Shown here: positions 1 through 64,000 of the stretch, piece by piece
Position numbering within the stretch: the stretch's first letter is position 1
Layout: each line of letters opens with the position of its first letter
From: Rhodopseudomonas palustris HaA2
GTDB taxonomy: Bacteria > Pseudomonadota > Alphaproteobacteria > Rhizobiales > Xanthobacteraceae
Reading direction: 5' to 3'
DNA length: 64,000 bases
Assembly: GCF_000013365.1 (NCBI RefSeq)
Contig: NC_007778.1
Coordinates: 5,132,501-5,196,500 of the forward strand
Notes under the pieces: generated by a model
Databases searched by the model: none
Told to the model about the DNA's origin: nothing
Seen by the model: the letters and a program-made list of their open reading frames with translations, nothing else
Program-made: the position numbers and the translations under genes

Positions 1-440
1 GACGGCGGCAGCGGACGGGCCGGCGGCGGGGCGGCGATCACCGGCTTTGAGCCGGGGCCGACCGCCTTGGGCTGCGGCGCGCCGGGAAAGATCTTCGGCT
101 TCTGGCGTTTGCGGCCGAGCGCGTCATAGCCGGTGCCGGCGCTGCCCAGGCTGGGCTGCAGCCCGAAATTCGGCGATCCGAGCCGCGGCGGCGTGGTTCT
201 GTCTCTGCGCGGATCATTGTCGGTCGCATAGGGATCGGGCGCGGCGGCCAGCCGCGGCGTGCGTTGCAGCGGCAGGTCCTGCGGCGCGACGAAGGCGCCG
301 CGCTCCGGCCGGAACAGGTCGCGGGTCAGGCTCTGCGCCTCGGCGTGCCCGGCCGCGCCGGCCATCAGGCACGCCACGGCAGCCCGCAGCAAACCTGCAA
401 GGCGGAGACGGCCGGTTGCTGGCGCCGCGGTCGCGTTCAC
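1..440 (-). CDS. Outer-membrane beta-barrel protein, N-terminal part (cut by window edge)
   Basis: The frame opens at a GTG at 440, with GAGG four bases upstream and an in-frame stop nine bases upstream, so this is the only plausible start. About 146 codons are visible before the window ends. The first 35 residues form a signal peptide (basic start, hydrophobic LLRAAVACLMAGAAG, cleavage near AEAQS), followed by SLTRDLFRPERGAFVAPQDLP and a long Pro/Lys-rich linker. This layout matches my memory of the large outer-membrane beta-barrel proteins of Bradyrhizobium, in which the barrel follows the linker. The barrel itself lies outside the window, so the function is inferred from the N-terminus only. 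It is divergent from kdsD. Confidence 0.6.
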   Translation of the reverse strand, partial: MNATAAPATGRLRLAGLLRAAVACLMAGAAGHAEAQSLTRDLFRPERGAFVAPQDLPLQRTPRLAAAPDPYATDNDPRRDRTTPPRLGSPNFGLQPSLGSAGTGYDALGRKRQKPKIFPGAPQPKAVGPGSKPVIAAPPPARPLPP

Positions 441-672
441 AAAACCTCAACAACATCAATATTTTGCGCTCAACGACCAAGCGCCGCGAGGGCGGGCGGC
501 GTTGATCATCGTTAATGGAGTAAAAACGTTTATGGTTAAGGAGGGGTTGAGACCGCGGCGAAGGATCGGTTGAGAAAGGCTCCGGACCGCGGCTCCGCGC
601 GTCGCATCCCGGGTGGCGGCATGCTAGGAAGGGCCCCCCGGCCACACCTCGGCCCACGCTTCGGGACCCTGC

Positions 673-1683
673 ATGGCGCTTTCAAAACCCCGTACGACAA
701 AACCCGCGATGACAGATTCAGCCGCCGCGATCCCCTCGGCCCTGCGCACGCTGGAGGCCGAAGCCGACGGCGTCACCGCGCTCGCCGCAGCGCTGCGATC
801 CGACCTCGGCAGCGCCTTCGCGGCGGCGATCGAGACCATCCGCAACGCCAAGGGCCGGCTGATCATCACCGGGCTCGGCAAATCCGGACATATCGGCCGC
901 AAGATCGCCGCGACCTTCGCCTCGACCGGCACGCCGGCGTTCTTCGTCCACGCCTCCGAAGCCAGCCACGGTGATCTCGGCATGATCACCGCCGACGACA
1001 TTATTCTCGCGATGTCGTGGTCCGGCGAGCAGCCGGAAATGAAGAACCTGATCTCTTACGCCAAGCGGTTCAGGATCGCGCTGATCGCGATGACCTCCGA
1101 CTCGGGCTCGACGCTGGCCAAGGCCGCGGATATCTCGCTGACGCTGCCGAAGGCGCGCGAGGCCTGCCCGCACAATCTGGCGCCGACCACCTCGTCGCTG
1201 ATGATGCTGGCGCTCGGCGACGCGATCGCGATCGCGCTGCTGGAGAGCCGCGGCTTCACCTCGACCGATTTCAGCGTGCTGCATCCCGGCGGCAAACTCG
1301 GCGCGATGCTGAAATACGCCCGCGACCTGATGCACACCGGTGACGCCGTGCCGCTGAAGCCGCTCGGCACCAAGATGTCGGATGCACTGGTCGAGATGTC
1401 GGCCAAGGGCTTCGGCTGCGTCGGCATCGTCGACGCCAGCGGCGCCGTCGCCGGCATCGTCACCGACGGCGATCTGCGCCGCCACATGCGCCCCGATCTG
1501 ATGACCGCGACCGTCGACGAGGTGATGACCAAGCGGCCGAAGACGATCAGCCCCGGCCTGCTCGCCGGCGAGACGCTGGAATTGCTGAACTCCTCGAAGA
1601 TCACCGCGCTCCTGGTGACCGAAGGCAACAAGCCGGTCGGCATCGTGCATCTGCACGACCTGCTGCGGGCGGGCGTGGCGTAG
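673..1683 (+). CDS. kdsD: Arabinose-5-phosphate isomerase, KpsF/GutQ family
   Basis: This 336-residue protein interconverts ribulose-5-phosphate and arabinose-5-phosphate, the first step towards the Kdo sugar of lipopolysaccharide. An SIS domain covers roughly residues 45-190, with the glycine-rich LIITGLGKSGHIGRK, the conserved ASEASHGDLGMI and the HNLAPTTSS segment. Two CBS repeats follow from about 215 to the end, with FGCVGIVD and VTDGDLRRHM in the first and ITALLVTEG in the second. Length and order are typical of KdsD. The start at 673 is favoured by family N-termini; an ATG at 709 would remove 12 residues. It stands alone, downstream of a 230-base gap and upstream of repeats. Confidence 0.92.
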   Translation: MALSKPRTTKPAMTDSAAAIPSALRTLEAEADGVTALAAALRSDLGSAFAAAIETIRNAKGRLIITGLGKSGHIGRKIAATFASTGTPAFFVHASEASHGDLGMITADDIILAMSWSGEQPEMKNLISYAKRFRIALIAMTSDSGSTLAKAADISLTLPKAREACPHNLAPTTSSLMMLALGDAIAIALLESRGFTSTDFSVLHPGGKLGAMLKYARDLMHTGDAVPLKPLGTKMSDALVEMSAKGFGCVGIVDASGAVAGIVTDGDLRRHMRPDLMTATVDEVMTKRPKTISPGLLAGETLELLNSSKITALLVTEGNKPVGIVHLHDLLRAGVA

Positions 1684-1698
1684 GCAAGACCCCGAACC

Positions 1699-1937
1699 CA
1701 TCCTTCGAGGCCGCCGCGACGCGGCGGCGCCTCAGGATGACGGCGTGCGCGTTGCAGCGCCCGAGGTCGCCACCCCGTCCTTTCTTGAATCGCTAATTGC
1801 TCCGAATCGTCATCCTGAGGTGCTCGCCGTCTTCGGCGAGCCTCGAAGGATGCGGCGACACGCGCTTGCGGCTCATCCTTCGAGGCTTGATCCGTCACGC
1901 TCACGCGCGCCGGATCGCGCGCCTCAGGATGACGGGG
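1699..1937. repeat. Three dispersed palindromes, CATCCTTCGAGGC/GCCTCAGGATG family
   Basis: Three inverted-repeat elements lie at about 1699-1742, 1809-1853 and 1873-1934. Each has one arm close to CATCCTTCGAGGC and the other close to GCCTCAGGATG, around a variable GC-rich centre. The same family recurs near 18.65, 34.4 and 56.5 kb. They fill the gap between kdsD and the nfeD-type gene, contain no gene and could fold in RNA. Confidence 0.85.
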
Positions 1938-1961
1938 CGGGTGTGGCAGCGCTAAGGGCGC

Positions 1962-2423
1962 TCACACCCCCGCCACCGTCAGATTCACCCCGTCGGCGTG
2001 GACGATTTTGACCCTGCTGCCGGCCGGCGCGTCGGGGCCGGTGACGCGCCAGAAGGTGTCGTCGATCCGCACCGTGCCGACGCCGCCCTCGATCGGTTTT
2101 TCCAGGGTGAAGACGCGACCGACCAGCGCGTCGGAGCGGCGGTTGAGAAACGGATTGGTCGTGCTGGACTCGGCGGCGCCGCCGCGCGCCATCCGCCGCC
2201 ACAGCGGCACCGCGGCGACCGCCAGCGCGGCGAACAGCAGCGCCTGCGCCTGCCATGACAGCGCCAGCACCGAAGCCAGCGCGAAGGTCGCGACGCCGGT
2301 CAGGAGCGCGGCGACGCCTAGCCAGAACAGGAAGATCCCGGGCGCGAGCAGCTCCAGCGCCATCAGCACGAAGCCGACGATCAGCCAGTTCCAGGAGCCG
2401 AGCGCGACAAACAATTCAGCCAT
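1962..2423 (-). CDS. NfeD-like membrane protein
   Basis: This 153-residue protein has an N-terminal membrane block (WLIVGFVLMALELLAPGIFL, then two further segments to about residue 70). A C-terminal soluble domain of about 65 residues carries the NfeD OB-fold pattern (ALVGRVFTLEKPIEGGVGTVRIDD, TFWRV, AGSRVKIVHADGVNLTV). NfeD proteins are known partners of SPFH/stomatin proteins, and here the SPFH gene lies just upstream on the same strand. The role is probably organisation or quality control of inner-membrane microdomains. The start at 2423 has GAGG seven bases upstream. Confidence 0.88.
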   Translation of the reverse strand: MAELFVALGSWNWLIVGFVLMALELLAPGIFLFWLGVAALLTGVATFALASVLALSWQAQALLFAALAVAAVPLWRRMARGGAAESSTTNPFLNRRSDALVGRVFTLEKPIEGGVGTVRIDDTFWRVTGPDAPAGSRVKIVHADGVNLTVAGV

Positions 2424-2500
2424 GGCTGCACCTCAGAGTCTCGCCGAAAGCATCGGCCTTTCTCGCCCGTTATCGTGCCGCGTCGTTCGCCCGTCCATCC

Positions 2501-2533
2501 CCGTCATGGCCGGGCTCGTCCCGGCCATGACGG
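2501..2533. repeat. Perfect 14-bp inverted repeat between the SPFH and NfeD genes
   Basis: Arms 2501-2514 and 2520-2533 (CCGTCATGGCCGGG and its complement) flank a 5-base loop. It sits in the 151-base gap of the SPFH-NfeD pair and has no T-tract, so it is not a typical terminator. The arms match the longer repeats at 31.4 and 52.1 kb. Confidence 0.8.
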
Positions 2534-2574
2534 GTGGAGAGACCGTACTCACCTCACGGGCGTTGTTACGGGCG

Positions 2575-3564
2575 TTAGGACGACTTCGTCGGCCCGGCCG
2601 GCGGCACCGAGCCGCGGCGGGCGGCGGCCTGCGAGGTCGCGGCCTCGCCGAACGTCGCCTTGGCGATCTCGCCGATGCCGGCGAGCGAGCCGAGCATGCT
2701 CATCGCCTCGACCGGCAGCATGATCACCTTCTGGTTCGGCGATTCGGCGAGCTGGCCGAACGCCTTGATGTATTTGTCGGCGATGAAGTAGTTCAGCGCC
2801 GCGACGTCGCCCTTGGAAATCGCGTCCGAAACCATCTGGGTGGCGCGCGCTTCGGCCTCGGCGGAGCGCTCACGCGCCTCGGCGTCGCGGAACGCCGCCT
2901 CGCGGCGGCCTTCCGCCTGCAGGATCTGGCCCTGTTTTGCACCTTCTGCACGGAGAATTTCCGACTGCCGCGCGCCCTCGGCCTGCAGGATGTCGGCGCG
3001 CTTGACGCGCTCGGCCTTCATCTGGCGGCCCATCGCCTCGACCAGATCGGCCGGCGGCACGATGTCCTTGATCTCGATGCGGTTGACCTTGATGCCCCAC
3101 GGCGACACCGCGGCGTCGACCACGCGCAGCAGCCGCTCGTTGATCTCGTCGCGATGCGACAGTACCTGGTCGAGATCCATCGAGCCCATCACCGAGCGGA
3201 TGTTGGTCATGGTCAGCACGATGATCCCCTGATCGAGATTGGAGACCTCGTAGCTCGCCTTGGCGGCGTCGAACACCTGGAAGAAGGCGACGCCGTCGAC
3301 CGTGACGGTGGCGTTGTCCTTGGTGATGACTTCCTGCTGCGGGATGTCGATCACCTGCTCCATCACGTTCATCTTGCGGCCGACGCGGTCGAAATACGGG
3401 ATGATCAGATTGAGCCCCGGCGACAGCGTGCGGGTGAACTTGCCGAACCGCTCGATCGTCCAGTTGTAGCCCTGCGGCACGGTCTTGACCCCGGCGAACA
3501 GCGTCAGGATCACCAGCAGCACGAGCACGATGGAAAAGATATCGAAGCCAGACAGGTCGAACAT
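2575..3564 (-). CDS. SPFH/band 7 (stomatin/QmcA-like) membrane protein
   Basis: This 329-residue protein has one N-terminal membrane segment (residues 9-26), then a band-7/SPFH domain (about 30-210) with [28 protein letters not shown] and [19 protein letters not shown]. An Ala/Glu-rich coiled-coil region follows ([18 protein letters not shown] and repeats of the type ILxAEGxxQ). Such proteins oligomerise on the inner membrane and act with NfeD-type partners. The start at 3564 is chosen because GGAGGAGA precedes it and MFDLSGFD begins the family-like sequence; a 65-codon upstream extension looks unlike protein. It pairs with the NfeD gene downstream on the same strand. Confidence 0.9.
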
Positions 3565-3769
3565 GCAATGTCTCCTCCGGCGGCTTGGGTCCGCATCGGG
3601 CCGCCCAAGCGGCCATGGCCATGCGGACGCCGGGCCGGCGCAACCGGTCATGGGTCGCTTGATTGTGATGTAAGGTTCGAGCGCGGGGAAAGCGAGCCTG
3701 ATCGCCGGGGTGTGCGGCGTTGGGATGCCGCGGATGCAACCGTCGACGGCCGGCGGCAAATCCCGCCGC

Positions 3770-4807
3770 CTACAGCCAACCTTCCAGTTCGCGCATCACC
3801 AGTTGCCGGATCACCGCGATGCCGTCGGCGCTGTCGTTGAGGCAGGGGATCGCGGAGAACTCCTCGCCGCCATTGTGCATGAAGATCTCGGCATTCTCCT
3901 GCGCGATTTCTTCCAGCGTCTCGAGGCAGTCCGCGGCGAAGCCGGGCATCACCACGGCGAGCTTGCGCACGCCGTCCTTGGCGAGCTTCTCGATGGTCTT
4001 GTCGGTGTAGGGCTGCAGCCACTGGTCGAAGCCGAACCGCGACTGGAACGTCAGCAGCAGCTTCTTGTCGTCCAGCCCCATCCGCTCGCGCAGCGCATCG
4101 ACGGTGGCGACGCATTGCGACTGATACGGATCGCCCTTCTCGATATAGGCCTGCGGCATGCCGTGAAAAGAGGCGACGATCATCTCCGGCTTGAACGGCA
4201 GCGTCGCCAGATGCGCATGGATCGAATTCGCCAGCGCGTCGATATAGGCGTCGTCGCGGTAGTAAGGCGGTGTCACCCGCAGCGTCGGCTGGGCGCGCAA
4301 TTCGCGCAGCACGCGAAACGCCTGGTCGCACACGGTGGCCGAGGTCGCCGCCGAATATTGTGGATAGAGGGGCACCACCAGCAGCCGCGAGCAGCCTTGC
4401 GCCACCAGCGCCTCGATCCGGTCGCGCATCGACGGGTTGCCGTAACGCATCGCCCAGTCCACCACCAGGTGGCTGCGATCGCTCAGCGACGCGGCGAGCT
4501 TCTCGGCCTGCGCGCGGGTGATGGTCTTCAGCGGCGACTCGTTCTTCTCCTGGTTCCAGATCTTCTGGTAGTCCTTGGCCTTGCGGGCCGGACGGGTGTT
4601 CAGGATGATGCCGTTCAGCGCCAGCTTCCAGAAGATCCCCTGATTCTCGATCACCCGCGGGTCCGACAGGAACTCGCGCAAATAGACCCGCACGCCCTTG
4701 GTGTCGCAGCTGTCGGGGGTGCCGAGATTGACCAGCAATACGCCGACGCGCTCGGGCGCAGGTGCCAGAGCGGGTGCAGGGCCGTGAATGGGGACAATCA
4801 CCGTCAT
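3770..4807 (-). CDS. hemH: Ferrochelatase
   Basis: This enzyme inserts Fe2+ into protoporphyrin IX in the last step of haem synthesis. The 345-residue protein begins its conserved part with [13 protein letters not shown] and shows [16 protein letters not shown], the catalytic-His motif SFHGMP and the C-terminal [17 protein letters not shown] and [15 protein letters not shown]. Length is normal for the family. An ATG at 4846 would add 13 residues; 4807 (MTVIVPIHG) is preferred by alignment memory, but neither has a strong ribosome site. The 190-base gap upstream carries twin palindromes that may be its operator. Confidence 0.94.
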
Positions 4808-4898
4808 GATGCTGATTGGCTTCGCGCTTTGGCCTATTGTTGTCAAGACGACGCGATGACCGCGCGGCGGCCGAACGCCGCGCCGGGGCGCCTCACAC

Positions 4899-4923
4899 CA
4901 TACGTATGAAACCCATACGTATG
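4899..4923. promoter_or_regulatory. Two tandem 10-bp palindromes, possible operator upstream of hemH
   Basis: CATACGTATG occurs at 4899-4908 and again at 4914-4923, in phase 15 bp apart, each copy followed by GAA. Both are perfect palindromes. They lie about 90 bp upstream of hemH. On the minus strand a TTGTCG lies about 16 bases before TACGTA, so the pair could overlap a promoter. Repeated palindromes of this size are typical of TetR- or MarR-type operators; the regulator is unknown. Confidence 0.45.
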
Positions 4924-4994
4924 AAGCGATCTACGAACGACAACCGATCCGGTTTTGCTGCAGTCGCGCATTGCCCGAAATTGCAGCGCGCTGG

Positions 4995-6191
4995 TTAAAG
5001 ACAGGTCACGCGCTCGGCTGCAACGTAACCTAGTAGAAGCCCGATGCCGAACAGCAGCACCAGCCCGGCTGCGCCGAATTCGACGCCACGCATGACCAGC
5101 GCTCCGGCGCCGGCGTGACCCGCGGCAAGCCGCCGCGCCACGCCTTTGGCGGATACCGCGATCGTGGCGATGGTCGCCACGGTGATGGCGGTGCCGAGCC
5201 CCATCACGAAGGTCGCGGCGATCCCGGCCCAGAACATGCCCTGCGCCAGCGCGAACACCAGCACCAGGATCGCGCCCGAGCACGGCCGGATGCCGACCGT
5301 CAGCACCGCACCGAGGCCGCGCTGCCAGCCGCCCGGGCCGGCGAGTTCCGCGGGCGTCGGACCATGCGAATGGCCGCAATGGTCGCAGGATTCGTCGTGG
5401 GCATGCGCATGGTCATGGGCGTGATCATGACCATGATGATCGTGCGCGTGAGCATGATCGTGGCCATGACTATGGCCGTGATCGTGATGGTCGTGGCCGG
5501 CATGGGCCTGCAGCGGATGCGAATGGCTGTGGCCGTGCGCGTGATCGTGATCATGGGACGCCGCGCCGGCGGGGGCCATTGCCGGGACGCCGGCCAGCGC
5601 CAGGCCCGGCTTGCGCATGCTGCCCTGCAGCGCGCGAAAGAACCCGCCGCCCTTGCTCCACACCAGCCGCGCGCCGAACAGGGCGATCAGGGCGTAGCTG
5701 CCGATCTCGATCGCCCGTTCGGCGCTGCACATCGTCTTCGCCGTGGCGTTGAGCAGCCAGGCGCAGATCCCGACGATCAGCACCGCGACCAGCGCCTGCA
5801 TCAGCGCCGAGACGAACGACAGCACGATGCCGCGCCGCGCGGTCTCTTCATTGGCGATCATGTAGGACGAGATCACCGCCTTGCCGTGGCCGGGGCCGGC
5901 GGCATGGAAGATGCCGTAGGCGAACGAAATGCCGAGCAGCGTCCAGACCGCGCTGCCGTCCGCCTTGGCGGCGCGAATCGTCGCCGACATCTGCCGATAG
6001 AACGCCGATTGCTGCGCCAGCAGCCAGCCGATGATCCCGCCGGCCTGCGGCTCGGCGGCGGCCTTCGGCGCGCCGAACGGATTCTGCGCCAGCGCGCTGT
6101 GCAGCGTGGCGTCACCCAGTGTGAGCAGTGCGGCGACGGCGAGCAGGCCGAACGCCAGGCATGTGCGAGACTTCATCGCGCGCAACGGCAT
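4995..6191 (-). CDS. NicO/RcnA-type nickel-cobalt (metal) exporter
   Basis: This is a 398-residue inner-membrane protein with a signal-like N-terminus. A first membrane block contains LLGISFAYGIFHAAGPGHGKAVI, the HAxGPGHGK signature of the NicO family. A very His/Asp-rich loop follows at about residues 205-280. A second block contains LGAVLTVGIRPCSGAILVLVF. NicO proteins move Ni2+ or Co2+; the loop suggests metal binding, but the metal is not settled and zinc is possible. The ATG at 6191 overlaps the stop of the DUF1007 gene as TGATG, so translation is probably coupled. A GTG at 6200 and an ATG at 6176 are alternatives. Confidence 0.85.
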   Translation of the reverse strand: MPLRAMKSRTCLAFGLLAVAALLTLGDATLHSALAQNPFGAPKAAAEPQAGGIIGWLLAQQSAFYRQMSATIRAAKADGSAVWTLLGISFAYGIFHAAGPGHGKAVISSYMIANEETARRGIVLSFVSALMQALVAVLIVGICAWLLNATAKTMCSAERAIEIGSYALIALFGARLVWSKGGGFFRALQGSMRKPGLALAGVPAMAPAGAASHDHDHAHGHSHSHPLQAHAGHDHHDHGHSHGHDHAHAHDHHGHDHAHDHAHAHDESCDHCGHSHGPTPAELAGPGGWQRGLGAVLTVGIRPCSGAILVLVFALAQGMFWAGIAATFVMGLGTAITVATIATIAVSAKGVARRLAAGHAGAGALVMRGVEFGAAGLVLLFGIGLLLGYVAAERVTCL

Positions 6192-6844
6192 CACGGGCAC
6201 TTGACCTCGATCTTGTTGGCGAACATCGCGCCGTAGTTGGAGTTGTCGCCGCTCAGAAAATTGTCTTCCGACATCCGCTGCGCGGTCGCCGTGCCGTCAT
6301 TGGGCCGCTCGAATTTGAACGCGCAGCCGGCCGGCGCGCCGGCGAGCTTGACCGGGTCCTTGTCGGCGAAGGTGAAGTCGATGAAGTAGCTCGGATCGAA
6401 CACTTCGACCGCGAGCTCCCGGCTCTTCACCGGCGCCTTCAGCGGCAGGAAGAAGTGCAGCGTCAGCACGCCGTTGTTGTGGTCGAGATAGTAGTCGACC
6501 GGATCGTTGAACTTCTGCTTCTTGCCCTCGGCCTTGGCGAAGGTGAAGAACGCGAACTCCTTCAGCGACTCGACATTGGTCTGGGCCAGCGGCGCCAGCT
6601 CCTCGCGGGTGTAGACGCCCTTCTGCTTGGTCTCGATCCCCTGCAGCGCGTAGGTCGAGAACATGTCGTCGAACGCCCAGGAATGGCGCACGCCGGTCAG
6701 CGCGCCGTCGGGCCCGTAGACCAGCTCGCTGGTCGCGGTGATCCAGACGTGCGGATGGGCGTGGGCCGCGGCGACGCCTGCCGACAGCGTCAGCGCGGCC
6801 GCGAGCGCGGTTCGAATGACGGCTAGGCGAAGCAAGCCGAGCAT
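6191..6844 (-). CDS. DUF1007 periplasmic protein
   Basis: This 217-residue protein has an N-terminal signal peptide (residues 1-28, MLGLLRLAVIRTALAAALTL) followed directly by AHAHPHVWITATSEL, the start of the DUF1007 domain, which fills the rest. The His-rich mature N-terminus (HAHPH) could bind metal. DUF1007 genes are known to sit beside NicO-type transporters, as here, where the two genes overlap. A role as periplasmic metal-binding partner of the exporter is therefore likely but unproven. The start at 6844 is only four bases after the M3 peptidase stop, so the three genes look like one transcript. Confidence 0.85.
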   Translation of the reverse strand: MLGLLRLAVIRTALAAALTLSAGVAAAHAHPHVWITATSELVYGPDGALTGVRHSWAFDDMFSTYALQGIETKQKGVYTREELAPLAQTNVESLKEFAFFTFAKAEGKKQKFNDPVDYYLDHNNGVLTLHFFLPLKAPVKSRELAVEVFDPSYFIDFTFADKDPVKLAGAPAGCAFKFERPNDGTATAQRMSEDNFLSGDNSNYGAMFANKIEVKCP

Positions 6845-6848
6845 GGCG

Positions 6849-8933
6849 CTACGCCGCCTCCGGGGTTTCGAGCAGGCCGCGCCGGCGCAGCAGCGCGTCG
6901 GGCTCCGGCGCACGGCCGCGGAAGGCGATATAGGCCTCCTCCGGATCGCGTGAGCCGCCCGAGGCGTAGATGTCGTCGCGCAGCCGCTTCGCCACCTTGG
7001 GGTCGAAGATGTCGCCGGCCTCCTCGAAGGCGCCGAAGGCGTCGGCGTCCATCACTTCGGACCACATGTAGCTGTAATAGCCCGAGGCGTAGTGATCGCC
7101 GGAGAAGATGTGGCCGAACTGGGTCGGCCGGTGGCGCAGCGCGATCTCGTCCGGCATGCCGATCTTGTCGAGCTCGCGGCGCTCGAAATCGCGGATATCG
7201 CCGACGCTCGCGGCCGGCTGGGTGTGGAATTCGAGGTCGAGCAGCGCCGAGGACACGAATTCCACCGTGGCGAAGCCCTGGTTGAATTTGCGCGCGGCGA
7301 TGAAGCGCTGCAGCAGATCGTCGGGCAGCGGCTCGCCGGTCTGGTAGTGCCGGGCGAAACGCCGCAGCACCTCGGGCCGCTCCTGCCAGTGCTCGTAGAG
7401 CTGCGAGGGCAGTTCGACGAAATCGGTGAACACGCTGGTGCCGGACAGCGACGGATAGGTCACGTCCGACATCATGCCGTGCAGGCCGTGGCCGAATTCG
7501 TGGAACAGCGTGCGGGCGTCGTCGGGCGACAGCAGCGACGGTTCGCCGTCGGCGCCCTTCGAAAAATTGCAGACATTGATGATCAGCGGCGCCACCGCGC
7601 CGTCGAGCTTCTGCTGGTCGCGCAGCGACGTCATCCAGGCGCCGGAGCGCTTCGACGGCCGGGCATAGTAATCGCCGTAGAACAGCCCGCGATGGCTGCC
7701 GTCGGCATCCTTCACTTCCCAGACCCGGACGTCCGGGTGCCACACCGGCACGTCCTTGCGCTCGGCGAACGTGACGCCGAACAGCCGGGTCGCGGTGTCG
7801 AAGGCCGCGACGATCATGTTGTCGAGCGACAGATACGGCTTGATCGCGGCGTCGTCGAAATTGGCGCGGCGCTGGCGCAGCTTCTCGGCGTAGAAGCGCC
7901 AGTCCCACGGCGCCAGCTCGAAATTGCCGCCCTCCTCCGTGACCAGCTCCTGCAGCGCGTCGCGGTCGGCCATCGCGCGGGCGCGCGCCGGCTTCCACAC
8001 CCGCTCCAGCAGGCCGCGCACCGCTTCCGGCGTCTTGGCCATCGAATCCTCCAGCCGGTAGGCCGCGAAGGTCGGATAGCCGAGCAGCTTGGCGCTCTCC
8101 TCGCGCAGGCCGAGGATCTCGCCGATCAGCGCGTTGTTGTCGTTGGCGTTGCCGTTGTCGCCGCGGGCGATGAAGGCGCGGTAGACCTTCTCGCGCAGAT
8201 CGCGGCGGCCGGACATCTTCAGGAACGGCTCGACCGAGGAGCGCGACAGCGTCACCACCGCCTTGCCGGGCAGGCCACGCTCGTCCGCCGCAGCGCGCGC
8301 GGCGGCGACGAAGCTGTCCGGCAGCCCCTCGGTATCGCCCTCGCCGATCTCCATGAACCAGTCCTGCTCGTCGCCGAGCAGATGGTGGCTGAAGTTGGTG
8401 CCGAGCTGCGCCAGCCGCTCGTTGATCTCGGCCATCCGCGCCTTCGCGGCCTCGTCGAGGCCGGCGCCGGAGCGGTGGAAGCGGGTGTAGGTGCGCTCCA
8501 GCAGGCGACGCTCTTCCGAGGTCAGCTTCAGCTCGGCGCGCTTGTCGTGCAGCGCCGCGATGCGGCCGAACAGCACGGCGTTCATCATGATCGGATTCCA
8601 GTGTCGCGCCATCCGCAGCGACACGTCCTTGTCGATCTCCAGCAGCGCCGGATTGGAGTGCGCCGAGACCAGGTCGTAGAACACCGCGGCGACCCGGTTG
8701 AGCAGCTTGCCGGAGCGCTCCAGCGCCGTGATGGTGTTGGCGAAGTCCGGCTCGGTCGGATCGTTGGCGATCGCGGCGATCTCGGCGGCATGGTCGGTGA
8801 ACGCCCGCTCGAACGCCGGCAGGAAATGCTCGGGCACGATCTCGGTGAAGGGCGGGGTTTCGAACGGCGTGGTCCAGGCCTGCAACAGCGGATTGCCCGT
8901 GGGCGCGGCAATCGGTCCGGAGCTTTCAGACAT
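6849..8933 (-). CDS. M3 family oligopeptidase (peptidyl-dipeptidase Dcp/OpdA type)
   Basis: This 694-residue cytoplasmic zinc peptidase degrades short peptides. The zinc motif HEFGHGLH is near residue 476, followed by the third ligand region SVFTDFVELPSQLYEHW. Further family landmarks are NPLLQAW at the start, GYPTFAAYRLEDSMAKTP, and the C-terminal GDHYASGYYSYMWSEVMDAD that closes over substrate. Length matches Dcp/oligopeptidase A; the two cannot be separated by eye. The start at 8933 has AGGA seven bases upstream. It is probably the first gene of the run with DUF1007 and NicO, although the functional link is unclear. Confidence 0.92.
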   Translation of the reverse strand: MSESSGPIAAPTGNPLLQAWTTPFETPPFTEIVPEHFLPAFERAFTDHAAEIAAIANDPTEPDFANTITALERSGKLLNRVAAVFYDLVSAHSNPALLEIDKDVSLRMARHWNPIMMNAVLFGRIAALHDKRAELKLTSEERRLLERTYTRFHRSGAGLDEAAKARMAEINERLAQLGTNFSHHLLGDEQDWFMEIGEGDTEGLPDSFVAAARAAADERGLPGKAVVTLSRSSVEPFLKMSGRRDLREKVYRAFIARGDNGNANDNNALIGEILGLREESAKLLGYPTFAAYRLEDSMAKTPEAVRGLLERVWKPARARAMADRDALQELVTEEGGNFELAPWDWRFYAEKLRQRRANFDDAAIKPYLSLDNMIVAAFDTATRLFGVTFAERKDVPVWHPDVRVWEVKDADGSHRGLFYGDYYARPSKRSGAWMTSLRDQQKLDGAVAPLIINVCNFSKGADGEPSLLSPDDARTLFHEFGHGLHGMMSDVTYPSLSGTSVFTDFVELPSQLYEHWQERPEVLRRFARHYQTGEPLPDDLLQRFIAARKFNQGFATVEFVSSALLDLEFHTQPAASVGDIRDFERRELDKIGMPDEIALRHRPTQFGHIFSGDHYASGYYSYMWSEVMDADAFGAFEEAGDIFDPKVAKRLRDDIYASGGSRDPEEAYIAFRGRAPEPDALLRRRGLLETPEAA

Positions 8934-9132
8934 CTAGAATTCCTGCGTTGGGCGTCGCGAATTGCGAACATATAGCACCGGGTGGGGCTTTTTTGCGCCC
9001 CGACCGCCGCCCGGTCACGGATTATTCACCCCGCGCAGCGCCGCAGTGCTGACACTTTGAAGGATCATCGGCTTTAGCTTGCCGCGGCTGGCTTTTTCAG
9101 AGAGATTGCGCCGCCCAACAGGACCCCGAACG

Positions 9133-9393
9133 ATGAGCAAGCTTCCGAACCCGAACGCGACCCGCCGGATCGTCTGGCCGAGCGTCGTCACCGTCATCAG
9201 CGCCGCGATCCTGATCGGCGCCGAGGTGTTCGGCGCCGCCTTCGCGGGCGGCTGGGCGCTGGCGATCCTGTTCGGTCTCGACGAGACCTCCTCGCATATC
9301 CTGCAGGCGGTGCTGTTCGTGCTCGGCGTCGCGGTGATGATCGCCTTCGTCCGCAACGCGCAGCGCATCGAGCCGTTCTTCAAGCGCGCCTGA
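9133..9393 (+). CDS. Small two-helix membrane protein, unknown function
   Basis: This 86-residue protein has two hydrophobic segments, roughly residues 16-40 (VWPSVVTVISAAILIGAEVF and AAFAGGWALAILFGL) and 50-70 (HILQAVLFVLGVAVMIAFV), separated by a short polar turn, and a basic C-terminus (RNAQRIEPFFKRA). I recognise the general type from Bradyrhizobium-group genomes but know no function. The start at 9133 gives MSKLPNPNATRR. It is divergent from the M3 peptidase. Confidence 0.75.
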   Translation: MSKLPNPNATRRIVWPSVVTVISAAILIGAEVFGAAFAGGWALAILFGLDETSSHILQAVLFVLGVAVMIAFVRNAQRIEPFFKRA

Positions 9394-9870
9394 GCGCGGC
9401 GCTTCGCGCGCGTCGGAGTTTCGTCACATTCGATCGCACGGCACGCCGGGATCCGGCGCAGCGTTCGTCTCAAAACCGACGACAGCCGTTCAGAGCCTGC
9501 CCCGCAGGGATTTCTCGAACTAGTCGCGCGACGCTGCAGCCGTCATATCTTCAGACGTCGTTAGTGAACTTGAATAGTTGTTCATGTTGGTGGACGTTTG
9601 CGTGTCTCATCAGCAACGCTCGGAGCCTGCGGCGGATAAATTCGCCGTTAAGCCAAAAAAAATCTTGCGGACCAGCACTGAAACACCTATCTCCGGTCTT
9701 GCCCAATTTCGCACGTGCCTGTGGTCGTGTGTCGATCGGTAGGTATCCGGACAAGAGGCCGGACAGCCGCCAAGGGATGAAGAAGCCGAGGGTCTCGAAG
9801 CGAATTTCGCCAGAGGCCAGCATCTCTCTCAAGAGATGCCGTTGAAGGTGACTTCTTCTCTTGCAACCGT
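9394..9870. other. Gene-free stretch with weak open frames
   Basis: About 480 bases of visibly lower GC than the flanks, with an A-run at 9655-9662. A minus-strand frame (9551-9910) reads plausibly in part (GEIRFETLGFFIPWRLSGLL), and a plus frame spans 9564-9845, but neither has a convincing ribosome site or recognised homology. It may be a decayed insertion or a short unknown gene. Confidence 0.4.
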
Positions 9871-9879
9871 GATCGGCAG

Positions 9880-10168
9880 CCGGAGGCGAACCGGCGCACC
9901 CCGCTCTCAACGGGGGACGCGACTTAAAGCAACGACGGATCGGGCTTTTTTGGTCTCTGCCGGCTTTCCATCAGCCGGCGCGAATACCGAAGAGGCTTGT
10001 CCTTCATTGCCAGGTGTGCGGGCGGGAGCATCTCCCCTCCAATCCACGGCAGCACTGTTTGTCTGAGCTTTTTGGCTCGTCGCGCCTCCATCGCGCGCCG
10101 ACGTCGAAGGCTCGGATCGGACGTCGTTTTTGAACGGTACCCATCGCTGGGCCGTTTGGGAGAGTGCT
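9880..10168 (+). ncRNA. Structured 5' leader of ornithine decarboxylase (speF-type candidate)
   Basis: The 290 bases before the decarboxylase carry a perfect hairpin, GCCGGC at 9959-9964 with GCCGGC at 9974-9979, and end in an intrinsic terminator at 10099-10131. The heptamer AACGACG at 9931-9937 is the complement of CGTCGTT at 10122-10128 in the terminator's 3' arm, so an alternative, terminator-breaking fold is possible. Alphaproteobacterial ornithine decarboxylase genes are known to carry the speF RNA motif; assignment to that motif is from position and gene, not from a covariance search. The 5' end is approximate. Confidence 0.5.
10099..10131 (+). terminator. Intrinsic terminator inside the decarboxylase leader (attenuator)
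   Basis: The arms CGACGTC (10099-10105) and GACGTCG (10120-10126) pair perfectly and are followed by five T (10127-10131). It lies only 37 bases before the start codon of the same-strand gene, so it can only serve to stop transcription before the gene, as in attenuation. Confidence 0.7.
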
Positions 10169-11311
10169 ATGACCGAACGTATCCAGGAATTCCTCCGCGC
10201 CCGCCGCAACGAAGGTCAGGATCTCGAGCCCTGCCTGGTCGTCGACCTCGACGTCGTGCGCGACAACTTCGCCAGCTTCGCCAAGGCGTTGCCGGACAGC
10301 CGCGTGTTCTACGCGGTGAAGGCCAACCCGGCGCCGGAAGTGCTGTCGCTGCTGGCCTCGCTCGGCTCGTGCTTCGACTGCGCCTCGGTGCAGGAGATCC
10401 AGATGGCGCTGGCCGCCGGCGCGACGCCGGACCGCATCTCGTTCGGCAACACCATCAAGAAGGAACGCGACATCGCGCGCGCCTTCGCGCTCGGCATTCG
10501 CCTGTTCTCGGTCGACTGCAGCGCCGAGGTGGAGAAGATCGCGCGTTCGGCGCCGGGTTCGAAGGTGTTCTGCCGCATCCTGTACGATTGCGCCGGCGCC
10601 GAGTGGCCGCTGTCGCGCAAGTTCGGCTGCGATCCGGAGATGGCGGTCGACGTGCTCGACGCCGCCAAGCGCCTCGGCCTGGAGCCCTATGGAATCTCGT
10701 TCCATGTCGGCTCGCAGCAGCGCAAGGTGAAGGCGTGGGACCGTGCGCTGGCGATGGCCGCGACCGTGTTCCGCGACTGCGCCGAGCGCGGCATCAACCT
10801 GTCGATGGTCAACATGGGTGGCGGCTTCCCGACCAAGTATCTGAAGGAAGTGCCGGCCGTGGTGCAGTACGGGCGTTCGATCTTCCGGGCGCTGCGCAAG
10901 CACTTCGGCAACCAGATCCCGGAGACCATCATCGAGCCGGGCCGCGGCATGGTCGGCAACGCCGGCATCATCGAGACCGAGGTCGTTCTGATCTCCAAGA
11001 AGAGCGACGAGGACGAGATGCGCTGGGTCTATCTCGACATCGGCAAGTTCGGCGGTCTCGCCGAGACGATGGACGAGTCGATCCGCTACGCGATCAAGTC
11101 GCGCCATGACGGCGCGGAGATGGCGCCCTGCGTGCTCGCCGGCCCGACCTGCGATTCGGCCGACGTGATGTACGAGAAGTTGCCGTACCCGCTGCCGGTG
11201 ACGCTCGAGATCGGCGACAAGCTGCTGATCGAAGGCACCGGCGCCTACACGTCGACCTACTCGGCGGTAGCCTTCAACGGCTTCCCGCCGCTGCGGACCT
11301 ACCACATCTGA
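10169..11311 (+). CDS. Ornithine/diaminopimelate-type decarboxylase (fold III PLP), ornithine decarboxylase
   Basis: This 380-residue enzyme converts ornithine to putrescine; some relatives also take lysine. The PLP lysine is K51 in FYAVKAN. Other landmarks are FHVGSQQ, NMGGGFPTKY, EPGRGMVGNAG and the C-terminal GPTCDSADVMYE with the catalytic cysteine. The start at 10169 (MTERIQEFL) has GGGAGAG upstream; an ATG at 10130 lies between the attenuator T-run and this site and is less likely. Homospermidine synthase lies 2.3 kb downstream, so putrescine probably feeds homospermidine. Regulation through the structured leader is likely. Confidence 0.92.
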   Translation: MTERIQEFLRARRNEGQDLEPCLVVDLDVVRDNFASFAKALPDSRVFYAVKANPAPEVLSLLASLGSCFDCASVQEIQMALAAGATPDRISFGNTIKKERDIARAFALGIRLFSVDCSAEVEKIARSAPGSKVFCRILYDCAGAEWPLSRKFGCDPEMAVDVLDAAKRLGLEPYGISFHVGSQQRKVKAWDRALAMAATVFRDCAERGINLSMVNMGGGFPTKYLKEVPAVVQYGRSIFRALRKHFGNQIPETIIEPGRGMVGNAGIIETEVVLISKKSDEDEMRWVYLDIGKFGGLAETMDESIRYAIKSRHDGAEMAPCVLAGPTCDSADVMYEKLPYPLPVTLEIGDKLLIEGTGAYTSTYSAVAFNGFPPLRTYHI

Positions 11312-11318
11312 GGTTGTT

Positions 11319-11449
11319 CACCTCCCCCGCTTGCGGGGGAGAGCCTGCCCTCGGGCTTGACCCGAGGGTCGGATCGCGAAGCGATCCGGGTGGGGGAAAG
11401 AGCGACTCGCCCTCACCCCGGCCCTCTCCCGCAGGCGGGAGAGGGAGCA
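11319..11449. repeat. Palindromic repeats, CTCTCCCGC/GCGGGAGAG family
   Basis: Two related palindromes frame this block: CTCCCCCGCTTGCGGGGGAG at the left and CCTCTCCCGCAGGCGGGAGAGG at the right, with GGATCGCGAAGCGATCCGGGTGGGG between. Near copies lie at 15.1, 34.3 and 39.3 kb. It may serve as a processing or termination structure after the decarboxylase. Confidence 0.85.
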
Positions 11450-11550
11450 GAAGAATCGAGGCCGGCTTGCCGGCCTCTCCCTGTCACATGCAATTTTGCT
11501 GACAACACGCTGCCGGTGTGCGCACCGGACCGCGTGGGGATCGACGTGCC

Positions 11551-12138
11551 ATGACGAACGCTCGGACCACCCTGACTGCCCTGAACGTCGCAGCTCTTCC
11601 GTTCGCGATCCGTGCGGAACAGAGCTCCGATATTGCTGCGCGTGAGCGCCTGTTGGATGCGTGCTTCGGCGAAGGCCGACATGCGCGCACCTGCCAGCGT
11701 TTGCGTGATGGACGCGCGCCCGCGGAAGGCTTGGCCTTCTCCGCGGTCCGTCAGGGTCGGCTGGTGGGCACCGTGCGTCTTTGGCACGTCGACGCAGGGG
11801 GCCGGGCCGCACTCGTGCTCGGCCCCCTCGCCGTCGATTCGTCGTGCCGCGAATTCGGCGTCGGCGGCGCGCTGATGCGCGCGGCGCTGGCGGAGGCCGC
11901 GGCGCGCGGCCATGGCGCGGTGATCCTGCTCGGCGACGCGCCGTATTATGCGCGTTTCGGCTTCACGTCTGATAAGATGGGCTTGCTGGCGCTGCCGGGG
12001 CCGTTCGAGCGCGACCGCCTGCTCGGCCTCGAGCTGCGGGACGGCGCGCTCGACGGCGCGAATGGCGTGATCGTCGCGACCGGTGCCGCCGCCAAGCCGG
12101 CGCGCGCCGAACGGGCGCGTCTTCGTCGCGCCGCGTAA
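11551..12138 (+). CDS. GNAT family N-acetyltransferase
   Basis: A 195-residue protein with the acetyl-CoA binding core at roughly residues 75-160: GRLVGTVRLWHVD, VLGPLAVDSSCREFGVGGAL (motif A, R/Q-x-x-G-x-G/A type) and GHGAVILLGDAPYYARFGF. The pattern YYxRFGF is typical of the YhbS-like subgroup of putative acetyltransferases. The substrate is unknown. The start at 11551 has GGGGA upstream. It is followed after ten bases by a small membrane-protein gene. Confidence 0.85.
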   Translation: MTNARTTLTALNVAALPFAIRAEQSSDIAARERLLDACFGEGRHARTCQRLRDGRAPAEGLAFSAVRQGRLVGTVRLWHVDAGGRAALVLGPLAVDSSCREFGVGGALMRAALAEAAARGHGAVILLGDAPYYARFGFTSDKMGLLALPGPFERDRLLGLELRDGALDGANGVIVATGAAAKPARAERARLRRAA

Positions 12139-12148
12139 GGAGAGTCCG

Positions 12149-12316
12149 ATGCGTTTTCTGCGTTTTCCACGCCCGACCCATCGCGTCTTCGCACCGCGCG
12201 ATCCGGCCAAGCGACCGCGCGTCACGGTGCTGGTCCTCACCGTGCTTGTGCTCAAGATCGCCGTCGACGCTTGGCGTCGGCGTCGGACCCGTGGGGCCGA
12301 GACAACTGTAGCCTAG
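12149..12316 (+). CDS. 55-residue single-span membrane protein
   Basis: The ATG at 12149 has a strong AAGGAGAG site eight bases upstream, immediately after the acetyltransferase stop, so the two are probably co-transcribed. The protein has a basic N-terminus, one hydrophobic segment (VTVLVLTVLVLKIAVDAW, about residues 25-42) and an Arg-rich tail. No function is recognised. Confidence 0.65.
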   Translation: MRFLRFPRPTHRVFAPRDPAKRPRVTVLVLTVLVLKIAVDAWRRRRTRGAETTVA

Positions 12317-12344
12317 CCCAATCGTATGTCAGGGCCGCGACAGT

Positions 12345-12389
12345 CTCGGCCCTGATTTGCTCGGCCTTGATTTGCTCGGCCTTGATTTG
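12345..12389 (+). repeat. Three tandem 15-bp units
   Basis: CTCGGCC(C/T)TGATTTG repeats at 12345-12359, 12360-12374 and 12375-12389; the last two are identical. It lies between the 55-aa gene and the RidA gene, outside the probable coding start at 12447. Confidence 0.9.
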
Positions 12390-12446
12390 CAGAACCAGAC
12401 GCGGCATGGGCTGCGCACCCTCCCCTTCAGTTCCAGGAATGACCCG

Positions 12447-12833
12447 ATGCCGCGCCGCCTGATTTCCACCGGATCGCCGTTCGAGAAGACCGCCGGCTAC
12501 AGCCGCGCCGTGGTCGACGGCGATTTCGTGTTCGTCTCCGGCACCACCGGGTTCGACTACGCGACGATGACGCTGCCCGAGGACGTCACGGCGCAGACCC
12601 GCAATTGCTTCAAGACCATCGCCAAGGCGCTCGCCGACGCCGGCTTCGAGATGGCCGACATCGTGCGCGCGACCTACTACATCACCGACGCCGCCGACGC
12701 CGACGCGGTGTTCGCGGTCTGCGGCGAGAACCTCGCTGACATCCGCCCCGCCGCGACGCTGCTGGTGGTCGCCGGGCTGTACAAGCCCGAGATGAAGGTC
12801 GAGATCGAAGTCACCGCCAAGCGCCGCAGCTAA
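12447..12833 (+). CDS. RidA/YjgF family enamine-imine deaminase
   Basis: A 128-residue single-domain protein of the Rid family, which hydrolyses reactive enamine/imine products of PLP enzymes. Visible landmarks are DFVFVSGTTGFDYATM near residue 27, NCFKTIAKALADAGF, DIVRATYYITDA and the C-terminal RPAATLLVVAGLYKPEMKVE. Canonical RidA has a catalytic Arg in an IRPA-type context; here the segment reads ADIRPAATLLVV, with R present. Its place near two polyamine enzymes, one PLP-dependent, may be relevant. The start gives MPRRLISTGSPFEKTAGYSR. Confidence 0.88.
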   Translation: MPRRLISTGSPFEKTAGYSRAVVDGDFVFVSGTTGFDYATMTLPEDVTAQTRNCFKTIAKALADAGFEMADIVRATYYITDAADADAVFAVCGENLADIRPAATLLVVAGLYKPEMKVEIEVTAKRRS

Positions 12834-13091
12834 ACCCTGCTACTTTCACAACAATCGGCTCTCCGTTGACTTTGCGGCGGGGAGCCCCCAGTTTCTGAAC
12901 CATGACGAAATTGCCCCGCAACCGTTTGACGCTGCGCGCCGGTCGCCTTCACGCAGGAAGGTGACCCGGACGCGCGCATGCGCGATCCGGGCTTTGATGT
13001 CGTCGACCCTCCCTTTCGCTCTTTCGTTCTGCCACCATCCCGAGATGCCGGCGCGCCCAGCGCGTCCGGCGTGACAGGAGCCGTGAAAGCC

Positions 13092-13496
13092 ATGATCCAG
13101 TCTGTTGTTTGCCAGCGCCCGCCGATCGTCCTCCGTAGCCGCGACGCCGAACGGCTCGGCCAGCTCGCCGAGGCGGCCGCGCAGCGCCACCCGGCGACGG
13201 CCGATTTTCTTGCCGGCGAGGTGGCGCGTGCCGCGGTGACGCCGGATGGCGAGCCGCTCCCGGGCATCGTCTGCATGGACTCCGAGCTGACCTTCCGGGA
13301 CGAGAGCACCGGCAAGGAGAAGCAGGTCACGCTGGTGTATCCGCCCGACGCCGATGTCGAGGCTGGCCGCATTTCGGTATTGACCCCGATCGGAGCGGCG
13401 CTTATCGGCCTCTCCGTCGGGCAGTCGATCACCTTCGAAACGCCGTCGGGCGAGCGGCGCTCCCTGACGGTGCTCAGCGTGTCCGAACCGAACTGA
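13092..13496 (+). CDS. rnk: Rnk/GreA-type nucleoside diphosphate kinase regulator
   Basis: This 134-residue protein has a short helical N-terminus (SRDAERLGQLAEAAAQRHPATADFLAGEV) and a GreA/GreB C-terminal FKBP-like domain (VCMDSELTFRDESTGKEK, VTLVYPPDADVEAGRISVLT, PIGAALIGLSVGQSITFETP). Rnk binds RNA polymerase near the secondary channel, and its name comes from effects on nucleoside diphosphate kinase. A GTG at 13083 with AGGAG close by could be the start instead of ATG 13092, adding three residues. Confidence 0.88.
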   Translation: MIQSVVCQRPPIVLRSRDAERLGQLAEAAAQRHPATADFLAGEVARAAVTPDGEPLPGIVCMDSELTFRDESTGKEKQVTLVYPPDADVEAGRISVLTPIGAALIGLSVGQSITFETPSGERRSLTVLSVSEPN

Positions 13497-13618
13497 CTGC
13501 ACTGAGCCGATTGCTGCCGGGGTGACATCCGACTTTCACCCCGCCGTCGTATTCCAGATCCGTCCCGACCGCCCCTAGCGGGTTCGCCCCGTCCACCCCT
13601 GTCCGGAGTTCATCCCTG

Positions 13619-15052
13619 ATGTCGTCCACTTCGAAGATTCACGCCAAGATCACCGGCCCCATCGTGATGATCGGCTTCGGCTCGATCGGCAAAGGCACCC
13701 TGCCGTTGATCGAGCGGCACTTCGAGTACGACAAGCACCGCTTCGTCATCATCGATCCGCACGAGGACGGCGAACTGGCGAAGAAGCACGGCGTGCGCTT
13801 CATCAGCGAGGGCGTCACCCGCGACAATTACCGCGAGCTCCTGATTCCGCTGCTCACCGAAGGCGGCGGCCAGGGCTTCTGCGTCAACCTGTCGGTCGAT
13901 ACCTGCTCGGTCGACATCATGACGATGTGCCAGGAGATCGGCGCGCTATATATCGACACCGTGATCGAGCCCTGGCTCGGCTTCTATTTCGACAAGAGCG
14001 CGGGCCCAGAGAAGCGCTCCAACTACGCGCTGCGCGAGACCCTGCTGGCCGCCAAGGCCAAGGCCGGCGAAGGCACCACCACCGCGGTCTCCACCTGCGG
14101 CGCCAACCCCGGCATGGTGTCGTGGTTCGTCAAGCAGGCGCTGATCGACATCGCCCGCGACACCGGCACCGAGATCAACGAACCGAAGAGCCGCGACGGC
14201 TGGGCGCAGCTCGCCCACAAGCTCGGTGTCAAGGGCATCCATATCGCCGAGCGCGACACCCAGCGCGCCAAGAATCCGAAGCCGATGAACGTGTTCGTCA
14301 ACACCTGGTCGGTCGAAGGCTTCGTCTCCGAGGGCTTGCAGCCGGCCGAACTCGGCTGGGGCACCCACGAGACCTGGATGCCGGACAACGGCCGCACCCA
14401 CAGCGAAGGCTGCGGCGCCGCGATCTACCTGCTGCAGCCCGGCGCCAACACCCGCGTCCGCACCTGGTGCCCGACGCCGGGCGCGCAATACGGCTTCCTG
14501 GTCACCCACAACGAGTCGATCTCGATCGCCGATTACTTCACGGTGCGCGACGGCCAGAACGTGGTGTACCGGCCGACCTGCCACTATGCCTATCACCCGG
14601 CCAACGACGCGGTGCTGTCGCTGCACGAAATGTTCGGCGCCACCGGTAAGATGCAGCCCAAATGGCACATCCTGGACGAGAACGAGATCGTCGACGGCAT
14701 CGACGAGCTCGGCGTGCTGGTCTACGGCCACGCCAAGAACGCCTATTGGTACGGCTCGCAGCTGTCGATCGAAGAGACCCGCGAGATCTGCCCGTATCAG
14801 AACGCCACCGGCATGCAGGTGTCGTCGGCGGTGCTGGCCGGCATGGTGTGGGCGCTGGAGAATCCGGAAGCCGGCATCGTCGAGGCCGACGAGATGGACT
14901 ACAAGCGCTGCCTCGAAGTGCAGATGCCGTATCTCGGCCCCGTCAAGGGCTACTACACCGACTGGACCCCGCTGACCGACCGCCCCGGCCTGTTCCCCGA
15001 GGACATCGACACCTCGGACCCGTGGCAGTTCCGCAACGTGCTGGTGCGCTGA
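13619..15052 (+). CDS. hss: Homospermidine synthase
   Basis: This 477-residue enzyme makes sym-homospermidine from two putrescine molecules with NAD+ as hydride carrier. The N-terminal Rossmann motif is MIGFGSIGKG (residues 17-26); conserved stretches include STCGANPGMVSWF, WGTHETWMP, HNESISIADYF and the acidic EADEMDYKRCLEVQMPYLGP. Length and sequence match the Blastochloris-type bacterial enzyme. Its substrate comes from the ornithine decarboxylase upstream. The start at 13619 (MSSTSKIHAKITGPIV) follows a GGAGTTCATCCCTG context. Confidence 0.95.
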   Translation: MSSTSKIHAKITGPIVMIGFGSIGKGTLPLIERHFEYDKHRFVIIDPHEDGELAKKHGVRFISEGVTRDNYRELLIPLLTEGGGQGFCVNLSVDTCSVDIMTMCQEIGALYIDTVIEPWLGFYFDKSAGPEKRSNYALRETLLAAKAKAGEGTTTAVSTCGANPGMVSWFVKQALIDIARDTGTEINEPKSRDGWAQLAHKLGVKGIHIAERDTQRAKNPKPMNVFVNTWSVEGFVSEGLQPAELGWGTHETWMPDNGRTHSEGCGAAIYLLQPGANTRVRTWCPTPGAQYGFLVTHNESISIADYFTVRDGQNVVYRPTCHYAYHPANDAVLSLHEMFGATGKMQPKWHILDENEIVDGIDELGVLVYGHAKNAYWYGSQLSIEETREICPYQNATGMQVSSAVLAGMVWALENPEAGIVEADEMDYKRCLEVQMPYLGPVKGYYTDWTPLTDRPGLFPEDIDTSDPWQFRNVLVR

Positions 15053-15092
15053 AGGCAAGACCGCCTCGGCTTCACCACAACTACACGCGCCC

Positions 15093-15240
15093 CTCCCCGA
15101 CCGCAGCGCGCCCCCTCTCCCGCTTGCGGGAGAGGGTTGGGGTGAGGGCGCCACGGGCAGTGAGTCCGCCATGAGTTGATAGGCGTGCCCTCACCCGCCG
15201 CGCTACGCGCGTCGACCTCTCCCGCAGGCGGGAGAGGTGC
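15093..15240. repeat. CTCTCCCGC palindromes downstream of hss
   Basis: Two copies of the CCTCTCCCGC(T/A)(T/G)GCGGGAGAGG element lie at about 15112-15136 and 15217-15240, in opposite context and joined by GGTGAGGGC/GCCCTCACC arms. They fill the 311-base gap between hss and the next gene; no gene is seen in it. Confidence 0.85.
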
Positions 15241-15363
15241 GCCGTGCCCGGGATGAGACCGCGCCCTCCGGAATCGCGCCGTCGCCGCAAACTCGGCGCA
15301 AAACAAAATCCGGGCGCGCGCAAGCGCGGCCCGGATCGAAGTCCACCGTCACGTTTCTTCAGC

Positions 15364-15702
15364 TCAACCCTTCGGCTGGATCGGCTCGCCCTTCTTTTCC
15401 GCGGGGGCGGGCGGCAGGGCTGGTTTGGCGCCGGCATCGACGGCGTCCGAATCGGGACGCGCAGGTTGCGGCGCAACGTCGTGCGGTCGCGCAGTGGAAT
15501 CGCGCGGCGCATCGGGCGCCGTCGGCCTGGCCTCGGCGCCTGGCGTCGATTGCAGCGGATGGGTCGCCTGCGCGAGCTGCAGTCGGCCGCTGGAATCGAC
15601 CTGCGTCAGCGAAAGCCCCGAAATCGCCACGCCGGCGGCGATCAGCAGGCCCGCCAGCACCAGATCGCGCTTCAATCCCCGCCCGTTATCCATCGTCGTC
15701 AT
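15364..15702 (-). CDS. Membrane-anchored Pro/Ala-rich protein, unknown function
   Basis: This 112-residue protein has one N-terminal membrane segment (KRDLVLAGLLIAAGVAISGL, residues about 9-30) and an extracytoplasmic low-complexity tail rich in Ala, Pro and Asp. No domain is recognised. The ATG at 15702 has GAGG six bases upstream; ATGs at 15714 and 15693 are alternatives. Its neighbours give no clue to its job. Confidence 0.6.
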   Translation of the reverse strand: MTTMDNGRGLKRDLVLAGLLIAAGVAISGLSLTQVDSSGRLQLAQATHPLQSTPGAEARPTAPDAPRDSTARPHDVAPQPARPDSDAVDAGAKPALPPAPAEKKGEPIQPKG

Positions 15703-15810
15703 GTTGAGCCTCATCCCTTGCCTGGCGAAACAACGGATGCGGGATGGCAACGTTCCGTTCCCGCGTGCGGCACGGGTTCCCGTTCGGTCGTATTTGAGTG
15801 ACGACGTGAA

Positions 15811-16533
15811 TCAATCCTTAGTGCTGGTTTCCCAGGTCGCGTAATCGACGCCCGGGCGTTTCTCCATGTCGGCGACGACGATGTCGAGTTCCCTCGGTTC
15901 GATCGAGGTCGACACCAGCGTCGCGACGATTTCGACCTTGTCGTCGGCGTGTTCGGAGGTTTCGACCTCGATCTCGGCGACCGGGTAATCGGCCGCTTCG
16001 AGCCGTTCTTCCAGTTGATCGCGGAGCTGATCGGCGGAGGCGCTGCCGGCGGTGAGCCGCACCGAATAGGTCGCCTCCGAGGAGCGCTCGTCGAACGGGA
16101 TGCGGTTGATGGCATTGACCAGCGGCCGCAGCAGCGTGTTGCCGGCGATCACGAACACGGTCAGCGCCACCGCCTGCGCCACCATGTCGGCGCCGGCGCA
16201 GCAGCCGACCGCGGCCGAGCTCCACAGCGTCGCCGCGGTGTTGAGGCCGCGGACATTCATGCCCTCTTTCATGATCACGCCGGCGCCGAGGAAGCCGATG
16301 CCGGACACCACATAGGCGATCACATGCACCGCGCCGTCGACGCCCTTGAGGTGCATGGCGAGATCGACGAAGGCGGCGGCGCCCACCGCCACCAGCACGT
16401 TGGTGCGCAGCCCCGCCGCACGGGTCCGATATTGCCGCTCGGCGCCGATCAGCATGCCGAGCACGAAGGCTGCGCCCAGGCTGATCAGCGTGTCGAGGAA
16501 GTCGAGGGTCTGGAAGGTGGCGAGGAAGCGCAT
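15811..16533 (-). CDS. MgtC/SapB family membrane protein
   Basis: This 240-residue protein has the N-terminal MgtC block of membrane helices (residues about 10-145) with the signature LIGAERQYRTRAAGLRTN, GIGFLGAGVIMKEG and NVRGLNTAATLWSSAAVGCC. A C-terminal cytoplasmic ACT-like domain of about 85 residues follows (YSVRLTAGSASADQL, VAEIEVETSEHADDKVEIV). MgtC proteins are tied to low-Mg2+ survival and inhibition of F-type ATP synthase in some bacteria; that is not shown here. It is convergent with none and follows the WD40 gene. Confidence 0.92.
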   Translation of the reverse strand: MRFLATFQTLDFLDTLISLGAAFVLGMLIGAERQYRTRAAGLRTNVLVAVGAAAFVDLAMHLKGVDGAVHVIAYVVSGIGFLGAGVIMKEGMNVRGLNTAATLWSSAAVGCCAGADMVAQAVALTVFVIAGNTLLRPLVNAINRIPFDERSSEATYSVRLTAGSASADQLRDQLEERLEAADYPVAEIEVETSEHADDKVEIVATLVSTSIEPRELDIVVADMEKRPGVDYATWETSTKD

Positions 16534-16566
16534 GAGAAAACCGCCCGGTCGGGAACCGGCTTCCTC

Positions 16567-17586
16567 TTACAGCGTCAGCAGTCCCGCTGCACCCTCCTCG
16601 TCGGCGAATGCCAGCAGACTGCCGCTCGCATTCCACGCCAGTGCCGTGACCGGCGGCGTGCCGTTGCGCCGGACCAGGATCTCGGCGCCGTCGGTGAGCC
16701 GCACCATCAGCACGGTGCCATCGCTGTAGCCGGTGGCGAGGATGTCCTGCTTGGGGTGGCACGCCACCATGCTGACGCGCGCCTGCAGCGGCGCCAGCAT
16801 CGCCGGCTGCTTGCCCATCGGCCCGTCCTTGCTGGCGAACGGCCAGACGATCACGGCGTCGGCGCCCGAGGTAGCGAGGCCCTTGCCGCCCGAGGTCCAG
16901 GCCATCGACCGCACCCGGCCGGGATAGCCGGTCATCCGCATGTGCTTGGCGTCGGCGAGCCGCCAGCCGTGCAGCGCCGGCTCGTGCATCGACGTGACCA
17001 GAAAACGGTTGTCCGGGCTGAACATCACGCCGAGATGCGAGCCGGCCCATTCGAGCATTTCGGCATTGGCCGCCATGTTCGGAAACCACAGCGTCACGCC
17101 GTTGTAATGCGCGATCGCGAGCCGCATTCCCTTCGGCGCGAAAGCGAGGCCGCCGACCGTCGACGGCACCTCGAAGAATTTCTCCTCGGCCTTCGGCGCG
17201 CGGACGTAAGCGATCTTGCCCGCCGACCACGCCACCGCACCGTCCGGATGCAGCGCGACATTGTCGATCCAGCGCCGCTTGGCGTCGGTGGCGAACAGCT
17301 CGGCCTTGCCGCCCGCGTCGAGCGCCATCACCTTGCCGTCGTCGCCGCCGCTGACGATGCGCTTGCCGTCGGTGACCGAGCTGAGAACGGCGCCGCCGTG
17401 CAGCGCGACGGTCGAGCTCTCGCCATCCGACTTGGCAAAGGTCGCGTTTTCCTCCGCGCCGATGAACACCGCGGTGTCGCCGAGGAAATGCACCGCCCCC
17501 ACCGGCGCGCCGATCGCGACCTCGCGGACGCGGTCGGTGACCGAGACGATCGAGGCCGCCTCGCCGGACGTTTCGAAGTCGCTCAT
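16567..17586 (-). CDS. WD40 repeat protein coupled to a CobW GTPase
   Basis: This 339-residue protein is made almost entirely of WD40-like repeats (VGAVHFLGDTAVFIGAEEN, KRIVSGGDDGKVMALD, GGLAFAPKGMRLAIAHYNGV, SGADAVIVWPFASKDGP, LATGYSDGTVLMVRL, VTALAWNASGSLLAFADEEG), enough for about seven blades. No signal peptide is present, so it is cytoplasmic. Its ATG at 17586 overlaps the CobW stop at 17583 in an ATGA junction, implying coupled translation and perhaps a complex with the metallochaperone. The biochemical role is unknown; a scaffold is the usual function of such propellers. Confidence 0.85.
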   Translation of the reverse strand: MSDFETSGEAASIVSVTDRVREVAIGAPVGAVHFLGDTAVFIGAEENATFAKSDGESSTVALHGGAVLSSVTDGKRIVSGGDDGKVMALDAGGKAELFATDAKRRWIDNVALHPDGAVAWSAGKIAYVRAPKAEEKFFEVPSTVGGLAFAPKGMRLAIAHYNGVTLWFPNMAANAEMLEWAGSHLGVMFSPDNRFLVTSMHEPALHGWRLADAKHMRMTGYPGRVRSMAWTSGGKGLATSGADAVIVWPFASKDGPMGKQPAMLAPLQARVSMVACHPKQDILATGYSDGTVLMVRLTDGAEILVRRNGTPPVTALAWNASGSLLAFADEEGAAGLLTL

Positions 17587-18626
17587 TGCGCCACGCACTT
17601 CGCGAAGCCGTCGCGGATCGCCTGTTCGGGCAATTCGCGACCGATGAACACGACGCGGCTTTCGCGCGGCTCGTCGTCCTTCCAGGCGCGCTGGTGATCG
17701 CCCTCGAGCATCATGTGCACGCCCTGAAACACGTAGCGGTCGTCGTCACCCGCAAAAGACAGAATCCCCTTGGAGCGCAGGATCTTTCCGCCTTCGGTCT
17801 GCACCAATTGCTGCAGCCAGGGCATGAACTTCGCCGGGTCGATCGGCTTGTCGCTCTTCAGCGACAGCGATTGCATGTCCTCATCGTGATAGTGCTTCAG
17901 GCCGTGGCCGTGGTGGTCGTGATGATGATGACCATGATCGTGATCATGGTGGTGATCGTGATCGTCGCCGGCATCGAGAAACTCCGGCTCGATCTCCAGA
18001 ATGCGGTCGAGATCGAACGCGCCGCGATCGAGTACGTCGGCGATCGGGATCTGGCAGCGTTCGGTGTGATGCAGCCGGGCATAGGGATTGATCGCGCGGA
18101 TCCGCGCCTCGACTTCGGCGAGTTCGGCCTTGGTGACGAGGTCGGTCTTGTTGAGCACGATGACGTCCGCGAAGGCGATCTGGTTCTTGGCCTCGGGCGC
18201 ATCCTTGAGGCGGTCGCTCAGCCATTTGGCGTCGGCCACCGTCACCACCGCGTCGAGCCGTGCGCTCGCCATCACGTCCTCGTCGACGAAGAAGGTCTGC
18301 GCCACCGGCGCCGGATCGGCGAGCCCGGTGGTCTCGACGATGATGGCGTCGAACTTGCCCTTGCGCTTCATCAGCCCGCCGAGAATCCGGACCAGGTCGC
18401 CGCGCACCGTGCAGCAGACGCAGCCATTGTTCATCTCGAACACTTCCTCGTCGGCACCGATGATCAGGTCGTTGTCGATGCCGATCTCGCCGAACTCGTT
18501 GACGATCACCGCGTATTTCTTGCCGTGATTCTCCGACAGGATGCGGTTGAGCAGCGTCGTCTTGCCGGCGCCGAGATAGCCGGTGAGCACGGTGACGGGA
18601 ATTTTCGAGGCGGCGGAGTTCGTCAT
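17583..18626 (-). CDS. CobW/COG0523 GTP-dependent metallochaperone
   Basis: This 347-residue P-loop GTPase has Walker A GYLGAGKTT (residues 16-24), the metal-binding CxCC motif in NNGCVCCTVRGDL, ETTGLADP and NKTDL. A His/Asp-rich stretch of about 30 residues lies near 215-250, before the C-terminal CobW domain (KGILSFAGDDDRYVFQGVH). The family delivers Zn2+ or Co2+ to client enzymes. Zinc is favoured here because a znu operon follows within 200 bases, though a Zur-type box was not seen upstream of this gene. The start at 18626 has GGAG nine bases upstream. Confidence 0.92.
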   Translation of the reverse strand: MTNSAASKIPVTVLTGYLGAGKTTLLNRILSENHGKKYAVIVNEFGEIGIDNDLIIGADEEVFEMNNGCVCCTVRGDLVRILGGLMKRKGKFDAIIVETTGLADPAPVAQTFFVDEDVMASARLDAVVTVADAKWLSDRLKDAPEAKNQIAFADVIVLNKTDLVTKAELAEVEARIRAINPYARLHHTERCQIPIADVLDRGAFDLDRILEIEPEFLDAGDDHDHHHDHDHGHHHHDHHGHGLKHYHDEDMQSLSLKSDKPIDPAKFMPWLQQLVQTEGGKILRSKGILSFAGDDDRYVFQGVHMMLEGDHQRAWKDDEPRESRVVFIGRELPEQAIRDGFAKCVAQ

Positions 18627-18649
18627 CAGGCAGGTGCTCCAGAACGAGC

Positions 18650-18695
18650 TCTCACCCTGAGGAGCGCACGACTGCGCGCATCTCGAAGGATGAGA
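18650..18695. repeat. Degenerate CATCCTTCGAGG-family palindrome
   Basis: CTCACCCTGAGGAGCGCACG pairs in outline with CGCGCATCTCGAAGGATGAG; this is a diverged copy of the element seen at 1.7, 34.4 and 56.5 kb, between the znuA stop and the CobW start. Confidence 0.6.
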
Positions 18696-18784
18696 GTGAA
18701 GGCGTTGTTTTCATCCAGCGAGACGCCCGTGCCTTACGGAAGACGTGGCGGCGGGCCCCTCGGGATGAGGCGAGGCAAGCGCGG

Positions 18785-19690
18785 CTAATCGGCCAGGGCG
18801 CTCGTCAGCGTCCTTATATTGTGCCTGACCATGTCAATGTAAGTGGGGGCGTCGCCGTTTTCGGCCGTCAGACTGTCGGAATACAGCGTCCCGCCGATCT
18901 TGGCGCCGGTCTCGGCGGCGATCCGCTGGATCAGCCGCGGGTCGCTGATGTTCTCCAGGAACACCGCGGGGATCTTGGATGCCCGGATCTGTTTGATGAT
19001 GCGGGCGACGTCGCGGGCGCTGACTTCGGATTCGGTCGAGACGCCCTGCGGGGCAATGAAGGTGATGCCGTAGGCGTCGGCGAAATAGCCGAAGGCGTCG
19101 TGGCTCGAGATCACCTTGCGGGCCGCGGGCGGGATCTTCGCCGCCTCGTCCCGGACCTCGCGGTCGAGCGCGTCGAGCTTGCCGAGATAGGCCTCGGCAT
19201 TGGCCCGGTAGACCGCCTCGCCGGCGGGATCGGCCGCGATCAGCGCGGCGCGGATGTTCGACATATATATTTTGGCGTTCGCCACCGACTGCCAGGCGTG
19301 CGGATCGGCGTGCTCGTCCTTGCCGTGGCTGTGGCCGTGCGAATCGCCCTCATCGGCGTCGCGTGTCTTGATGCCCTTGGTGGCGGTGACGATCGTGGCC
19401 TTGCCGCCGGACGACTGCACCAACCGCGGCAGCCAGCCTTCCAGGCCGAGCCCGTTGACGACCACCAGCCTCGCGTCGGCGACCTGCTTGGCGTCGCGCG
19501 GCGACGGCGTGTAGACGTGGACGTCGCCGGTCGGCCCGACCAGCGTGGTGACCGCGACCCGATCGCCCCCGACATTGCGGACGAAATCGCCGAGGATCGA
19601 AAAACTGGCGACCACGCCGATGCGCTCCTGCGCGCGCGCCGGCAACGCCGCGACCAACAATGAGACAACGGCGATGGCGATCCGGATCAT
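18785..19690 (-). CDS. znuA: Zinc ABC transporter, periplasmic binding protein
   Basis: This 301-residue cluster-9 (TroA-type) binding protein has a signal peptide (MIRIAIAVVSLLVAALPARA). The first ligand region is DVHVYTPSPRDAKQV, and a His/Asp-rich loop sits at about residues 118-133 (DSHGHSHGKDEHADPH), a hallmark of zinc rather than manganese members. Further landmarks are ISSHDAFGYFADAYGI and TLYSDSLTAE. It captures Zn2+ for ZnuBC. The start at 19690 is chosen because it opens the signal peptide; it lies five bases after the znuB stop. Confidence 0.92.
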   Translation of the reverse strand: MIRIAIAVVSLLVAALPARAQERIGVVASFSILGDFVRNVGGDRVAVTTLVGPTGDVHVYTPSPRDAKQVADARLVVVNGLGLEGWLPRLVQSSGGKATIVTATKGIKTRDADEGDSHGHSHGKDEHADPHAWQSVANAKIYMSNIRAALIAADPAGEAVYRANAEAYLGKLDALDREVRDEAAKIPPAARKVISSHDAFGYFADAYGITFIAPQGVSTESEVSARDVARIIKQIRASKIPAVFLENISDPRLIQRIAAETGAKIGGTLYSDSLTAENGDAPTYIDMVRHNIRTLTSALAD

Positions 19691-19695
19691 GATGT

Positions 19696-20568
19696 TCAAG
19701 CCTCGAGATGGCGGCCGGGAAACAGTTTGCGCACCACGCCGCCGGCACGGCCGAACAGCAGCGAGGCGATGTAGAGAATGGCCGCGACCAGGATGATCGC
19801 CGGCCCCGACGGCACCCGGGTCTGGAACGACAGCACCAGCCCGGCATAGCCGGACAGCATCGCGCTGCCGACCGCGACCAGCATCATCCCGGTGATGTCG
19901 CGCGCCCAGAATTTGGCGATGCCCGCCGGCAGGATCATCAGGCCGACCGCGAGCAGCGTGCCCAGCGCGTGGAAGCCGTTGACCAGATTGATCACCACCA
20001 GCGCCAGAAACGCCAGATGCGCCGGCGCCCCGGCGCGGCTCACCGTGCGCAGATACAGCGGATCGACGCATTCGATCACCAGCGGCCGGTAGATCACCGC
20101 CATCACGATCAGCGTCAGCGAGGTGTTGAAAGCGATCACCAGCAGGGTCTGGTCGTCCATCGCCAGGATGTTGCCGAACAGCACGTGCAGCAGATCGATA
20201 TTGGTGCCCTTCATTGAAACAATGGTGACGCCGACCGCGAGCGACACCAGATAGAAGGCCGCCAGCGAGGCGTCCTCCTTCAATTCGGTGACCCGCGACA
20301 CCACGCCGGCCAGGATCGCCACCGTGAAGCCGGCGATCAGCCCGCCGAAGCTCATCGCGAACAGGTTGAGGCCGGACAGCAGGAAGCCGATCGCGGCGCC
20401 GGGCAGGATCGCATGCGCCATCGCGTCGCCCACGAGACTCATCCGCCGCAGCATCAGGAACACGCCGATCGGCGCGCCGCCGAGCGACAGCGCGACGATG
20501 CCGGCGAGCGCCCGGCGCATGAACTCGAATTCGGTGAAGGGGGCGATCAGCGCCTCGTAGAGCAGCAT
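19696..20568 (-). CDS. znuB: Zinc ABC transporter, membrane permease
   Basis: This 290-residue ABC-3 family permease has about eight or nine membrane helices. Conserved signatures include FMRRALAGIVALSLGGAPIG, FLMLRRMSLVGDAMAHAILP (the typical S-L-x-G-D-A-x-x-H-A pattern) and LLAVGLMILPAGIAKFWARD. The ATG at 20568 follows the znuC stop by two bases, so the genes are translationally tight. Function: the channel through which ZnuC drives Zn2+ uptake. Confidence 0.93.
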   Translation of the reverse strand: MLLYEALIAPFTEFEFMRRALAGIVALSLGGAPIGVFLMLRRMSLVGDAMAHAILPGAAIGFLLSGLNLFAMSFGGLIAGFTVAILAGVVSRVTELKEDASLAAFYLVSLAVGVTIVSMKGTNIDLLHVLFGNILAMDDQTLLVIAFNTSLTLIVMAVIYRPLVIECVDPLYLRTVSRAGAPAHLAFLALVVINLVNGFHALGTLLAVGLMILPAGIAKFWARDITGMMLVAVGSAMLSGYAGLVLSFQTRVPSGPAIILVAAILYIASLLFGRAGGVVRKLFPGRHLEA

Positions 20569-20570
20569 GA

Positions 20571-21329
20571 TCAGGCCGCCCGCGACGGCGGCGTGTCGGC
20601 GGCGCAGGCCGGGGCGCCGTCGTCGAACGCCTCGCACATCCTCCGCGCCTCGGCCTGATTGGCCGCGGTCAGCACCTCGGCGGTCGGCCCCCACGCCACC
20701 GCGGTGCGCGCCAACAGCAACGTCTCCGGAAAACTGGCCCGGACCAGCTCGATGTCGTGCAATGCCGCGATCACGGTGCGGGCTTCGGCATGCCAGCGCC
20801 CGATCAGCGCCACCAGATCGGCGGTGGTGCGCGCGTCGACGGCGTTGAACGGCTCGTCCAGCACGATGACGCGCGCATCCTGGAGCAGCACGCGGGCGAA
20901 CAGCATCCGCTGGGTCTGGCCGCCGGACAGCGTGCCGATGGTGCGATTCTCGAAGCCGGAGAGCCCGACCGCGGCGAGCGCCTGCGCGATCTTCGGCCGC
21001 GCCGCGCGACCGATTCCGCCGAACGGACCGGAGCTGCGCCACAACCCGGTGGCGACGAAATCGAACACCGAGATCGGGAAGCTGCGGTCGATATCGGCGG
21101 TCTGCGGCAGATAGGCGATGTCGCGGATGTCGATCCCACGGCGGTCGATCGCGCCCGCCAGCGGCTTGAGGATGCCGACGATGCCCCGGAACAGAGTGGA
21201 CTTGCCGGCGCCGTTGGGCCCGACCACGGCAAGCAGCGTGCCGCTTCGAATCTCGCCACTGAGGTGATGCACCGCCGGATGGCGGTCGTAGCCGAGCGTC
21301 ACATTATTAAAGTGCAGTTGGGCAGCCAT
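20571..21329 (-). CDS. znuC: Zinc ABC transporter, ATPase
   Basis: This 252-residue ATPase has Walker A VVGPNGAGKSTLF, the Q-loop YLPQTADIDRSFP, the ABC signature LSGGQTQRM, Walker B VIVLDEPFNAVDA and the switch His in IAALHDIELV. The short C-terminal tail has two Cys and no extra domain. The start at 21329 (MAAQLHFNN) has GAGG five bases upstream and is preferred over an in-frame GTG at 21335. Its ribosome site overlaps the stop of the 65-residue upstream gene. Confidence 0.93.
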   Translation of the reverse strand: MAAQLHFNNVTLGYDRHPAVHHLSGEIRSGTLLAVVGPNGAGKSTLFRGIVGILKPLAGAIDRRGIDIRDIAYLPQTADIDRSFPISVFDFVATGLWRSSGPFGGIGRAARPKIAQALAAVGLSGFENRTIGTLSGGQTQRMLFARVLLQDARVIVLDEPFNAVDARTTADLVALIGRWHAEARTVIAALHDIELVRASFPETLLLARTAVAWGPTAEVLTAANQAEARRMCEAFDDGAPACAADTPPSRAA

Positions 21330-21331
21330 GG

Positions 21332-21529
21332 TCACCTCATCGCCAGCAGCACGATCGCCCAGAGGACGGCGCTGATCGCAATCGCAGCCGTCAACCGGGC
21401 CGCCAGCGTCATGCGCAGGATCGACCAGGGCGGCGGCTGCATCGGGTGCGGCGAATCGGCGCCGTGGATGTGCATGTGAGCAGACTTCGGTGCGGCGGAA
21501 TGATGCGAATCAGGGAGACGGACGTCCAT
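21332..21529 (-). CDS. 65-residue His-rich single-span protein heading the znu operon
   Basis: The ATG at 21529 opens a 65-residue protein whose N-terminal half has eight His and Met residues in short patterns (DSHHSAAPKSAHMHIHG, DSPHPMQPPPW). One membrane segment follows (LTAAIAISAVLWAIVLLA, about 46-63). The stop at 21332 sits within the znuC ribosome site, so translation is coupled. It lies directly downstream of the Zur-like box. A role in zinc delivery to, or control of, the transporter is a guess from composition and place. Confidence 0.65.
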   Translation of the reverse strand: MDVRLPDSHHSAAPKSAHMHIHGADSPHPMQPPPWSILRMTLAARLTAAIAISAVLWAIVLLAMR

Positions 21530-21560
21530 TTCAGACCGCTCGAAGGGAGGCTCGGGGCTT

Positions 21561-21575
21561 TGTTATAGTATTACA
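21561..21575 (-). promoter_or_regulatory. Zur-type box upstream of the znu operon
   Basis: TGTTATAGTATTACA is a 15-bp near-palindrome with centre at 21568 and one mismatched pair. It closely matches the TGTTATA-N-TATAACA pattern known for alphaproteobacterial Zur sites. It lies 32 bases upstream of the first gene of the leftward znu operon, where a bound repressor would block transcription. Confidence 0.75.
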
Positions 21576-21711
21576 GGAGGTCCGCGTCGATCAAATCAAC
21601 GCTGGAAGGGACAATCCGCCCGGCGACGCAATTCCTAGTGCCCCAGCGTTAGGCAACCCTCTCGAAAACTCGGAAAATGCCCGAGAATTACGCAACTTTT
21701 CGGGAACCCGA

Positions 21712-21726
21712 TTAAGGCGATTTTAA
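21712..21726 (+). promoter_or_regulatory. Possible CtrA box upstream of the Omp25-like porin gene
   Basis: TTAA-GGCGATT-TTAA fits the TTAA-N7-TTAA pattern of CtrA sites. It is 172 bases before the porin start, in an AT-richer region with no other gene. The motif is short and could occur by chance. Apart from the Zur-like box, I see nothing else in the 368-base gap 21530-21897. Confidence 0.35.
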
Positions 21727-21897
21727 GGTTTCTTTTAGGTTCCATTAAGCAAGAAAAATTGTTGAAACTCATACGGTTAGTTCCACATGCAGTGTTGCCG
21801 CCAGGTGACAGCTTTTTATGCACGACCGCGCTAAATCTTGGTCCAGATGGTGACGACGAACGTCGCCTCTGTTGAAGACGACTCCTGGAGAACCACA

Positions 21898-22614
21898 ATG
21901 AAAAAGTTCCTTCTCGGCACCGTTGCTCTGGTTGCCCTCGGCGCGGCTCCGGCCCTCGCCGCCGACCTCGCGGCCCGCCCGTACAACAAGGCCCCGGTCT
22001 ACGCGCCGCCGGCCCCGATCTATAACTGGACCGGCTTCTACATCGGCGGTCACATCGGCGGCGCCTTCGCCGGCGACAACTCGATCGGCACCGGCGTCAC
22101 CGCCGGCAGCGACGGCAAGTTCCTCGGCGGTGTGCAGGTCGGTTACGACTGGCAGTTCGCTCCGAGCTGGGTGCTCGGCGTCGAAGGTCAGTACTCCTGG
22201 CTGAGCGGCACCAACGACGCGGTCAGCTTCACGGTCCCCGGCGTTGCCGGCACCTACACCTACGCCGACAACCAGCGCGGTCTGGCTTCGGTCACCGGTC
22301 GCCTCGGCTACACCTGGGGTCCGGCACTGCTCTACGTCAAGGGCGGTTGGGCCTATGCCGACTACACCAGCAGCCTGACGCTGAGCGGCGTCGGCACCGT
22401 CTCGTCCACCAGCAGCCAGGACGGTTACACCGTCGGCGGCGGTCTCGAGTACCTGTTCGCCCAGAACTGGTCGGGCAAGATCGAATATCAGTACTACGAC
22501 TTCGGCAACGTCGATCTGGGCGCTGGCTTCACCGCCAAGAACGACCAGCACGTCGTCAAGGCCGGCCTGAACTACCGCTTCAACTGGGGTGGCCCGGTCG
22601 TCGCCAAGTACTGA
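21898..22614 (+). CDS. Outer-membrane beta-barrel protein, Omp25/Omp31 (opacity) type
   Basis: A 238-residue protein with a signal peptide (MKKFLLGTVALVALGAAPALAA) followed by DLAARPYNKAPVYAPP and an eight-strand barrel pattern: WTGFYIGGHIGGAF, LGGVQVGYDWQF, VLGVEGQYSW, TGRLGYTWG, LYVKGGWAYADY, GYTVGGGLEYLF, GKIEYQYYDFG, and the final VKAGLNYRFNWGG. The last residues VVAKY differ slightly from the usual ending in Phe. The start at 21898 has CTGGAGA upstream. A strong terminator follows, so it is a single-gene unit and probably abundant. Confidence 0.92.
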   Translation: MKKFLLGTVALVALGAAPALAADLAARPYNKAPVYAPPAPIYNWTGFYIGGHIGGAFAGDNSIGTGVTAGSDGKFLGGVQVGYDWQFAPSWVLGVEGQYSWLSGTNDAVSFTVPGVAGTYTYADNQRGLASVTGRLGYTWGPALLYVKGGWAYADYTSSLTLSGVGTVSSTSSQDGYTVGGGLEYLFAQNWSGKIEYQYYDFGNVDLGAGFTAKNDQHVVKAGLNYRFNWGGPVVAKY

Positions 22615-22645
22615 TCCGTACTGACGAAATCCCTTCGGGGCTGAG

Positions 22646-22674
22646 AAGGGCCGGCTTCATGCCGGCCCTTTTTT
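22646..22674 (+). terminator. Intrinsic terminator of the porin gene
   Basis: Stem AAGGGCCGGC (22646-22655) with GCCGGCCCTT (22661-22670), loop TTCAT, then T to 22674. A textbook rho-independent terminator 32 bases after the porin stop. Confidence 0.92.
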
Positions 22675-22867
22675 GTTGATTTGCGCCGGGCGGAATTTGC
22701 ATGGACAAATTGTTTACCCAACAGTTCGGGAATTGGGCCCCGCCCCGGCAACGGGCCAGTTTGTTCAAAACAGCACACCGAAAATCGGACAAAAATTAAC
22801 TCCCAAGCCCAATAGTGCACTCGCTTGTTCAGCAACAGGACAAGCAGGAAGCATTTTGGGGGCGGGA

Positions 22868-25003
22868 ATGTTTGGACGACTGAGGCTCGCGCGGCCGCGC
22901 TTACGCATGCCGCAATTCGGAATCCGTGGCAGCCTGTTCGCGGCGTTTGCCGTCATCGCGAGCATGACGATCCTGATCAGCGCCGGCGCGGGCGTCAGCC
23001 TGCGAGACCTCGGCGGTAAATTGGCGGCCCTGAGCGGCCAGGACATCCCCAAGCTCGCCACCAGCCTGCAACTCGCCACCGAGAGCGAACGGCTCGCCAG
23101 CCTGGCGCCGATGCTGCTCGTGTCGGCGACGCCGGAGCAACTCGCCGAGCGCTCCGCGCGGATGAAACAGGCGCAGTCGGTTGCCTCCCAGAAACTGGCT
23201 GATCTGACCAGCTACGGCGCCGACAAGGCCGTCGTCGCGGCGATGGCGGAAACGCTGCGCAATATCGAGGACACCATCCGCAGCCTCGGCGCCGCGGCGC
23301 AGGAGCGGCTCGATCTCGCCCGCCAGCACGACAAGGTCTATGACGCGCTGCGCACCTCGCATGACGCCTTCATCGCCATCGCCAACCCGGCAATGTTGAA
23401 TGCGCAAACCCAGATGAATGCGGTGCTGGCGTCGGCGAATCTGTCGCAGGACGACGCGACCGAAGCCGGACGGCGAATCGAGCAGCTCGGCAATGTGATC
23501 GCGCTCAGCAATCTCGCCGCCTCCAATCTGATGGCGGCGCTGTCGGCCCGCAACGCCGATGCGCTGGATCCGGTCGAAACCTCCTTCAAGGAGGCGCGCC
23601 AACAGGTCGCTTCCAACCTCGACGGAATGCCCGCGGGCGAAGCCACGGCGGCGATCAAGGCGGCGGCGCAAACGCTGCTGGCGCTCGGCGAGGGCAAAAC
23701 CAGCATCTTCAAGATGCGCCAGAAGGAACTCGACGCCGGCGACTACAGCGACCTGATCCTCGACGAGACCCGCAAGCTCAATGTCGGCCTCGGCATCAGC
23801 GTCAAGCAACTCGTCGACAGCGTTCGCAGCGACACCACCGCCGCCGCCGCACAGGCGCAGGACCAGATCGCGCTCGCCACCCAGGTGATGATCGGCCTCG
23901 GCGCGCTGACCCTGGTCGGCTCGGCGCTGTTCGTCTGGCTGTATGTCGGCCGCAGCATTCTGCGCCGGATCGGCGGGCTGCAGCGCTCGATGCAGTCGCT
24001 GTCCTCCGGCAACCTCGACACCGAGATCGACCGCGGCAGCCGCCGCGACGAGATCGCCGTGATGGCGGAATCCCTCGAAATATTCCGCGACAACATGATC
24101 CAGGCGCGGGCGCTGACCGAGGAACAGGACAAGGACCGTGCCGCCAAGGCGCAGCGGACGACGCGGATCGAATCCCGGATCGCCGATTTCGAGGCGACCG
24201 TACGCACCGCGATGGAGAAACTGCAGGCGTCGACCAGCGTCATGCAGGAAACGGCGCAGAGCATGGCGACCACCGCCGACCGCTCCAGTTCGCTGGTCAC
24301 CGCGGTGGCCTCGGCGGCCGAGGAAACCTCCGCCAACGTGCAGAGCGTCGCCACCGGCACCGAGCAGCTCGCCTCGTCGATCAACGAGATCAGCCGCCAG
24401 GTGACGACCTCGGCGGAGATCGCCAACAAGGCGGTGCAGGAAGCGGGCGTCACCGACACCACCATGCAGGGGCTGGCCGAGAACGCCGAGCGCATCAGCG
24501 CGGTGATCGACCTGATCCAGAGCATCGCCTCCCAGACCAACCTGCTGGCGCTGAACGCCACCATCGAGGCCGCCCGCGCCGGCGACGCCGGCCGCGGCTT
24601 CGCCGTGGTGGCTTCCGAGGTCAAGAGCCTCGCCAGCCAGACCGCGAAGGCGACCGAGGACATCCGCGCCCAGATCGTGGCGATGCAGGGCGTCACCAGT
24701 TCGGCGGTGGGCGCGATCCGCAACATCAGCCAGACCATCACCTCGATCAACGAGGTGACCACCGCGATCACCGCGGCCGTCGAGGAACAAGGCGCCGCGA
24801 CCCGCGAGATCGCCCGCAACATCCAGCAGGCGGCCGGCGGCACCAGCGAAGTCTCCGGCAACATCGTCGGCGTCAGCGCCGCCTCGACCCAGGCAGGTTC
24901 GGCGGCCTCCGAGGTACTGGCGGCATCCGGCGCGTTGCGCCAGGAGGCCGAATTGCTGCGCGGCGAGATCGACGAATTCCTGTCGAACATCCGCGCCGCC
25001 TGA
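22868..25003 (+). CDS. Methyl-accepting chemotaxis protein
   Basis: This 711-residue transmembrane receptor has a first membrane helix at about residues 24-44 ([20 protein letters not shown]), a periplasmic helical sensor region to about 335, and a second helix ([20 protein letters not shown]). A HAMP domain ([22 protein letters not shown]) and a signalling domain follow; its hairpin tip reads [20 protein letters not shown]. It ends ...[12 protein letters not shown], without a CheR-tethering pentapeptide. The ligand is unknown. The start at 22868 has GGGGGCGGG upstream; earlier in-frame codons look non-coding. Confidence 0.92.
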
Positions 25004-25024
25004 TCCTCTCTTCCCACGCATCCA

Positions 25025-25054
25025 GCCGGCGGCGCCCCGCGCCGCCGGCCTTTT
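25025..25054 (+). terminator. Intrinsic terminator of the chemoreceptor gene
   Basis: Arms GCCGGCGGCG (25025-25034) and CGCCGCCGGC (25040-25049), then C and four T. It ends the chemoreceptor transcript. Confidence 0.8.
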
Positions 25055-25197
25055 CATGCGGCGGCCCCGGCAGCGCTACGCCATTCCGTGCGGCGGCACG
25101 GCCGGTCCAACCGGCGATTGCGCAACCCGCTCCAGCGGTTTTTCGGCTGGCGCCGCTGGTCCGGTCCCGCTAAGGCGATAGTGGGAGCCTGCGCCAC

Positions 25198-26262
25198 ATG
25201 CATAAGAAGACCGACACCGCCGACAAACCCCACGACGATCTGCGCTTTCTGCTGGAGAGCCACCCCGGACCCGACCAGGTCGTCGACATCGCCCCGGGCG
25301 TGCTGTGGCTGCGGCTGAAGCTGCCGTTCCGCCTCAACCACGTGAACATCTATCTGCTCGCCGATGGCGACGGCTGGGCGATGGTCGACACCGGCTTCGG
25401 CAACGACACCACGATCGCGGCCTGGGAAACGCTGTTCGACGGCGCGCTCAAAGGCTTCGCCATCAGCCGCGTGATCGTGACCCACGCCCACCCCGACCAT
25501 TTCGGCCAGGCCGGCTGGATCGTGCAGCGGTTCCGCTGCCCGTTCTACATGTCGCAGATCGAATATCTGCAGGGCGTCTATCATCAGAACCGCCGCAGCG
25601 AGGAGCGGCTCGTCAATTCGCGCGAGTTCTTCCACCGCCACGGCATGGACGACTCCATCACCGCGCAATTGCTCGGCCGCGGTCAGGACTATCTGAAGCG
25701 CGCGGTGCCGCTTCCGGCGGCGTATCGACGACTCACCAAGGGCGACCACATCCGGATCGGCACACGGACGTTTCGCATCATCACCGGCGCCGGCCACTCG
25801 CCCGATCAGGTGATGCTGTATTGCGCCGCCGACAAGCTGTTTCTCTCCGCCGATCAGGTGCTGAGCAAGATCTCCCCCAATGTCAGCGTCTGGGCGCACG
25901 AGCCGGACGAAGACGCGCTCGGCTCCTATCTGAAATCACTCGCCGAACTGACCACGCTGCTACCGGACGATGTGCTGGTGCTGCCGGGTCACGGCCTGCC
26001 CTTCCACGGCGTCAAGACCCGTATCAAGCAGCTCGCCGATCATCACGAGGAACGCTGCGGCGTGATCGCGGAGGCCTGCCGCGACCGGGCGATGAGTTCC
26101 GCCGAGCTGGTGCCGGTGGTGTTCCACAAGCACGTGCTGGATGCGCACCAGACCGGCTTTGCGGCCGGCGAACTGATCGCGCATGTCAACTACATGCTGG
26201 CGCGCAACCGCCTGACGATCGTCGACAAGGCCGACGGCATCCTGCGCTTCGCGGCCGCCTGA
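25198..26262 (+). CDS. MBL-fold metallo-hydrolase
   Basis: This 354-residue protein has the metal motif HAHPDHFG starting at H96 (HxHxDH), preceded by NHVNIYLLADGDGWAMVDTG. Later ligands are seen in GAGHSPDQVMLYC and VLPGHGLPFHGV. A C-terminal helical part (about 270-354) resembles the winged-helix tail of lactamase-B proteins related to LACTB2. The substrate is not known; ester or thioester hydrolysis is typical. The start at 25198 has GGGAG upstream. Confidence 0.88.
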   Translation: MHKKTDTADKPHDDLRFLLESHPGPDQVVDIAPGVLWLRLKLPFRLNHVNIYLLADGDGWAMVDTGFGNDTTIAAWETLFDGALKGFAISRVIVTHAHPDHFGQAGWIVQRFRCPFYMSQIEYLQGVYHQNRRSEERLVNSREFFHRHGMDDSITAQLLGRGQDYLKRAVPLPAAYRRLTKGDHIRIGTRTFRIITGAGHSPDQVMLYCAADKLFLSADQVLSKISPNVSVWAHEPDEDALGSYLKSLAELTTLLPDDVLVLPGHGLPFHGVKTRIKQLADHHEERCGVIAEACRDRAMSSAELVPVVFHKHVLDAHQTGFAAGELIAHVNYMLARNRLTIVDKADGILRFAAA

Positions 26263-26301
26263 GCCCGGCCGCGAAGCGGGACGGTGACCTCGGCCAATGC
26301 A

Positions 26302-26315
26302 TTGATCTTCATCAA
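26302..26315 (+). promoter_or_regulatory. FixK/FNR box upstream of hemA
   Basis: TTGATCTTCATCAA is an exact match to the TTGAT-N4-ATCAA site of FNR/FixK/AadR-type regulators. It lies 148 bases before the hemA start, in the intergenic gap, so low oxygen probably raises ALA synthesis. Rhizobial hemA genes are known FixK targets. Confidence 0.85.
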
Positions 26316-26463
26316 GCTTTGACCTGCGCGGGGAGCTGTTAGGCACGCCTCCGGCGCAGCCAATTGGACGAATTGCGCCTCGACATCCGAGCTGGAAGGG
26401 TTCTAATACCGAGGTCGCCCGTTGCGGCTCGTCGCTGTTTCCCGTCCCTTCCAGGTCATTGCA

Positions 26464-27693
26464 ATGCAGTACAGCAAATTCTTCGAGGACGCTCTCACCC
26501 GCCTGCACGACGAGCGCCGCTATCGCGTCTTCGCCGATCTCGAGCGCATCGCCGGCAGGTTTCCGCAGGCCGTGTGGCATTCGCCGACGGGTCCTCGCGA
26601 TGTCGTGATCTGGTGCTCGAACGATTACCTCGGCATGGGTCAGCACCCGAAAGTGATTGGCGCGATGGTCGAGACCACGACCCGGATCGGCACCGGCGCC
26701 GGCGGCACCCGCAACATCGCCGGCACGCACCATCCGCTGGTGCAGCTCGAGCGCGAAATCGCCGACCTGCACGGCAAGGAAGCGGCCTTGCTGTTCACCT
26801 CGGGCTACGTGTCGAACCAGACCGGCCTGTCGACGCTCGGCAAGCTGATCCCGAACTGCCTGATCCTGTCGGACGCGCTGAACCACAATTCGATGATCGA
26901 AGGCATCCGTCAGTCGGGCTGCGAGCGCGTGGTCTGGCGCCACAACGACACCGCCCATCTCGAAGAGCTGCTGATCGCCGCCGGCCCCGACCGGCCGAAG
27001 CTGATCGCATTCGAGAGCCTGTATTCGATGGACGGCGACACCGCGCCGCTGGCGAAGATCTGCGATCTCGCCGAGAAGTACGACGCGATGACTTATTGCG
27101 ACGAAGTCCACGCCGTCGGCATGTACGGGCCGCGCGGCGCCGGCGTCGCCGAACGCGACGGCGTGATGGCCCGCATCGACATCATCGAAGCGACGCTGGC
27201 GAAGGCGTTCGGCTGCCTCGGCGGCTACATCGCCGGCAAGGCCGACGTGATCGACGCGGTGCGCTCCTATGCGCCGGGCTTCATCTTCACCACCGCGCTG
27301 CCGCCGCCGATCTGCGCCGCCGCGACCGCCGCCATCCGCCACCTCAAGGCGTCGACCTGGGAACGCGAGCGCCACCAGGACCGCGCCGCGCGGGTCAAGG
27401 CCGTGCTGAACAATGCCGGCATCCCGGTGATGCCGACCGACACCCACATCGTGCCGGTGTTCGTCGGCGATGCCGAAAAATGCAAGATGGCGTCCGATCT
27501 GCTGCTCGAGCAGCACGGTATCTACATCCAGCCGATCAACTACCCGACCGTCGCCCGCGGCCTCGAGCGGCTGCGGATCACGCCGTCGCCGTATCACGAC
27601 GACAAGCTGATCGACGCGCTGGCCGAGGCGCTGGTCCAGGTCTGGGGCCAGCTCGGCCTGCCGCTCGGCGCCAAGGCGATCGCGGCCGAATAG
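26464..27693 (+). CDS. hemA: 5-aminolevulinate synthase
   Basis: This 409-residue PLP enzyme condenses glycine with succinyl-CoA, the first step of haem (and bacteriochlorophyll) synthesis by the Shemin route. Landmarks are [62 protein letters not shown] and the PLP lysine in [13 protein letters not shown]. The C-terminus carries [13 protein letters not shown]. The start at [11 protein letters not shown] is typical of alphaproteobacterial enzymes; an in-frame TTG at 26422 is less likely. The FixK box upstream points to oxygen control. Confidence 0.96.
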
Positions 27694-27823
27694 CCCGCGC
27701 GCCACGGCCGGCAAACGATTTTCGGCGGAGACGCCGCGCGACGGGGCAAAATCCCTGTCGCGTGCGGCGTTCCTACCCGCTAGAAATCCCGTCGGCGCAT
27801 GACGCGCGAGGAGCACCACAGCG

Positions 27824-30800
27824 ATGCTGCACGATTGGGGCGTGATCGCAGCCGCGCTCGCCTATATCGGCTTCCTCTTCTATGTCGCGAGTTTCGGCGA
27901 CCGGCTGTCGCAAGGCCAGCGCGAGCGCGCCGGTGGCCTGATCTATCCGCTGTCGCTGGCGATCTACTGCACCTCCTGGACGTTCTTCGGCTCGGTCGGC
28001 TTCGCCAGCCGCACCAGCATCGACTTCCTCGCGATCTATGTCGGGCCGATCCTGCTGATCGGCGTGTTCACGCCGCTGCTGCGTCGCGTCATCCGGCTGG
28101 CGAAATCGCAGAACATCACCTCGATCGCCGACTTCATCGCCGCCCGCTACGGCAAGAGCCAGAAGGTCGCCGCCACGGTGGCGATCATCGCCATCATCGG
28201 CTCGGTGCCCTACATCGCGCTGCAGCTCAAGGCGGTGGCATCGTCGCTGCAGACCATCCTCGGCGACGATCACAACATCGCCGAAATTCCGATCGTCGGC
28301 GACATGGCGCTGATCGTGGCGATCCTGATGGCGCTGTTCGCGGTGCTGTTCGGCGCCCGCCAGGCCAGCGCCACCGAGCATCAGCACGGCCTGATGCTGG
28401 CGATCGCCACCGAATCGATCGTCAAGCTGGTGGCGTTCATCGCTGCGGGGGTCTTCGTCACCTTCTGGATGTTCAGCCCGGCCGATCTGATCGAGCGGGC
28501 GATGAAGATGCCGGAAGCGGTGCGGGTGCTCGAATCGACGCCGTCGGCCACCACCTTTCTGACCATGACGGTGCTGTCGTTCTGCGCCTTTCTGATGCTG
28601 CCGCGGCAGTTCTATGTCGGCGTGGTGGAGAACACCAACGACGCCGAGGTCAGCCGCGCCCGCTGGATGTTCCCGCTGTATCTGATCGCGATCAATCTGT
28701 TCGTGATCCCGATCGCGCTGGCGGGGCTGGTGAAATTTCCGTTCGGCGCGGTCGACAGCGACATGTTCGTGCTGGCGCTGCCGATCGAGGCCAATGCGCC
28801 GCTGCTCAGCTTCATGGTGTTCATCGGCGGCCTGTCGGCGGCGACCGCGATGGTGATCGTCGAATGCGTGGCGCTGGCGGTGATGGTGTCGAACGATCTG
28901 GTGATGCCGCTGGTGCTGAAGCGCCACGGCGCGCCGCGCAACGACCAGCGCAGCTTCGGCGGCTTTCTGCTGACGGTGCGGCGGGTCGCCATCTTCGCGA
29001 TCCTGATCCTGGCCTATCTGTATTACCGCGCGCTCGGCAACACCCAGCTCGCCGCCATCGGCCTGTTGTCCTTCGCGGCGATCGCGCAGTTCGCGCCGGC
29101 GTTCTTCGGCGGGCTGATCTGGCGCCGCGCCACCGCGCGTGGCGCGATCGGCGGCATGATGATCGGCTTCGCGGCCTGGGCCTATACGCTGTTCATCCCG
29201 AGCTTCATGGAGGGCAGCACCGCGGGACTCGTGCTGTTGCAGCAAGGCCCGTGGGGAATCGAAGCGCTGCGGCCCCGGGCGCTGTTCGGCGCCGAATTGC
29301 CGCCGCTGGTGCACGGCGTGGTGTGGAGCCTGTCGCTCAATCTGTTCGCCTATATCGCGCTGTCGCTGCTGAGCCGGCCGTCGTCGATCGAGCGGCTGCA
29401 GGCCGAAGTGTTCGTGCCGGACACGCTGACGCCGATGACGCCGGCGTTCCGGCGCTGGCGCACCACCGTGACGGTGCAGGATATTCTCGGCGCGGTCGGG
29501 CAGTATCTCGGGCCGGAGCGGGCGCGGGACTCGTTTCGGTCGTTCGCGATCAGCCGCCGGTTGACGCTCGACCCGGCGGCGCCGGCGGATTTCGAACTGT
29601 TGAAGCACGCCGAGCACTTGATCGCGTCCTCGATCGGGGCGGCGTCGTCGCGGCTGGTGCTGTCGTTGCTGCTGCGCAAGCGCACCGTGTCGGCGGAAGC
29701 CGCGCTGAAGCTGCTCGACGACTCCCACGCGGCGCTGCATTTCAACCGCGAGATCCTGCAGACCGCGCTCAACCACGTCCGCCAGGGCATCGCGGTGTTC
29801 AACCCGGAGCTGCAGCTGATCTGCTCCAACCGGCAGTTCGGCGAGATCCTCGGGCTGCCGCCGCACATCATCCAGATCGGCATCCCGCTGATCGAGATCC
29901 TCGAATTCCTGTCGAGCGCCAGCGCCGGATCGGCCGATACAGAAGCGCAGACCCAGATGCGGCTCGCGTCCTATACCACCGAGGGCGAGCCGTTCCTGGA
30001 ACGGCTGCACGACCGCCATCTGGTGATCGAGGTCCGCGCCAACCGCATGCCGGACGGCGGGCTGGTGATCACTTTCTCCGACGTCACCCCGAGCTTCGAG
30101 GCGGCCGAGGCGCTGGAGCGCGCCAATGCCACGCTGGAGCGGCGGGTGCGCGAACGCACCGAGGAACTGACCCGGCTGAACTCGCAGCTCGCGCTGGCCA
30201 AGAGCACCGCCGAGGAAGCCAACATCTCCAAGACCCGGTTTCTGGCGGCGGCGAGCCACGACATCCTGCAGCCGCTCAACGCGGCGCGGCTGTACGCCAC
30301 CAGCCTGGTCGAGCGTCAGAACGGCGGCGAGGATTCGCGCCTGGTCGAGAACATCGACGAATCGCTCGAGGCGATCGAGGAGATCATCGGCGCGCTGCTC
30401 GACATCTCGCGGCTCGACGCCGGCGCGATGACGCCGTCGCTGACCAATTTCGTCATCGGCGATCTGATGCGCTCGCTGGAGATCGAATTCGCCCCGACCG
30501 CGCGCGCCAAAGGTCTGCAACTCATCTTCGTGCCGTGTTCGCTTCCGGTGCGGTCGGACCGTCTGATGCTACGCCGGCTGATGCAGAACCTGATCTCCAA
30601 CGCGATCAAATACACGCCGCAGGGCCGCGTGCTGGTCGGCTGCCGCCGCCAGGGCGAGTCCTTGAAGATCGGCATCTACGACACCGGCGTCGGCGTGCCG
30701 ATCCTCAAGCGCGGCGAGATCTTCAAGGAATTCCACCGGCTCGAACAGGGCGCCCGGATCGCCCGCGGCCTCGGCCTCGGGCTGTCGATCGTGGAGCGGC

Positions 30801-31333
30801 TGGCGCGGGTGCTGAACCACGGCATCACGCTCGACGCCAATCGCGGCGGCGGCTCGTGTTTCGCCGTCACCGTTCCGGTCGCCGCCGTCGTCAACCACAC
30901 CACCGCGGTGACCAGCGCGACGCCGCTGTCGCGCGCCTCGATGGCCGGCAGCCTGGTGGTGTGCATCGAGAACGATCCGGCGATCCTCGACGGCATGAAG
31001 ACGCTGCTGACGACCTGGGACGCCAGCGTGATCGCGGTGGCCGATCCGGACGCGGCGATCAAGGCGATCGAGTCGGCCGACCGGCGCATCACCGGGCTGC
31101 TGGTCGATTATCACCTCGATCGCGGCAACGGCATCGCGGCGATCCGCGACATCCGCGCCCGCTTCGGCGTCGCCATCCCGGCGATCCTGATCACCGCCGA
31201 CCGCAGCCCCGGCGTCCGCGCCGCCGCCCGGCAGGAGGAGATCGCGGTGCTGAACAAGCCAGTGAAAGCCGCCTCGCTCCGCGCGCTGCTCAACCAGTGG
31301 CACGCCCAGCAGAGCATCGCGGCGGCGGAGTAG
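27824..31333 (+). CDS. SSF-fused hybrid sensor histidine kinase (CrbS/CbrA-like)
   Basis: This 1169-residue protein has an N-terminal sodium:solute symporter-like domain of about 13 helices (residues 1-530; FGSVGFASRTSIDFLAIYVG, NITSIADFIAARYGKS). A linker and PAS region follow (about 650-760; NHVRQGIAVFNPELQLICSN), then a short coiled coil, HisKA with phospho-acceptor H812 in AASHDILQPLNAA, HATPase (NLISNAIKYTP, GLGLGLSIVERLA), and a C-terminal receiver with D1095 in LLVDYHLDRGNG. The layout matches CrbS/MxtR-type kinases that control acetate use in gammaproteobacteria. The signal here is unknown. Its likely partner regulator is convergent, 208 bases downstream. Confidence 0.9.
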   Translation: MLHDWGVIAAALAYIGFLFYVASFGDRLSQGQRERAGGLIYPLSLAIYCTSWTFFGSVGFASRTSIDFLAIYVGPILLIGVFTPLLRRVIRLAKSQNITSIADFIAARYGKSQKVAATVAIIAIIGSVPYIALQLKAVASSLQTILGDDHNIAEIPIVGDMALIVAILMALFAVLFGARQASATEHQHGLMLAIATESIVKLVAFIAAGVFVTFWMFSPADLIERAMKMPEAVRVLESTPSATTFLTMTVLSFCAFLMLPRQFYVGVVENTNDAEVSRARWMFPLYLIAINLFVIPIALAGLVKFPFGAVDSDMFVLALPIEANAPLLSFMVFIGGLSAATAMVIVECVALAVMVSNDLVMPLVLKRHGAPRNDQRSFGGFLLTVRRVAIFAILILAYLYYRALGNTQLAAIGLLSFAAIAQFAPAFFGGLIWRRATARGAIGGMMIGFAAWAYTLFIPSFMEGSTAGLVLLQQGPWGIEALRPRALFGAELPPLVHGVVWSLSLNLFAYIALSLLSRPSSIERLQAEVFVPDTLTPMTPAFRRWRTTVTVQDILGAVGQYLGPERARDSFRSFAISRRLTLDPAAPADFELLKHAEHLIASSIGAASSRLVLSLLLRKRTVSAEAALKLLDDSHAALHFNREILQTALNHVRQGIAVFNPELQLICSNRQFGEILGLPPHIIQIGIPLIEILEFLSSASAGSADTEAQTQMRLASYTTEGEPFLERLHDRHLVIEVRANRMPDGGLVITFSDVTPSFEAAEALERANATLERRVRERTEELTRLNSQLALAKSTAEEANISKTRFLAAASHDILQPLNAARLYATSLVERQNGGEDSRLVENIDESLEAIEEIIGALLDISRLDAGAMTPSLTNFVIGDLMRSLEIEFAPTARAKGLQLIFVPCSLPVRSDRLMLRRLMQNLISNAIKYTPQGRVLVGCRRQGESLKIGIYDTGVGVPILKRGEIFKEFHRLEQGARIARGLGLGLSIVERLARVLNHGITLDANRGGGSCFAVTVPVAAVVNHTTAVTSATPLSRASMAGSLVVCIENDPAILDGMKTLLTTWDASVIAVADPDAAIKAIESADRRITGLLVDYHLDRGNGIAAIRDIRARFGVAIPAILITADRSPGVRAAARQEEIAVLNKPVKAASLRALLNQWHAQQSIAAAE

Positions 31334-31416
31334 CGATCCGCAACCACGCCGGACGCACCTCCTCGAGGAGCCCGGCGGGAATGGGCCATCAAGATCGGGC
31401 ATTTTCGATTCAACGC

Positions 31417-31505
31417 GTCGTGCCCGGCCTTGTGCCGGGCATCCACGTCTTGCAGCGGAAGCCGCAAGAAAGGCGTGGATGGCCGGGACGAGCCCGGCCA
31501 TGACG
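31417..31505. repeat. Composite GCCCGGC/GGCCGGGA inverted repeat
   Basis: CGTCGTGCCCGGCCTTGTG on the left and GGCCGGGACGAGCCCGGCCA on the right flank ATCCACG...CGTGGAT arms. Related elements are at 2501-2533 and 52068-52157. It separates the convergent kinase and regulator genes. Confidence 0.8.
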
Positions 31506-31541
31506 AATATTCGGTATTCGGAAAGTGAACGGAGTCGGCGG

Positions 31542-32216
31542 CTACGCCACCGGCTCGTCCTGGCGCCACTGGCTGCCGGAGATCTTCGCCGCGGCGATCA
31601 CCGCCTGGGTGCGGCTTTCGACGCCGAGCTTCTGCAGGATCGCCGAGACATGCGCCTTGATGGTGGCTTCCGAGACGCCGAGCTCGTAGGCGATCTGCTT
31701 GTTGAGCAGCCCTTCGGACAGCATCATCAGCACCCGCACCTGCTGCGGTGTCAGCGTCACCAGCCGGTCGCGCAGCTTGCTGGTCTCCGGATCGGCGGCC
31801 GCCGACAGATCGACATCCGGCGGCACCCAGACGTCGCCGTCCAGCACCCGCAGGATCGCGTCGCCGAGCTTCTCGACCCCGAACCGCTTCGGCACGAAAC
31901 CGGACGCGCCGAAATCCAGCGAGCGCCGGATGGTCTCGACATCGTCGCTGGCCGAGACCACCACGACGGGGATCGCCGGATACTGCGCGCGCAGATAGAT
32001 CAGCCCGGAAAATCCGCTGATCCCGGGCATCTTCAGGTCGAGCAGGACAAGATCGACGTCGCCGTCGCGCTCGAGCATCGCGGTGAGGTCCTCGAACGAC
32101 CCGGCCTCGCCGATCTTCGCACCGGGAACGACGCTGGAAACCGCCAACCGCAAGGCGTCGCGGAACAGCGGGTGGTCATCGGCAATGATCAAATGCGTGC
32201 TGGCGGGCGTGCTCAT
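31542..32216 (-). CDS. LuxR/NarL-type response regulator
   Basis: This 224-residue regulator has a receiver domain (residues 8-125) with acidic pair D13-D14, phospho-acceptor D60 in VLLDLKMPG, and a Lys near VPKRFG. A GerE-type helix-turn-helix follows (about 150-215; TPQQVRVLMMLSEGLLNKQI, VSEATIKAHVSAIL). The family is that of CrbR/ErdR, the partner of SSF-type kinases, and the kinase gene is next door. Start 32216 has AAGGGAC upstream. It is divergent from the MHS transporter, which is a candidate target. Confidence 0.9.
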   Translation of the reverse strand: MSTPASTHLIIADDHPLFRDALRLAVSSVVPGAKIGEAGSFEDLTAMLERDGDVDLVLLDLKMPGISGFSGLIYLRAQYPAIPVVVVSASDDVETIRRSLDFGASGFVPKRFGVEKLGDAILRVLDGDVWVPPDVDLSAAADPETSKLRDRLVTLTPQQVRVLMMLSEGLLNKQIAYELGVSEATIKAHVSAILQKLGVESRTQAVIAAAKISGSQWRQDEPVA

Positions 32217-32531
32217 GGGTGTCCCTTGTGCGCAGACTGGAACCGAACGGTCGCATTCAGGCCCGCGGTTGGCAGGTCGGATTGGAAGTGTCGCCCTAAG
32301 GTCGACGGCTGGCAAGGCGTGTTCGGCTGCCTTGGCGTACCACCCTGCGCCGTTCGAACATGAAAAACATTGAGCAAGCGCAAGAACGCAACAGGAACGC
32401 GAGCCGAAAGTCGTAATGCCGCACGTTGATGGCAATGTTACCGTTCGCCCAACGCACCGCGTCGGAATTCCGCTTTCATTCCGTAACGCGGCAAGAAACG
32501 CCATTATTTTATCAAGGGGAGGTAATCGCTT
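32217..32531. other. Divergent promoter region between regulator and MHS transporter
   Basis: 315 bases without a gene. The right part is AT-richer and ends in AGGGGAGGT before the transporter start. No clear consensus promoter or palindrome was picked out by eye; a binding site of the neighbouring response regulator would be expected here. Confidence 0.4.
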
Positions 32532-34196
32532 ATGTCTAGTTATGCCGCAACGCAGCGGCGGTCCGGCGGAATGACCAAGGACGAACGTTTCGTCATTGTC
32601 GCATCCTCGCTCGGCACCGTTTTCGAATGGTACGATTTCTATCTGTACGGGTCGCTCGCCGCGATCATCGGCGCGCAGTTCTTCAGCGCCTACCCGCCCG
32701 CCACACGCGACATTTTCGCCCTTCTGGCGTTCGCCGCCGGCTTCCTGGTGCGCCCGTTCGGCGCCATCGTGTTCGGCCGCATCGGCGACATCGTCGGCCG
32801 CAAATACACCTTCCTCGTCACCATTCTGATCATGGGCCTGTCGACCTTCATCGTCGGCCTGCTGCCCAATGCGGCGACCATCGGCATTGCGGCGCCGATC
32901 ATCCTGATCTGTCTGCGTCTGCTGCAGGGCCTCGCGCTCGGCGGCGAATATGGCGGCGCGGCGACCTATGTGGCCGAGCATGCTCCACCCGGCAAACGCG
33001 GCTACTACACGTCGTTCATCCAGACCACCGCCACGCTCGGCCTGTTCCTGTCGCTGATCGTGATCCTGGTCACCCGCACGGTGCTGGGCGAACCGGAATT
33101 CGCCGCCTGGGGTTGGCGCATTCCGTTCCTGGTATCGGTCGCGCTGCTCGGCGTCTCGGTCTGGATCCGGCTGCGGCTGAACGAATCGCCCGTGTTCCAG
33201 AAGATGAAGGAAGAGGGCAAGAGTTCGAAAGCGCCTCTGACCGAAGCCTTCGCCAATTGGGGCAACGCCAAGATCGTGCTGATCGCCCTGTTCGGCGGCG
33301 TGATGGGCCAGGGCGTGGTCTGGTACACCGGCCAGTTCTACGCGCTGTTCTTCCTGCAATCGATCCTGAAGGTCGACGGCTACACGTCGAACCTGCTGAT
33401 CGCCTGGTCGCTGCTGCTCGGCACCTTCTTCTTCATCTTCTTCGGCTGGCTGTCGGACAAGATCGGCCGCAAGCCGATCATCCTGACCGGCTGCGCGATC
33501 GCCGCGCTGTCGTTCTTCCCGATCTTCAAGGCGATCACGACCAACGCCAACCCGGCGCTGGAGCGGGCCATCGAGACCGTCAAGGTCGAGGTGGTGTCGG
33601 ATCCCGCGCTGTGCGGCGACCTGTTCAACCCGGTCGGCACCCGCGTGTTCACCGCGCCTTGCGACACTGCGCGCGCCTACCTGTCGCAGTCGTCGGTGAA
33701 GTACTCGACCGCGAAGGGCCCGGCGGGCTCGGGCGTCAAGGTGCTCGTGAACGGCGCCGAGGTGCCCTACGTCGACGCCAAGACCTCCAACCCGGCGGTG
33801 CTGGCGGCGATCCAGGCGGCGGGCTATCCGAAGGCCGGCAACGCCGAGATCATCAAGATGGCGCATCCGTTCGACGTCTTCCAGCCGCGCATCGCGGCGA
33901 CGATCGGGCTGCTGTTCGTGCTGGTGCTGTTCGTCACCATGGTCTACGGGCCGATCGCCGCGATGCTGGTCGAACTGTTCCCGACCCGCATCCGCTACAC
34001 CTCGATGTCGCTGCCCTATCACATCGGCAACGGCTGGTTCGGCGGCCTGCTGCCGGCGACCGCCTTCGCCATCGTGGCGTCGACCGGCGATATCTACGCC
34101 GGCCTCTGGTATCCGATCATCTTCGCGTCGATCACCGTGGTGATCGGCCTGATCTTCCTGCCCGAGACCAAGAACGTCGATATCAGCAGGAACTGA
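32532..34196 (+). CDS. MFS transporter, metabolite:H+ symporter (MHS) family
   Basis: This 554-residue membrane protein has twelve predicted helices. MHS landmarks are SSLGTVFEWYDFYLYGSLAA, RPFGAIVFGRIGDIVGRKY, LQGLALGGEYGGAATYVAEH and FGWLSDKIGRKP. An insertion of about 110 residues (about 340-450) between two late helices has two Cys (DPALCGDLF, FTAPCDTA) and probably forms an extracytoplasmic loop. Substrates of the family are carboxylates, shikimate, proline or betaine; this one is undetermined. The adjacent SSF-kinase system suggests an organic acid. Ribosome site AGGGGAGGT precedes the start. Confidence 0.9.
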   Translation: MSSYAATQRRSGGMTKDERFVIVASSLGTVFEWYDFYLYGSLAAIIGAQFFSAYPPATRDIFALLAFAAGFLVRPFGAIVFGRIGDIVGRKYTFLVTILIMGLSTFIVGLLPNAATIGIAAPIILICLRLLQGLALGGEYGGAATYVAEHAPPGKRGYYTSFIQTTATLGLFLSLIVILVTRTVLGEPEFAAWGWRIPFLVSVALLGVSVWIRLRLNESPVFQKMKEEGKSSKAPLTEAFANWGNAKIVLIALFGGVMGQGVVWYTGQFYALFFLQSILKVDGYTSNLLIAWSLLLGTFFFIFFGWLSDKIGRKPIILTGCAIAALSFFPIFKAITTNANPALERAIETVKVEVVSDPALCGDLFNPVGTRVFTAPCDTARAYLSQSSVKYSTAKGPAGSGVKVLVNGAEVPYVDAKTSNPAVLAAIQAAGYPKAGNAEIIKMAHPFDVFQPRIAATIGLLFVLVLFVTMVYGPIAAMLVELFPTRIRYTSMSLPYHIGNGWFGGLLPATAFAIVASTGDIYAGLWYPIIFASITVVIGLIFLPETKNVDISRN

Positions 34197-34248
34197 CGCT
34201 GATCAGTCCGGCGCCGTGCGCGCCGGACTTGTTCTGCCGACGCATTTC

Positions 34249-34275
34249 GGCCGCGGAGCAATCCGCGGCCGTTTT
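34249..34275 (+). terminator. Intrinsic terminator of the MHS transporter gene
   Basis: Arms GGCCGCGGA (34249-34257) and TCCGCGGCC (34262-34270), then GTTTT. A second perfect hairpin (GTCCGGCGC/GCGCCGGAC, 34206-34228) lies just upstream. Confidence 0.8.
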
Positions 34276-34302
34276 GTTTGAAGCAAGCGTCGCGCCCGCG
34301 TC

Positions 34303-34502
34303 GCCCTCACCCCAACCCTCTCTCGCAAGCGGGAGAGGGAGCGCTCAGCGGCTGATTGATCATCTTCACAAGCAAAGCGTCATCCTGAGGTGCACCTCCT
34401 GACGCGCATCAGCGCGACAGGAGGTGCCTCGAAGGATGGGCCACAGTGTCGTTGCTCATCCTTCGAGGCCCGCCGCGGCGCGGCGAGCACCTCAGGATGA
34501 CG
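34303..34502. repeat. Mixed repeat block: one CTCTCNCGC palindrome and two CATCCTGAGG palindromes
   Basis: An element CCCTCTCTCGCAAGCGGGAGAG lies at about 34316-34338, followed by two CATCCTGAGG...CCTCGAAGGATG palindromes at about 34380-34438 and 34457-34502 in opposite orientation. Most of the 329-base gap 34197-34525 is filled by these and the terminator; no gene is seen. Confidence 0.85.
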
Positions 34503-34525
34503 CTGCGGCTCGAATGCGCATGGGA

Positions 34526-34999
34526 TCAGCGCGTCGTTCCGAGAAACTGCAGCACGATCTCGCGGCGGTGCGGACGGCGGCGGTGCTCGATCAGATAGAT
34601 GCCCTGCCAGGTACCCAGCGCGAGCCGGCCTTGCAGCACCGGGATCTGCAGCGAGGTCGCGGTCAGCATCGCCTTGACATGCGCCGGCATGTCGTCCGGT
34701 CCCTCGGTGTCGTGCGCCCAGCCCGCATTCTCCGGCGCCAGCCGGTTCAGCACCGTGGCGAGATCGATCAGTACCGTCGGATCGGCGTTCTCCTGGATCG
34801 TCAGCGACGCCGAGGTGTGGCGCACGAACAGCGTCAACGCGCCGTCCTGCGCCTTCGCCTCGGCGATGAACTTCGCCGCTTCGCCAGTGATATCGAGGAA
34901 GCCGGCGCCGCCGGTCTGCACGGTGAGCAGCGACGAGGCGACGTGGGTCACCGAGGCTGCTCTCACCGGCGCGCGCGTCATCGTGCGGGGTGCAGTCAT
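34526..34999 (-). CDS. YjbQ/UPF0047 family protein (secondary thiamine-phosphate synthase type)
   Basis: This 157-residue single-domain protein shows the family signature VRHTSASLTIQENADP (about residues 70-85), the mid-section WAHDTEGPDDMPAHVKAML and the C-terminal LALGTWQGIYLIEHRRRPH. Members have weak thiamine-phosphate synthase activity, but the physiological role is unclear. The start at 34999 has GAGG five bases upstream. Confidence 0.9.
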   Translation of the reverse strand: MTAPRTMTRAPVRAASVTHVASSLLTVQTGGAGFLDITGEAAKFIAEAKAQDGALTLFVRHTSASLTIQENADPTVLIDLATVLNRLAPENAGWAHDTEGPDDMPAHVKAMLTATSLQIPVLQGRLALGTWQGIYLIEHRRRPHRREIVLQFLGTTR

Positions 35000-35024
35000 G
35001 CGGACCTCGCTGACCAGAACCTGC

Positions 35025-35615
35025 TCAGGTCTTGCCGTCGCCGATGGTTTCGCGCTGGATCCGGTTGGCCATCTCGATCAGCCGCCGCCAGGCGCGCTCG
35101 ATGAACCCCATCACCCGGTCGACATCCTGATCGCTCGGCAGCGGAATCTCGAGCCGGCGCTGGCCGTCTTTGGTGGTGACTTCCGGCGTCGCCATCTTGT
35201 CGCTCTTCGGCATCGACTCGTCGATCTTGCCGGAGACGGTGGGGCCGCGCTGCGCGAGCTGCGCCTTGAGATTGTCGTTCTCGACCCGGAGCGCCTCGGC
35301 CTCTCGCTTCAGCCGGTCGTTGTCGCCCTGCAGCCGGCCGATTTCGGCGTCGAACGCCGAACGCTCGTCGGCGATCGCGTAGCAGGCCCAGCCGTTGCCC
35401 TTGTCGCTGCAGGTCGAGACCTTGCCGGTCCGGGTGTCGAGCCGCATCACGCCGTCCGCGCTCGGCGTGAAGGTGTAGCGGCCGTTCTCGCTGTCCGGCA
35501 GCGACTGCGCCGATGCGCCACCGGCGAACAATCCGGCCATCAAGGACAGCGCCGCAAGTCGCGCCAGATGCGGCGCAGGGCGAGCGGAGATCGCATCGCG
35601 GGTGGCAAGGGTCAT
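35025..35615 (-). CDS. Periplasmic coiled-coil protein, unknown function
   Basis: This 196-residue protein has a signal peptide (residues about 1-36, ending AGGASAQ) and a small N-terminal domain with two Cys (RTGKVSTCSDKGNGWACYAI) that could form a disulfide. A coiled coil follows (about 85-120, EIGRLQGDNDRLKREAEALR), and the C-terminus contains DVDRVMGFIERAWRRLIEMA. No known domain name comes to mind. The start at 35615 has GGAG nine bases upstream. Confidence 0.75.
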   Translation of the reverse strand: MTLATRDAISARPAPHLARLAALSLMAGLFAGGASAQSLPDSENGRYTFTPSADGVMRLDTRTGKVSTCSDKGNGWACYAIADERSAFDAEIGRLQGDNDRLKREAEALRVENDNLKAQLAQRGPTVSGKIDESMPKSDKMATPEVTTKDGQRRLEIPLPSDQDVDRVMGFIERAWRRLIEMANRIQRETIGDGKT

Positions 35616-35660
35616 CGGAACGCTCCGCCTGACAGAAAAGGACCCGGCCTATATGGGGTG

Positions 35661-36284
35661 TCAGGCCGGCGGACGGTACGGGCCGCGGCCGGATTTCAAC
35701 GCATCGGCCAGCAATTCGATCCGGTCCTGTCCCCAGAACACTTCGCCGTCGAGCACATAGGCCGGCGAGCCGAACACATCCGCGGCCATCGCGTCGTGGC
35801 GGTTCTGCTCATAGGCGGCGCGGATCTGATCCGACGCCGCGTGCGCCGCCAGCTTTTCGCCCGGCAGGCCGGCCTCGTCGGCGAGGCGCGTCACGACGGC
35901 GACATCCGCGAGATCGAGTTCCTGCTCCCACACCGCAGGATAGGCCCGTTGCAGATAGGGTTCGGGATCGAGCCCGGCCGCCAGCGCGGCCAGCACCACG
36001 CCATCGGCGAGACGGGCATCGAACGGCCAGTGCTTCGGCCACAATTTGAAATCCAGCCCGCGCTTGTCGCGCCAGCGCTGCAATTCGACCAGCCGATAGC
36101 GCTGCCGCGCCGGATGACGCTTGGCGAGCGGCAGGCCGCCGGTTTCGGAGAACAGCCCAGCCAGCAGCACCGGCTTGTAGACGACCGCGAGGTCGTGCGC
36201 TTCGACAAGCTGTCGGAACGCCTTGTGGCCGATATAGGCCCAGGGCGACTGGAACGAGAAATAGTAGTCGATCTGACGCGACAT
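35661..36284 (-). CDS. 2-hydroxychromene-2-carboxylate isomerase-like DsbA-fold protein
   Basis: This 207-residue thioredoxin-fold protein begins MSRQIDYYFSFQSPWAYIGH. The SPWAYIG motif replaces the CxxC of DsbA with Ser, as in the NahD/kappa-class glutathione transferase group. Further signatures are VYKPVLLAGLFSETGG and the C-terminal VFGSPAYVLDGEVFWGQDRI. Substrate may be an aromatic-degradation intermediate or a glutathione adduct. The start at 36284 is set by the family N-terminus; a longer frame upstream is not protein-like. Confidence 0.88.
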   Translation of the reverse strand: MSRQIDYYFSFQSPWAYIGHKAFRQLVEAHDLAVVYKPVLLAGLFSETGGLPLAKRHPARQRYRLVELQRWRDKRGLDFKLWPKHWPFDARLADGVVLAALAAGLDPEPYLQRAYPAVWEQELDLADVAVVTRLADEAGLPGEKLAAHAASDQIRAAYEQNRHDAMAADVFGSPAYVLDGEVFWGQDRIELLADALKSGRGPYRPPA

Positions 36285-36486
36285 GCGTACTCCGGCTGAT
36301 GGAATATCGAAACGCTCGATGCGAACGAGTCGCCGAAATTGGCCGCATCGGATCAGAGGCTGTCGGCCGGTGCAAGCCGAACCTCGGCGCAATGCAGCGA
36401 TTGCACTGCGGACAAGTTACCGCAGCGAGTCGCAAATCCTCAATAAAATCAGCCAAAACAAGGCCCTGGAGGGCTGCGAGCGAATC

Positions 36487-36515
36487 TTGACTTGCCTCTA
36501 TGCCGTCAGTATGGT
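36487..36515 (+). promoter_or_regulatory. Probable promoter of the atp operon
   Basis: TTGACT (36487-36492), a 17-base spacer and TATGGT (36510-36515) form a reasonable sigma-70-type promoter 70 bases before atpI. No other gene or structure stands out in the 300-base gap before atpI. Confidence 0.45.
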
Positions 36516-36584
36516 CCGCGCGGCTTTTGAGGGTCACGGGGCGTTATTTTCATCATCTGCGGCACCGTTTCGGGTCTCCACACT

Positions 36585-36971
36585 ATGGCGGACGACACGC
36601 ACGAGGGCAGCAAACAGACTGATGGAAGTCGCGGCAATACGCCCGATGAAGCTGCGCTTTCCGCAAGGCTCGGAAGTCTGGATCGCCGGTTGTCCAAAAT
36701 TGGGGGCAGCCGAAACATCGGGACTGACGGGTCCGGAGACCAGCAGGACGCGGCCCAGGCCAAGGCATCCGCCATGGCCGTTGGGCTTCGTATGTCCTCG
36801 GAGCTGGTGGCCGGTGTCCTTGGCGGAGCGGCGCTCGGCTGGGGTCTCGATCGGTTGCTGTCGATGTCTCCCTGGGGCCTGATCGTGTTTGCGCTGCTGG
36901 GCTTTACCGCCGGCGTGATCAATGTGATGAGAGCCGCGGGTGTGATGGCGAAGCAGTCCGAGCGGCTCTGA
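36585..36971 (+). CDS. atpI: ATP synthase subunit I (AtpI)
   Basis: This 128-residue protein has a polar N-terminal half and two membrane helices (SSELVAGVLGGAALGWGLD, about 71-89, and PWGLIVFALLGFTAGVINVM, about 95-114). It is the first gene of the F0 operon, as in other alphaproteobacteria. AtpI assists assembly of the c-ring and may help Mg2+ supply. The N-terminus contains the conserved alphaproteobacterial pattern LSARLGSLDRRLSKI. Confidence 0.9.
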   Translation: MADDTHEGSKQTDGSRGNTPDEAALSARLGSLDRRLSKIGGSRNIGTDGSGDQQDAAQAKASAMAVGLRMSSELVAGVLGGAALGWGLDRLLSMSPWGLIVFALLGFTAGVINVMRAAGVMAKQSERL

Positions 36972-37038
36972 CGGGTTCCGAAGTGCAACCGACCATCGAC
37001 ACAAGCGCAAGTTCGCGAAACCGGTAGACTGAGAAACA

Positions 37039-37785
37039 ATGGCCGCCGATCCAATTCATCAGTTCCAGATCACCAAGCTGTTTTCCCTTGGTCACATTGG
37101 CGGACAGGAAATCGCGTTCACCAATTCGTCGGCCTACATGTTCGCCGCGGTGGCGATCATCGCGGTGATGATGCTGGCGCCGGGCCGCCAGCTGGTGCCG
37201 GGCCGGTTCCAGTCGGTCGCCGAGCTGTCTTACGAATTCGTCGCCAACATGATCCGATCGACCGCCGGCAAGGAAGGCCTGAAGTTCTTCCCGCTGGTGT
37301 TCTCGCTGTTCATGTTCATCGCGGTCTCAAATCTGGTCGGCATCATCCCCTACACCTTCACGGTGTCGAGCCACCTGATCGTCACCGTGACGCTGGCGAT
37401 GCTGGTGTTCGTCACCGTGCTGGTCTACGGCCTCGCCAAGAACGGCCTGAAGTTCTTCAAGCTGTTCGTGCCGTCCGGCGTGCCGATCTACATCCTGCCG
37501 CTGGTGGTGTTCATCGAGGTCATCTCGTTCTTCCTCAAGCCGGTGTCGCACTCCGTTCGTCTGTTCGCCAACATGCTGGCGGGCCACATCGCGCTGAAAG
37601 TGTTCGCGAGCTTCATCGCCATGCTCGGCGCGCTCGGCGTCGTCGGCTGGGTCGGCGCGGTGCTGCCGCTCGGCCTGACCATCGCCTTGACCGCCCTCGA
37701 ACTGCTGGTCGCGTTCCTGCAGGCCTACGTGTTCGCCATCCTGACTTGCATCTATCTCAACGATGCGATTCACCCGGGCCACTGA
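37039..37785 (+). CDS. atpB: ATP synthase F0 subunit a
   Basis: This 248-residue subunit has about five or six membrane helices and forms the proton half-channels next to the c-ring. The essential Arg is R174 in [13 protein letters not shown]. Conserved regions include [32 protein letters not shown] and the C-terminal [20 protein letters not shown]. Second gene of the F0 operon. The start at 37039 (MAADPIHQF) is typical. Confidence 0.96.
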
Positions 37786-37835
37786 GGCCCGGTCTCCGAC
37801 CTCTCGACAACCAAACCCCAACAGGAGTTCGTTAC

Positions 37836-38063
37836 ATGGATCCGATTGCCGCGAAGTACATTGGCGCTGGTATTGCCTGCATTGGCATGGGCGGCGCGGG
37901 CGCCGGCGTGGGCATCATCTTCGGCAACTATCTCGCCGCTGCGGTGCGCAATCCTTCGGCTGCTCAGGGCCAGTTCGGCAACCTGATTTTCGGCTTCGCG
38001 GTGACGGAAGCGCTCGGCATCTTCTCGCTGCTGATCGCGCTGCTGCTGCTGTTCGCCCTCTAA
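37836..38063 (+). CDS. atpE: ATP synthase F0 subunit c
   Basis: This 75-residue protein is a two-helix hairpin. The first helix carries the glycine motif [17 protein letters not shown], the polar loop is RNPSAAQGQ, and the proton-carrying carboxylate is E58 in [13 protein letters not shown]. It assembles into the rotating ring. The start at 37836 has ACAGGAG upstream. Confidence 0.96.
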
Positions 38064-38118
38064 GAAGTCCAATCCGGTCGTGACGCTGTGGTCGTGACCG
38101 GCCGAACAGGAGAAGCCC

Positions 38119-38676
38119 GTGGCTGAAGGTCATGGCGATGCGAAGGGCGCAACCGCCCACACGGCGGCCGACGGGGGCCACAAGGCCCCCTTTCCGCCGT
38201 TCCAGAAGGAAACCTTTGCCTCGCAATTGGTGTCGCTGACGATCGCCTTCGTCGCGCTCTATCTGATCGTGTCCAAGCTCGCACTGCCGCGCGTCGGCGG
38301 TGTGATCGAGGAGCGCCAGAAGACGATCGACGGCGATCTGGCGGCGGCCCAGAAGCTGAAGGGCGAATCGGACGACGCGCTGAAGGCCTACGAGGCCGAG
38401 CTCGCGGCGGCCCGCACCCGGGCCCAGGCGATCGGCGCCGAGACCCGCGAGAAGCTGAACGCGGCGGCGGAAGCCGAGCGTAAGACGCTGGAAGAGCGGC
38501 TGTCGGCAAAGCTCGCCGACGCCGAAAAGACCATCGCTGCGACCCGCACCGCCGCGATGGGCAACGTTCGCGGCATCGCCTCCGAGGCGGCCGCTGCGAT
38601 CGTTCAGCAGCTCGCCGGCGTCCAGCCGGACAGCAAGGCGCTGGATAGCGCGGTCAACGCTTCGATAAAGGGCTGA
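38119..38676 (+). CDS. ATP synthase F0 subunit b' (second b-type subunit)
   Basis: This 185-residue subunit has one membrane helix ([20 protein letters not shown], about 38-57) and a long charged coiled coil. It starts at GTG 38119, with ACAGGAGA upstream. The extended polar N-terminus before the helix is usual for the b' paralogue of photosynthetic and related alphaproteobacteria. With b it forms the peripheral stalk. It is followed by atpF after five bases. Confidence 0.93.
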
Positions 38677-38681
38677 GGCCG

Positions 38682-39173
38682 ATGGCAATCTTCGCTGAAG
38701 CAGAAACCTGGGTCGCGATCGCATTCGTGATCCTGATGGGCATCTTCGCGTATCTCGGTGTCCACCGCACCGTCTTGAAGGCGCTGGACAATCGTCGCGA
38801 CCGGATCAAGGCCGAGCTCGACGAGGCCCGCAAGCTCAAAGACGAAGCCGCCAAGCTGCTCGCCGACTATCGCGCGCGCCGGGCTCAGGCGGAACGCGAG
38901 GCCGAGGCGATCGTCGCCAGCGCCAAGGCCGACGCCGAACGCATCGCGGCCGAGTCCAAGGCCAAGCTGGAGGACTTCGTCGTCCGCCGCACCAAGACCG
39001 CGGAGAGCAAGATCGCGCTGGCGGAGGCTCAGGCCCTCGCCGATGTGCGGGCCGCAGCGGCCGAGGCCGCCGTGTCCGCCGCCGCGATCGTCCTGTCGCA
39101 GTCGGTCAAGGGCCAGGTCGCCGACGACCTGCTCGGCAAGGGCATCCAGGAAGTCCGCAGCAAGCTCAACTGA
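38682..39173 (+). CDS. atpF: ATP synthase F0 subunit b
   Basis: This 163-residue subunit has one N-terminal helix ([21 protein letters not shown]) and the conserved [20 protein letters not shown] start of the coiled coil. It pairs with b' in the peripheral stalk. It is the last gene of the F0 operon; the F1 genes are elsewhere. A strong bidirectional terminator follows. Confidence 0.94.
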
Positions 39174-39195
39174 GCGGCGCTTCTCGACAACATTC

Positions 39196-39229
39196 AAAAA
39201 GCCGGCGCGAGCAATCGCGCCGGCTTTTT
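39196..39229. terminator. Bidirectional terminator after the atp operon
   Basis: A 15-bp perfect stem, AAAAAGCCGGCGCGA (39196-39210) with its complement (39215-39229), loop GCAA. It has a T-run in either direction and separates atpF from the convergent periplasmic-protein gene. Confidence 0.93.
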
Positions 39230-39264
39230 CGTGTGTGCTTTCACCTGGGGACGCGCACGGCGCA

Positions 39265-39391
39265 ACCTCTCCCGCTTGCGGGGGAGGTCGGATCGCGAAG
39301 CGATCCGGGTGGGGAAGCTGACTCTCGGCACAACGCAGCCTCAGTGCCGGCGTCGCCCTCTCCCCACCCCTCTCCCGCAAGCGGGAGAGGG
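39265..39391. repeat. Palindromic repeats, CTCTCCCGC/GCGGGAGAG family
   Basis: A left element around CCTCTCCCGCTTGCGGGGGAGG with GGATCGCGAAGCGATCCGGGTGGGG, and a right CCTCTCCCGCAAGCGGGAGAGG. The arrangement is nearly the same as at 11.3 kb. Confidence 0.85.
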
Positions 39392-39407
39392 AGCGCGCCG
39401 TGCACTT

Positions 39408-40055
39408 CTACCGCTTCCGCGCCTTCGGTTCCGGCTTCAGCGCCTGCGGATCGAAGCCGATGTAGAACACATAGGCGTCGTTCACGTCGGCCGACGGCGC
39501 CGGATAGACGACGTCTTCCATCACCAGGCTGAACGGCACGTTGCCGTTGCTGCCCATCATGACATTGGTGCGGTAGGCCTTGGTGAACACTGTTTTCGGC
39601 GACACGCCGTCCTGCACCACGGCGACGCGAATCGGCACGTCGACATTCTCCGGCGCGCCGGCCGGGCCGGCGATGACGCGGCCCTGGATGCCGATATTCG
39701 CCTTGATCATCCCGCTGCTGAGGTTGCACTCCCGCGCGGTGCGGCTGATCACCACCTGGTAACGCAGATCGTTGCCGCTGGCCTCCTTGCCCGGCAGTCC
39801 GACCGCGTAGGTTGCGGCGCCCGAGCGAATGCTCACCGACGGGCAGGTGAGATTGCTCTCGGCAGCGGGACCATTGGAAATCGTCGGTGCCTGATCGGAC
39901 GAACCGCCGCCGAACAGGTTCTTGAAGCGATCGGTGAAGGATTGCGACCAGGCCGGTGTCGCCAGCAGGCTGCCGCCGATCGCAACGCCCAGCATGATCC
40001 GCACCGCGCTGTGCGCCCGCCGACGCGCCGGCGCTCGTTCCAAATCCTGTCTCAT
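39408..40055 (-). CDS. Periplasmic protein of unknown function
   Basis: This 215-residue protein has an Arg-rich start, a signal peptide (VRIMLGVAIGGSLLATPAWS) with cleavage near AWSQS, then SFTDRFKNLFGGGSSDQAPT. The mature part looks like a beta-sandwich (LRYQVVISRTARECNL, MIKANIGIQGRVIAGPAG, PIRVAVVQDGV, FSLVMEDVVYP, DAYVFYIGFDP) with two Cys (NLTCPSVSI, ARECNLSSG). I recall similar proteins in Bradyrhizobium without a function. The ATG at 40055 is preferred over a GTG one codon upstream. Confidence 0.78.
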   Translation of the reverse strand: MRQDLERAPARRRAHSAVRIMLGVAIGGSLLATPAWSQSFTDRFKNLFGGGSSDQAPTISNGPAAESNLTCPSVSIRSGAATYAVGLPGKEASGNDLRYQVVISRTARECNLSSGMIKANIGIQGRVIAGPAGAPENVDVPIRVAVVQDGVSPKTVFTKAYRTNVMMGSNGNVPFSLVMEDVVYPAPSADVNDAYVFYIGFDPQALKPEPKARKR

Positions 40056-40161
40056 CACCCACCCCGGCTGTGAATTTCGTCTGTGCAGCCGGCGTTATAG
40101 CAAAGCAAAGCCGGCGATCCAAAGGCGGCGAGGCTCGCGTGTCCGGCGATTCGGGCCGCCT

Positions 40162-40749
40162 TCAGCCGCGGAAATCTTCGTGCAACAATCCGAACAGCAG
40201 ATGATCCTGCCAGATGCCGTTGATGCAGAGATAGCGCCGCGCCAGCCCTTCGCGCGTGAAGCCGCATTTTTCCAGCACGCGGATCGAAGGCGCGTTGGTC
40301 GGGATGCAGGCGGCCTCGACCCGGTGCAGATTGAGCTCGCCGAACAGCGTCGGCAGCAGCACCCGCAGCGCCGCCGTCATATAGCCGCGACCGGCATGCG
40401 GTTCACCGACCCAATAGCCGATGGTGCCGGCCTGGACGATACCGCGGCGGACATTGGCGAGGGTGACGCCGCCGATCATTTCGCCGTCGGCTTCGCGAAA
40501 CACCAGAAACGGATAGGAACGATCGGCCGCGATGTCCTCGGCGTAGCGCCGCAGCCGGCGGCGAAAGCCGGAGCGGGTCAGATCGTCCGACGGCCAGATC
40601 GGCTCCCAGGGCGTGAGATAGGCGCGGCTTCGGTCACGCAGCTCGGCCCATTGCACATAGTCGGCCATCTGGGGAGAGCGCAGCAACAGCCCGAAGCCGC
40701 GCGGCGCCAACGCGGCGGGGCCGGCGGACGGCATTCGAAACAGCGCCAT
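40162..40749 (-). CDS. RimJ/RimL-type GNAT N-acetyltransferase
   Basis: A 195-residue acetyltransferase of the ribosomal-protein type: LLLRSPQMADYVQWAELR at the start, IGGVTLANVRRGIVQAGTIG, the CoA-binding GYWVGEPHAGRGYMTAALRV and VEAACIPTNAPSIRVLEKCG. It probably acetylates N-termini of a ribosomal or other protein. It follows the M16 peptidase gene by 57 bases on the same strand and may be co-transcribed with thrC. GGAG lies seven bases before the start. Confidence 0.9.
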   Translation of the reverse strand: MALFRMPSAGPAALAPRGFGLLLRSPQMADYVQWAELRDRSRAYLTPWEPIWPSDDLTRSGFRRRLRRYAEDIAADRSYPFLVFREADGEMIGGVTLANVRRGIVQAGTIGYWVGEPHAGRGYMTAALRVLLPTLFGELNLHRVEAACIPTNAPSIRVLEKCGFTREGLARRYLCINGIWQDHLLFGLLHEDFRG

Positions 40750-40806
40750 GACGACACTCCGATCCGCGCTCCGCTGGACGCTCGGCCCTGCGCGCCGCGC
40801 GCGGCG

Positions 40807-42096
40807 TCAATGATACGAGGTTTTGGCCTTGGACTGGGTCAATCCTTCCGCAAAACCCACCGCCGTGTCCAGACCCCGGCCGCTGCCGAGCGCCACGACG
40901 GCGGGGCGGCTGCGCGTCAGCAAATCGCGAGCGGCCTGCCGCGTCGTCTCGATGCTGACCGCATCGATCTTGCCGACCAGTTCGTCGACCGACAGCGGCC
41001 GGCCATAGGCCAGGACGTGCCGGGCGAGCTGCTCGGCGCGCGACGAGCAGCTTTCCAGCGCCATCAGCAGCCCGGCCTTCATCTGCGCCTTGGCGCGGGC
41101 GATCTCCGCATCGGTGAGCGTCTCGACCGCGTCGTTGATGACGTCGACGATCACTTCCATCATTTCCGGCGCGTCGTCCGGATCGGTGCCGGTGTAGAGG
41201 CCGAAGAAGCCGGTGTCCGCATAGGGCGCGTGGAAGGTGTAGATCGAGTAGCACAGCCCGCGCTTCTCGCGCACCTCCTGGAACAGCCGCGACGACATCC
41301 CGCCACCGAGGATGTTGGTGAACACCTGCAGGCTGAACAGCGACTTGTCGCTCTGCGGCAGGCCTTCCAGCGCCAGCGTCAGATGCGCCTGTTCGAGGTC
41401 GCGATGCACTACGCGCGAGCCACCGGCGCCGAACATCGCCGGCTGCGGCTTCGGCGCCGGGGTGGCGTCGAAGCTCGCGAAGCGGTGCGAGACCTCCTCG
41501 ACGACACGCTTGTGGTCGACCGCGCCGGCGGCGGCCACCACCATGTCGGGGCCGCGGTAATGGGTCGCCAGATAGGACTGCAGCTTGTCGCGGTTGAAGC
41601 CCTTCAGCGTCTTGGCGGTGCCGAGCAGCGAGCGGCCGATCGGCTGCTCCGGATAGCACAGCTCGTTGAGATATTCGAACACGACGTCGTCCGGCATGTC
41701 CTGCGCCGCGCCGATCTCCTGCACGATCACGCTCTTCTCGCGTTCGAGCTCCTCGGCCTCGAACACCGGGTTGGCGAGAATGTCGCTCAGCACGTCGAGC
41801 GCCAGCGGCACGTCGGCCTTCATCACCCGCGCATAATAGGCGGTGGTCTCGGTCGAGGTGCCGGCATTGAGGTCGCCGCCGACCGCCTCGATCTCCTCGG
41901 CGATGTCGCGCGACGACCGCTTGGTGGTGCCCTTGAACGCCATGTGCTCCAGCAGATGCGAGATGCCATGCTCGTCGGGCTTCTCGTCGCGGCCGCCGAC
42001 GCCGGTCCAGACGCCCAGCGCCGCGGTCTCGAGATGCGGCATGGTGTCGGTGACGACGGTCAGGCCCGAGGGAAGCTTGCTGACTTCGACGCTCAT
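40807..42096 (-). CDS. M16 family zinc peptidase (mitochondrial-processing-peptidase-like)
   Basis: This 429-residue protein has the inverted zinc motif H47-L-L-E50-H51 in GISHLLEHMAF, a later Glu ligand region (AEEIEAVGGDLNAGTSTE) and the C-terminal GGGMSSRLFQEVREKRGLCY. It belongs to the single-chain processing-peptidase group of alphaproteobacteria. Its ATG overlaps the thrC stop (ATGA, 42093-42096), so the two are translationally coupled; the pairing is conserved in this order. Location is probably cytoplasmic, as no signal peptide is present. Confidence 0.93.
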   Translation of the reverse strand: MSVEVSKLPSGLTVVTDTMPHLETAALGVWTGVGGRDEKPDEHGISHLLEHMAFKGTTKRSSRDIAEEIEAVGGDLNAGTSTETTAYYARVMKADVPLALDVLSDILANPVFEAEELEREKSVIVQEIGAAQDMPDDVVFEYLNELCYPEQPIGRSLLGTAKTLKGFNRDKLQSYLATHYRGPDMVVAAAGAVDHKRVVEEVSHRFASFDATPAPKPQPAMFGAGGSRVVHRDLEQAHLTLALEGLPQSDKSLFSLQVFTNILGGGMSSRLFQEVREKRGLCYSIYTFHAPYADTGFFGLYTGTDPDDAPEMMEVIVDVINDAVETLTDAEIARAKAQMKAGLLMALESCSSRAEQLARHVLAYGRPLSVDELVGKIDAVSIETTRQAARDLLTRSRPAVVALGSGRGLDTAVGFAEGLTQSKAKTSYH

Positions 42097-43511
42097 CCGA
42101 CTGCTCCTTGTTTCGCCGCCCGACTGACAGACAGGATGTGGCGTTCGATCGCCGCCTGGTCGCGCGGCATGATCTTCATCGTTTCGGTGCCGCTCATCAG
42201 CCCGCCGAGCCAGGCCGGCAGTTCCGGCCGCATTCCGCAGGCGGCCTCGACCGCGTCGGGGAATTTGGCGGCGTGCGCCGTGGACAGAACGATATTGGGC
42301 ACGGTCGGGTCCGTGGTGTCGCGATCGGCGACCGCCAGCGCCACCGCGGTGTGCGGATCGACCAGATCGCCGGCCTCGCGCCAAGCAGTACGGATCGCGG
42401 CCTCGGTCTCGGTCTCGTCGGCACGGCCGGCGTCGAATTCCTCGCGGATCGCCGCCAGCACGGCATCCGGCAGCACGAACCGGCCGGACTGGTGCAGCGA
42501 CCCCATCAGCGCCCGCACCTGCGCGGCGTCGCGGCCGGTCGCCTCGAACAGCAACCGTTCGAAATTCGACGACACCTGAATGTCCATCGACGGCGAGGTC
42601 GTGGAATGGACCTCGCGGACCTCGTAGATCCCGGTCTTCAGCGTCCGCGCCAGAATGTCGTTGGTGTTGGCGGCGATCTTCAGCCGCCGCACCGGCAGGC
42701 CCATTTTCTTGGCGACATAGCCGGCGAAGATGTCGCCGAAATTGCCGGTCGGCACGGTGAAATCGACGACGCGGTTGGGCGCGCCGAGCGCCACCGCGCT
42801 GGTGAAGTAGTACACCACCTGGGCGACGATCCGCGCCCAGTTGATCGAATTGACGCCCGACAGCGCCACCTTGTCGCGGAAGGCGTGGTGGTTGAACAGC
42901 CCCTTCACGATCGCCTGGCAATCGTCGAAATGGCCCTCGATCGCCAGCGCATGCACATTCGGCGCGCCCGACGTCGTCATCATCATCCGCTGCACGTCGG
43001 AGATCCGGCCATGCGGAAACAGCACCACCAGATCGACATTGTTCAAATTGGCGAAGGCATCGACCGCGGCGCCGCCGGTGTCGCCGGAGGTCGCGACCAC
43101 GATGGTGGTGCGCTGCCGGCGCTTCTCCAGCACGTGATCCATCAGCCGCGACAGCAACTGCATCGCGACGTCCTTGAACGCCAGCGTCGGACCGTGAAAC
43201 AGCTCGAGCACGAACTGGCTCGACCCGCTCTGGCGCAGCGGCACCACGGCGGGATGCCGGAAGGTGGCGTAGGCTTCATTGGCCATCCGGCCGAGCTCGG
43301 CATCGGAAATCTCGCCGGCGACGAACGGCCGGATCACCTCGACGGCGACCTCCCAATACGGCCGGCCGAACAAAGCGGCGATGGCGTCGGGCGAAAGCTG
43401 CGGCCAGACGTCAGGGATGTAGAGCCCGCCGTCACGGGCGAGCCCGGTCAGCATCACATCGCAAAAGCCGAGCTGCGGGGCTTCGCCCCGGGTGGAAACA
43501 TAGGTCGTCAA
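42093..43511 (-). CDS. thrC: Threonine synthase
   Basis: This 472-residue PLP enzyme converts O-phosphohomoserine to threonine. Landmarks: the N-terminal YVSTRGEAPQLGFCDVMLTG, the PLP lysine in GPTLAFKDVAMQLL, VATSGDTGGAAVDAF, SINWARIVAQVVYYF and PTGNFGDIFAGY. The start is taken as TTG at 43511, because GGAGG sits five to six bases upstream and MTTYVSTRGEAP is the usual N-terminus; the next TTG at 43523 has no such site. It is upstream of and coupled to the M16 peptidase gene. Confidence 0.95.
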   Translation of the reverse strand: MTTYVSTRGEAPQLGFCDVMLTGLARDGGLYIPDVWPQLSPDAIAALFGRPYWEVAVEVIRPFVAGEISDAELGRMANEAYATFRHPAVVPLRQSGSSQFVLELFHGPTLAFKDVAMQLLSRLMDHVLEKRRQRTTIVVATSGDTGGAAVDAFANLNNVDLVVLFPHGRISDVQRMMMTTSGAPNVHALAIEGHFDDCQAIVKGLFNHHAFRDKVALSGVNSINWARIVAQVVYYFTSAVALGAPNRVVDFTVPTGNFGDIFAGYVAKKMGLPVRRLKIAANTNDILARTLKTGIYEVREVHSTTSPSMDIQVSSNFERLLFEATGRDAAQVRALMGSLHQSGRFVLPDAVLAAIREEFDAGRADETETEAAIRTAWREAGDLVDPHTAVALAVADRDTTDPTVPNIVLSTAHAAKFPDAVEAACGMRPELPAWLGGLMSGTETMKIMPRDQAAIERHILSVSRAAKQGAVG

Positions 43512-43729
43512 GGCATCCTCCAAAGGCCTAGGCCGCGGCCAAGCCTTTGATAGCGAATACTATTCGTCTCACGACGGGTGAAATCCCGGGCACCATAGAG
43601 GGTTTTCCCGCGCAGGGGAAACCGCCCCTGACGAAAACGCGCCCCCGCGCGACATCCGGTCGTCCCGCGGGACACCGCCGCCGCAAGCCGCATCCGATGC
43701 ACCATGGGCATCAATGGGTCGAAGCAGTT

Positions 43730-43966
43730 TCAAAGAAGTTCGCTGAACTCGTCCACCGTCAGGCCGGTCTGCCGAATGATCGCACGAAGAGTGCCAGGCT
43801 TCAGGTCTCGTCCGGCATGAACGGGAACGGTGACCGTTCGCGCCGGGTCCCCAGGATAAACAAGAACATGATGACTGCCGACAATCCGATCGACGACGAA
43901 ACCCGTTCTCATAAGCGCCTGAATCACACGCCTGCCGTTGATGATCGGCAGCCGTCCGCCGCCCAT
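43730..43966 (-). CDS. hicA: HicA-type toxin (mRNA interferase)
   Basis: This 78-residue protein has the dsRBD-like HicA fold: NGRRVIQALMRTGFVVDRIV, the catalytic His in GSHHVLVY (H32 or H33) and TVTVPVHAGRDLKPGTLRAI. HicA toxins cleave mRNA and are neutralised by HicB. It follows hicB by one base, the reverse of the classical hicA-hicB order. The pair is inserted between thrC and SURF1. Confidence 0.92.
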   Translation of the reverse strand: MGGGRLPIINGRRVIQALMRTGFVVDRIVGSHHVLVYPGDPARTVTVPVHAGRDLKPGTLRAIIRQTGLTVDEFSELL

Positions 43967-43967
43967 G

Positions 43968-44198
43968 TCAGGCGGCCACCGTCACGTGGCGAATTTCGGG
44001 ATGAGCATCGGACGGAGGCGCCATGCCGTTTTCCCGCCGATAGGCGAGAATGGCACGGATCGCCTCCTCGACATTGGCCAGCGCTTCCTGCTCGGTGTCG
44101 CCCTCGGTCACGACCTCGGGCAGCGCCGGGACGAGCACGGTGAAACCGCCGCCCTCCTGGGGCTCGAGAATGACGGAATAGCTGTAGCTGACGGCCAT
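43968..44198 (-). CDS. hicB: HicB-type antitoxin
   Basis: This 76-residue protein has the partial RNase H-like HicB fold: YSVILEPQEGGGFTVLVPAL, then PEVVTEGDTEQEALANVEEA and IRAILAYRRENG. It ends soon after, with no recognisable helix-turn-helix, so DNA binding, if any, is not evident. It neutralises the HicA toxin downstream. GGAG lies seven bases before the ATG. Confidence 0.9.
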   Translation of the reverse strand: MAVSYSYSVILEPQEGGGFTVLVPALPEVVTEGDTEQEALANVEEAIRAILAYRRENGMAPPSDAHPEIRHVTVAA

Positions 44199-44291
44199 GA
44201 GGTCGCTCCTGGACGAGCAAGGATTGAATGGGACCGGTGCTTTCGGTCGATCCTACACGACGTCCGGGAGTCCGGCCAAGCCCGCCCGACG

Positions 44292-45071
44292 TCAACCGAC
44301 AGCAGCGGCGGCGCGCCGCTGCCCCCACAGCCAGACCCCGAACGCCACCGTCACCGCCAACGCCAGGCCGAACCAGGTGATCGCATATTGCATGTGCTGG
44401 TCGCGCAGATGGACGCCGAGCGGGCCGGGCTTGGGCAGGCCGTTCGGCGGCACCGGTTTCTCCAGGTCGATATAGAACGGCGCGAGGCCGGCGTCCGCCG
44501 CCCAGCCGAGCCGCTCCGCCATCGCCGCCACGTCGCGGGTGAACCACAGCCGCTTCGCGGCGTCCGGATCGGGCGTCAGCGCCCCGGCGCCCTCCGGGAA
44601 CCGCAGATAGCCGGTGAGCGTCACCGGCTGCCCGGTGACCAGCGGCGTCACCACGCGGTCCTCGTAAGCGCGGTCCTGCATCGTATTCGGGACGAAGCCG
44701 GCATTGACGACGACGGTCTCGCCGCCGGGCAGCCGCGCCGGCAGGAACGCCCAGGTGCCCGGCCCGGAAATATCGCCGCGCACCGCCGAGCCCGACGAAT
44801 ACACCATCGCGTCCGGTTGCTGCGCGTAGGTCGCGGTGAAGCCGACGCGGCGGAATTCGTCGGCGGCGGGCGTCAGCGACGGCCATTGCGCCACCGGCGG
44901 CAGTGCCACCGGGGCTTGCGCGAGCCGCTCGGTCAGCGCCGCGATCAGCGCATGCTTCGCGGTGCGGCGCTGCAATTGCCAGACCCCGAGCGACAGCAGC
45001 ACCGCGACGATCGACAGCGCGATCAGGCTCATCCCGGCGATGCCGCGCCGGCGCGCAGGCGACGCCGTCAT
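44292..45071 (-). CDS. SURF1 family cytochrome oxidase assembly protein
   Basis: This 259-residue protein has one membrane helix at each end (IAGMSLIALSIVAVLLSLGV and YAITWFGLALAVTVAFGVWL) and a periplasmic domain between. Signatures are SLGVWQLQRR near residue 30, FLPARLPGGETVVVNAGFVP and PNGLPKPGPLGVHLRDQHMQ. It helps insert haem a in the aa3 oxidase. The ATG at 45071 overlaps the DUF983 stop (ATGA), so the two are coupled. Confidence 0.93.
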   Translation of the reverse strand: MTASPARRRGIAGMSLIALSIVAVLLSLGVWQLQRRTAKHALIAALTERLAQAPVALPPVAQWPSLTPAADEFRRVGFTATYAQQPDAMVYSSGSAVRGDISGPGTWAFLPARLPGGETVVVNAGFVPNTMQDRAYEDRVVTPLVTGQPVTLTGYLRFPEGAGALTPDPDAAKRLWFTRDVAAMAERLGWAADAGLAPFYIDLEKPVPPNGLPKPGPLGVHLRDQHMQYAITWFGLALAVTVAFGVWLWGQRRAAAAVG

Positions 45072-45454
45072 GTCGGGTCGCGCTCCGTCAATCGGCCTTC
45101 CTGCGCCTTGTGATGGAACTGCAGCGCGATCAGCAGCGATTTCATCGAGCGCAGCGGCAGCAGCGTGGTGGCGAGCACCAGCGGCCCCCACAGCGCGGCG
45201 TGCACCCAGAACGGCGGCTGATACTTGACTTCGACCACCAGCGCGCAGCCGACCACGATGGCGCCGCCGATCAGGATCATGAACACCGCCGCGCCGTCGC
45301 CGACATCGATGAAGGCGTAGTCGAGGTCGCAGACCTCGCAACGCGGCCGCAATGTCAGGAAGCCCGCGTACAGTTTGCCCTCACCACAGCGCGGACAGCG
45401 GCAGGCCACGCCGCGCCAGACGGTTTGGCCGAGAGTAACGGGCGGCTTATCCAT
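45068..45454 (-). CDS. DUF983 membrane protein with zinc ribbon
   Basis: This 128-residue protein has four cysteines in two pairs (CRCPRCGEGKLY, RCEVCDLDYAF), making a zinc ribbon. Two membrane helices follow (AAVFMILIGGAIVVGCALVV and WVHAALWGPLVLATTLLPL). DUF983 genes are regularly found in cta clusters, and the role may be in oxidase assembly. The start at 45454 (MDKPPVTLGQ) is chosen because the upstream extension is encoded by a repeat element. It overlaps SURF1. Confidence 0.9.
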   Translation of the reverse strand: MDKPPVTLGQTVWRGVACRCPRCGEGKLYAGFLTLRPRCEVCDLDYAFIDVGDGAAVFMILIGGAIVVGCALVVEVKYQPPFWVHAALWGPLVLATTLLPLRSMKSLLIALQFHHKAQEGRLTERDPT

Positions 45455-45460
45455 TTGCTT

Positions 45461-45580
45461 CGTCATTGCGAGGAGCGAAGCGACGAAGCAATCCAGAGGC
45501 CACCATCCGCGGCTCTGAATTGCTTCGCGGAGCTTGTCATCGGGCCGGCCAAAGGCCGGACCCGTTGGCTCGCAATGACG
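45461..45580. repeat. GTCATTGCGAG inverted-repeat element
   Basis: CGTCATTGCGAGGAGCGAAG at the left is mirrored by CTCGCAATGACG at the right end, with AGCGACGAAGCAATCC and GAATTGCTTCG inside. A second copy is at 53293-53376. It lies between ctaE and DUF983. Confidence 0.9.
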
Positions 45581-45617
45581 GAGTGTTGCTGGCGCATCAT
45601 CGTTAAGCCTCGAAAGC

Positions 45618-45643
45618 AAAAGGCGGCCGCTCGGGCCGCCCTT
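45618..45643 (-). terminator. Intrinsic terminator of the ctaE transcript
   Basis: On the minus strand, GGCGGCC pairs with GGCCGCC (45634-45640 and 45622-45628) and is followed by TTTT (45621-45618). It lies about 20 bases after the ctaE stop. Confidence 0.8.
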
Positions 45644-45664
45644 TGTAGCACATCCGTGTCGGCG

Positions 45665-46519
45665 TCAGTGCGCGCCGGCCATGGTCGAGGCGCCGTGGCC
45701 CCAGACGTAGATGCAGACGAACAGGAACAGCCAGACCACGTCGACGAAGTGCCAGTACCAGGCGGCGAATTCGAAGCCGAGATGCTGGGTGGGCGTGAAG
45801 TGGCCCTTGTAGACGCGGATCAGGCAGACCAGCAGGAAGATGGTGCCGACCAGCACGTGGAAGCCGTGGAAGCCGGTCGCCATGAAGAACGTCGCGCCGT
45901 AGACGTTGCCGGCGAACGAGAACGCCGCATGGCTGTACTCGTAGACCTGCACGCAGCTGAAGGCGGCGCCCAGCAGCACGGTCAGGATCAGCGCCTGCTT
46001 GACGCCCTTGCGGTCATTGTGCAGCAGCGCGTGGTGCGCCCAGGTCACCGTCGTACCCGAGGTCAGCAAGATCAGCGTGTTGAGCAGTGGCAGGTGCCAG
46101 GGATCGAAGGTCTCGATGCCCTTCGGCGGCCAGACGCCGCCGAACAGCGCCTCGCGGGTGGCGTGCACCGGATCGCCGGGAAACAGCGCCGCATTGAAGT
46201 AGGCCCAGAACCAGGCGACGAAGAACATCACCTCCGAGGCGATGAACAGGATCATGCCGTAGCGATGGCTGATCTGCACGACGCGGGTGTGGTCGCCCTT
46301 GAATTCGGCCTCGCGGATGACGTCGCTCCACCAGCTCGCCATGGTGTAGAGCACGCCGATGGTGCCGACGCCGAACAGGATCGGCGCGCCCTGGAACATG
46401 TTGTGCATCCAGGCGACCGCGCCCAGCGCCATGACGAAGGCCGACACCGAGCCTACGAACGGCCACGGACTCGGATCGACGAGATGGTAGTCGTGGTGTT
46501 TCGCGTGTGCCGTGGCCAT
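45665..46519 (-). CDS. ctaE: Cytochrome c oxidase subunit III
   Basis: This 284-residue subunit has seven helices; landmarks are [70 protein letters not shown] and [12 protein letters not shown]. It stabilises the aa3 oxidase core. The ATG at 46519 has GGAG about nine bases upstream and is preferred over 46534, which would add five residues. It is the last gene before a terminator. Confidence 0.94.
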
Positions 46520-46600
46520 TGTGGTGCTCTCCATGGGCAGTGCCGGTTCGGTCTCCGCCGAGTCCAGTCCGGCAGTCGTCGTGCAGCGTTTCCGTGTCGT

Positions 46601-47227
46601 TTATAAATTGCCCTTGCGCTTGTCGGGCGCGGTCGAAGCCAGCGGCTTCGGCGCCGGCTCGCGCACGGGATAGAACGTGTAGGACAGCGTGATGGTCTTG
46701 ACGGCGTCGTTCTCGCTGTCGGCGGCGAACGACGGATCGACGTAGAACACCACCGGCATCTCGCGGGTCTCGCCGGCGGCGAGCGTCTGCTCGGTGAAGC
46801 AGAAGCAGTTGATCTTGGTGAAGTAGGAGCCGACCGTGAGCGGCGTGACGTTGTAGGCCGCCTGCCCGGTGGTGGCGTGTTTCGCCGTATTGGTGACGCT
46901 GTAATACGCGGTGAAGACCTGGCCGATCGCCACCTCGATCTCGCGCTGCTCCGGCTCGAAGGTCCACGGCAGCCCGTTGATATTGGAATCGAACCGCACC
47001 GCGACCTTGCGGGCCAGCGGCGCCGACGACGGCGCGACGCCGGCCACTTGCGTGGTGCCGTTGAACCCGGTGGTGCGGCAGAACCAGTTGTAGAACGGCA
47101 CCGCCGCGAACGACGCGCCGACCATCAGCGCCACCACCAGACCGCAGATCGACGCAACCGTCGCATCGCGCCCGAGACCGCGGCGACGGATCGGGTTCGG
47201 CGAAACGTTGGGCTGCGTATCCGGCAT
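46601..47227 (-). CDS. ctaG: Cytochrome oxidase copper chaperone CtaG/Cox11
   Basis: This 208-residue protein has one N-terminal helix ([20 protein letters not shown]) and a periplasmic immunoglobulin-like domain. The Cu(I) ligands are in [11 protein letters not shown]. Other landmarks are [20 protein letters not shown] and [18 protein letters not shown]. It delivers copper to CuB of subunit I. The start at 47227 has GGAG upstream; a farther ATG at 47245 is unlikely. Confidence 0.95.
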
Positions 47228-47241
47228 CGCTGGCTCGCTCC

Positions 47242-47400
47242 TCACATCGGCCGTTGCAGCACGATCGGCCCCTTGACCATCGTCACCGCGAAGAACAGCG
47301 CCACCAGCACGGCGAGCGCCAAGGCGATCGCGATCGATCGTTCGCGCTGGCGCTTCTTCTGCGCCTCGGTGAGCACGATGCCGGGTCTCTGCTGGTCCAT
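47242..47400 (-). CDS. Small single-span protein of the cta cluster (CoxF-like)
   Basis: A 52-residue protein: polar basic N-terminus ([13 protein letters not shown]), one membrane helix ([20 protein letters not shown]) and a short tail ending [10 protein letters not shown]. Position between ctaB and ctaG matches the small coxF-type open frames of rhizobial cta clusters. Function is unknown; an oxidase assembly or subunit role is likely from context. The start is ATG at 47400. Confidence 0.8.
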
Positions 47401-47410
47401 CCGGACCTCC

Positions 47411-48352
47411 TCAGGCGAACAATCGCCACACCGCCTTCGCCACCACCTCGAGCAACAGGATCGAGAACAGCGCGAACAGATACAGGATCGAGAACTTGAA
47501 CAGATTGCGCGTCGCCCGCAGCGCGGCGCTGCCGGTGCGATGGCGATAGACCCGCAGCGCGAGCACCAGCATCCAGCCGCCGAGCGCCAGCGACGCCACG
47601 CCGTAGATCGCGCTGAAATAGCCGAGCGGCCAGGGCGCCGCCGCGACCGCGACCAGCACGATGGTGTAGAGCAGGATCTGCAGCCTTGTGTGATCCTGAC
47701 CGGCGACCACCGGCAGCATCGGCACGCCGGCGCGGGCGTAGTCGTCATTGCGGAACAGCGCCAGCGCCCAGAAATGCGGCGGCGTCCAGAAGAAGATGAT
47801 GGCGAACAACAGCAGCGGCTCCACCGCCAGCGAGCCGGTGACCGCGGCCCACGCCACCACCGGCGGCAGCGCGCCGGCGGCGCCGCCGATCACGATGTTC
47901 TGCGCGGTCGAGCGCTTCAGCCACATCGTATAGATCACCACGTAGAAGAAGATGGTGAAGGCGAGCAACGCGCCGGCGACCCAGTTGACCAGGATGCCGA
48001 GCGTCATCACCGAGAAGAACGACAGCGTGATGCCGAAGGTCAGCGCTTCCGGCCGGGTGACGCGGCCGCGCGGGATCGGCCGGTTGGCGGTGCGCGTCAT
48101 CTGGCCGTCGATGTCGTCCTCGTACCACATGTTCAGTGCGCCGGCCGCGCCGCCGCCGACCGCGATGCACAGCATCGCGGTGATCGCCAGCACCGGGTGA
48201 AAGTCGCCCGGCGCCAGCAGCATGCCGACCAGCGCGGTGAACACCACCAGCGACATCACCCGCGGCTTGAGCAGCGCGATGTAGTCGGCGACGCCGGCCT
48301 CGGAAATGCGGGGCGCGACGAGATCGATCTGGTTGGTGTCTATGACCGACAA
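47411..48352 (-). CDS. ctaB: Protoheme IX farnesyltransferase (haem O synthase)
   Basis: This 313-residue UbiA-type prenyltransferase has nine helices and adds farnesyl to haem b. The first Asp-rich motif is in [20 protein letters not shown]; other landmarks are [33 protein letters not shown] and [15 protein letters not shown]. The initiation codon is TTG (48352), with AGAGG about seven bases upstream and the expected MSVID N-terminus. It is between ctaD and the small cta gene. Confidence 0.95.
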
Positions 48353-48423
48353 TTCGGAACCTCTGTCTCTCTATACGCATCCGCCGACGGACGACCCGCG
48401 ACGGATGCTCTCGATCGAACGCC

Positions 48424-50118
<1,695 letters not shown>

Positions 50119-50973
50119 TCACTGCGCGGCGGCGCCCACCGAGGCGTAGGACTTGCCGCCGCGGGAGGCGACCTGCTGCTGCTTCTTCCAGGCGTCGTAT
50201 TCCTGGTCGCTGACGACGCGGACGACGATGGGCATGAAAGCGTGGTCCTTGCCGCAAAGTTCCGAGCACTGGCCGTAGTAACGGCCTTCCTTGGTGGCCC
50301 TGAACCAGGTCTCGTTGAGGCGGCCGGGAATGGCGTCGATCTTGACGCCGAAGGACGGGATCGCCCAGGAGTGGATCACGTCGGCGGCGGTGGTCTGGAT
50401 CCGCACCACCTTGTTGACCGGGACGACCGTTTCGTTGTCGACCGCGAGCAGCCGCGGCGGCACCGGATTCATTTTCGAACGTTCTTCGTCCGTCAGCATG
50501 ATCGAGGTGAACTCGATCTTGTCGTCGGGATAATTGTAGGTCCAGTTCCACTGATTGCCGGTCGCCTTGATGGTGACATCGGCCTTCGGAATATCGAGCT
50601 GGAAGAACAGCAGGCGGAACGACGGCACCGCGACCGCGACCAGGATCAGCACCGGGACGATGGTCCAGGCGACCTCGATCAGCGTGTGGTGCGTGGTCTT
50701 CGACGGCACCGGGTTGGCCTTGGCGTTGAACTTCACCACCACGATCACCAGCAGCGCCAGCACGAACAGCGTGATCGCGGTGATCAGCCAGAGCAGGAAG
50801 CTGTGGAACCAGACGATGTTTTCCATCACCGGGGTCGCGGCCTTCTGAAGCTGCATCTCCCACGGCGCGGGCTGGCCTTCGACCGCGTGAGCGGCGCCGC
50901 CGACGCCGAGCGCGGCTGCCAGAATTCCACTGCAAAGCAAATGCCGGCCAATTCGGCCCATCGACATCGTCAT
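50119..50973 (-). CDS. ctaC: Cytochrome c oxidase subunit II
   Basis: This 284-residue subunit has a signal peptide (residues 1-30), two membrane helices, and a CuA domain. CuA ligands are in the typical pattern YGQCSELCGKDHAFM, with DVIHSWAIPSFGVK earlier. GNQWNWTYNYPD is the electron-entry region. It is the first gene of the leftward cta operon. The start has GGGGAGCGAAGGCGGC upstream. Confidence 0.96.
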   Translation of the reverse strand: MTMSMGRIGRHLLCSGILAAALGVGGAAHAVEGQPAPWEMQLQKAATPVMENIVWFHSFLLWLITAITLFVLALLVIVVVKFNAKANPVPSKTTHHTLIEVAWTIVPVLILVAVAVPSFRLLFFQLDIPKADVTIKATGNQWNWTYNYPDDKIEFTSIMLTDEERSKMNPVPPRLLAVDNETVVPVNKVVRIQTTAADVIHSWAIPSFGVKIDAIPGRLNETWFRATKEGRYYGQCSELCGKDHAFMPIVVRVVSDQEYDAWKKQQQVASRGGKSYASVGAAAQ

Positions 50974-51396
50974 GCCGCCTTCGCTCCCCTATGTCTTTTC
51001 CGGACCTGCCGCTTGGTTGCGCAGTGCCCTTTCATCCTCGAGGGTGTGCGACGCTATGCCCCCTTAAGAATGCTTCTCATTCCTTTCCTCAAACCACAAT
51101 TCGCATGCAGCCGCAATGCAGTATTGTACTTTCGCCGCAGCCTCGCGGAGGTTTGTCCGCAGCCCGGAAAGCGTTACCTTCTAGGCGCAAGCTGCTGTGC
51201 CCAACTGTCGCTCAATTGGTGCTCGAGTATGTGAACTGAGCTTGACAGTTGCCCCCGCCGATGTAGGCACAGCGCTCGAACTTCACGGGACCCTGATTCG
51301 CTGGCGTGCGAGGCCGCCTTTATGGTGCCGTCATTGCCGGATCAGTCGGGGGCCCGCGACCTCTTCCAACCTTTTGCTGCCTTGAAAGCGATCCCG
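50974..51396. other. Divergent promoter region, ctaC and IalB-type gene
   Basis: 423 bases without a clear gene. On the plus strand TTGACA (51242-51247) with TAGGCA 16 bases later is a possible promoter for the IalB gene. The minus-strand promoter for ctaC was not pinned down. No FixK/FNR-type box was seen. Confidence 0.35.
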
Positions 51397-51957
51397 ATGG
51401 CCCCAGCCGAACGTTCGCCGATGCTCGTCTCATGCCGCCGCCTTGCGCTGGGCAGCAGCGCGCGGCGCGTGATGGCCGGCGCCGTGGCGATCGCTTTGGC
51501 GCTCGGATACAGCGGTCGCGCCGATGCGCAGGGCGCGGTGCGCACGGTGCATGGCGACTGGCAGATCCGTTGCGATACGCCGCCGGGCGCCAAGGCCGAG
51601 CAATGCGCGTTGATCCAGAGCGTGGTCGCCGAAGACCGCTCCAATGCCGGCCTCACGGTGATCATCCTCAAAACCGCGGATCAGAAGAGCAAGCTGATGC
51701 GCGTGGTGGCGCCGCTCGGCGTGCTGCTGCCGTCGGGCCTCGGGCTGAAGCTCGACAATGTCGATGTCGGCCGCGCCGGCTTCGTCCGCTGCCTGCCGAA
51801 CGGCTGCGTCGCCGAAGTGGTGATGGACGACAAGCTGCTCGGCCAGCTCCGCACCGCCAAGACCGCGACCTTCATCATCTTCGAGACCCCCGAAGAAGGC
51901 ATCGGCTTCCCGCTCAGCCTCAATGGCCTCGGCGAAGGCTACGACAAGCTGCCATAG
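51397..51957 (+). CDS. Invasion-associated locus B (IalB) family periplasmic protein
   Basis: This 186-residue protein has a signal peptide (ARRVMAGAVAIALALGYSGR, cleavage near ADAQG) and the IalB pattern TVHGDWQIRCDTPPGAK, CALIQSVVAEDRSNAGLTV, PLGVLLPSGLGLKLDN and RCLPNGCVAEVVMDDKLL, with four Cys likely paired. Named from Bartonella, but the family is widespread in non-pathogens and of unknown function. The start is uncertain: 51397 is used, 51421 is possible. Confidence 0.88.
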   Translation: MAPAERSPMLVSCRRLALGSSARRVMAGAVAIALALGYSGRADAQGAVRTVHGDWQIRCDTPPGAKAEQCALIQSVVAEDRSNAGLTVIILKTADQKSKLMRVVAPLGVLLPSGLGLKLDNVDVGRAGFVRCLPNGCVAEVVMDDKLLGQLRTAKTATFIIFETPEEGIGFPLSLNGLGEGYDKLP

Positions 51958-52067
51958 GGCGGCACGCGATTCGGCAGAGCCACGGCCGACGAGGCCGCTC
52001 CGACGGCGAGGGCTCCCGTTGCGTCATGCGACGTCGCCGATGAGGCAAGGTGTTTCCTCACATTCAC

Positions 52068-52157
52068 CGTCATGGCCGGGCTCGACCCGGCCATCCACGG
52101 CCACAAGCACGTCCTCGCCTCAAATCGTGGATGCCCGGGTCAAGCCCGGGCACGACG
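52068..52157. repeat. CATGGCCGGGC/GCCCGGGCACGACG composite repeat
   Basis: CGTCATGGCCGGGCTCGACC pairs within itself and with GTGGATGCCCGGGTCAAGC further right, like the element at 31.4 kb. It lies between the IalB and ohr genes. Confidence 0.8.
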
Positions 52158-52216
52158 AACTTTTGGGGAAGCGGGACCTGAGTCCGTCCGCCGCCGGAAT
52201 GCGGCCGCGCAGCCGA

Positions 52217-52642
52217 TCACACCAGCGTCAGCGTGACGTCGATATTGCCGCGGGTGGCGTTGGAATACGGGCAGACGGCATGCGCGGCGTCGACCAGGGT
52301 CTGCGCCTGGGCGCGATCCATGCCGGGCAGGCTGATCTTCAGCTCGGCCTCGATGCCGAAGCCGGTCGCGCTCGGGCCGATGCCGACCGTGCCGGTGACG
52401 CTGACATCCTTGGGGATCGGCAGCTTGTCGCGCCCGGCGACGAACTTCATCGCGCCGAGGAAGCAGGCCGAATAGCCGACCGCGAATAATTGCTCCGGAT
52501 TGGTGCCGGCGCCGCCGGGGCCGCCGAGCTCCTTCGGCGTGGTCAGCGCCAGATCGAGCTGGCCGTCGCTGCTGACGCCGCGCCCGTCGCGGCCTCCGGT
52601 GGCGGTGGCAGTGGCACGGTAGAGAACTTTGTCGACCGACAT
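52217..52642 (-). CDS. ohr: Organic hydroperoxide resistance protein
   Basis: This 141-residue thiol peroxidase of the OsmC/Ohr family has catalytic cysteines C60 in [10 protein letters not shown] and C124 in [10 protein letters not shown], plus the conserved [15 protein letters not shown]. It reduces organic hydroperoxides with lipoyl-dependent recycling. Its regulator lies just upstream on the same strand. An operator-like site is at 52697-52717. Confidence 0.95.
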
Positions 52643-52696
52643 GTCAGTTTCCTTTTGCTGGGATGATAGTTGGTGGATTCAATCGCCCGCATGAAG

Positions 52697-52717
52697 ATCG
52701 CGCGCGATATGATTGAC
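52697..52717. promoter_or_regulatory. Candidate OhrR operator upstream of ohr
   Basis: ATCGCGCGCGAT (52697-52708) is a perfect palindrome followed by ATGATTGAC. The same layout recurs upstream of ohrR at 53238-53257, sharing AT-GCGC-CGATAT and ATTG-C. It is 55 bases before the ohr start. Confidence 0.6.
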
Positions 52718-52749
52718 GGTCGAATGGACGCTGACCGGGCCGACCGCCA

Positions 52750-53223
52750 TCACGCCGCCTCGAACAGCTTGCTGCGGACCTTCTTCAGCTTGTCGCGCAG
52801 CTCGACGATCTCCTCGACCGAGCCGCCCATCGCGGCGCCGAGGCAGTCCGGCACGTGCCTGACCTGCTGACGCAGCGCCCGCCCCTCGTCGGTGAGCGAC
52901 ACGATCACCTGCCGCTCGTCCTCCGCCGATCGCCGCCGCCGGATCAGGCCGCGCGCCTCCAGCCGCTTCAGCAGCGGCGTCAGCGTGGTGGTTTCGAGAT
53001 AAAGCTGATCGCAGATCTCCGAGACGTTGACCTGATCCTTCTCCCACAGCACCAGCATCACCAGATACTGCGGATAGGTCAGATCGAACGCGCGCAGCAG
53101 CGACCGATACACCTTGTTGACCCCGAGCAGCGTCGAATACAGCGCAAAGCACAGCTGGGTCTCCAGCTTCAGCTTGTCGGCCGGGCGCAGCGGGCGGGCG
53201 GTGGATGGTGCGGACGATTTCAT
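52750..53223 (-). CDS. ohrR: MarR-family organic peroxide sensor
   Basis: This 157-residue repressor has the reactive cysteine C25 in LKLETQLCFALYS, the defining residue of OhrR, followed by the winged helix (NVSEICDQLYLETTTLTPLL, RRRRSAEDERQVIVSLTDEG). Oxidised OhrR leaves DNA and frees ohr. The start at 53223 (MKSSAPSTAR) is used; a longer frame upstream is encoded by a dispersed repeat. It probably also represses itself. Confidence 0.94.
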   Translation of the reverse strand: MKSSAPSTARPLRPADKLKLETQLCFALYSTLLGVNKVYRSLLRAFDLTYPQYLVMLVLWEKDQVNVSEICDQLYLETTTLTPLLKRLEARGLIRRRRSAEDERQVIVSLTDEGRALRQQVRHVPDCLGAAMGGSVEEIVELRDKLKKVRSKLFEAA

Positions 53224-53237
53224 GACCGTCGATTTAT

Positions 53238-53257
53238 ATTGCGCACGATATATTGTC
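53238..53257. promoter_or_regulatory. Candidate OhrR operator upstream of ohrR
   Basis: ATTGCGCACGATATATTGTC, 15 bases before the ohrR start, with an imperfect dyad ATATTGCGCACGATAT. It matches the ohr upstream site at 52697 in 15 or more positions. Confidence 0.6.
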
Positions 53258-53292
53258 AAGCGACTGTTCGGGGGACGCGTGCACGCAGGACG

Positions 53293-53376
53293 CGTCATTG
53301 CGAGGAGCGAAGCGACGAAGCAATCCAGAAGCGTCCTGCCCGGCAACTGGATTGCTTCGCTTCGCTCGCAATGACG
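53293..53376. repeat. GTCATTGCGAG inverted-repeat element, second copy
   Basis: CGTCATTGCGAGGAGCGAAG at the left and CGCTCGCAATGACG at the right; CAATCCAG/CTGGATTG pair inside. It is a more perfect copy than that at 45461. It lies between the divergent ohrR and tldD. Confidence 0.92.
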
Positions 53377-53513
53377 GCGGCGGGATGGATGAACAAATCG
53401 TCACCTGACTTCGACTTCAGCTCGGCTGATGATGCGCGCTCTTCCCGCCAGCCCCTCGCAGAAGGGCTGCGAAGCGCCTATCTTGAGCGTCGAACCGAAG
53501 GGAACCCCGCCTC

Positions 53514-54937
<1,424 letters not shown>

Positions 54938-54941
<4 letters not shown>

Positions 54942-55708
54942 ACGGCAAGGCAGGCATGGTCGCCGGGACGGTGCGGCGCTGGGGCGCCCAACTCGGGCAA
55001 TTGGCGGCGGTGGTGGCGATCGTGCTGGCCGGCAAGGCCGCGCTGGCAGAGCCGTTCTACGTGCCGTCCGGCTCGATGGAGCCGACGCTGCTGATCGGCG
55101 ACGCGCTGCTCGCCTCGAAATTTCCTTACGGCTACTCGACCGCGTCGCTGCCGATCCACGTGGCGTTTCCCGAGACCGGCCGGGTGTTCGGCGCCACGCC
55201 GCATCGCGGCGACGTCGTGGTGTTTCGCTGGCCCGGCGACCGCTCGCAGGTCTGGGTCAAGCGCGTGATCGGCCTGCCCGGCGACCGGATCGAACTGACC
55301 GGCGGCGTGGTCAGCATCAACGGCGTCGCCGCCACGGTGAAAGCCGACGGCGTCGGCCGCGCCGAGGACGAAGACGGCGCTTACGAGACCGCCGCGAAAT
55401 ATATCGAGACCCTGCCCGACGGCGTCTCGCATCCGATCTTCAAGCTGTACGACCATGGCCGGCTCAACAACACGCCGGAGATCATTGTGCCGCCTGGACA
55501 TCTGTTCGTGATGGGCGACAACCGCGACAATTCATCGGACAGCCGCGTGCCGGTGCGCCAGGGCGGCGTCGGGCTGTTGCCGATGGACAATCTGGTCGGC
55601 CGCGTCGACGCCATCGTCGGCTCGTGGAATCCCGGCGTGCGCAAGGAGCCCGTCACCAACTGGCTGTCCGGCTTCCGCATCGCCCGGTTCTTCACCGCGG
55701 TGCATTGA
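54938..55708 (+). CDS. lepB: Signal peptidase I
   Basis: This 256-residue membrane protease cleaves signal peptides of exported proteins. The catalytic Ser is S46 in VPSGSMEPTL and the general-base Lys is K108 in WVKRVIGLPGDRIELT; the C-terminal signature is MGDNRDNSSDSR. One N-terminal membrane helix (LAAVVAIVLAGKAALA) is seen. The start overlaps the tldD stop as ATGA, so the genes are coupled. It may be one of two type I peptidases in the cell. Confidence 0.94.
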
Positions 55709-55968
55709 GCGATCGGCTCCGAGCACATCGGCAAAGTCCGTCATGCTGAGCGCGCCGCGCTCCACCTCTCGTTCGCCATGGGGCTTTCCGGGTGATCCTC
55801 CGTCTCGTGTCCCGCACGCGGAGCAGCGCGCAGCGCTGCGCCGCAGATGCGGGACCCCGGTTTCTTCTCGAGACGTCGCAAGTGTTGTGAGCCCGCGAAC
55901 CGGGATTCCGGCTCTGCGCAGCGGCACGCCGTGCCGCAGCGCGGCCGGGACACGAGACAAATCATCCC

Positions 55969-55996
55969 TTGACAATAATCCTATTGTGATTATAAT
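55969..55996 (+). promoter_or_regulatory. Near-consensus sigma-70 promoter in a gene-free stretch
   Basis: TTGACA (55969-55974), a 16-base spacer and TATAAT (55991-55996). The spacer contains CAATA-ATCC-TATTG, a small palindrome that could be an operator. No open frame of note follows within 100 bases, while three hairpins do. Confidence 0.65.
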
Positions 55997-56002
55997 CCGC
56001 AC

Positions 56003-56110
56003 CGTCCTGTCCGTGAGGGGCGCTTCGCGAGGCGTCGGATAGCGGGACAGATCGACGGGCCGGGCAACCGGTCCGGAACGATGGCCCGGCGAAGCTGACA
56101 CTGGTCAGCG
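56003..56110 (+). ncRNA. Candidate non-coding RNA with three hairpins
   Basis: From the probable transcription start, CTGTCC (56007-56012) pairs with GGACAG (56045-56050); GCCGGGC (56059-56065) with GCCCGGC (56084-56090); GCTGAC (56094-56099) with GTCAGC (56104-56109, loop ACTG). The 3' end is unknown because no T-tract follows. The start of this stretch also resembles a degenerate DNA repeat I recall from Bradyrhizobium, so a repeat relic is the main alternative. Confidence 0.4.
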
Positions 56111-56510
56111 AAGTCGGGTGGACGCGGCGTCCTGCGCGCTGTGCCTCGCAAGCACGCGTCCGGGAGGCAGAGGTCACCGTCCGCCGCTACTACGAGCGGC
56201 TGCCGCTTTCGTGGCTGGACGGGCGCAGCAAGGCCGGGGAGATCCCGCTCCGCTGTGTTCCCGGAAGAACGGTCCCGATGCCCAAAACCGCCGCGGTGGG
56301 CGCGCCGACGAGGCGTTGCGCGATGGTCCGCAAAGCCATCGCGAAAACTCACCACCTTCGCGCCGACCGGCGCGCCCCCACCCCTCGCTGTGAAGCGACG
56401 GGTGCAAAGCTCGGGCTCGATGGAGCCGCGAGAGCGAATGGACGTGGCTGTTTGACAGGGCTCTTTGAAATTCGAATCTGTCGCGGCGTGCAGGTTCTCG
56501 ACTTGCACTC
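56111..56510. other. Gene-free stretch, no recognisable feature
   Basis: Open frames here (for example 56118-56393 and 56278-56775 on the plus strand, and 55990-56655 on the minus) have atypical composition and no ribosome site or familiar motif. Together with 55709-55968, which also shows no gene, this is the largest gap in the window. Confidence 0.5.
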
Positions 56511-56625
56511 CGTCATCCTGAGGCGCGAGCGCAGCGAGCCTCGAAGGATGCGCCGCAAGGCACCGGCTGTGCGCATCTCCGCATCCTTCGAGGCTCGCCC
56601 TGCGGGCGAGCACCTCAGGATGACG
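56511..56625. repeat. Two facing CATCCTGAGG/CCTCGAAGGATG palindromes
   Basis: CGTCATCCTGAGGCGCGAGC...GCCTCGAAGGATGCGCC at about 56512-56554 and GCATCCTTCGAGGCTCGCCC...CACCTCAGGATGACGG at about 56580-56625, in opposite orientation. Same family as at 1.7 and 34.4 kb. Confidence 0.88.
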
Positions 56626-56858
56626 GCGCCGAGATGGTCGCGACGCTCGTCCCATTCTCAGCCGTCATCGTCCGGCTCGACCGGACGACCCAGTATCCCG
56701 GAGCGTTTGTTAGTTCGTCGTGCGCTCACCACGCACGCTCTGCAATACTGGATCCTCCGCTTTCGCGGAGGATGACGGCAAATTGTGTGGCATCGCGCAT
56801 CACCACGCACGCCCGTCATGCGCGGGCTCGGCCCTACGCAATCGTCGATCCCGGCCGG

Positions 56859-57611
56859 CTAGAACGCCGTCGTCAGATTCGTCAGCCATTGCGGCGAGGC
56901 GGCGACCAGGGCGGCTTCGATCGTCTTGTCGAGGCCGGAGAGGATCGCGACGCCGATCGTGACGAAGGCGATCCCGAGCAGCAGCTTGCCGAGCTTGCCG
57001 GCCGACAGCAGCCGGCTTCGGATCGCCATCAGCGTCGTGCGCGAGACCCAGCCGAGCGCGACCAGCGGCAGCGCCGCGCCGATCCCGAACACCGCCATGG
57101 TCAGCGCCACGGTCGGCAGATCGCGGCCCTGCGATGCCAGCAGCGACGCCGCACCCAAGGTCGGGCCGACGCAGGGCGACCACACCGCGCCGAGCAGCAG
57201 CCCGATCCCGAACTGTCCGGCGAGCCCCGAGCCTTGCATCCAGCCTTGCATCCCGCCTTGCATCCCGCCTTGCATCCCGCCGAAATACTGATCGGCCATG
57301 CCCGACAGCGGACTGCCGGCGGCGGCGAGCCGCGCCTGCGCCGCCGGCACCAGCAGCACGGCGCCGAGCGCGATCATGATCACCGCAGCGGCGGTGCGGA
57401 ACACGCCGCCGTCCAGACCGACGCTGAAACCGACGGTCGCCACCAACAGCCCGATCAGCGTGAACGACAGCGCAAGGCCGGCGGCCAGCGCCAATGGACC
57501 GTGACGGTGCTGTGCCACCGCAGCGCCGAGCACGATCGGCACCAGCGGCAGCACGCACGGCGACAGGATCGACAGCAGGCCGGCCAGGAAGGCCAGTGCC
57601 AGCGCGGTCAC
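56859..57611 (-). CDS. ccdA: CcdA-type cytochrome c biogenesis / thiol electron transporter
   Basis: This 250-residue protein has six helices with the two redox Cys in LSILSPCVLPLVPIVLG (first) and VWSPCVGPTLGAASLLASQG (second). It carries electrons from cytoplasmic thioredoxin to periplasmic thioredoxin-like proteins. A loop between helices holds four MQG repeats (see 57231-57278). It starts with GTG at 57611, four bases after the thioredoxin-like gene's stop at 57616. Confidence 0.92.
   Translation of the reverse strand: MTALALAFLAGLLSILSPCVLPLVPIVLGAAVAQHRHGPLALAAGLALSFTLIGLLVATVGFSVGLDGGVFRTAAAVIMIALGAVLLVPAAQARLAAAGSPLSGMADQYFGGMQGGMQGGMQGWMQGSGLAGQFGIGLLLGAVWSPCVGPTLGAASLLASQGRDLPTVALTMAVFGIGAALPLVALGWVSRTTLMAIRSRLLSAGKLGKLLLGIAFVTIGVAILSGLDKTIEAALVAASPQWLTNLTTAF
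57231..57278 (-). repeat. Four tandem 12-bp units inside ccdA
   Basis: GCCTTGCATCC(A/C) repeats at 57231, 57243, 57255 and 57267; three are identical. In protein they read (G/W)MQG in a row, in the extracytoplasmic or cytoplasmic loop before the second Cys helix. In-frame unit number could vary between strains. Confidence 0.92.
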
Positions 57612-57615
57612 GGCC

Positions 57616-58029
57616 TTACAGCGCCTTACCGAGCAGGGTCGCGATCGAGGCTTCCTTGGTGTCGCCGACCGAGCGGCCCTGCTCGGCGGTGCCCTTGAAC
57701 ACGATCAGGGTCGACTGCATGTTGGCGCCGAACTCCTTCACGACCGGCTTCTGGCCGTCGAAATCGACCCGGAAGATCTTCAGCTTGGCGAATTTCGGAT
57801 CGCCCGCGAGGCGGTCGATGATCGGGGTCTGCGCCTTGCAGGTCGGGCACCAGTCGGCATGGATCGCGATCAGGATCGGCGCGCCGGCCGCCTGAGCCGC
57901 CTTGAAGGCGGACGGCGTGTAGGGCGTGACCGGATTGGCGAAGGCCGATGCCAGCGGCATCATCGCCGTCAGCGCAGTGGCGAGAACGGCGCGGGTGAAC
58001 GTCTTTCGGGTCAGTTGGGCCTGAAACAT
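57616..58029 (-). CDS. Periplasmic thioredoxin-like protein
   Basis: This 137-residue protein has a signal peptide (MFQAQLTRKTFTRAVLATAL, cleavage near SAFANP) and a thioredoxin fold with C61-P-T-C64 in AIHADWCPTCKAQTPII. Its C-terminal part includes IFRVDFDGQKPVVKEFG and TLIVFKGTAEQG; the usual cis-Pro before TLIVF is replaced (MQSTLIVF). It is coupled to ccdA, its probable electron donor, and may reduce periplasmic thiols. AGAGGG precedes the start. Confidence 0.9.
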   Translation of the reverse strand: MFQAQLTRKTFTRAVLATALTAMMPLASAFANPVTPYTPSAFKAAQAAGAPILIAIHADWCPTCKAQTPIIDRLAGDPKFAKLKIFRVDFDGQKPVVKEFGANMQSTLIVFKGTAEQGRSVGDTKEASIATLLGKAL

Positions 58030-58111
58030 GTCGAAATCCCTCTGCTGGCGATGCGCTGCACCGGTTCTCCCGGTGGCGCGTGCCTGAGTTACGAGAGGGT
58101 TCCGGCGAACG

Positions 58112-58666
58112 TTACCTGACCACGCCGGAAAAAAACCCGGGCTTGCGCTGCGGCGGTTTGACCTGGCTTTTCAGAAAGCAACGGGCGTTGCGGCCGACAT
58201 AGCCCGGCCGCGCATAGGTCCAGGCGCGGCATTTGTTGTCCTGCTCGCAGGCGGCCTTGCAGGCTTCGTCGCCTTCGTTGTGCTTCAACTCGAAATTGCG
58301 GTAGTCGCCGCCGAAGCGGTCGATCGACGCTTCGATCGCGCCGGTGCGCGGCTCGAGAACGCCGGCGCCGCGCACGCCCGACACGCAGCAATTGTTCGGC
58401 GTACGCTGTGGTACGCTGCCCTTCAGCCAGCAGACCGCACCGTCCTCGGGCGCCTGCGGATAGGCGAAGGTCCAGGACCGGCAGCGGCGGTCGCGCTCGC
58501 ACATCAGCGCGCAGTCGGCGGGATCGTTGCTCGCCACCGGCGCGCGCAGATAATCGGCGCCAGGCCGGTCGAAATTGGCCTGCGCCTGCGCCACGCGCGG
58601 CGCCAGCACCGCCGCAGCGACGGCAAGCACGAGTATCCACGCCCTGAGCGGGCCGCCTCGCCGCAT
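58112..58666 (-). CDS. Secreted protein with two PAN/Apple domains
   Basis: This 184-residue protein has a signal peptide (LRAWILVLAVAAAVLAPRVA, cleavage near AQAQANF) and two Cys-rich repeats: ANFDRPGADYLRAPV...DCALMCERDRRCRSWTFAYP and DRFGGDYRNFEL...ACKAACEQDNKCRAWTYARP, each ending in a CWLK/CFLK. PAN domains bind proteins or carbohydrates; the partner is unknown. The start at 58666 lacks a strong ribosome site. Confidence 0.88.
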   Translation of the reverse strand: MRRGGPLRAWILVLAVAAAVLAPRVAQAQANFDRPGADYLRAPVASNDPADCALMCERDRRCRSWTFAYPQAPEDGAVCWLKGSVPQRTPNNCCVSGVRGAGVLEPRTGAIEASIDRFGGDYRNFELKHNEGDEACKAACEQDNKCRAWTYARPGYVGRNARCFLKSQVKPPQRKPGFFSGVVR

Positions 58667-58803
58667 CCACACCCGCTTTCGAAATAGGCCCGTGTCCCGC
58701 CGATCGGTGCACCAGAATATGGAGCCGGACCGCCGCACCAAAACGGCATCTGACGGTCGTCTACCTGTACGGGCGATGAACGGCGTTCCCTCGCCGGTCG
58801 GGT

Positions 58804-60174
58804 TCAGAACGCGTATTCGTCGTAGGCCGGCTCCACCGAGCCCTGCCAGGCGCCGTTGAATTTCTCCAGCATCTCTTCGGCCGGGGTGCGGCCGGAGGCG
58901 AGGATGTCCTCGAGCGGCGCGAGATACCGCGATTCGTCGTTGCCGAACGAATCGATCCGGCCGCGGCGCCTCAGGCCCGCATGGGCCAGCACCAGGCATT
59001 CCTTGGCGATCTCGAACAGAAATCGGTTGCGGATCTTGGCCTTGAAGCCGAGCCGGGGGACGTCGTCGCGCAGCGCCTGCCGCTCCCAGGCGTCCCAGCC
59101 TTTGACGATCTCCCAGGCGGCGTCGAGGCTCTGGTCGTCGTACAAGAGGCCGACCCAGAACGCCGGCAACGCCGGCAGCCGGCCCCACGGCACGCCGTCG
59201 GCGCCACGCATTTCGAGGTAACGCTTCAGCCGCACTTCGGGGAAGATCGTCGACAGATGGTTGGCCCAGTCCGACAGCGTCGGTCGCTCGCCCGGCATCT
59301 TGTCGTTTCGGCCGTCGAAGAAATCGCGGAACGACGAGCCGGAGACGTCGATGTAATCATCGCCGCGCTTGACGAAATACATCGGCACGTCGAGCGCGTA
59401 GTCGACCCAGCGCTCGAACCCCATGCCGTCCTCGAACGCCCACGGGATCATGCCGGAGCGGGCGTTGTCGGTGTCGCGCCAGATTTCGGAACGGAACGAC
59501 AAGAAGCCGTTCGGCTTGCCTTCGGTGAACGGCGAGTTGGCGAACAGAGCGGTCGCGACCGGCTGCAGCGCCACCGAAACCCGCAGCTTCTTGACCATGT
59601 CGGCTTCGGACGAGAAGTCCAAATTGGTCTGCACCGTGCAGGTCCGATACATCATGTCGAGGCCGTAGCGGCCGACCTTCGGCATGTAGTTGGTCATGAT
59701 CTTGTAGCGGCCCTTCGGCATCACCGGAATGTCGTCGCGCGACCACGACGGCGTCATGCCGAGGCCGAGGAAGCCGATGCCGAGCGGGGCTGCGATCTCG
59801 CGCACCTGCGCCAGATGCGCCATCAGCTCGGAATGGGTCTGGTGCACATTGTCGACCGGCGCGCCGGACAATTCGAACTGTCCGCCGGGCTCGAGCGAAA
59901 TCGCGCCGCCGCCGGTGACGTCGTGCAGCCCGATGATGTGCGGGCCTTCCATGATCGGTTCCCAGCCGAGCAGGATCTTCATGCCCTCGAGCAGCGCGCC
60001 GATGCCGCGCGCGCCGTCGTAAGGTACCGGGTGATGGCCCTCGAGCGTGAACGGCGTCTTCTCGTGTTCGGTGCCGATGCGGAATTCCGACGGCGGTTTG
60101 ACGCCCGCTTCGATCCACGCGACCAGTTCGTCGCGCGAGTTCAGCGGCGTCATATCGATCTGGTCACGCGCCAT
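58804..60174 (-). CDS. gshA: Glutamate-cysteine ligase (plant/proteobacterial type)
   Basis: This 456-residue enzyme makes gamma-glutamylcysteine, the first step of glutathione synthesis. Landmarks are FRIGTEHEKTPFTLEGHHPV, GGGAISLEPGGQFELSGAP, HQTHSELMAHLAQVREIA, FLGLGMTPSW and VQTNLDFSSEADMVKKLRVS. Start at 60174 (MARDQIDMTPL) is set by family N-termini. The MarR gene lies 93 bases upstream on the same strand. Confidence 0.95.
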   Translation of the reverse strand: MARDQIDMTPLNSRDELVAWIEAGVKPPSEFRIGTEHEKTPFTLEGHHPVPYDGARGIGALLEGMKILLGWEPIMEGPHIIGLHDVTGGGAISLEPGGQFELSGAPVDNVHQTHSELMAHLAQVREIAAPLGIGFLGLGMTPSWSRDDIPVMPKGRYKIMTNYMPKVGRYGLDMMYRTCTVQTNLDFSSEADMVKKLRVSVALQPVATALFANSPFTEGKPNGFLSFRSEIWRDTDNARSGMIPWAFEDGMGFERWVDYALDVPMYFVKRGDDYIDVSGSSFRDFFDGRNDKMPGERPTLSDWANHLSTIFPEVRLKRYLEMRGADGVPWGRLPALPAFWVGLLYDDQSLDAAWEIVKGWDAWERQALRDDVPRLGFKAKIRNRFLFEIAKECLVLAHAGLRRRGRIDSFGNDESRYLAPLEDILASGRTPAEEMLEKFNGAWQGSVEPAYDEYAF

Positions 60175-60267
60175 GAGAATTCCGGATGCAGCGCGCGGGG
60201 ATCGTCTGCGCAAGGTGGCGGGGGTCGCGGCAGACGACAGCCGCAAGCGAGAGGGACGTTTTGTGTA

Positions 60268-60759
60268 TCATCGCGACGACGCGGTGTCTCGCGCAGCCGG
60301 CGTGGCTGCGGCTCCGTCGCACGAGCAGCCCAGCCGGTCGAGCAGCCCGCACAACCGCAGCGCGTCGGCATCCGACAATTTCGAGCCGACGTGTTTTTCG
60401 ATCGCGGCGGAATAGGCGGCCCACATTTTCTTCTGCAACTCGCGTCCGGCTTCGGTGATTTCCACGAACTGGCCGCGCTTGTCCATCTTGCATTCGCGCC
60501 GCGCCGCCAGCCCCTCGTCGACCAGCCGGTCGATCAGGCGCGAGGTCGAATATTGCGGGATCAGCATCTGTTTCTCGAGCTCGACCGGACGCATCTCGCC
60601 GGCCGGCGCGCGCGACAACTCGAGCAGCGCGTCGTACCAGGCGAGCGGCGGGAAGCCGGCCTTCTTCAATTCCAGTTCGACCGCGTCCAATACCCGGCTG
60701 CGGACCCGCATCAGGCGGACCCAGGCCGCGGTCGCTTCGGTCGACGGCTTGCGTTTCAT
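60268..60759 (-). CDS. MarR-family transcriptional regulator
   Basis: This 163-residue regulator has the winged-helix core (MRPVELEKQMLIPQYSTSRL, DRLVDEGLAARRECKMDKRG, QFVEITEAGRELQKKMWAAY). Two Cys sit near the C-terminus (LRLCGLLDRLGCSCDG), a cluster that could respond to oxidants or metals; this is inference. It may regulate gshA, the next gene on the strand. The start at 60759 has GGAG just upstream; 60771 is possible. Confidence 0.88.
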   Translation of the reverse strand: MKRKPSTEATAAWVRLMRVRSRVLDAVELELKKAGFPPLAWYDALLELSRAPAGEMRPVELEKQMLIPQYSTSRLIDRLVDEGLAARRECKMDKRGQFVEITEAGRELQKKMWAAYSAAIEKHVGSKLSDADALRLCGLLDRLGCSCDGAAATPAARDTASSR

Positions 60760-61004
60760 CGCTCCATCCATCGTGCGCGCGAACTCTAGCGCAGGGCCTG
60801 CAAATGCGGCAATCGCGAGTCTTCCATGCACTCGCATTTAATGCCCCCGGCTCGGAAAGCCAAGATCGCAGCGTCAGAAAGCGCCTTTGGTCCCGAGATC
60901 GGATGACGGAGCGGATCGGAATCCGGATCGGCGACCGCCGGGGAGCCGCGCCGCGGCCCGGAAGACGCCGATGCAACGACCGGCGCCTTCCGCAATCCGG
61001 GCGA

Positions 61005-61877
61005 TCAACGCGGCTCGAAATAGTCCAGCGGAATCTTCAAATAAGAGCGCCCGTCGGCTTCCGGCTCCGGCTTGCGGCCGCCGCGGATGTTGATTTGCAG
61101 CGCTGCGAGCATCAGTTTCGGCAGCGGCAGAGACGCGTCGCGCCGGTCGCGGGCGGCGCAGAACTCGGCTTCGCTGCGACCGCCGGCAAGATGGATGTTG
61201 CGCGCCTTGTGTTCGGCGACCGTCGCCATGCACTGCGCGTCGCGCCCCTCGGGCGCATAGTCGTGGCCGACGTAAAGCCGGGTGTCGTCGGGGAGCGACA
61301 GGATCCGCTGCAGGCTGGCATACAGCTGCTTCGACGAGCCGCCGGGAAAATCGGCGCGGCTGGTGCCGCTGTCCGGCATCATCAGCGTATCATGGACGAA
61401 GGCGGCATCGCCGGCCACATAGGTGACCGACGCCAATGTGTGTCCAGGCGAAAACATCACCCGCACCGGAATGTCGCCGACCATGAAGATGTCGCCGTCG
61501 GCGAACAGCCGGTCCCATTGGCGGCCGTCGGTCGGAAACGACTCCGGCAGATGATAGATCTTCTGCCACAGCTTCTGCACCTCGGTGACGCGCTCGCCGA
61601 TCCCGGTCGGCGCCTTCAGCCGTTCGGACAGGAGCGGCGCCGCCGAGAAATGATCGGCATGCGGATGCGTGTCGAGGATCCAGACGACGTCGATTCCGGC
61701 CTCCCGCACATAGGCGACGATCTCGTCGACACTGCGGGTGAATGTGGCACCGGCTTTCGGGTCGTAGTTCCACACCGGATCGACCACCGCGCCCCGCATC
61801 GTCTGCGGATCATGAAATACGTATTGCCAGCTTCCAGTCGCCTCGTCCCAGAACGGCTTCACGATCGGCTTGGTCAT
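61005..61877 (-). CDS. MBL-fold hydrolase, persulfide dioxygenase/Blh type
   Basis: This 290-residue protein has the motif T-H71-P-H73-A-D75-H76 and later VMFSPGHTLASVTYV and YVGHDYAPEGRDAQ. The family joins ETHE1-type persulfide dioxygenases and rhizobial Blh; the sulfur link is inference. GAGGAGGACC precedes the start at 61877. It lies 63 bases after dps on the same strand, as the last gene of an oxidative-stress set. Confidence 0.9.
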   Translation of the reverse strand: MTKPIVKPFWDEATGSWQYVFHDPQTMRGAVVDPVWNYDPKAGATFTRSVDEIVAYVREAGIDVVWILDTHPHADHFSAAPLLSERLKAPTGIGERVTEVQKLWQKIYHLPESFPTDGRQWDRLFADGDIFMVGDIPVRVMFSPGHTLASVTYVAGDAAFVHDTLMMPDSGTSRADFPGGSSKQLYASLQRILSLPDDTRLYVGHDYAPEGRDAQCMATVAEHKARNIHLAGGRSEAEFCAARDRRDASLPLPKLMLAALQINIRGGRKPEPEADGRSYLKIPLDYFEPR

Positions 61878-61940
61878 CGGTCGGTCCTCCTCTGCATCGG
61901 TAAACCGCGGCGCCCCCTTCGGAAGACGCCGCAGCAATCG

Positions 61941-62384
61941 TCAGGCGCGGGCTGCCTTCATCATCCAGAGCTGCTTCTGATGCCAGGCCGTGCGATCACT
62001 CAACAATCCCACCGTCGGCTCGTCCCCATCCTGCTGCGCCGAGGCGATTGCGCGGCGCAGTTCCTCGATCAGCGCCTCGTGGCCCGCCATCAACGCGCCG
62101 ACCATGGCTTCGGCAGATTGCGCCGGCGCCGGCGACGCGCCCGCCAGTCCGGTCAGTTCGGCCAGCGAGCCGGGTGCATGAGCGCCGAGACTGCGGATTC
62201 GTTCCGCGATGTCGTCGAGCGCGTTCCAGAGGTCGTTGTATTGCTCTTCGAACGCGGCGTGCAGGCGGCGGAATTCCGGCCCGACGACATTCCAGTGATA
62301 GCCGTGGGTTTGCACATAGAGGCCGAAGGTCCGGCCGAGGACGCGGGAGAGTGCATCGGTCGTGGTCTGCGCAGCATTGGTCAT
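61941..62384 (-). CDS. dps: Dps-type ferritin (DNA protection during starvation)
   Basis: This 147-residue mini-ferritin shows the ferroxidase region VQTHGYHWNVVGPEFRRLH and EEQYNDLWNALDDIAERIRS, the signature of the family. Dps oxidises Fe2+ with hydrogen peroxide and shields DNA. The start at 62384 has GGAGGATC upstream. It follows the peroxiredoxin gene by 76 bases and is likely in the same transcript. Confidence 0.93.
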   Translation of the reverse strand: MTNAAQTTTDALSRVLGRTFGLYVQTHGYHWNVVGPEFRRLHAAFEEQYNDLWNALDDIAERIRSLGAHAPGSLAELTGLAGASPAPAQSAEAMVGALMAGHEALIEELRRAIASAQQDGDEPTVGLLSDRTAWHQKQLWMMKAARA

Positions 62385-62460
62385 GGCTTGATCCTCCGTG
62401 ATGATCAGACGAATGAGTTGAAGGAAGAGCTCCGGCGCGCGCCGGAGCTTGCGCGCAGCC

Positions 62461-63102
62461 TCAGAGAGCGCGGGTCGAGTAGTACCAGTCGACCGTGTCG
62501 TAGCCCTCACCGGCGCGGGCGAGCGCAGCGGCCGCTGTCGCCGGGGGCGGCACGATCACCGCATCGCCCGGCTGCCAGCTCTCCGGCATCGCGCACTTGT
62601 TGGCGTCGGCCGTCTGCAGCGCCACCAGCAGCCGATAGATCTCGTCGACCGAACGGCCGGCGATCATCGGGTAGTAGACCATCGCGCGCAGCTTGCCTTC
62701 GGGATCGATCAGGAACGTCGCGCGCACCGCCGACGTGTCGGACGCACCCGGCTGGATCATGCCGTACGCCCTGGCCACGGTCATGCTGAGGTCGGCGATG
62801 ATCGGAAATCTGATCTCGACCCCGAACTTCTCCTTGATGTTCAGCATCCAGGCGATGTGCGAATAGTGACTGTCGATCGACAGGCCGAGCAGCTCGGCAC
62901 CACGCGCCGCAAAGGCGTCGTGCTTTTTGGCGAAGGCGATGAATTCGGTGGTGCAGACCGGGGTGAAATCCGCCGGATGCGAGAACAGGATCAGCCACTT
63001 GCCGGCGTAATCGGCCAGCGTCTTGGGGCCATGGGTGGTCGGTGCATTGAATGCGGGCGCGGGGGCGTTGAGTTGGGGGGCAGGCGTGGCGAAATCGGTC
63101 AT
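62461..63102 (-). CDS. Peroxiredoxin, AhpC/TSA (Prx6) type
   Basis: This 213-residue peroxidase has the peroxidatic C50 in HPADFTPVCTTEF, the partner Arg region SAVRATFLIDPEGKLRAMVY and the Prx6-type C-terminal extension (NKCAMPESWQPGDAVIVPPP). It reduces hydrogen and organic peroxides. It is divergent from oxyR, with an OxyR-like site between, so peroxide induction is likely. Start 63102 with CAGGAG upstream. Confidence 0.94.
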   Translation of the reverse strand: MTDFATPAPQLNAPAPAFNAPTTHGPKTLADYAGKWLILFSHPADFTPVCTTEFIAFAKKHDAFAARGAELLGLSIDSHYSHIAWMLNIKEKFGVEIRFPIIADLSMTVARAYGMIQPGASDTSAVRATFLIDPEGKLRAMVYYPMIAGRSVDEIYRLLVALQTADANKCAMPESWQPGDAVIVPPPATAAAALARAGEGYDTVDWYYSTRAL

Positions 63103-63169
63103 TGCAGTCTCCTGGTGATCGGGATGTCCCGAGCACCTCGGATGTATGCGAGGCTGACTGATTGGAGAA

Positions 63170-63206
63170 ATTGATTATATTTCTTTCTGTGATAGACTAA
63201 CTCTAT
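63170..63206. promoter_or_regulatory. OxyR-type binding site between peroxiredoxin and oxyR
   Basis: ATTG-N7-TTCT-N7-ATAG-N7-CTAT with exact seven-base spacers matches the OxyR pattern ATAG-N7-CTAT-N7-ATAG-N7-CTAT; the right half is exact and the left half has three mismatches. It ends at 63206, the base before the oxyR ATG. Confidence 0.65.
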
Positions 63207-64000
63207 ATGAACACCAACATCACCCTCCGTCAGCTCGGCTTCCTGGTCGCCGTCGCCGACACCCTGAATTTCTCGCGCGCGGCCGAGCAGTGTTTCGTCA
63301 CCCAACCGACGCTGAGCGCCGGTTTGAAGGAGCTCGAGGATCGGCTCGGCGTCGTGCTGGCGGAGCGCACCAAGCGCTCGGTGCTGCTGACGCCGGTGGG
63401 TGCGGTGATCGCCGCGCGAGCTCGCGCGGTGCTGCTGGCGGCGCGCGAAATCGAAACGCTCGCCGCAACCCAGGCTGCGCCGGATACCGGCGATCTGCGG
63501 CTCGGCGCCATCCCCACCATCGGGCCTTATCTGATTCCGCGCGCGCTGCCCGAAATCCGCCGAGCCTTTCCCGGCCTCCGATTGCTGATGCGAGAAGAGA
63601 TGACCGAGCCGCTGCTCGATGGCCTGCATCACGGGCGGCTCGATCTGATCCTGTTCGCGCTACCGTTCGAGACCAGCGGCATCGAGATCATGGAGCTGTT
63701 CGAGGACGGCTATCATCTCGCAGCACCACCCGGCAGCTTCGGGCCGGAGCCGGTGCGCGTGTCCCAGCTCGACGGCGCCCGACTGATGCTACTGGAGCGC
63801 GGCCATTGCCTGCAACGCCACGCGCTGAGCGCCTTCCCCGACCACGACATCCAACAGGACGAGAGCTTTTCGGCGACGTCGCTATCGACCTTGATCTCGA
63901 TGGTCAGTGAAGGATTGGGCATCACCCTGCTGCCGGATCTGGCGCTCGACGCCGGCGTTCTCGGCGGACAGAACGTGGCGATCGCGCCGCTGCCGGACGC
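63207..64000 (+). CDS. oxyR: OxyR-type LysR regulator (C-terminus beyond window)
   Basis: About 264 residues are visible. The helix-turn-helix is at about 4-63 (ITLRQLGFLVAVADTLNFSR, FVTQPTLSAGLKELEDRLG). The effector domain has the OxyR context C201 in LLERGHCLQRHALSAF and SATSLSTLISMVSEGLGITL. The second disulfide cysteine expected nine residues on is F210. The assignment to OxyR rests on the RGHC context, the site and the neighbours. No ribosome site precedes the ATG. Confidence 0.88.
   Translation, partial: MNTNITLRQLGFLVAVADTLNFSRAAEQCFVTQPTLSAGLKELEDRLGVVLAERTKRSVLLTPVGAVIAARARAVLLAAREIETLAATQAAPDTGDLRLGAIPTIGPYLIPRALPEIRRAFPGLRLLMREEMTEPLLDGLHHGRLDLILFALPFETSGIEIMELFEDGYHLAAPPGSFGPEPVRVSQLDGARLMLLERGHCLQRHALSAFPDHDIQQDESFSATSLSTLISMVSEGLGITLLPDLALDAGVLGGQNVAIAPLPD

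Follow-up and report, generated by a model that had tools for sequence, protein, structure and literature searches.

Adjacent ar45 and speF motifs probably form one ornithine decarboxylase leader with two competing predicted folds

The speF leader of ornithine decarboxylase (odc) genes is described in the text of Corbino et al. (2005) as an extended element that begins near the putative start site and comprises a stem with a large insertion followed by a bulged stem-loop of about 80 nt, a structure model supported by in-line probing (PMC1273637). According to the same text, an Agrobacterium leader RNA spanning -400 to +3 was probed and bound none of ornithine, lysine, diaminopimelate, putrescine, cadaverine and spermidine; homospermidine was absent from these six metabolites (PMC1273637). 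ar45 is filed as a separate small RNA (sRNA) family, and its short transcript has been published for Sinorhizobium, as SmrC45, and for Bartonella (PMC2780559, PMC2873474, PMC7717549). SmrC45 is reported to start at one TAP-mapped 5′ end and, by assignment, to finish at the U run after a Rho-independent terminator (PMC2780559), to be a 148-nt species by sequencing (PMC2873474), sized in the mapping paper at 181 nt instead (PMC2780559), and to co-precipitate with Hfq (PMC2848018). The adjacency of ar45 and speF is noted in the Bartonella paper (PMC7717549). In enterobacteria, the ornithine decarboxylase gene speF is likewise preceded by a long regulatory leader, that of orf34 (PMC6386406).

Here we describe how ar45 and speF meet in a 64,000-nt stretch of the Rhodopseudomonas palustris HaA2 genome (the window, whose positions serve as coordinates throughout). 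A cmscan search of the whole window against Rfam returned two matches in total, ar45 (RF02347) at 9701-9949 (+) with 53.4 bits against a gathering threshold of 40 and, directly 3′ of it, speF (RF00518) at 9958-10116 (+) with 84.5 bits against 37. ar45 is assigned by its covariance model score, and speF by covariance score together with its position upstream of a COG0019-type decarboxylase gene whose substrate is predicted; the first-pass annotation of this DNA, which had linked such genes to the speF motif and suggested the Rfam search, was right on this point. The host genome holds one speF match, and the window's own ar45 was missed by the stricter filter of the whole-genome search, though it lies above gathering in the window scan.

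Like the ar45/SmrC45 sRNA, the 5′ element at this locus is the same domain, scores above gathering and ends at a U run; unlike the filing of ar45/SmrC45 as a separate sRNA family, our reading makes it the 5′ half of the leader that belongs to odc. The stem-loop of about 80 nt in the speF leader of Corbino et al., as far as their text describes it, fits our helix A plus hairpin P1. In contrast to the current Rfam speF model, helix A lies outside the model, since the match begins after the U run, and competition with a terminator-like fold is unreported in the speF section of the 2005 paper (PMC1273637). As in transcription-terminating riboswitches and attenuators, two exclusive folds are predicted that share one strand and a U run. 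Unlike in those systems, the competing strand follows the terminator-like fold and so cannot serve as an ordinary antiterminator, and no ligand is known. Our main reading, to which we give a probability of roughly 0.6, is that 9701-10168 is a single odc leader with two exclusive folds, in which nascent ar45 would release an sRNA at a run of six U (U6) and read-through RNA would refold. The range singled out by the first-pass annotation, 9880-10168, falls within this leader and leaves out its first ~180 nt.

The ar45-speF composite upstream of odc

The leader and its gene contain the following elements.

9664-9693 (+): box pair CTTGCG ... TATCTC, promoter-like and probably driving the entire leader
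9701-9951 (+): ar45 domain including U6 (9946-9951), a terminator-like fold in which 9701-9704 closes with 9942-9945
9958-10116 (+): speF element RF00518, from the cmscan match
9958-9980 (+): P1 hairpin, the tip of helix A, from the Rfam alignment and leader rows, with UCCA in most loops
10019-10041 (+): P3 hairpin, whose 3′ strand UCUCCC is able to pair with the odc Shine-Dalgarno (SD) region
10077-10103 (+): P4 hairpin with a CUCCA loop (a P4-like hairpin is present in 50 of 60 representative leaders); its 3′ arm overlaps the terminator stem supposed by the first-pass annotation
10169-11311 (+): odc, an open reading frame of 380 aa for a fold-type III (ornithine/DAP/arginine) decarboxylase, with the SD sequence GGGAG at 10158

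The odc product exceeds the cut-offs of Pfam Orn_Arg_deC_N and Orn_DAP_Arg_deC and of no NCBIfam equivalog, the top one being lysA with 186.7 of the 297.9 bits required. Its naming as an ornithine decarboxylase is a prediction that follows the published tree of genes behind the speF motif, as given in the text of that paper (PMC1273637). Just after odc, 11318-11460 holds GC-rich palindromic stretches such as CTCCCCCGCTTGCGGGGGAG, which resemble dispersed palindromic repeats. A gene with saccharopine dehydrogenase-type domains (Pfam), presumably homospermidine synthase-like, lies 2.3 kb 3′ of odc at 13619-15052, and in six loci (L190-L195) its homologue is flanked by two odc paralogues, each with its own ar45-speF leader. 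At all six loci with two odc paralogues, each copy is preceded by the speF block and by both ar45 motifs, 5′ and 3′; two of three further single-copy loci carry the 5′ motif, and the third, near a contig end, is without it.

For comparison, 178 loci were gathered, at 177 of which the frame is an odc homologue (L147 was dropped). Once duplicates had been taken out, the set comprised 138 distinct leaders that contain the ar45 5′ motif. Ten loci without this motif were left out (L115, L117, L118, L121, L125, L128, L145, L148, L149 and L154); the ar45 3′ arm is still present, by pattern, in eight of them. At the first six of these loci, which have no recognised ar45 5′ end, the odc alignment mostly begins beyond the usual ATG. 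Folding and covariation were analysed in 60 representatives of the 138 leaders, thinned at about 90% identity. The odc alignment begins after residue 1 in 16 of the 138 leaders (9 of the 60), which misplaces their 3′ end by roughly 3 nt, with a larger error in L010 and L171, and affects the tests of SD complementarity and accessibility.

In the window's order, 199 genomes were searched with strict filters and at most 14 candidates scored in each, so that absence says little and the counts are lower bounds: ar45 was found in at least 73 genomes and speF in at least 86. Among the 71 genomes listing both, the two share contig and strand in 70, and in 70 the first speF base comes 7-13 nt after the last ar45 base, exactly 9 in 54. 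In the exception, G052, a speF-like block also lies beside ar45 upstream of odc (L148), and in G089, for which no speF is listed, a speF block and odc could be recognised downstream by eye (L189). A pattern scan of named genomes for the Rhizobiaceae-type ar45 3′ arm gave 117 stretches. Among the 80 examined, the speF block is present in 79 and the ar45 5′ motif in 78, and odc starts no more than 700 nt away in 73. Across the class, ar45 was found in 11 of 289 genomes, 2 of them in the window's order; at the class-search loci (L179-L188) the composite precedes odc in 9 of 10 by eye, and at the tenth, where the match scores under the cut-off, the retrieved sequence contains no odc. ar45 is thus rare outside the window's order, and we count this against our main reading.

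A TTG...TA box pair occurs just 5′ of ar45 in 137 of the 138 leaders. The window's pair at 9664-9693, which we take to resemble an alphaproteobacterial promoter, was not flagged by a scan for the sigma-70 consensus. In the literature, sigma-70 sites were predicted for the smr genes in the mapping paper (PMC2780559), and SmrC45 appears with the sigma factor RpoH1/2 in a review table (PMC7143759). Because the promoter-like pair precedes ar45, ar45 and speF probably form one odc leader of about 470 nt. The alternative that ar45 is an independent gene for a trans-acting sRNA, that speF is a separate odc leader with a promoter of its own and that their adjacency is historical would accord with the reported binding of SmrC45 to Hfq (PMC2848018) and with a Bartonella northern analysis in which ar45 was separate and speF appeared only in a transcript of more than 700 bases, from which its authors infer independent expression (PMC7717549). 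A short terminated product would, however, yield the same northern pattern, and speF starts 7-13 nt after the end of ar45 in 70 of 71 genomes, which leaves no room for a promoter between them. Together with the position of the box pair before ar45 and the covariation of helix A, which links both parts, this makes two separate genes improbable.

Helices A and B as competitors of the closed ar45 fold

The 3′ arm of ar45 is predicted to take part in either of two structures, its own closed fold or helix A, and a second helix, B, would engage the ar45 5′ strand.

9710-9716 (+): CGCACGU, 5′ strand of helix B and part of the ar45 closing region, pairing with the segment after UUGCC
9929-9951 (+): switch strand GCAACGACGGAUCGGGCUUUUUU, which is either the ar45 3′ arm or the 5′ strand of helix A and holds the heptamer noted by the first-pass annotation
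9989-10010 (+): GAAGAGGCUUGUCCUUCAUUGC, 3′ strand of helix A, pairing with GCAACGACGGAUCGGGCUUUUUU at 9929-9951
10014-10020 (+): GUGUGCG, 3′ strand of helix B, from fold prediction and sequence pairing

Within helix A, GAAGAGGC pairs with GCUUUUUU at 9944-9951, GUCC (9999-10002) with GGAU (9937-9940), UC (10004-10005) with GA (9934-9935) and UUGC (10007-10010) with GCAA (9929-9932).

The aligned leaders indicate that helix A covaries. The covariation involves 9937-9939 and their partner, and the variable part falls into the matched classes GGUG/CACC, GUAG/CUAC, GUAA/UUAC and GGA/UCC. In a fixed register across the 60 representatives, N1 is GC in 25, UA in 27 and AU in 5, and N2 is AU in 44 and UA in 11; both are paired in 55 of 60, against a mean of 20.0 and a maximum of 33 in 10,000 permutations, and the position after N2 pairs in only 38. 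On the odc protein tree of the 60 representatives, N1N2 changes ten times, and nine of these changes share a branch with a change in the partner, where 1.1 would be expected; the partner strand shows four further changes alone. Relatedness is controlled in this tree-based test, whereas our other statistics ignore kinship.

Helix B has at least five contiguous pairs in 124 of the 138 leaders, as judged from the sequences. No covariation was apparent for it among the 138 leaders, the 14 broken ones displaying no compensating change; 11 of these 14 belong to the window's genus. At 10014-10021, GAGCGG replaces the usual GUGCGG in 11 leaders of the genus and in two of other genera, which breaks helix B with no change to compensate.

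Predicted folds change with the length of the RNA. When the RNA ends at U6, ar45 is closed via GGGC/GCCC in 59 of the 60 representatives; with the downstream segment present it is closed in none, helix A being predicted in all 60 and helix B in 58. In full leaders, helix A is predicted in 60 and helix B in 46. In a length scan of the window's leader, once the 3′ end reaches about 10000 closure is lost for good and the U run is paired; pairs of helix B arise at 10020. Closure also disappears transiently at three shorter lengths (9972, 9984 and 9988), at which helix A has yet to form. Forcing ar45 to stay closed in the window costs 14.1, 10.2 and 11.3 kcal/mol at 3′ ends of 10035, 10050 and 10168, respectively, and the second state is favoured in all 60 full leaders, by a mean of 10.1 and a minimum of 0.5 kcal/mol. 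Even under enforced closure, the U-run half of helix A is predicted to form in the window, so that exclusivity with closed ar45 is confined there to helix B and the GCAACGACGNNN half of helix A.

With shuffled tails, closure was kept in 293 of 1200 cases and disrupted in 907, and loss of closure alone is non-specific in these models. Since shuffled tails disrupt closure as well, the specific signal is the number of pairs formed with the ar45 arm, which is 18.4 for native downstream segments and 3.6 for shuffled ones, the native number being reached by 34 of 1800 shuffles. Prediction and covariation together thus describe two mutually exclusive folds that share a strand, and the leader likely switches between these modelled structures. 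A long stem-loop like helix A goes back to a proposal of 2005, and the ar45 sRNA has been described before; for their mutual exclusion, we found no paper describing such a competition in the accessible text of the open-access literature. The leader is conserved and underdescribed, two catalogued RNA motifs with a covariation-backed competition between them.

The hairpin before odc, the Shine-Dalgarno region and short frames

The first-pass annotation had placed the control point closer to the gene, in a hairpin whose 3′ arm would be contested by the strand at 9931.

10099-10131 (+): supposed terminator, present in the letters; the stem plus T run is not conserved

The letters are as it described: CGACGTC (10099-10105), GACGTCG (10120-10126), T5 (10127-10131) and the odc ATG at 10169, as well as the heptamer AACGACG (9931-9937) and its complement CGTCGTT (10122-10128). 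The stem is built on the palindrome GACGTC and has a 14-nt loop. The 138 leaders show no conserved intrinsic terminator just before odc: a perfect stem of at least 6 bp with an immediate T4, anywhere past the speF block, occurs in 4 of them, and at 10099-10131 in the window only. With relaxed criteria (a stem of at least 6 bp, a loop of up to 24 and T4 within 6 nt), scanning the sequence immediately before odc gave 5 of the 138 leaders against 0.45 in shuffles. The window's genus, with 16 leaders, contributes 3 of these 5, and its other 13 leaders have no T4 after a stem. Several leaders of the genus have another perfect stem near this place, for example GGCGCTG/CAGCGCC in L061, L092 and L093, mostly without a T run. 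From these alignments, a hairpin near 10099-10131 may be limited to part of the genus. Immediately 5′ of the SD sequence, 10133-10158 forms a further hairpin, AACGG..CCC..GGG.CCGUU, both stem sides of which vary among related leaders by eye.

The heptamer AACGACG is present in all 138 leaders and sits in the conserved 3′ end of ar45, and CGTCGTT lies downstream of it in 4, where mononucleotide shuffles give an expected 3.0. The exact complementarity between 9931 and the supposed terminator is therefore at chance level. Competition of 9931 for 10099-10131 has the exact 7-nt complement in the window and the stem with a nearby T4 in 3 of 16 genus leaders on its side, and with the chance-level complement, and with no other leader having the stem and immediate T run at this place, we consider it scarcely credible and rejected it. 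What holds of the earlier proposal of a two-fold switch is that the 9931 strand takes part in two competing predicted pairings; its predicted partner and the likely stop signal lie elsewhere, at 9989-10010 and U6.

A second, translational layer of control through pairing of the P3 strand with the SD region is possible. Complementarity between the P3 strand and the leader's own SD region averages 5.87 nt against 5.08 in permutations, none of 300 being as good when kinship is ignored, and the P3/SD pairing is predicted to be likelier in the second fold in 32 of 60 leaders and less likely in 6. We looked for a clear difference in SD accessibility between the folds and found none, the predicted values for the 60 full leaders being alike (0.196 versus 0.187). 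Pairing of the P4 loop with the SD sequence was rejected (own complementarity 4.08, permuted 4.17, with 255 of 300 permutations as good), and the P4 hairpin showed no covariation with the SD sequence.

Control of odc by a leader peptide, as with orf34/speFL of enterobacteria, is a further alternative. We take the orf34 leader of enterobacterial speF to be the same as speFL. In our leaders, GAAGAGGC, of which 109 of 138 have an exact copy, together with the UUGC behind it, present in 138 of 138, resembles a ribosome site with a UUG start. The frame from this invariant UUG is, however, not more open than the other two (a median of 38 codons against 44.5 and 53), and this candidate was rejected. 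The spacing from UUGCC to CCAA is spread over the three phases (21/19/18), the predicted peptides end at widely differing lengths, and when ATG positions in 60 leaders are sorted into 5-nt bins, no bin contains more than 13. Unlike orf34/speFL, this leader shows no conserved short reading frame among the sequences compared, and peptide-based control is very unlikely.

Proposed termination at U6 and the signal that the leader may sense

Control is most likely exerted through termination at U6. In the first step of our model, the nascent first ~250 nt, ar45, would close upon themselves, the last closing pairs (9701-9704 with 9942-9945) forming just before U6. Some RNA polymerases would stop at U6 and release the ar45 sRNA. 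Those reading through would make the speF segment, which would capture the ar45 3′ arm in helix A and the 5′ strand in helix B, and the leader would then be locked in the second fold, from which odc could be made. Because the helix A competitor lies downstream of the stop point, it cannot block termination at U6 in cis.

Whereas a classical attenuator has a strong GC stem and a U run, here U6 is present and the adjacent stem comprises only 4 bp followed by internal loops, which makes the closing stem a poor canonical terminator; a simple scan for consensus terminators did not find one at U6. The composition of the U run bears on the question. At three of its positions, which mostly face G in helix A, U is found in 131, 130 and 132 of the 138 leaders, and U-G pairs are formed in 131, 117 and 121. 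Keeping U where C would pair better with G would be expected if the U run doubles as a terminator tail. The published ends, 148-nt size and Hfq binding of SmrC45, and the separate ar45 band in Bartonella, agree with termination here, whereas the 181-nt size given in the mapping paper speaks against it.

The weak 4-bp stem beside the U run would also suit an RNase processing site, where the full leader would be cut into ar45 and odc mRNA and stability would be regulated. Such an arrangement would accommodate the published association of SmrC45 with Hfq and its smaller bands (PMC2848018) and the fact that its 3′ end was, according to the mapping paper, assigned rather than mapped (PMC2780559). 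It is at odds with the pairing of the U run in the predicted read-through fold and with the retention of U opposite G, and we regard processing as unlikely.

speF could instead be a direct riboswitch for ornithine or a polyamine that acts via this leader, and the nearly invariant blocks and the odc-like frame at 177 of 178 loci and at 9 of 10 class-search loci would fit this notion, as would a 2013 survey, the text of which has speF as a predicted element with ligand unknown (PMC3766115). Against it, the six pathway metabolites were unbound in the published in-line probing, as far as the text of that study reports (PMC1273637), and we rate direct sensing by speF as rather improbable. The probing result carries a qualifier. 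Judged from nine Agrobacterium-like loci, where the distance from the start of ar45 to the odc ATG is 399-407 nt, the probed RNA (-400 to +3) would cover nearly all of the leader and is therefore predicted to be in the second fold, which, on these models, leaves room for a ligand of nascent ar45. We rejected the idea that the probed RNA lacked the ar45 5′ strand, as the -400 construct would lose a few bases at most.

It is tempting to speculate that ar45 and speF make up one RNA device whose layout is reversed, that nascent ar45 acts as a terminator gated by a signal and yields an Hfq-binding sRNA on release, that speF is a strand-displacing lock marking the transcripts that escaped, and that the signal could be a homospermidine-type polyamine binding nascent ar45 only; we put this forward tentatively, as a possibility well short of an even chance. 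If true, a ligand limited to nascent ar45 would explain the null probing of a full leader trapped in the other fold. On our main reading, two families with separate catalogue entries, ar45 as an sRNA and speF as an orphan leader, are two folds of one polyamine-gene leader, a composite that many genomes of the window's order carry, as do a few from other orders. Helix A supplies base pairs with compensating changes for mutagenesis, and the question of what speF senses, now about 20 years old, would become a test of nascent ar45 rather than of the refolded leader.
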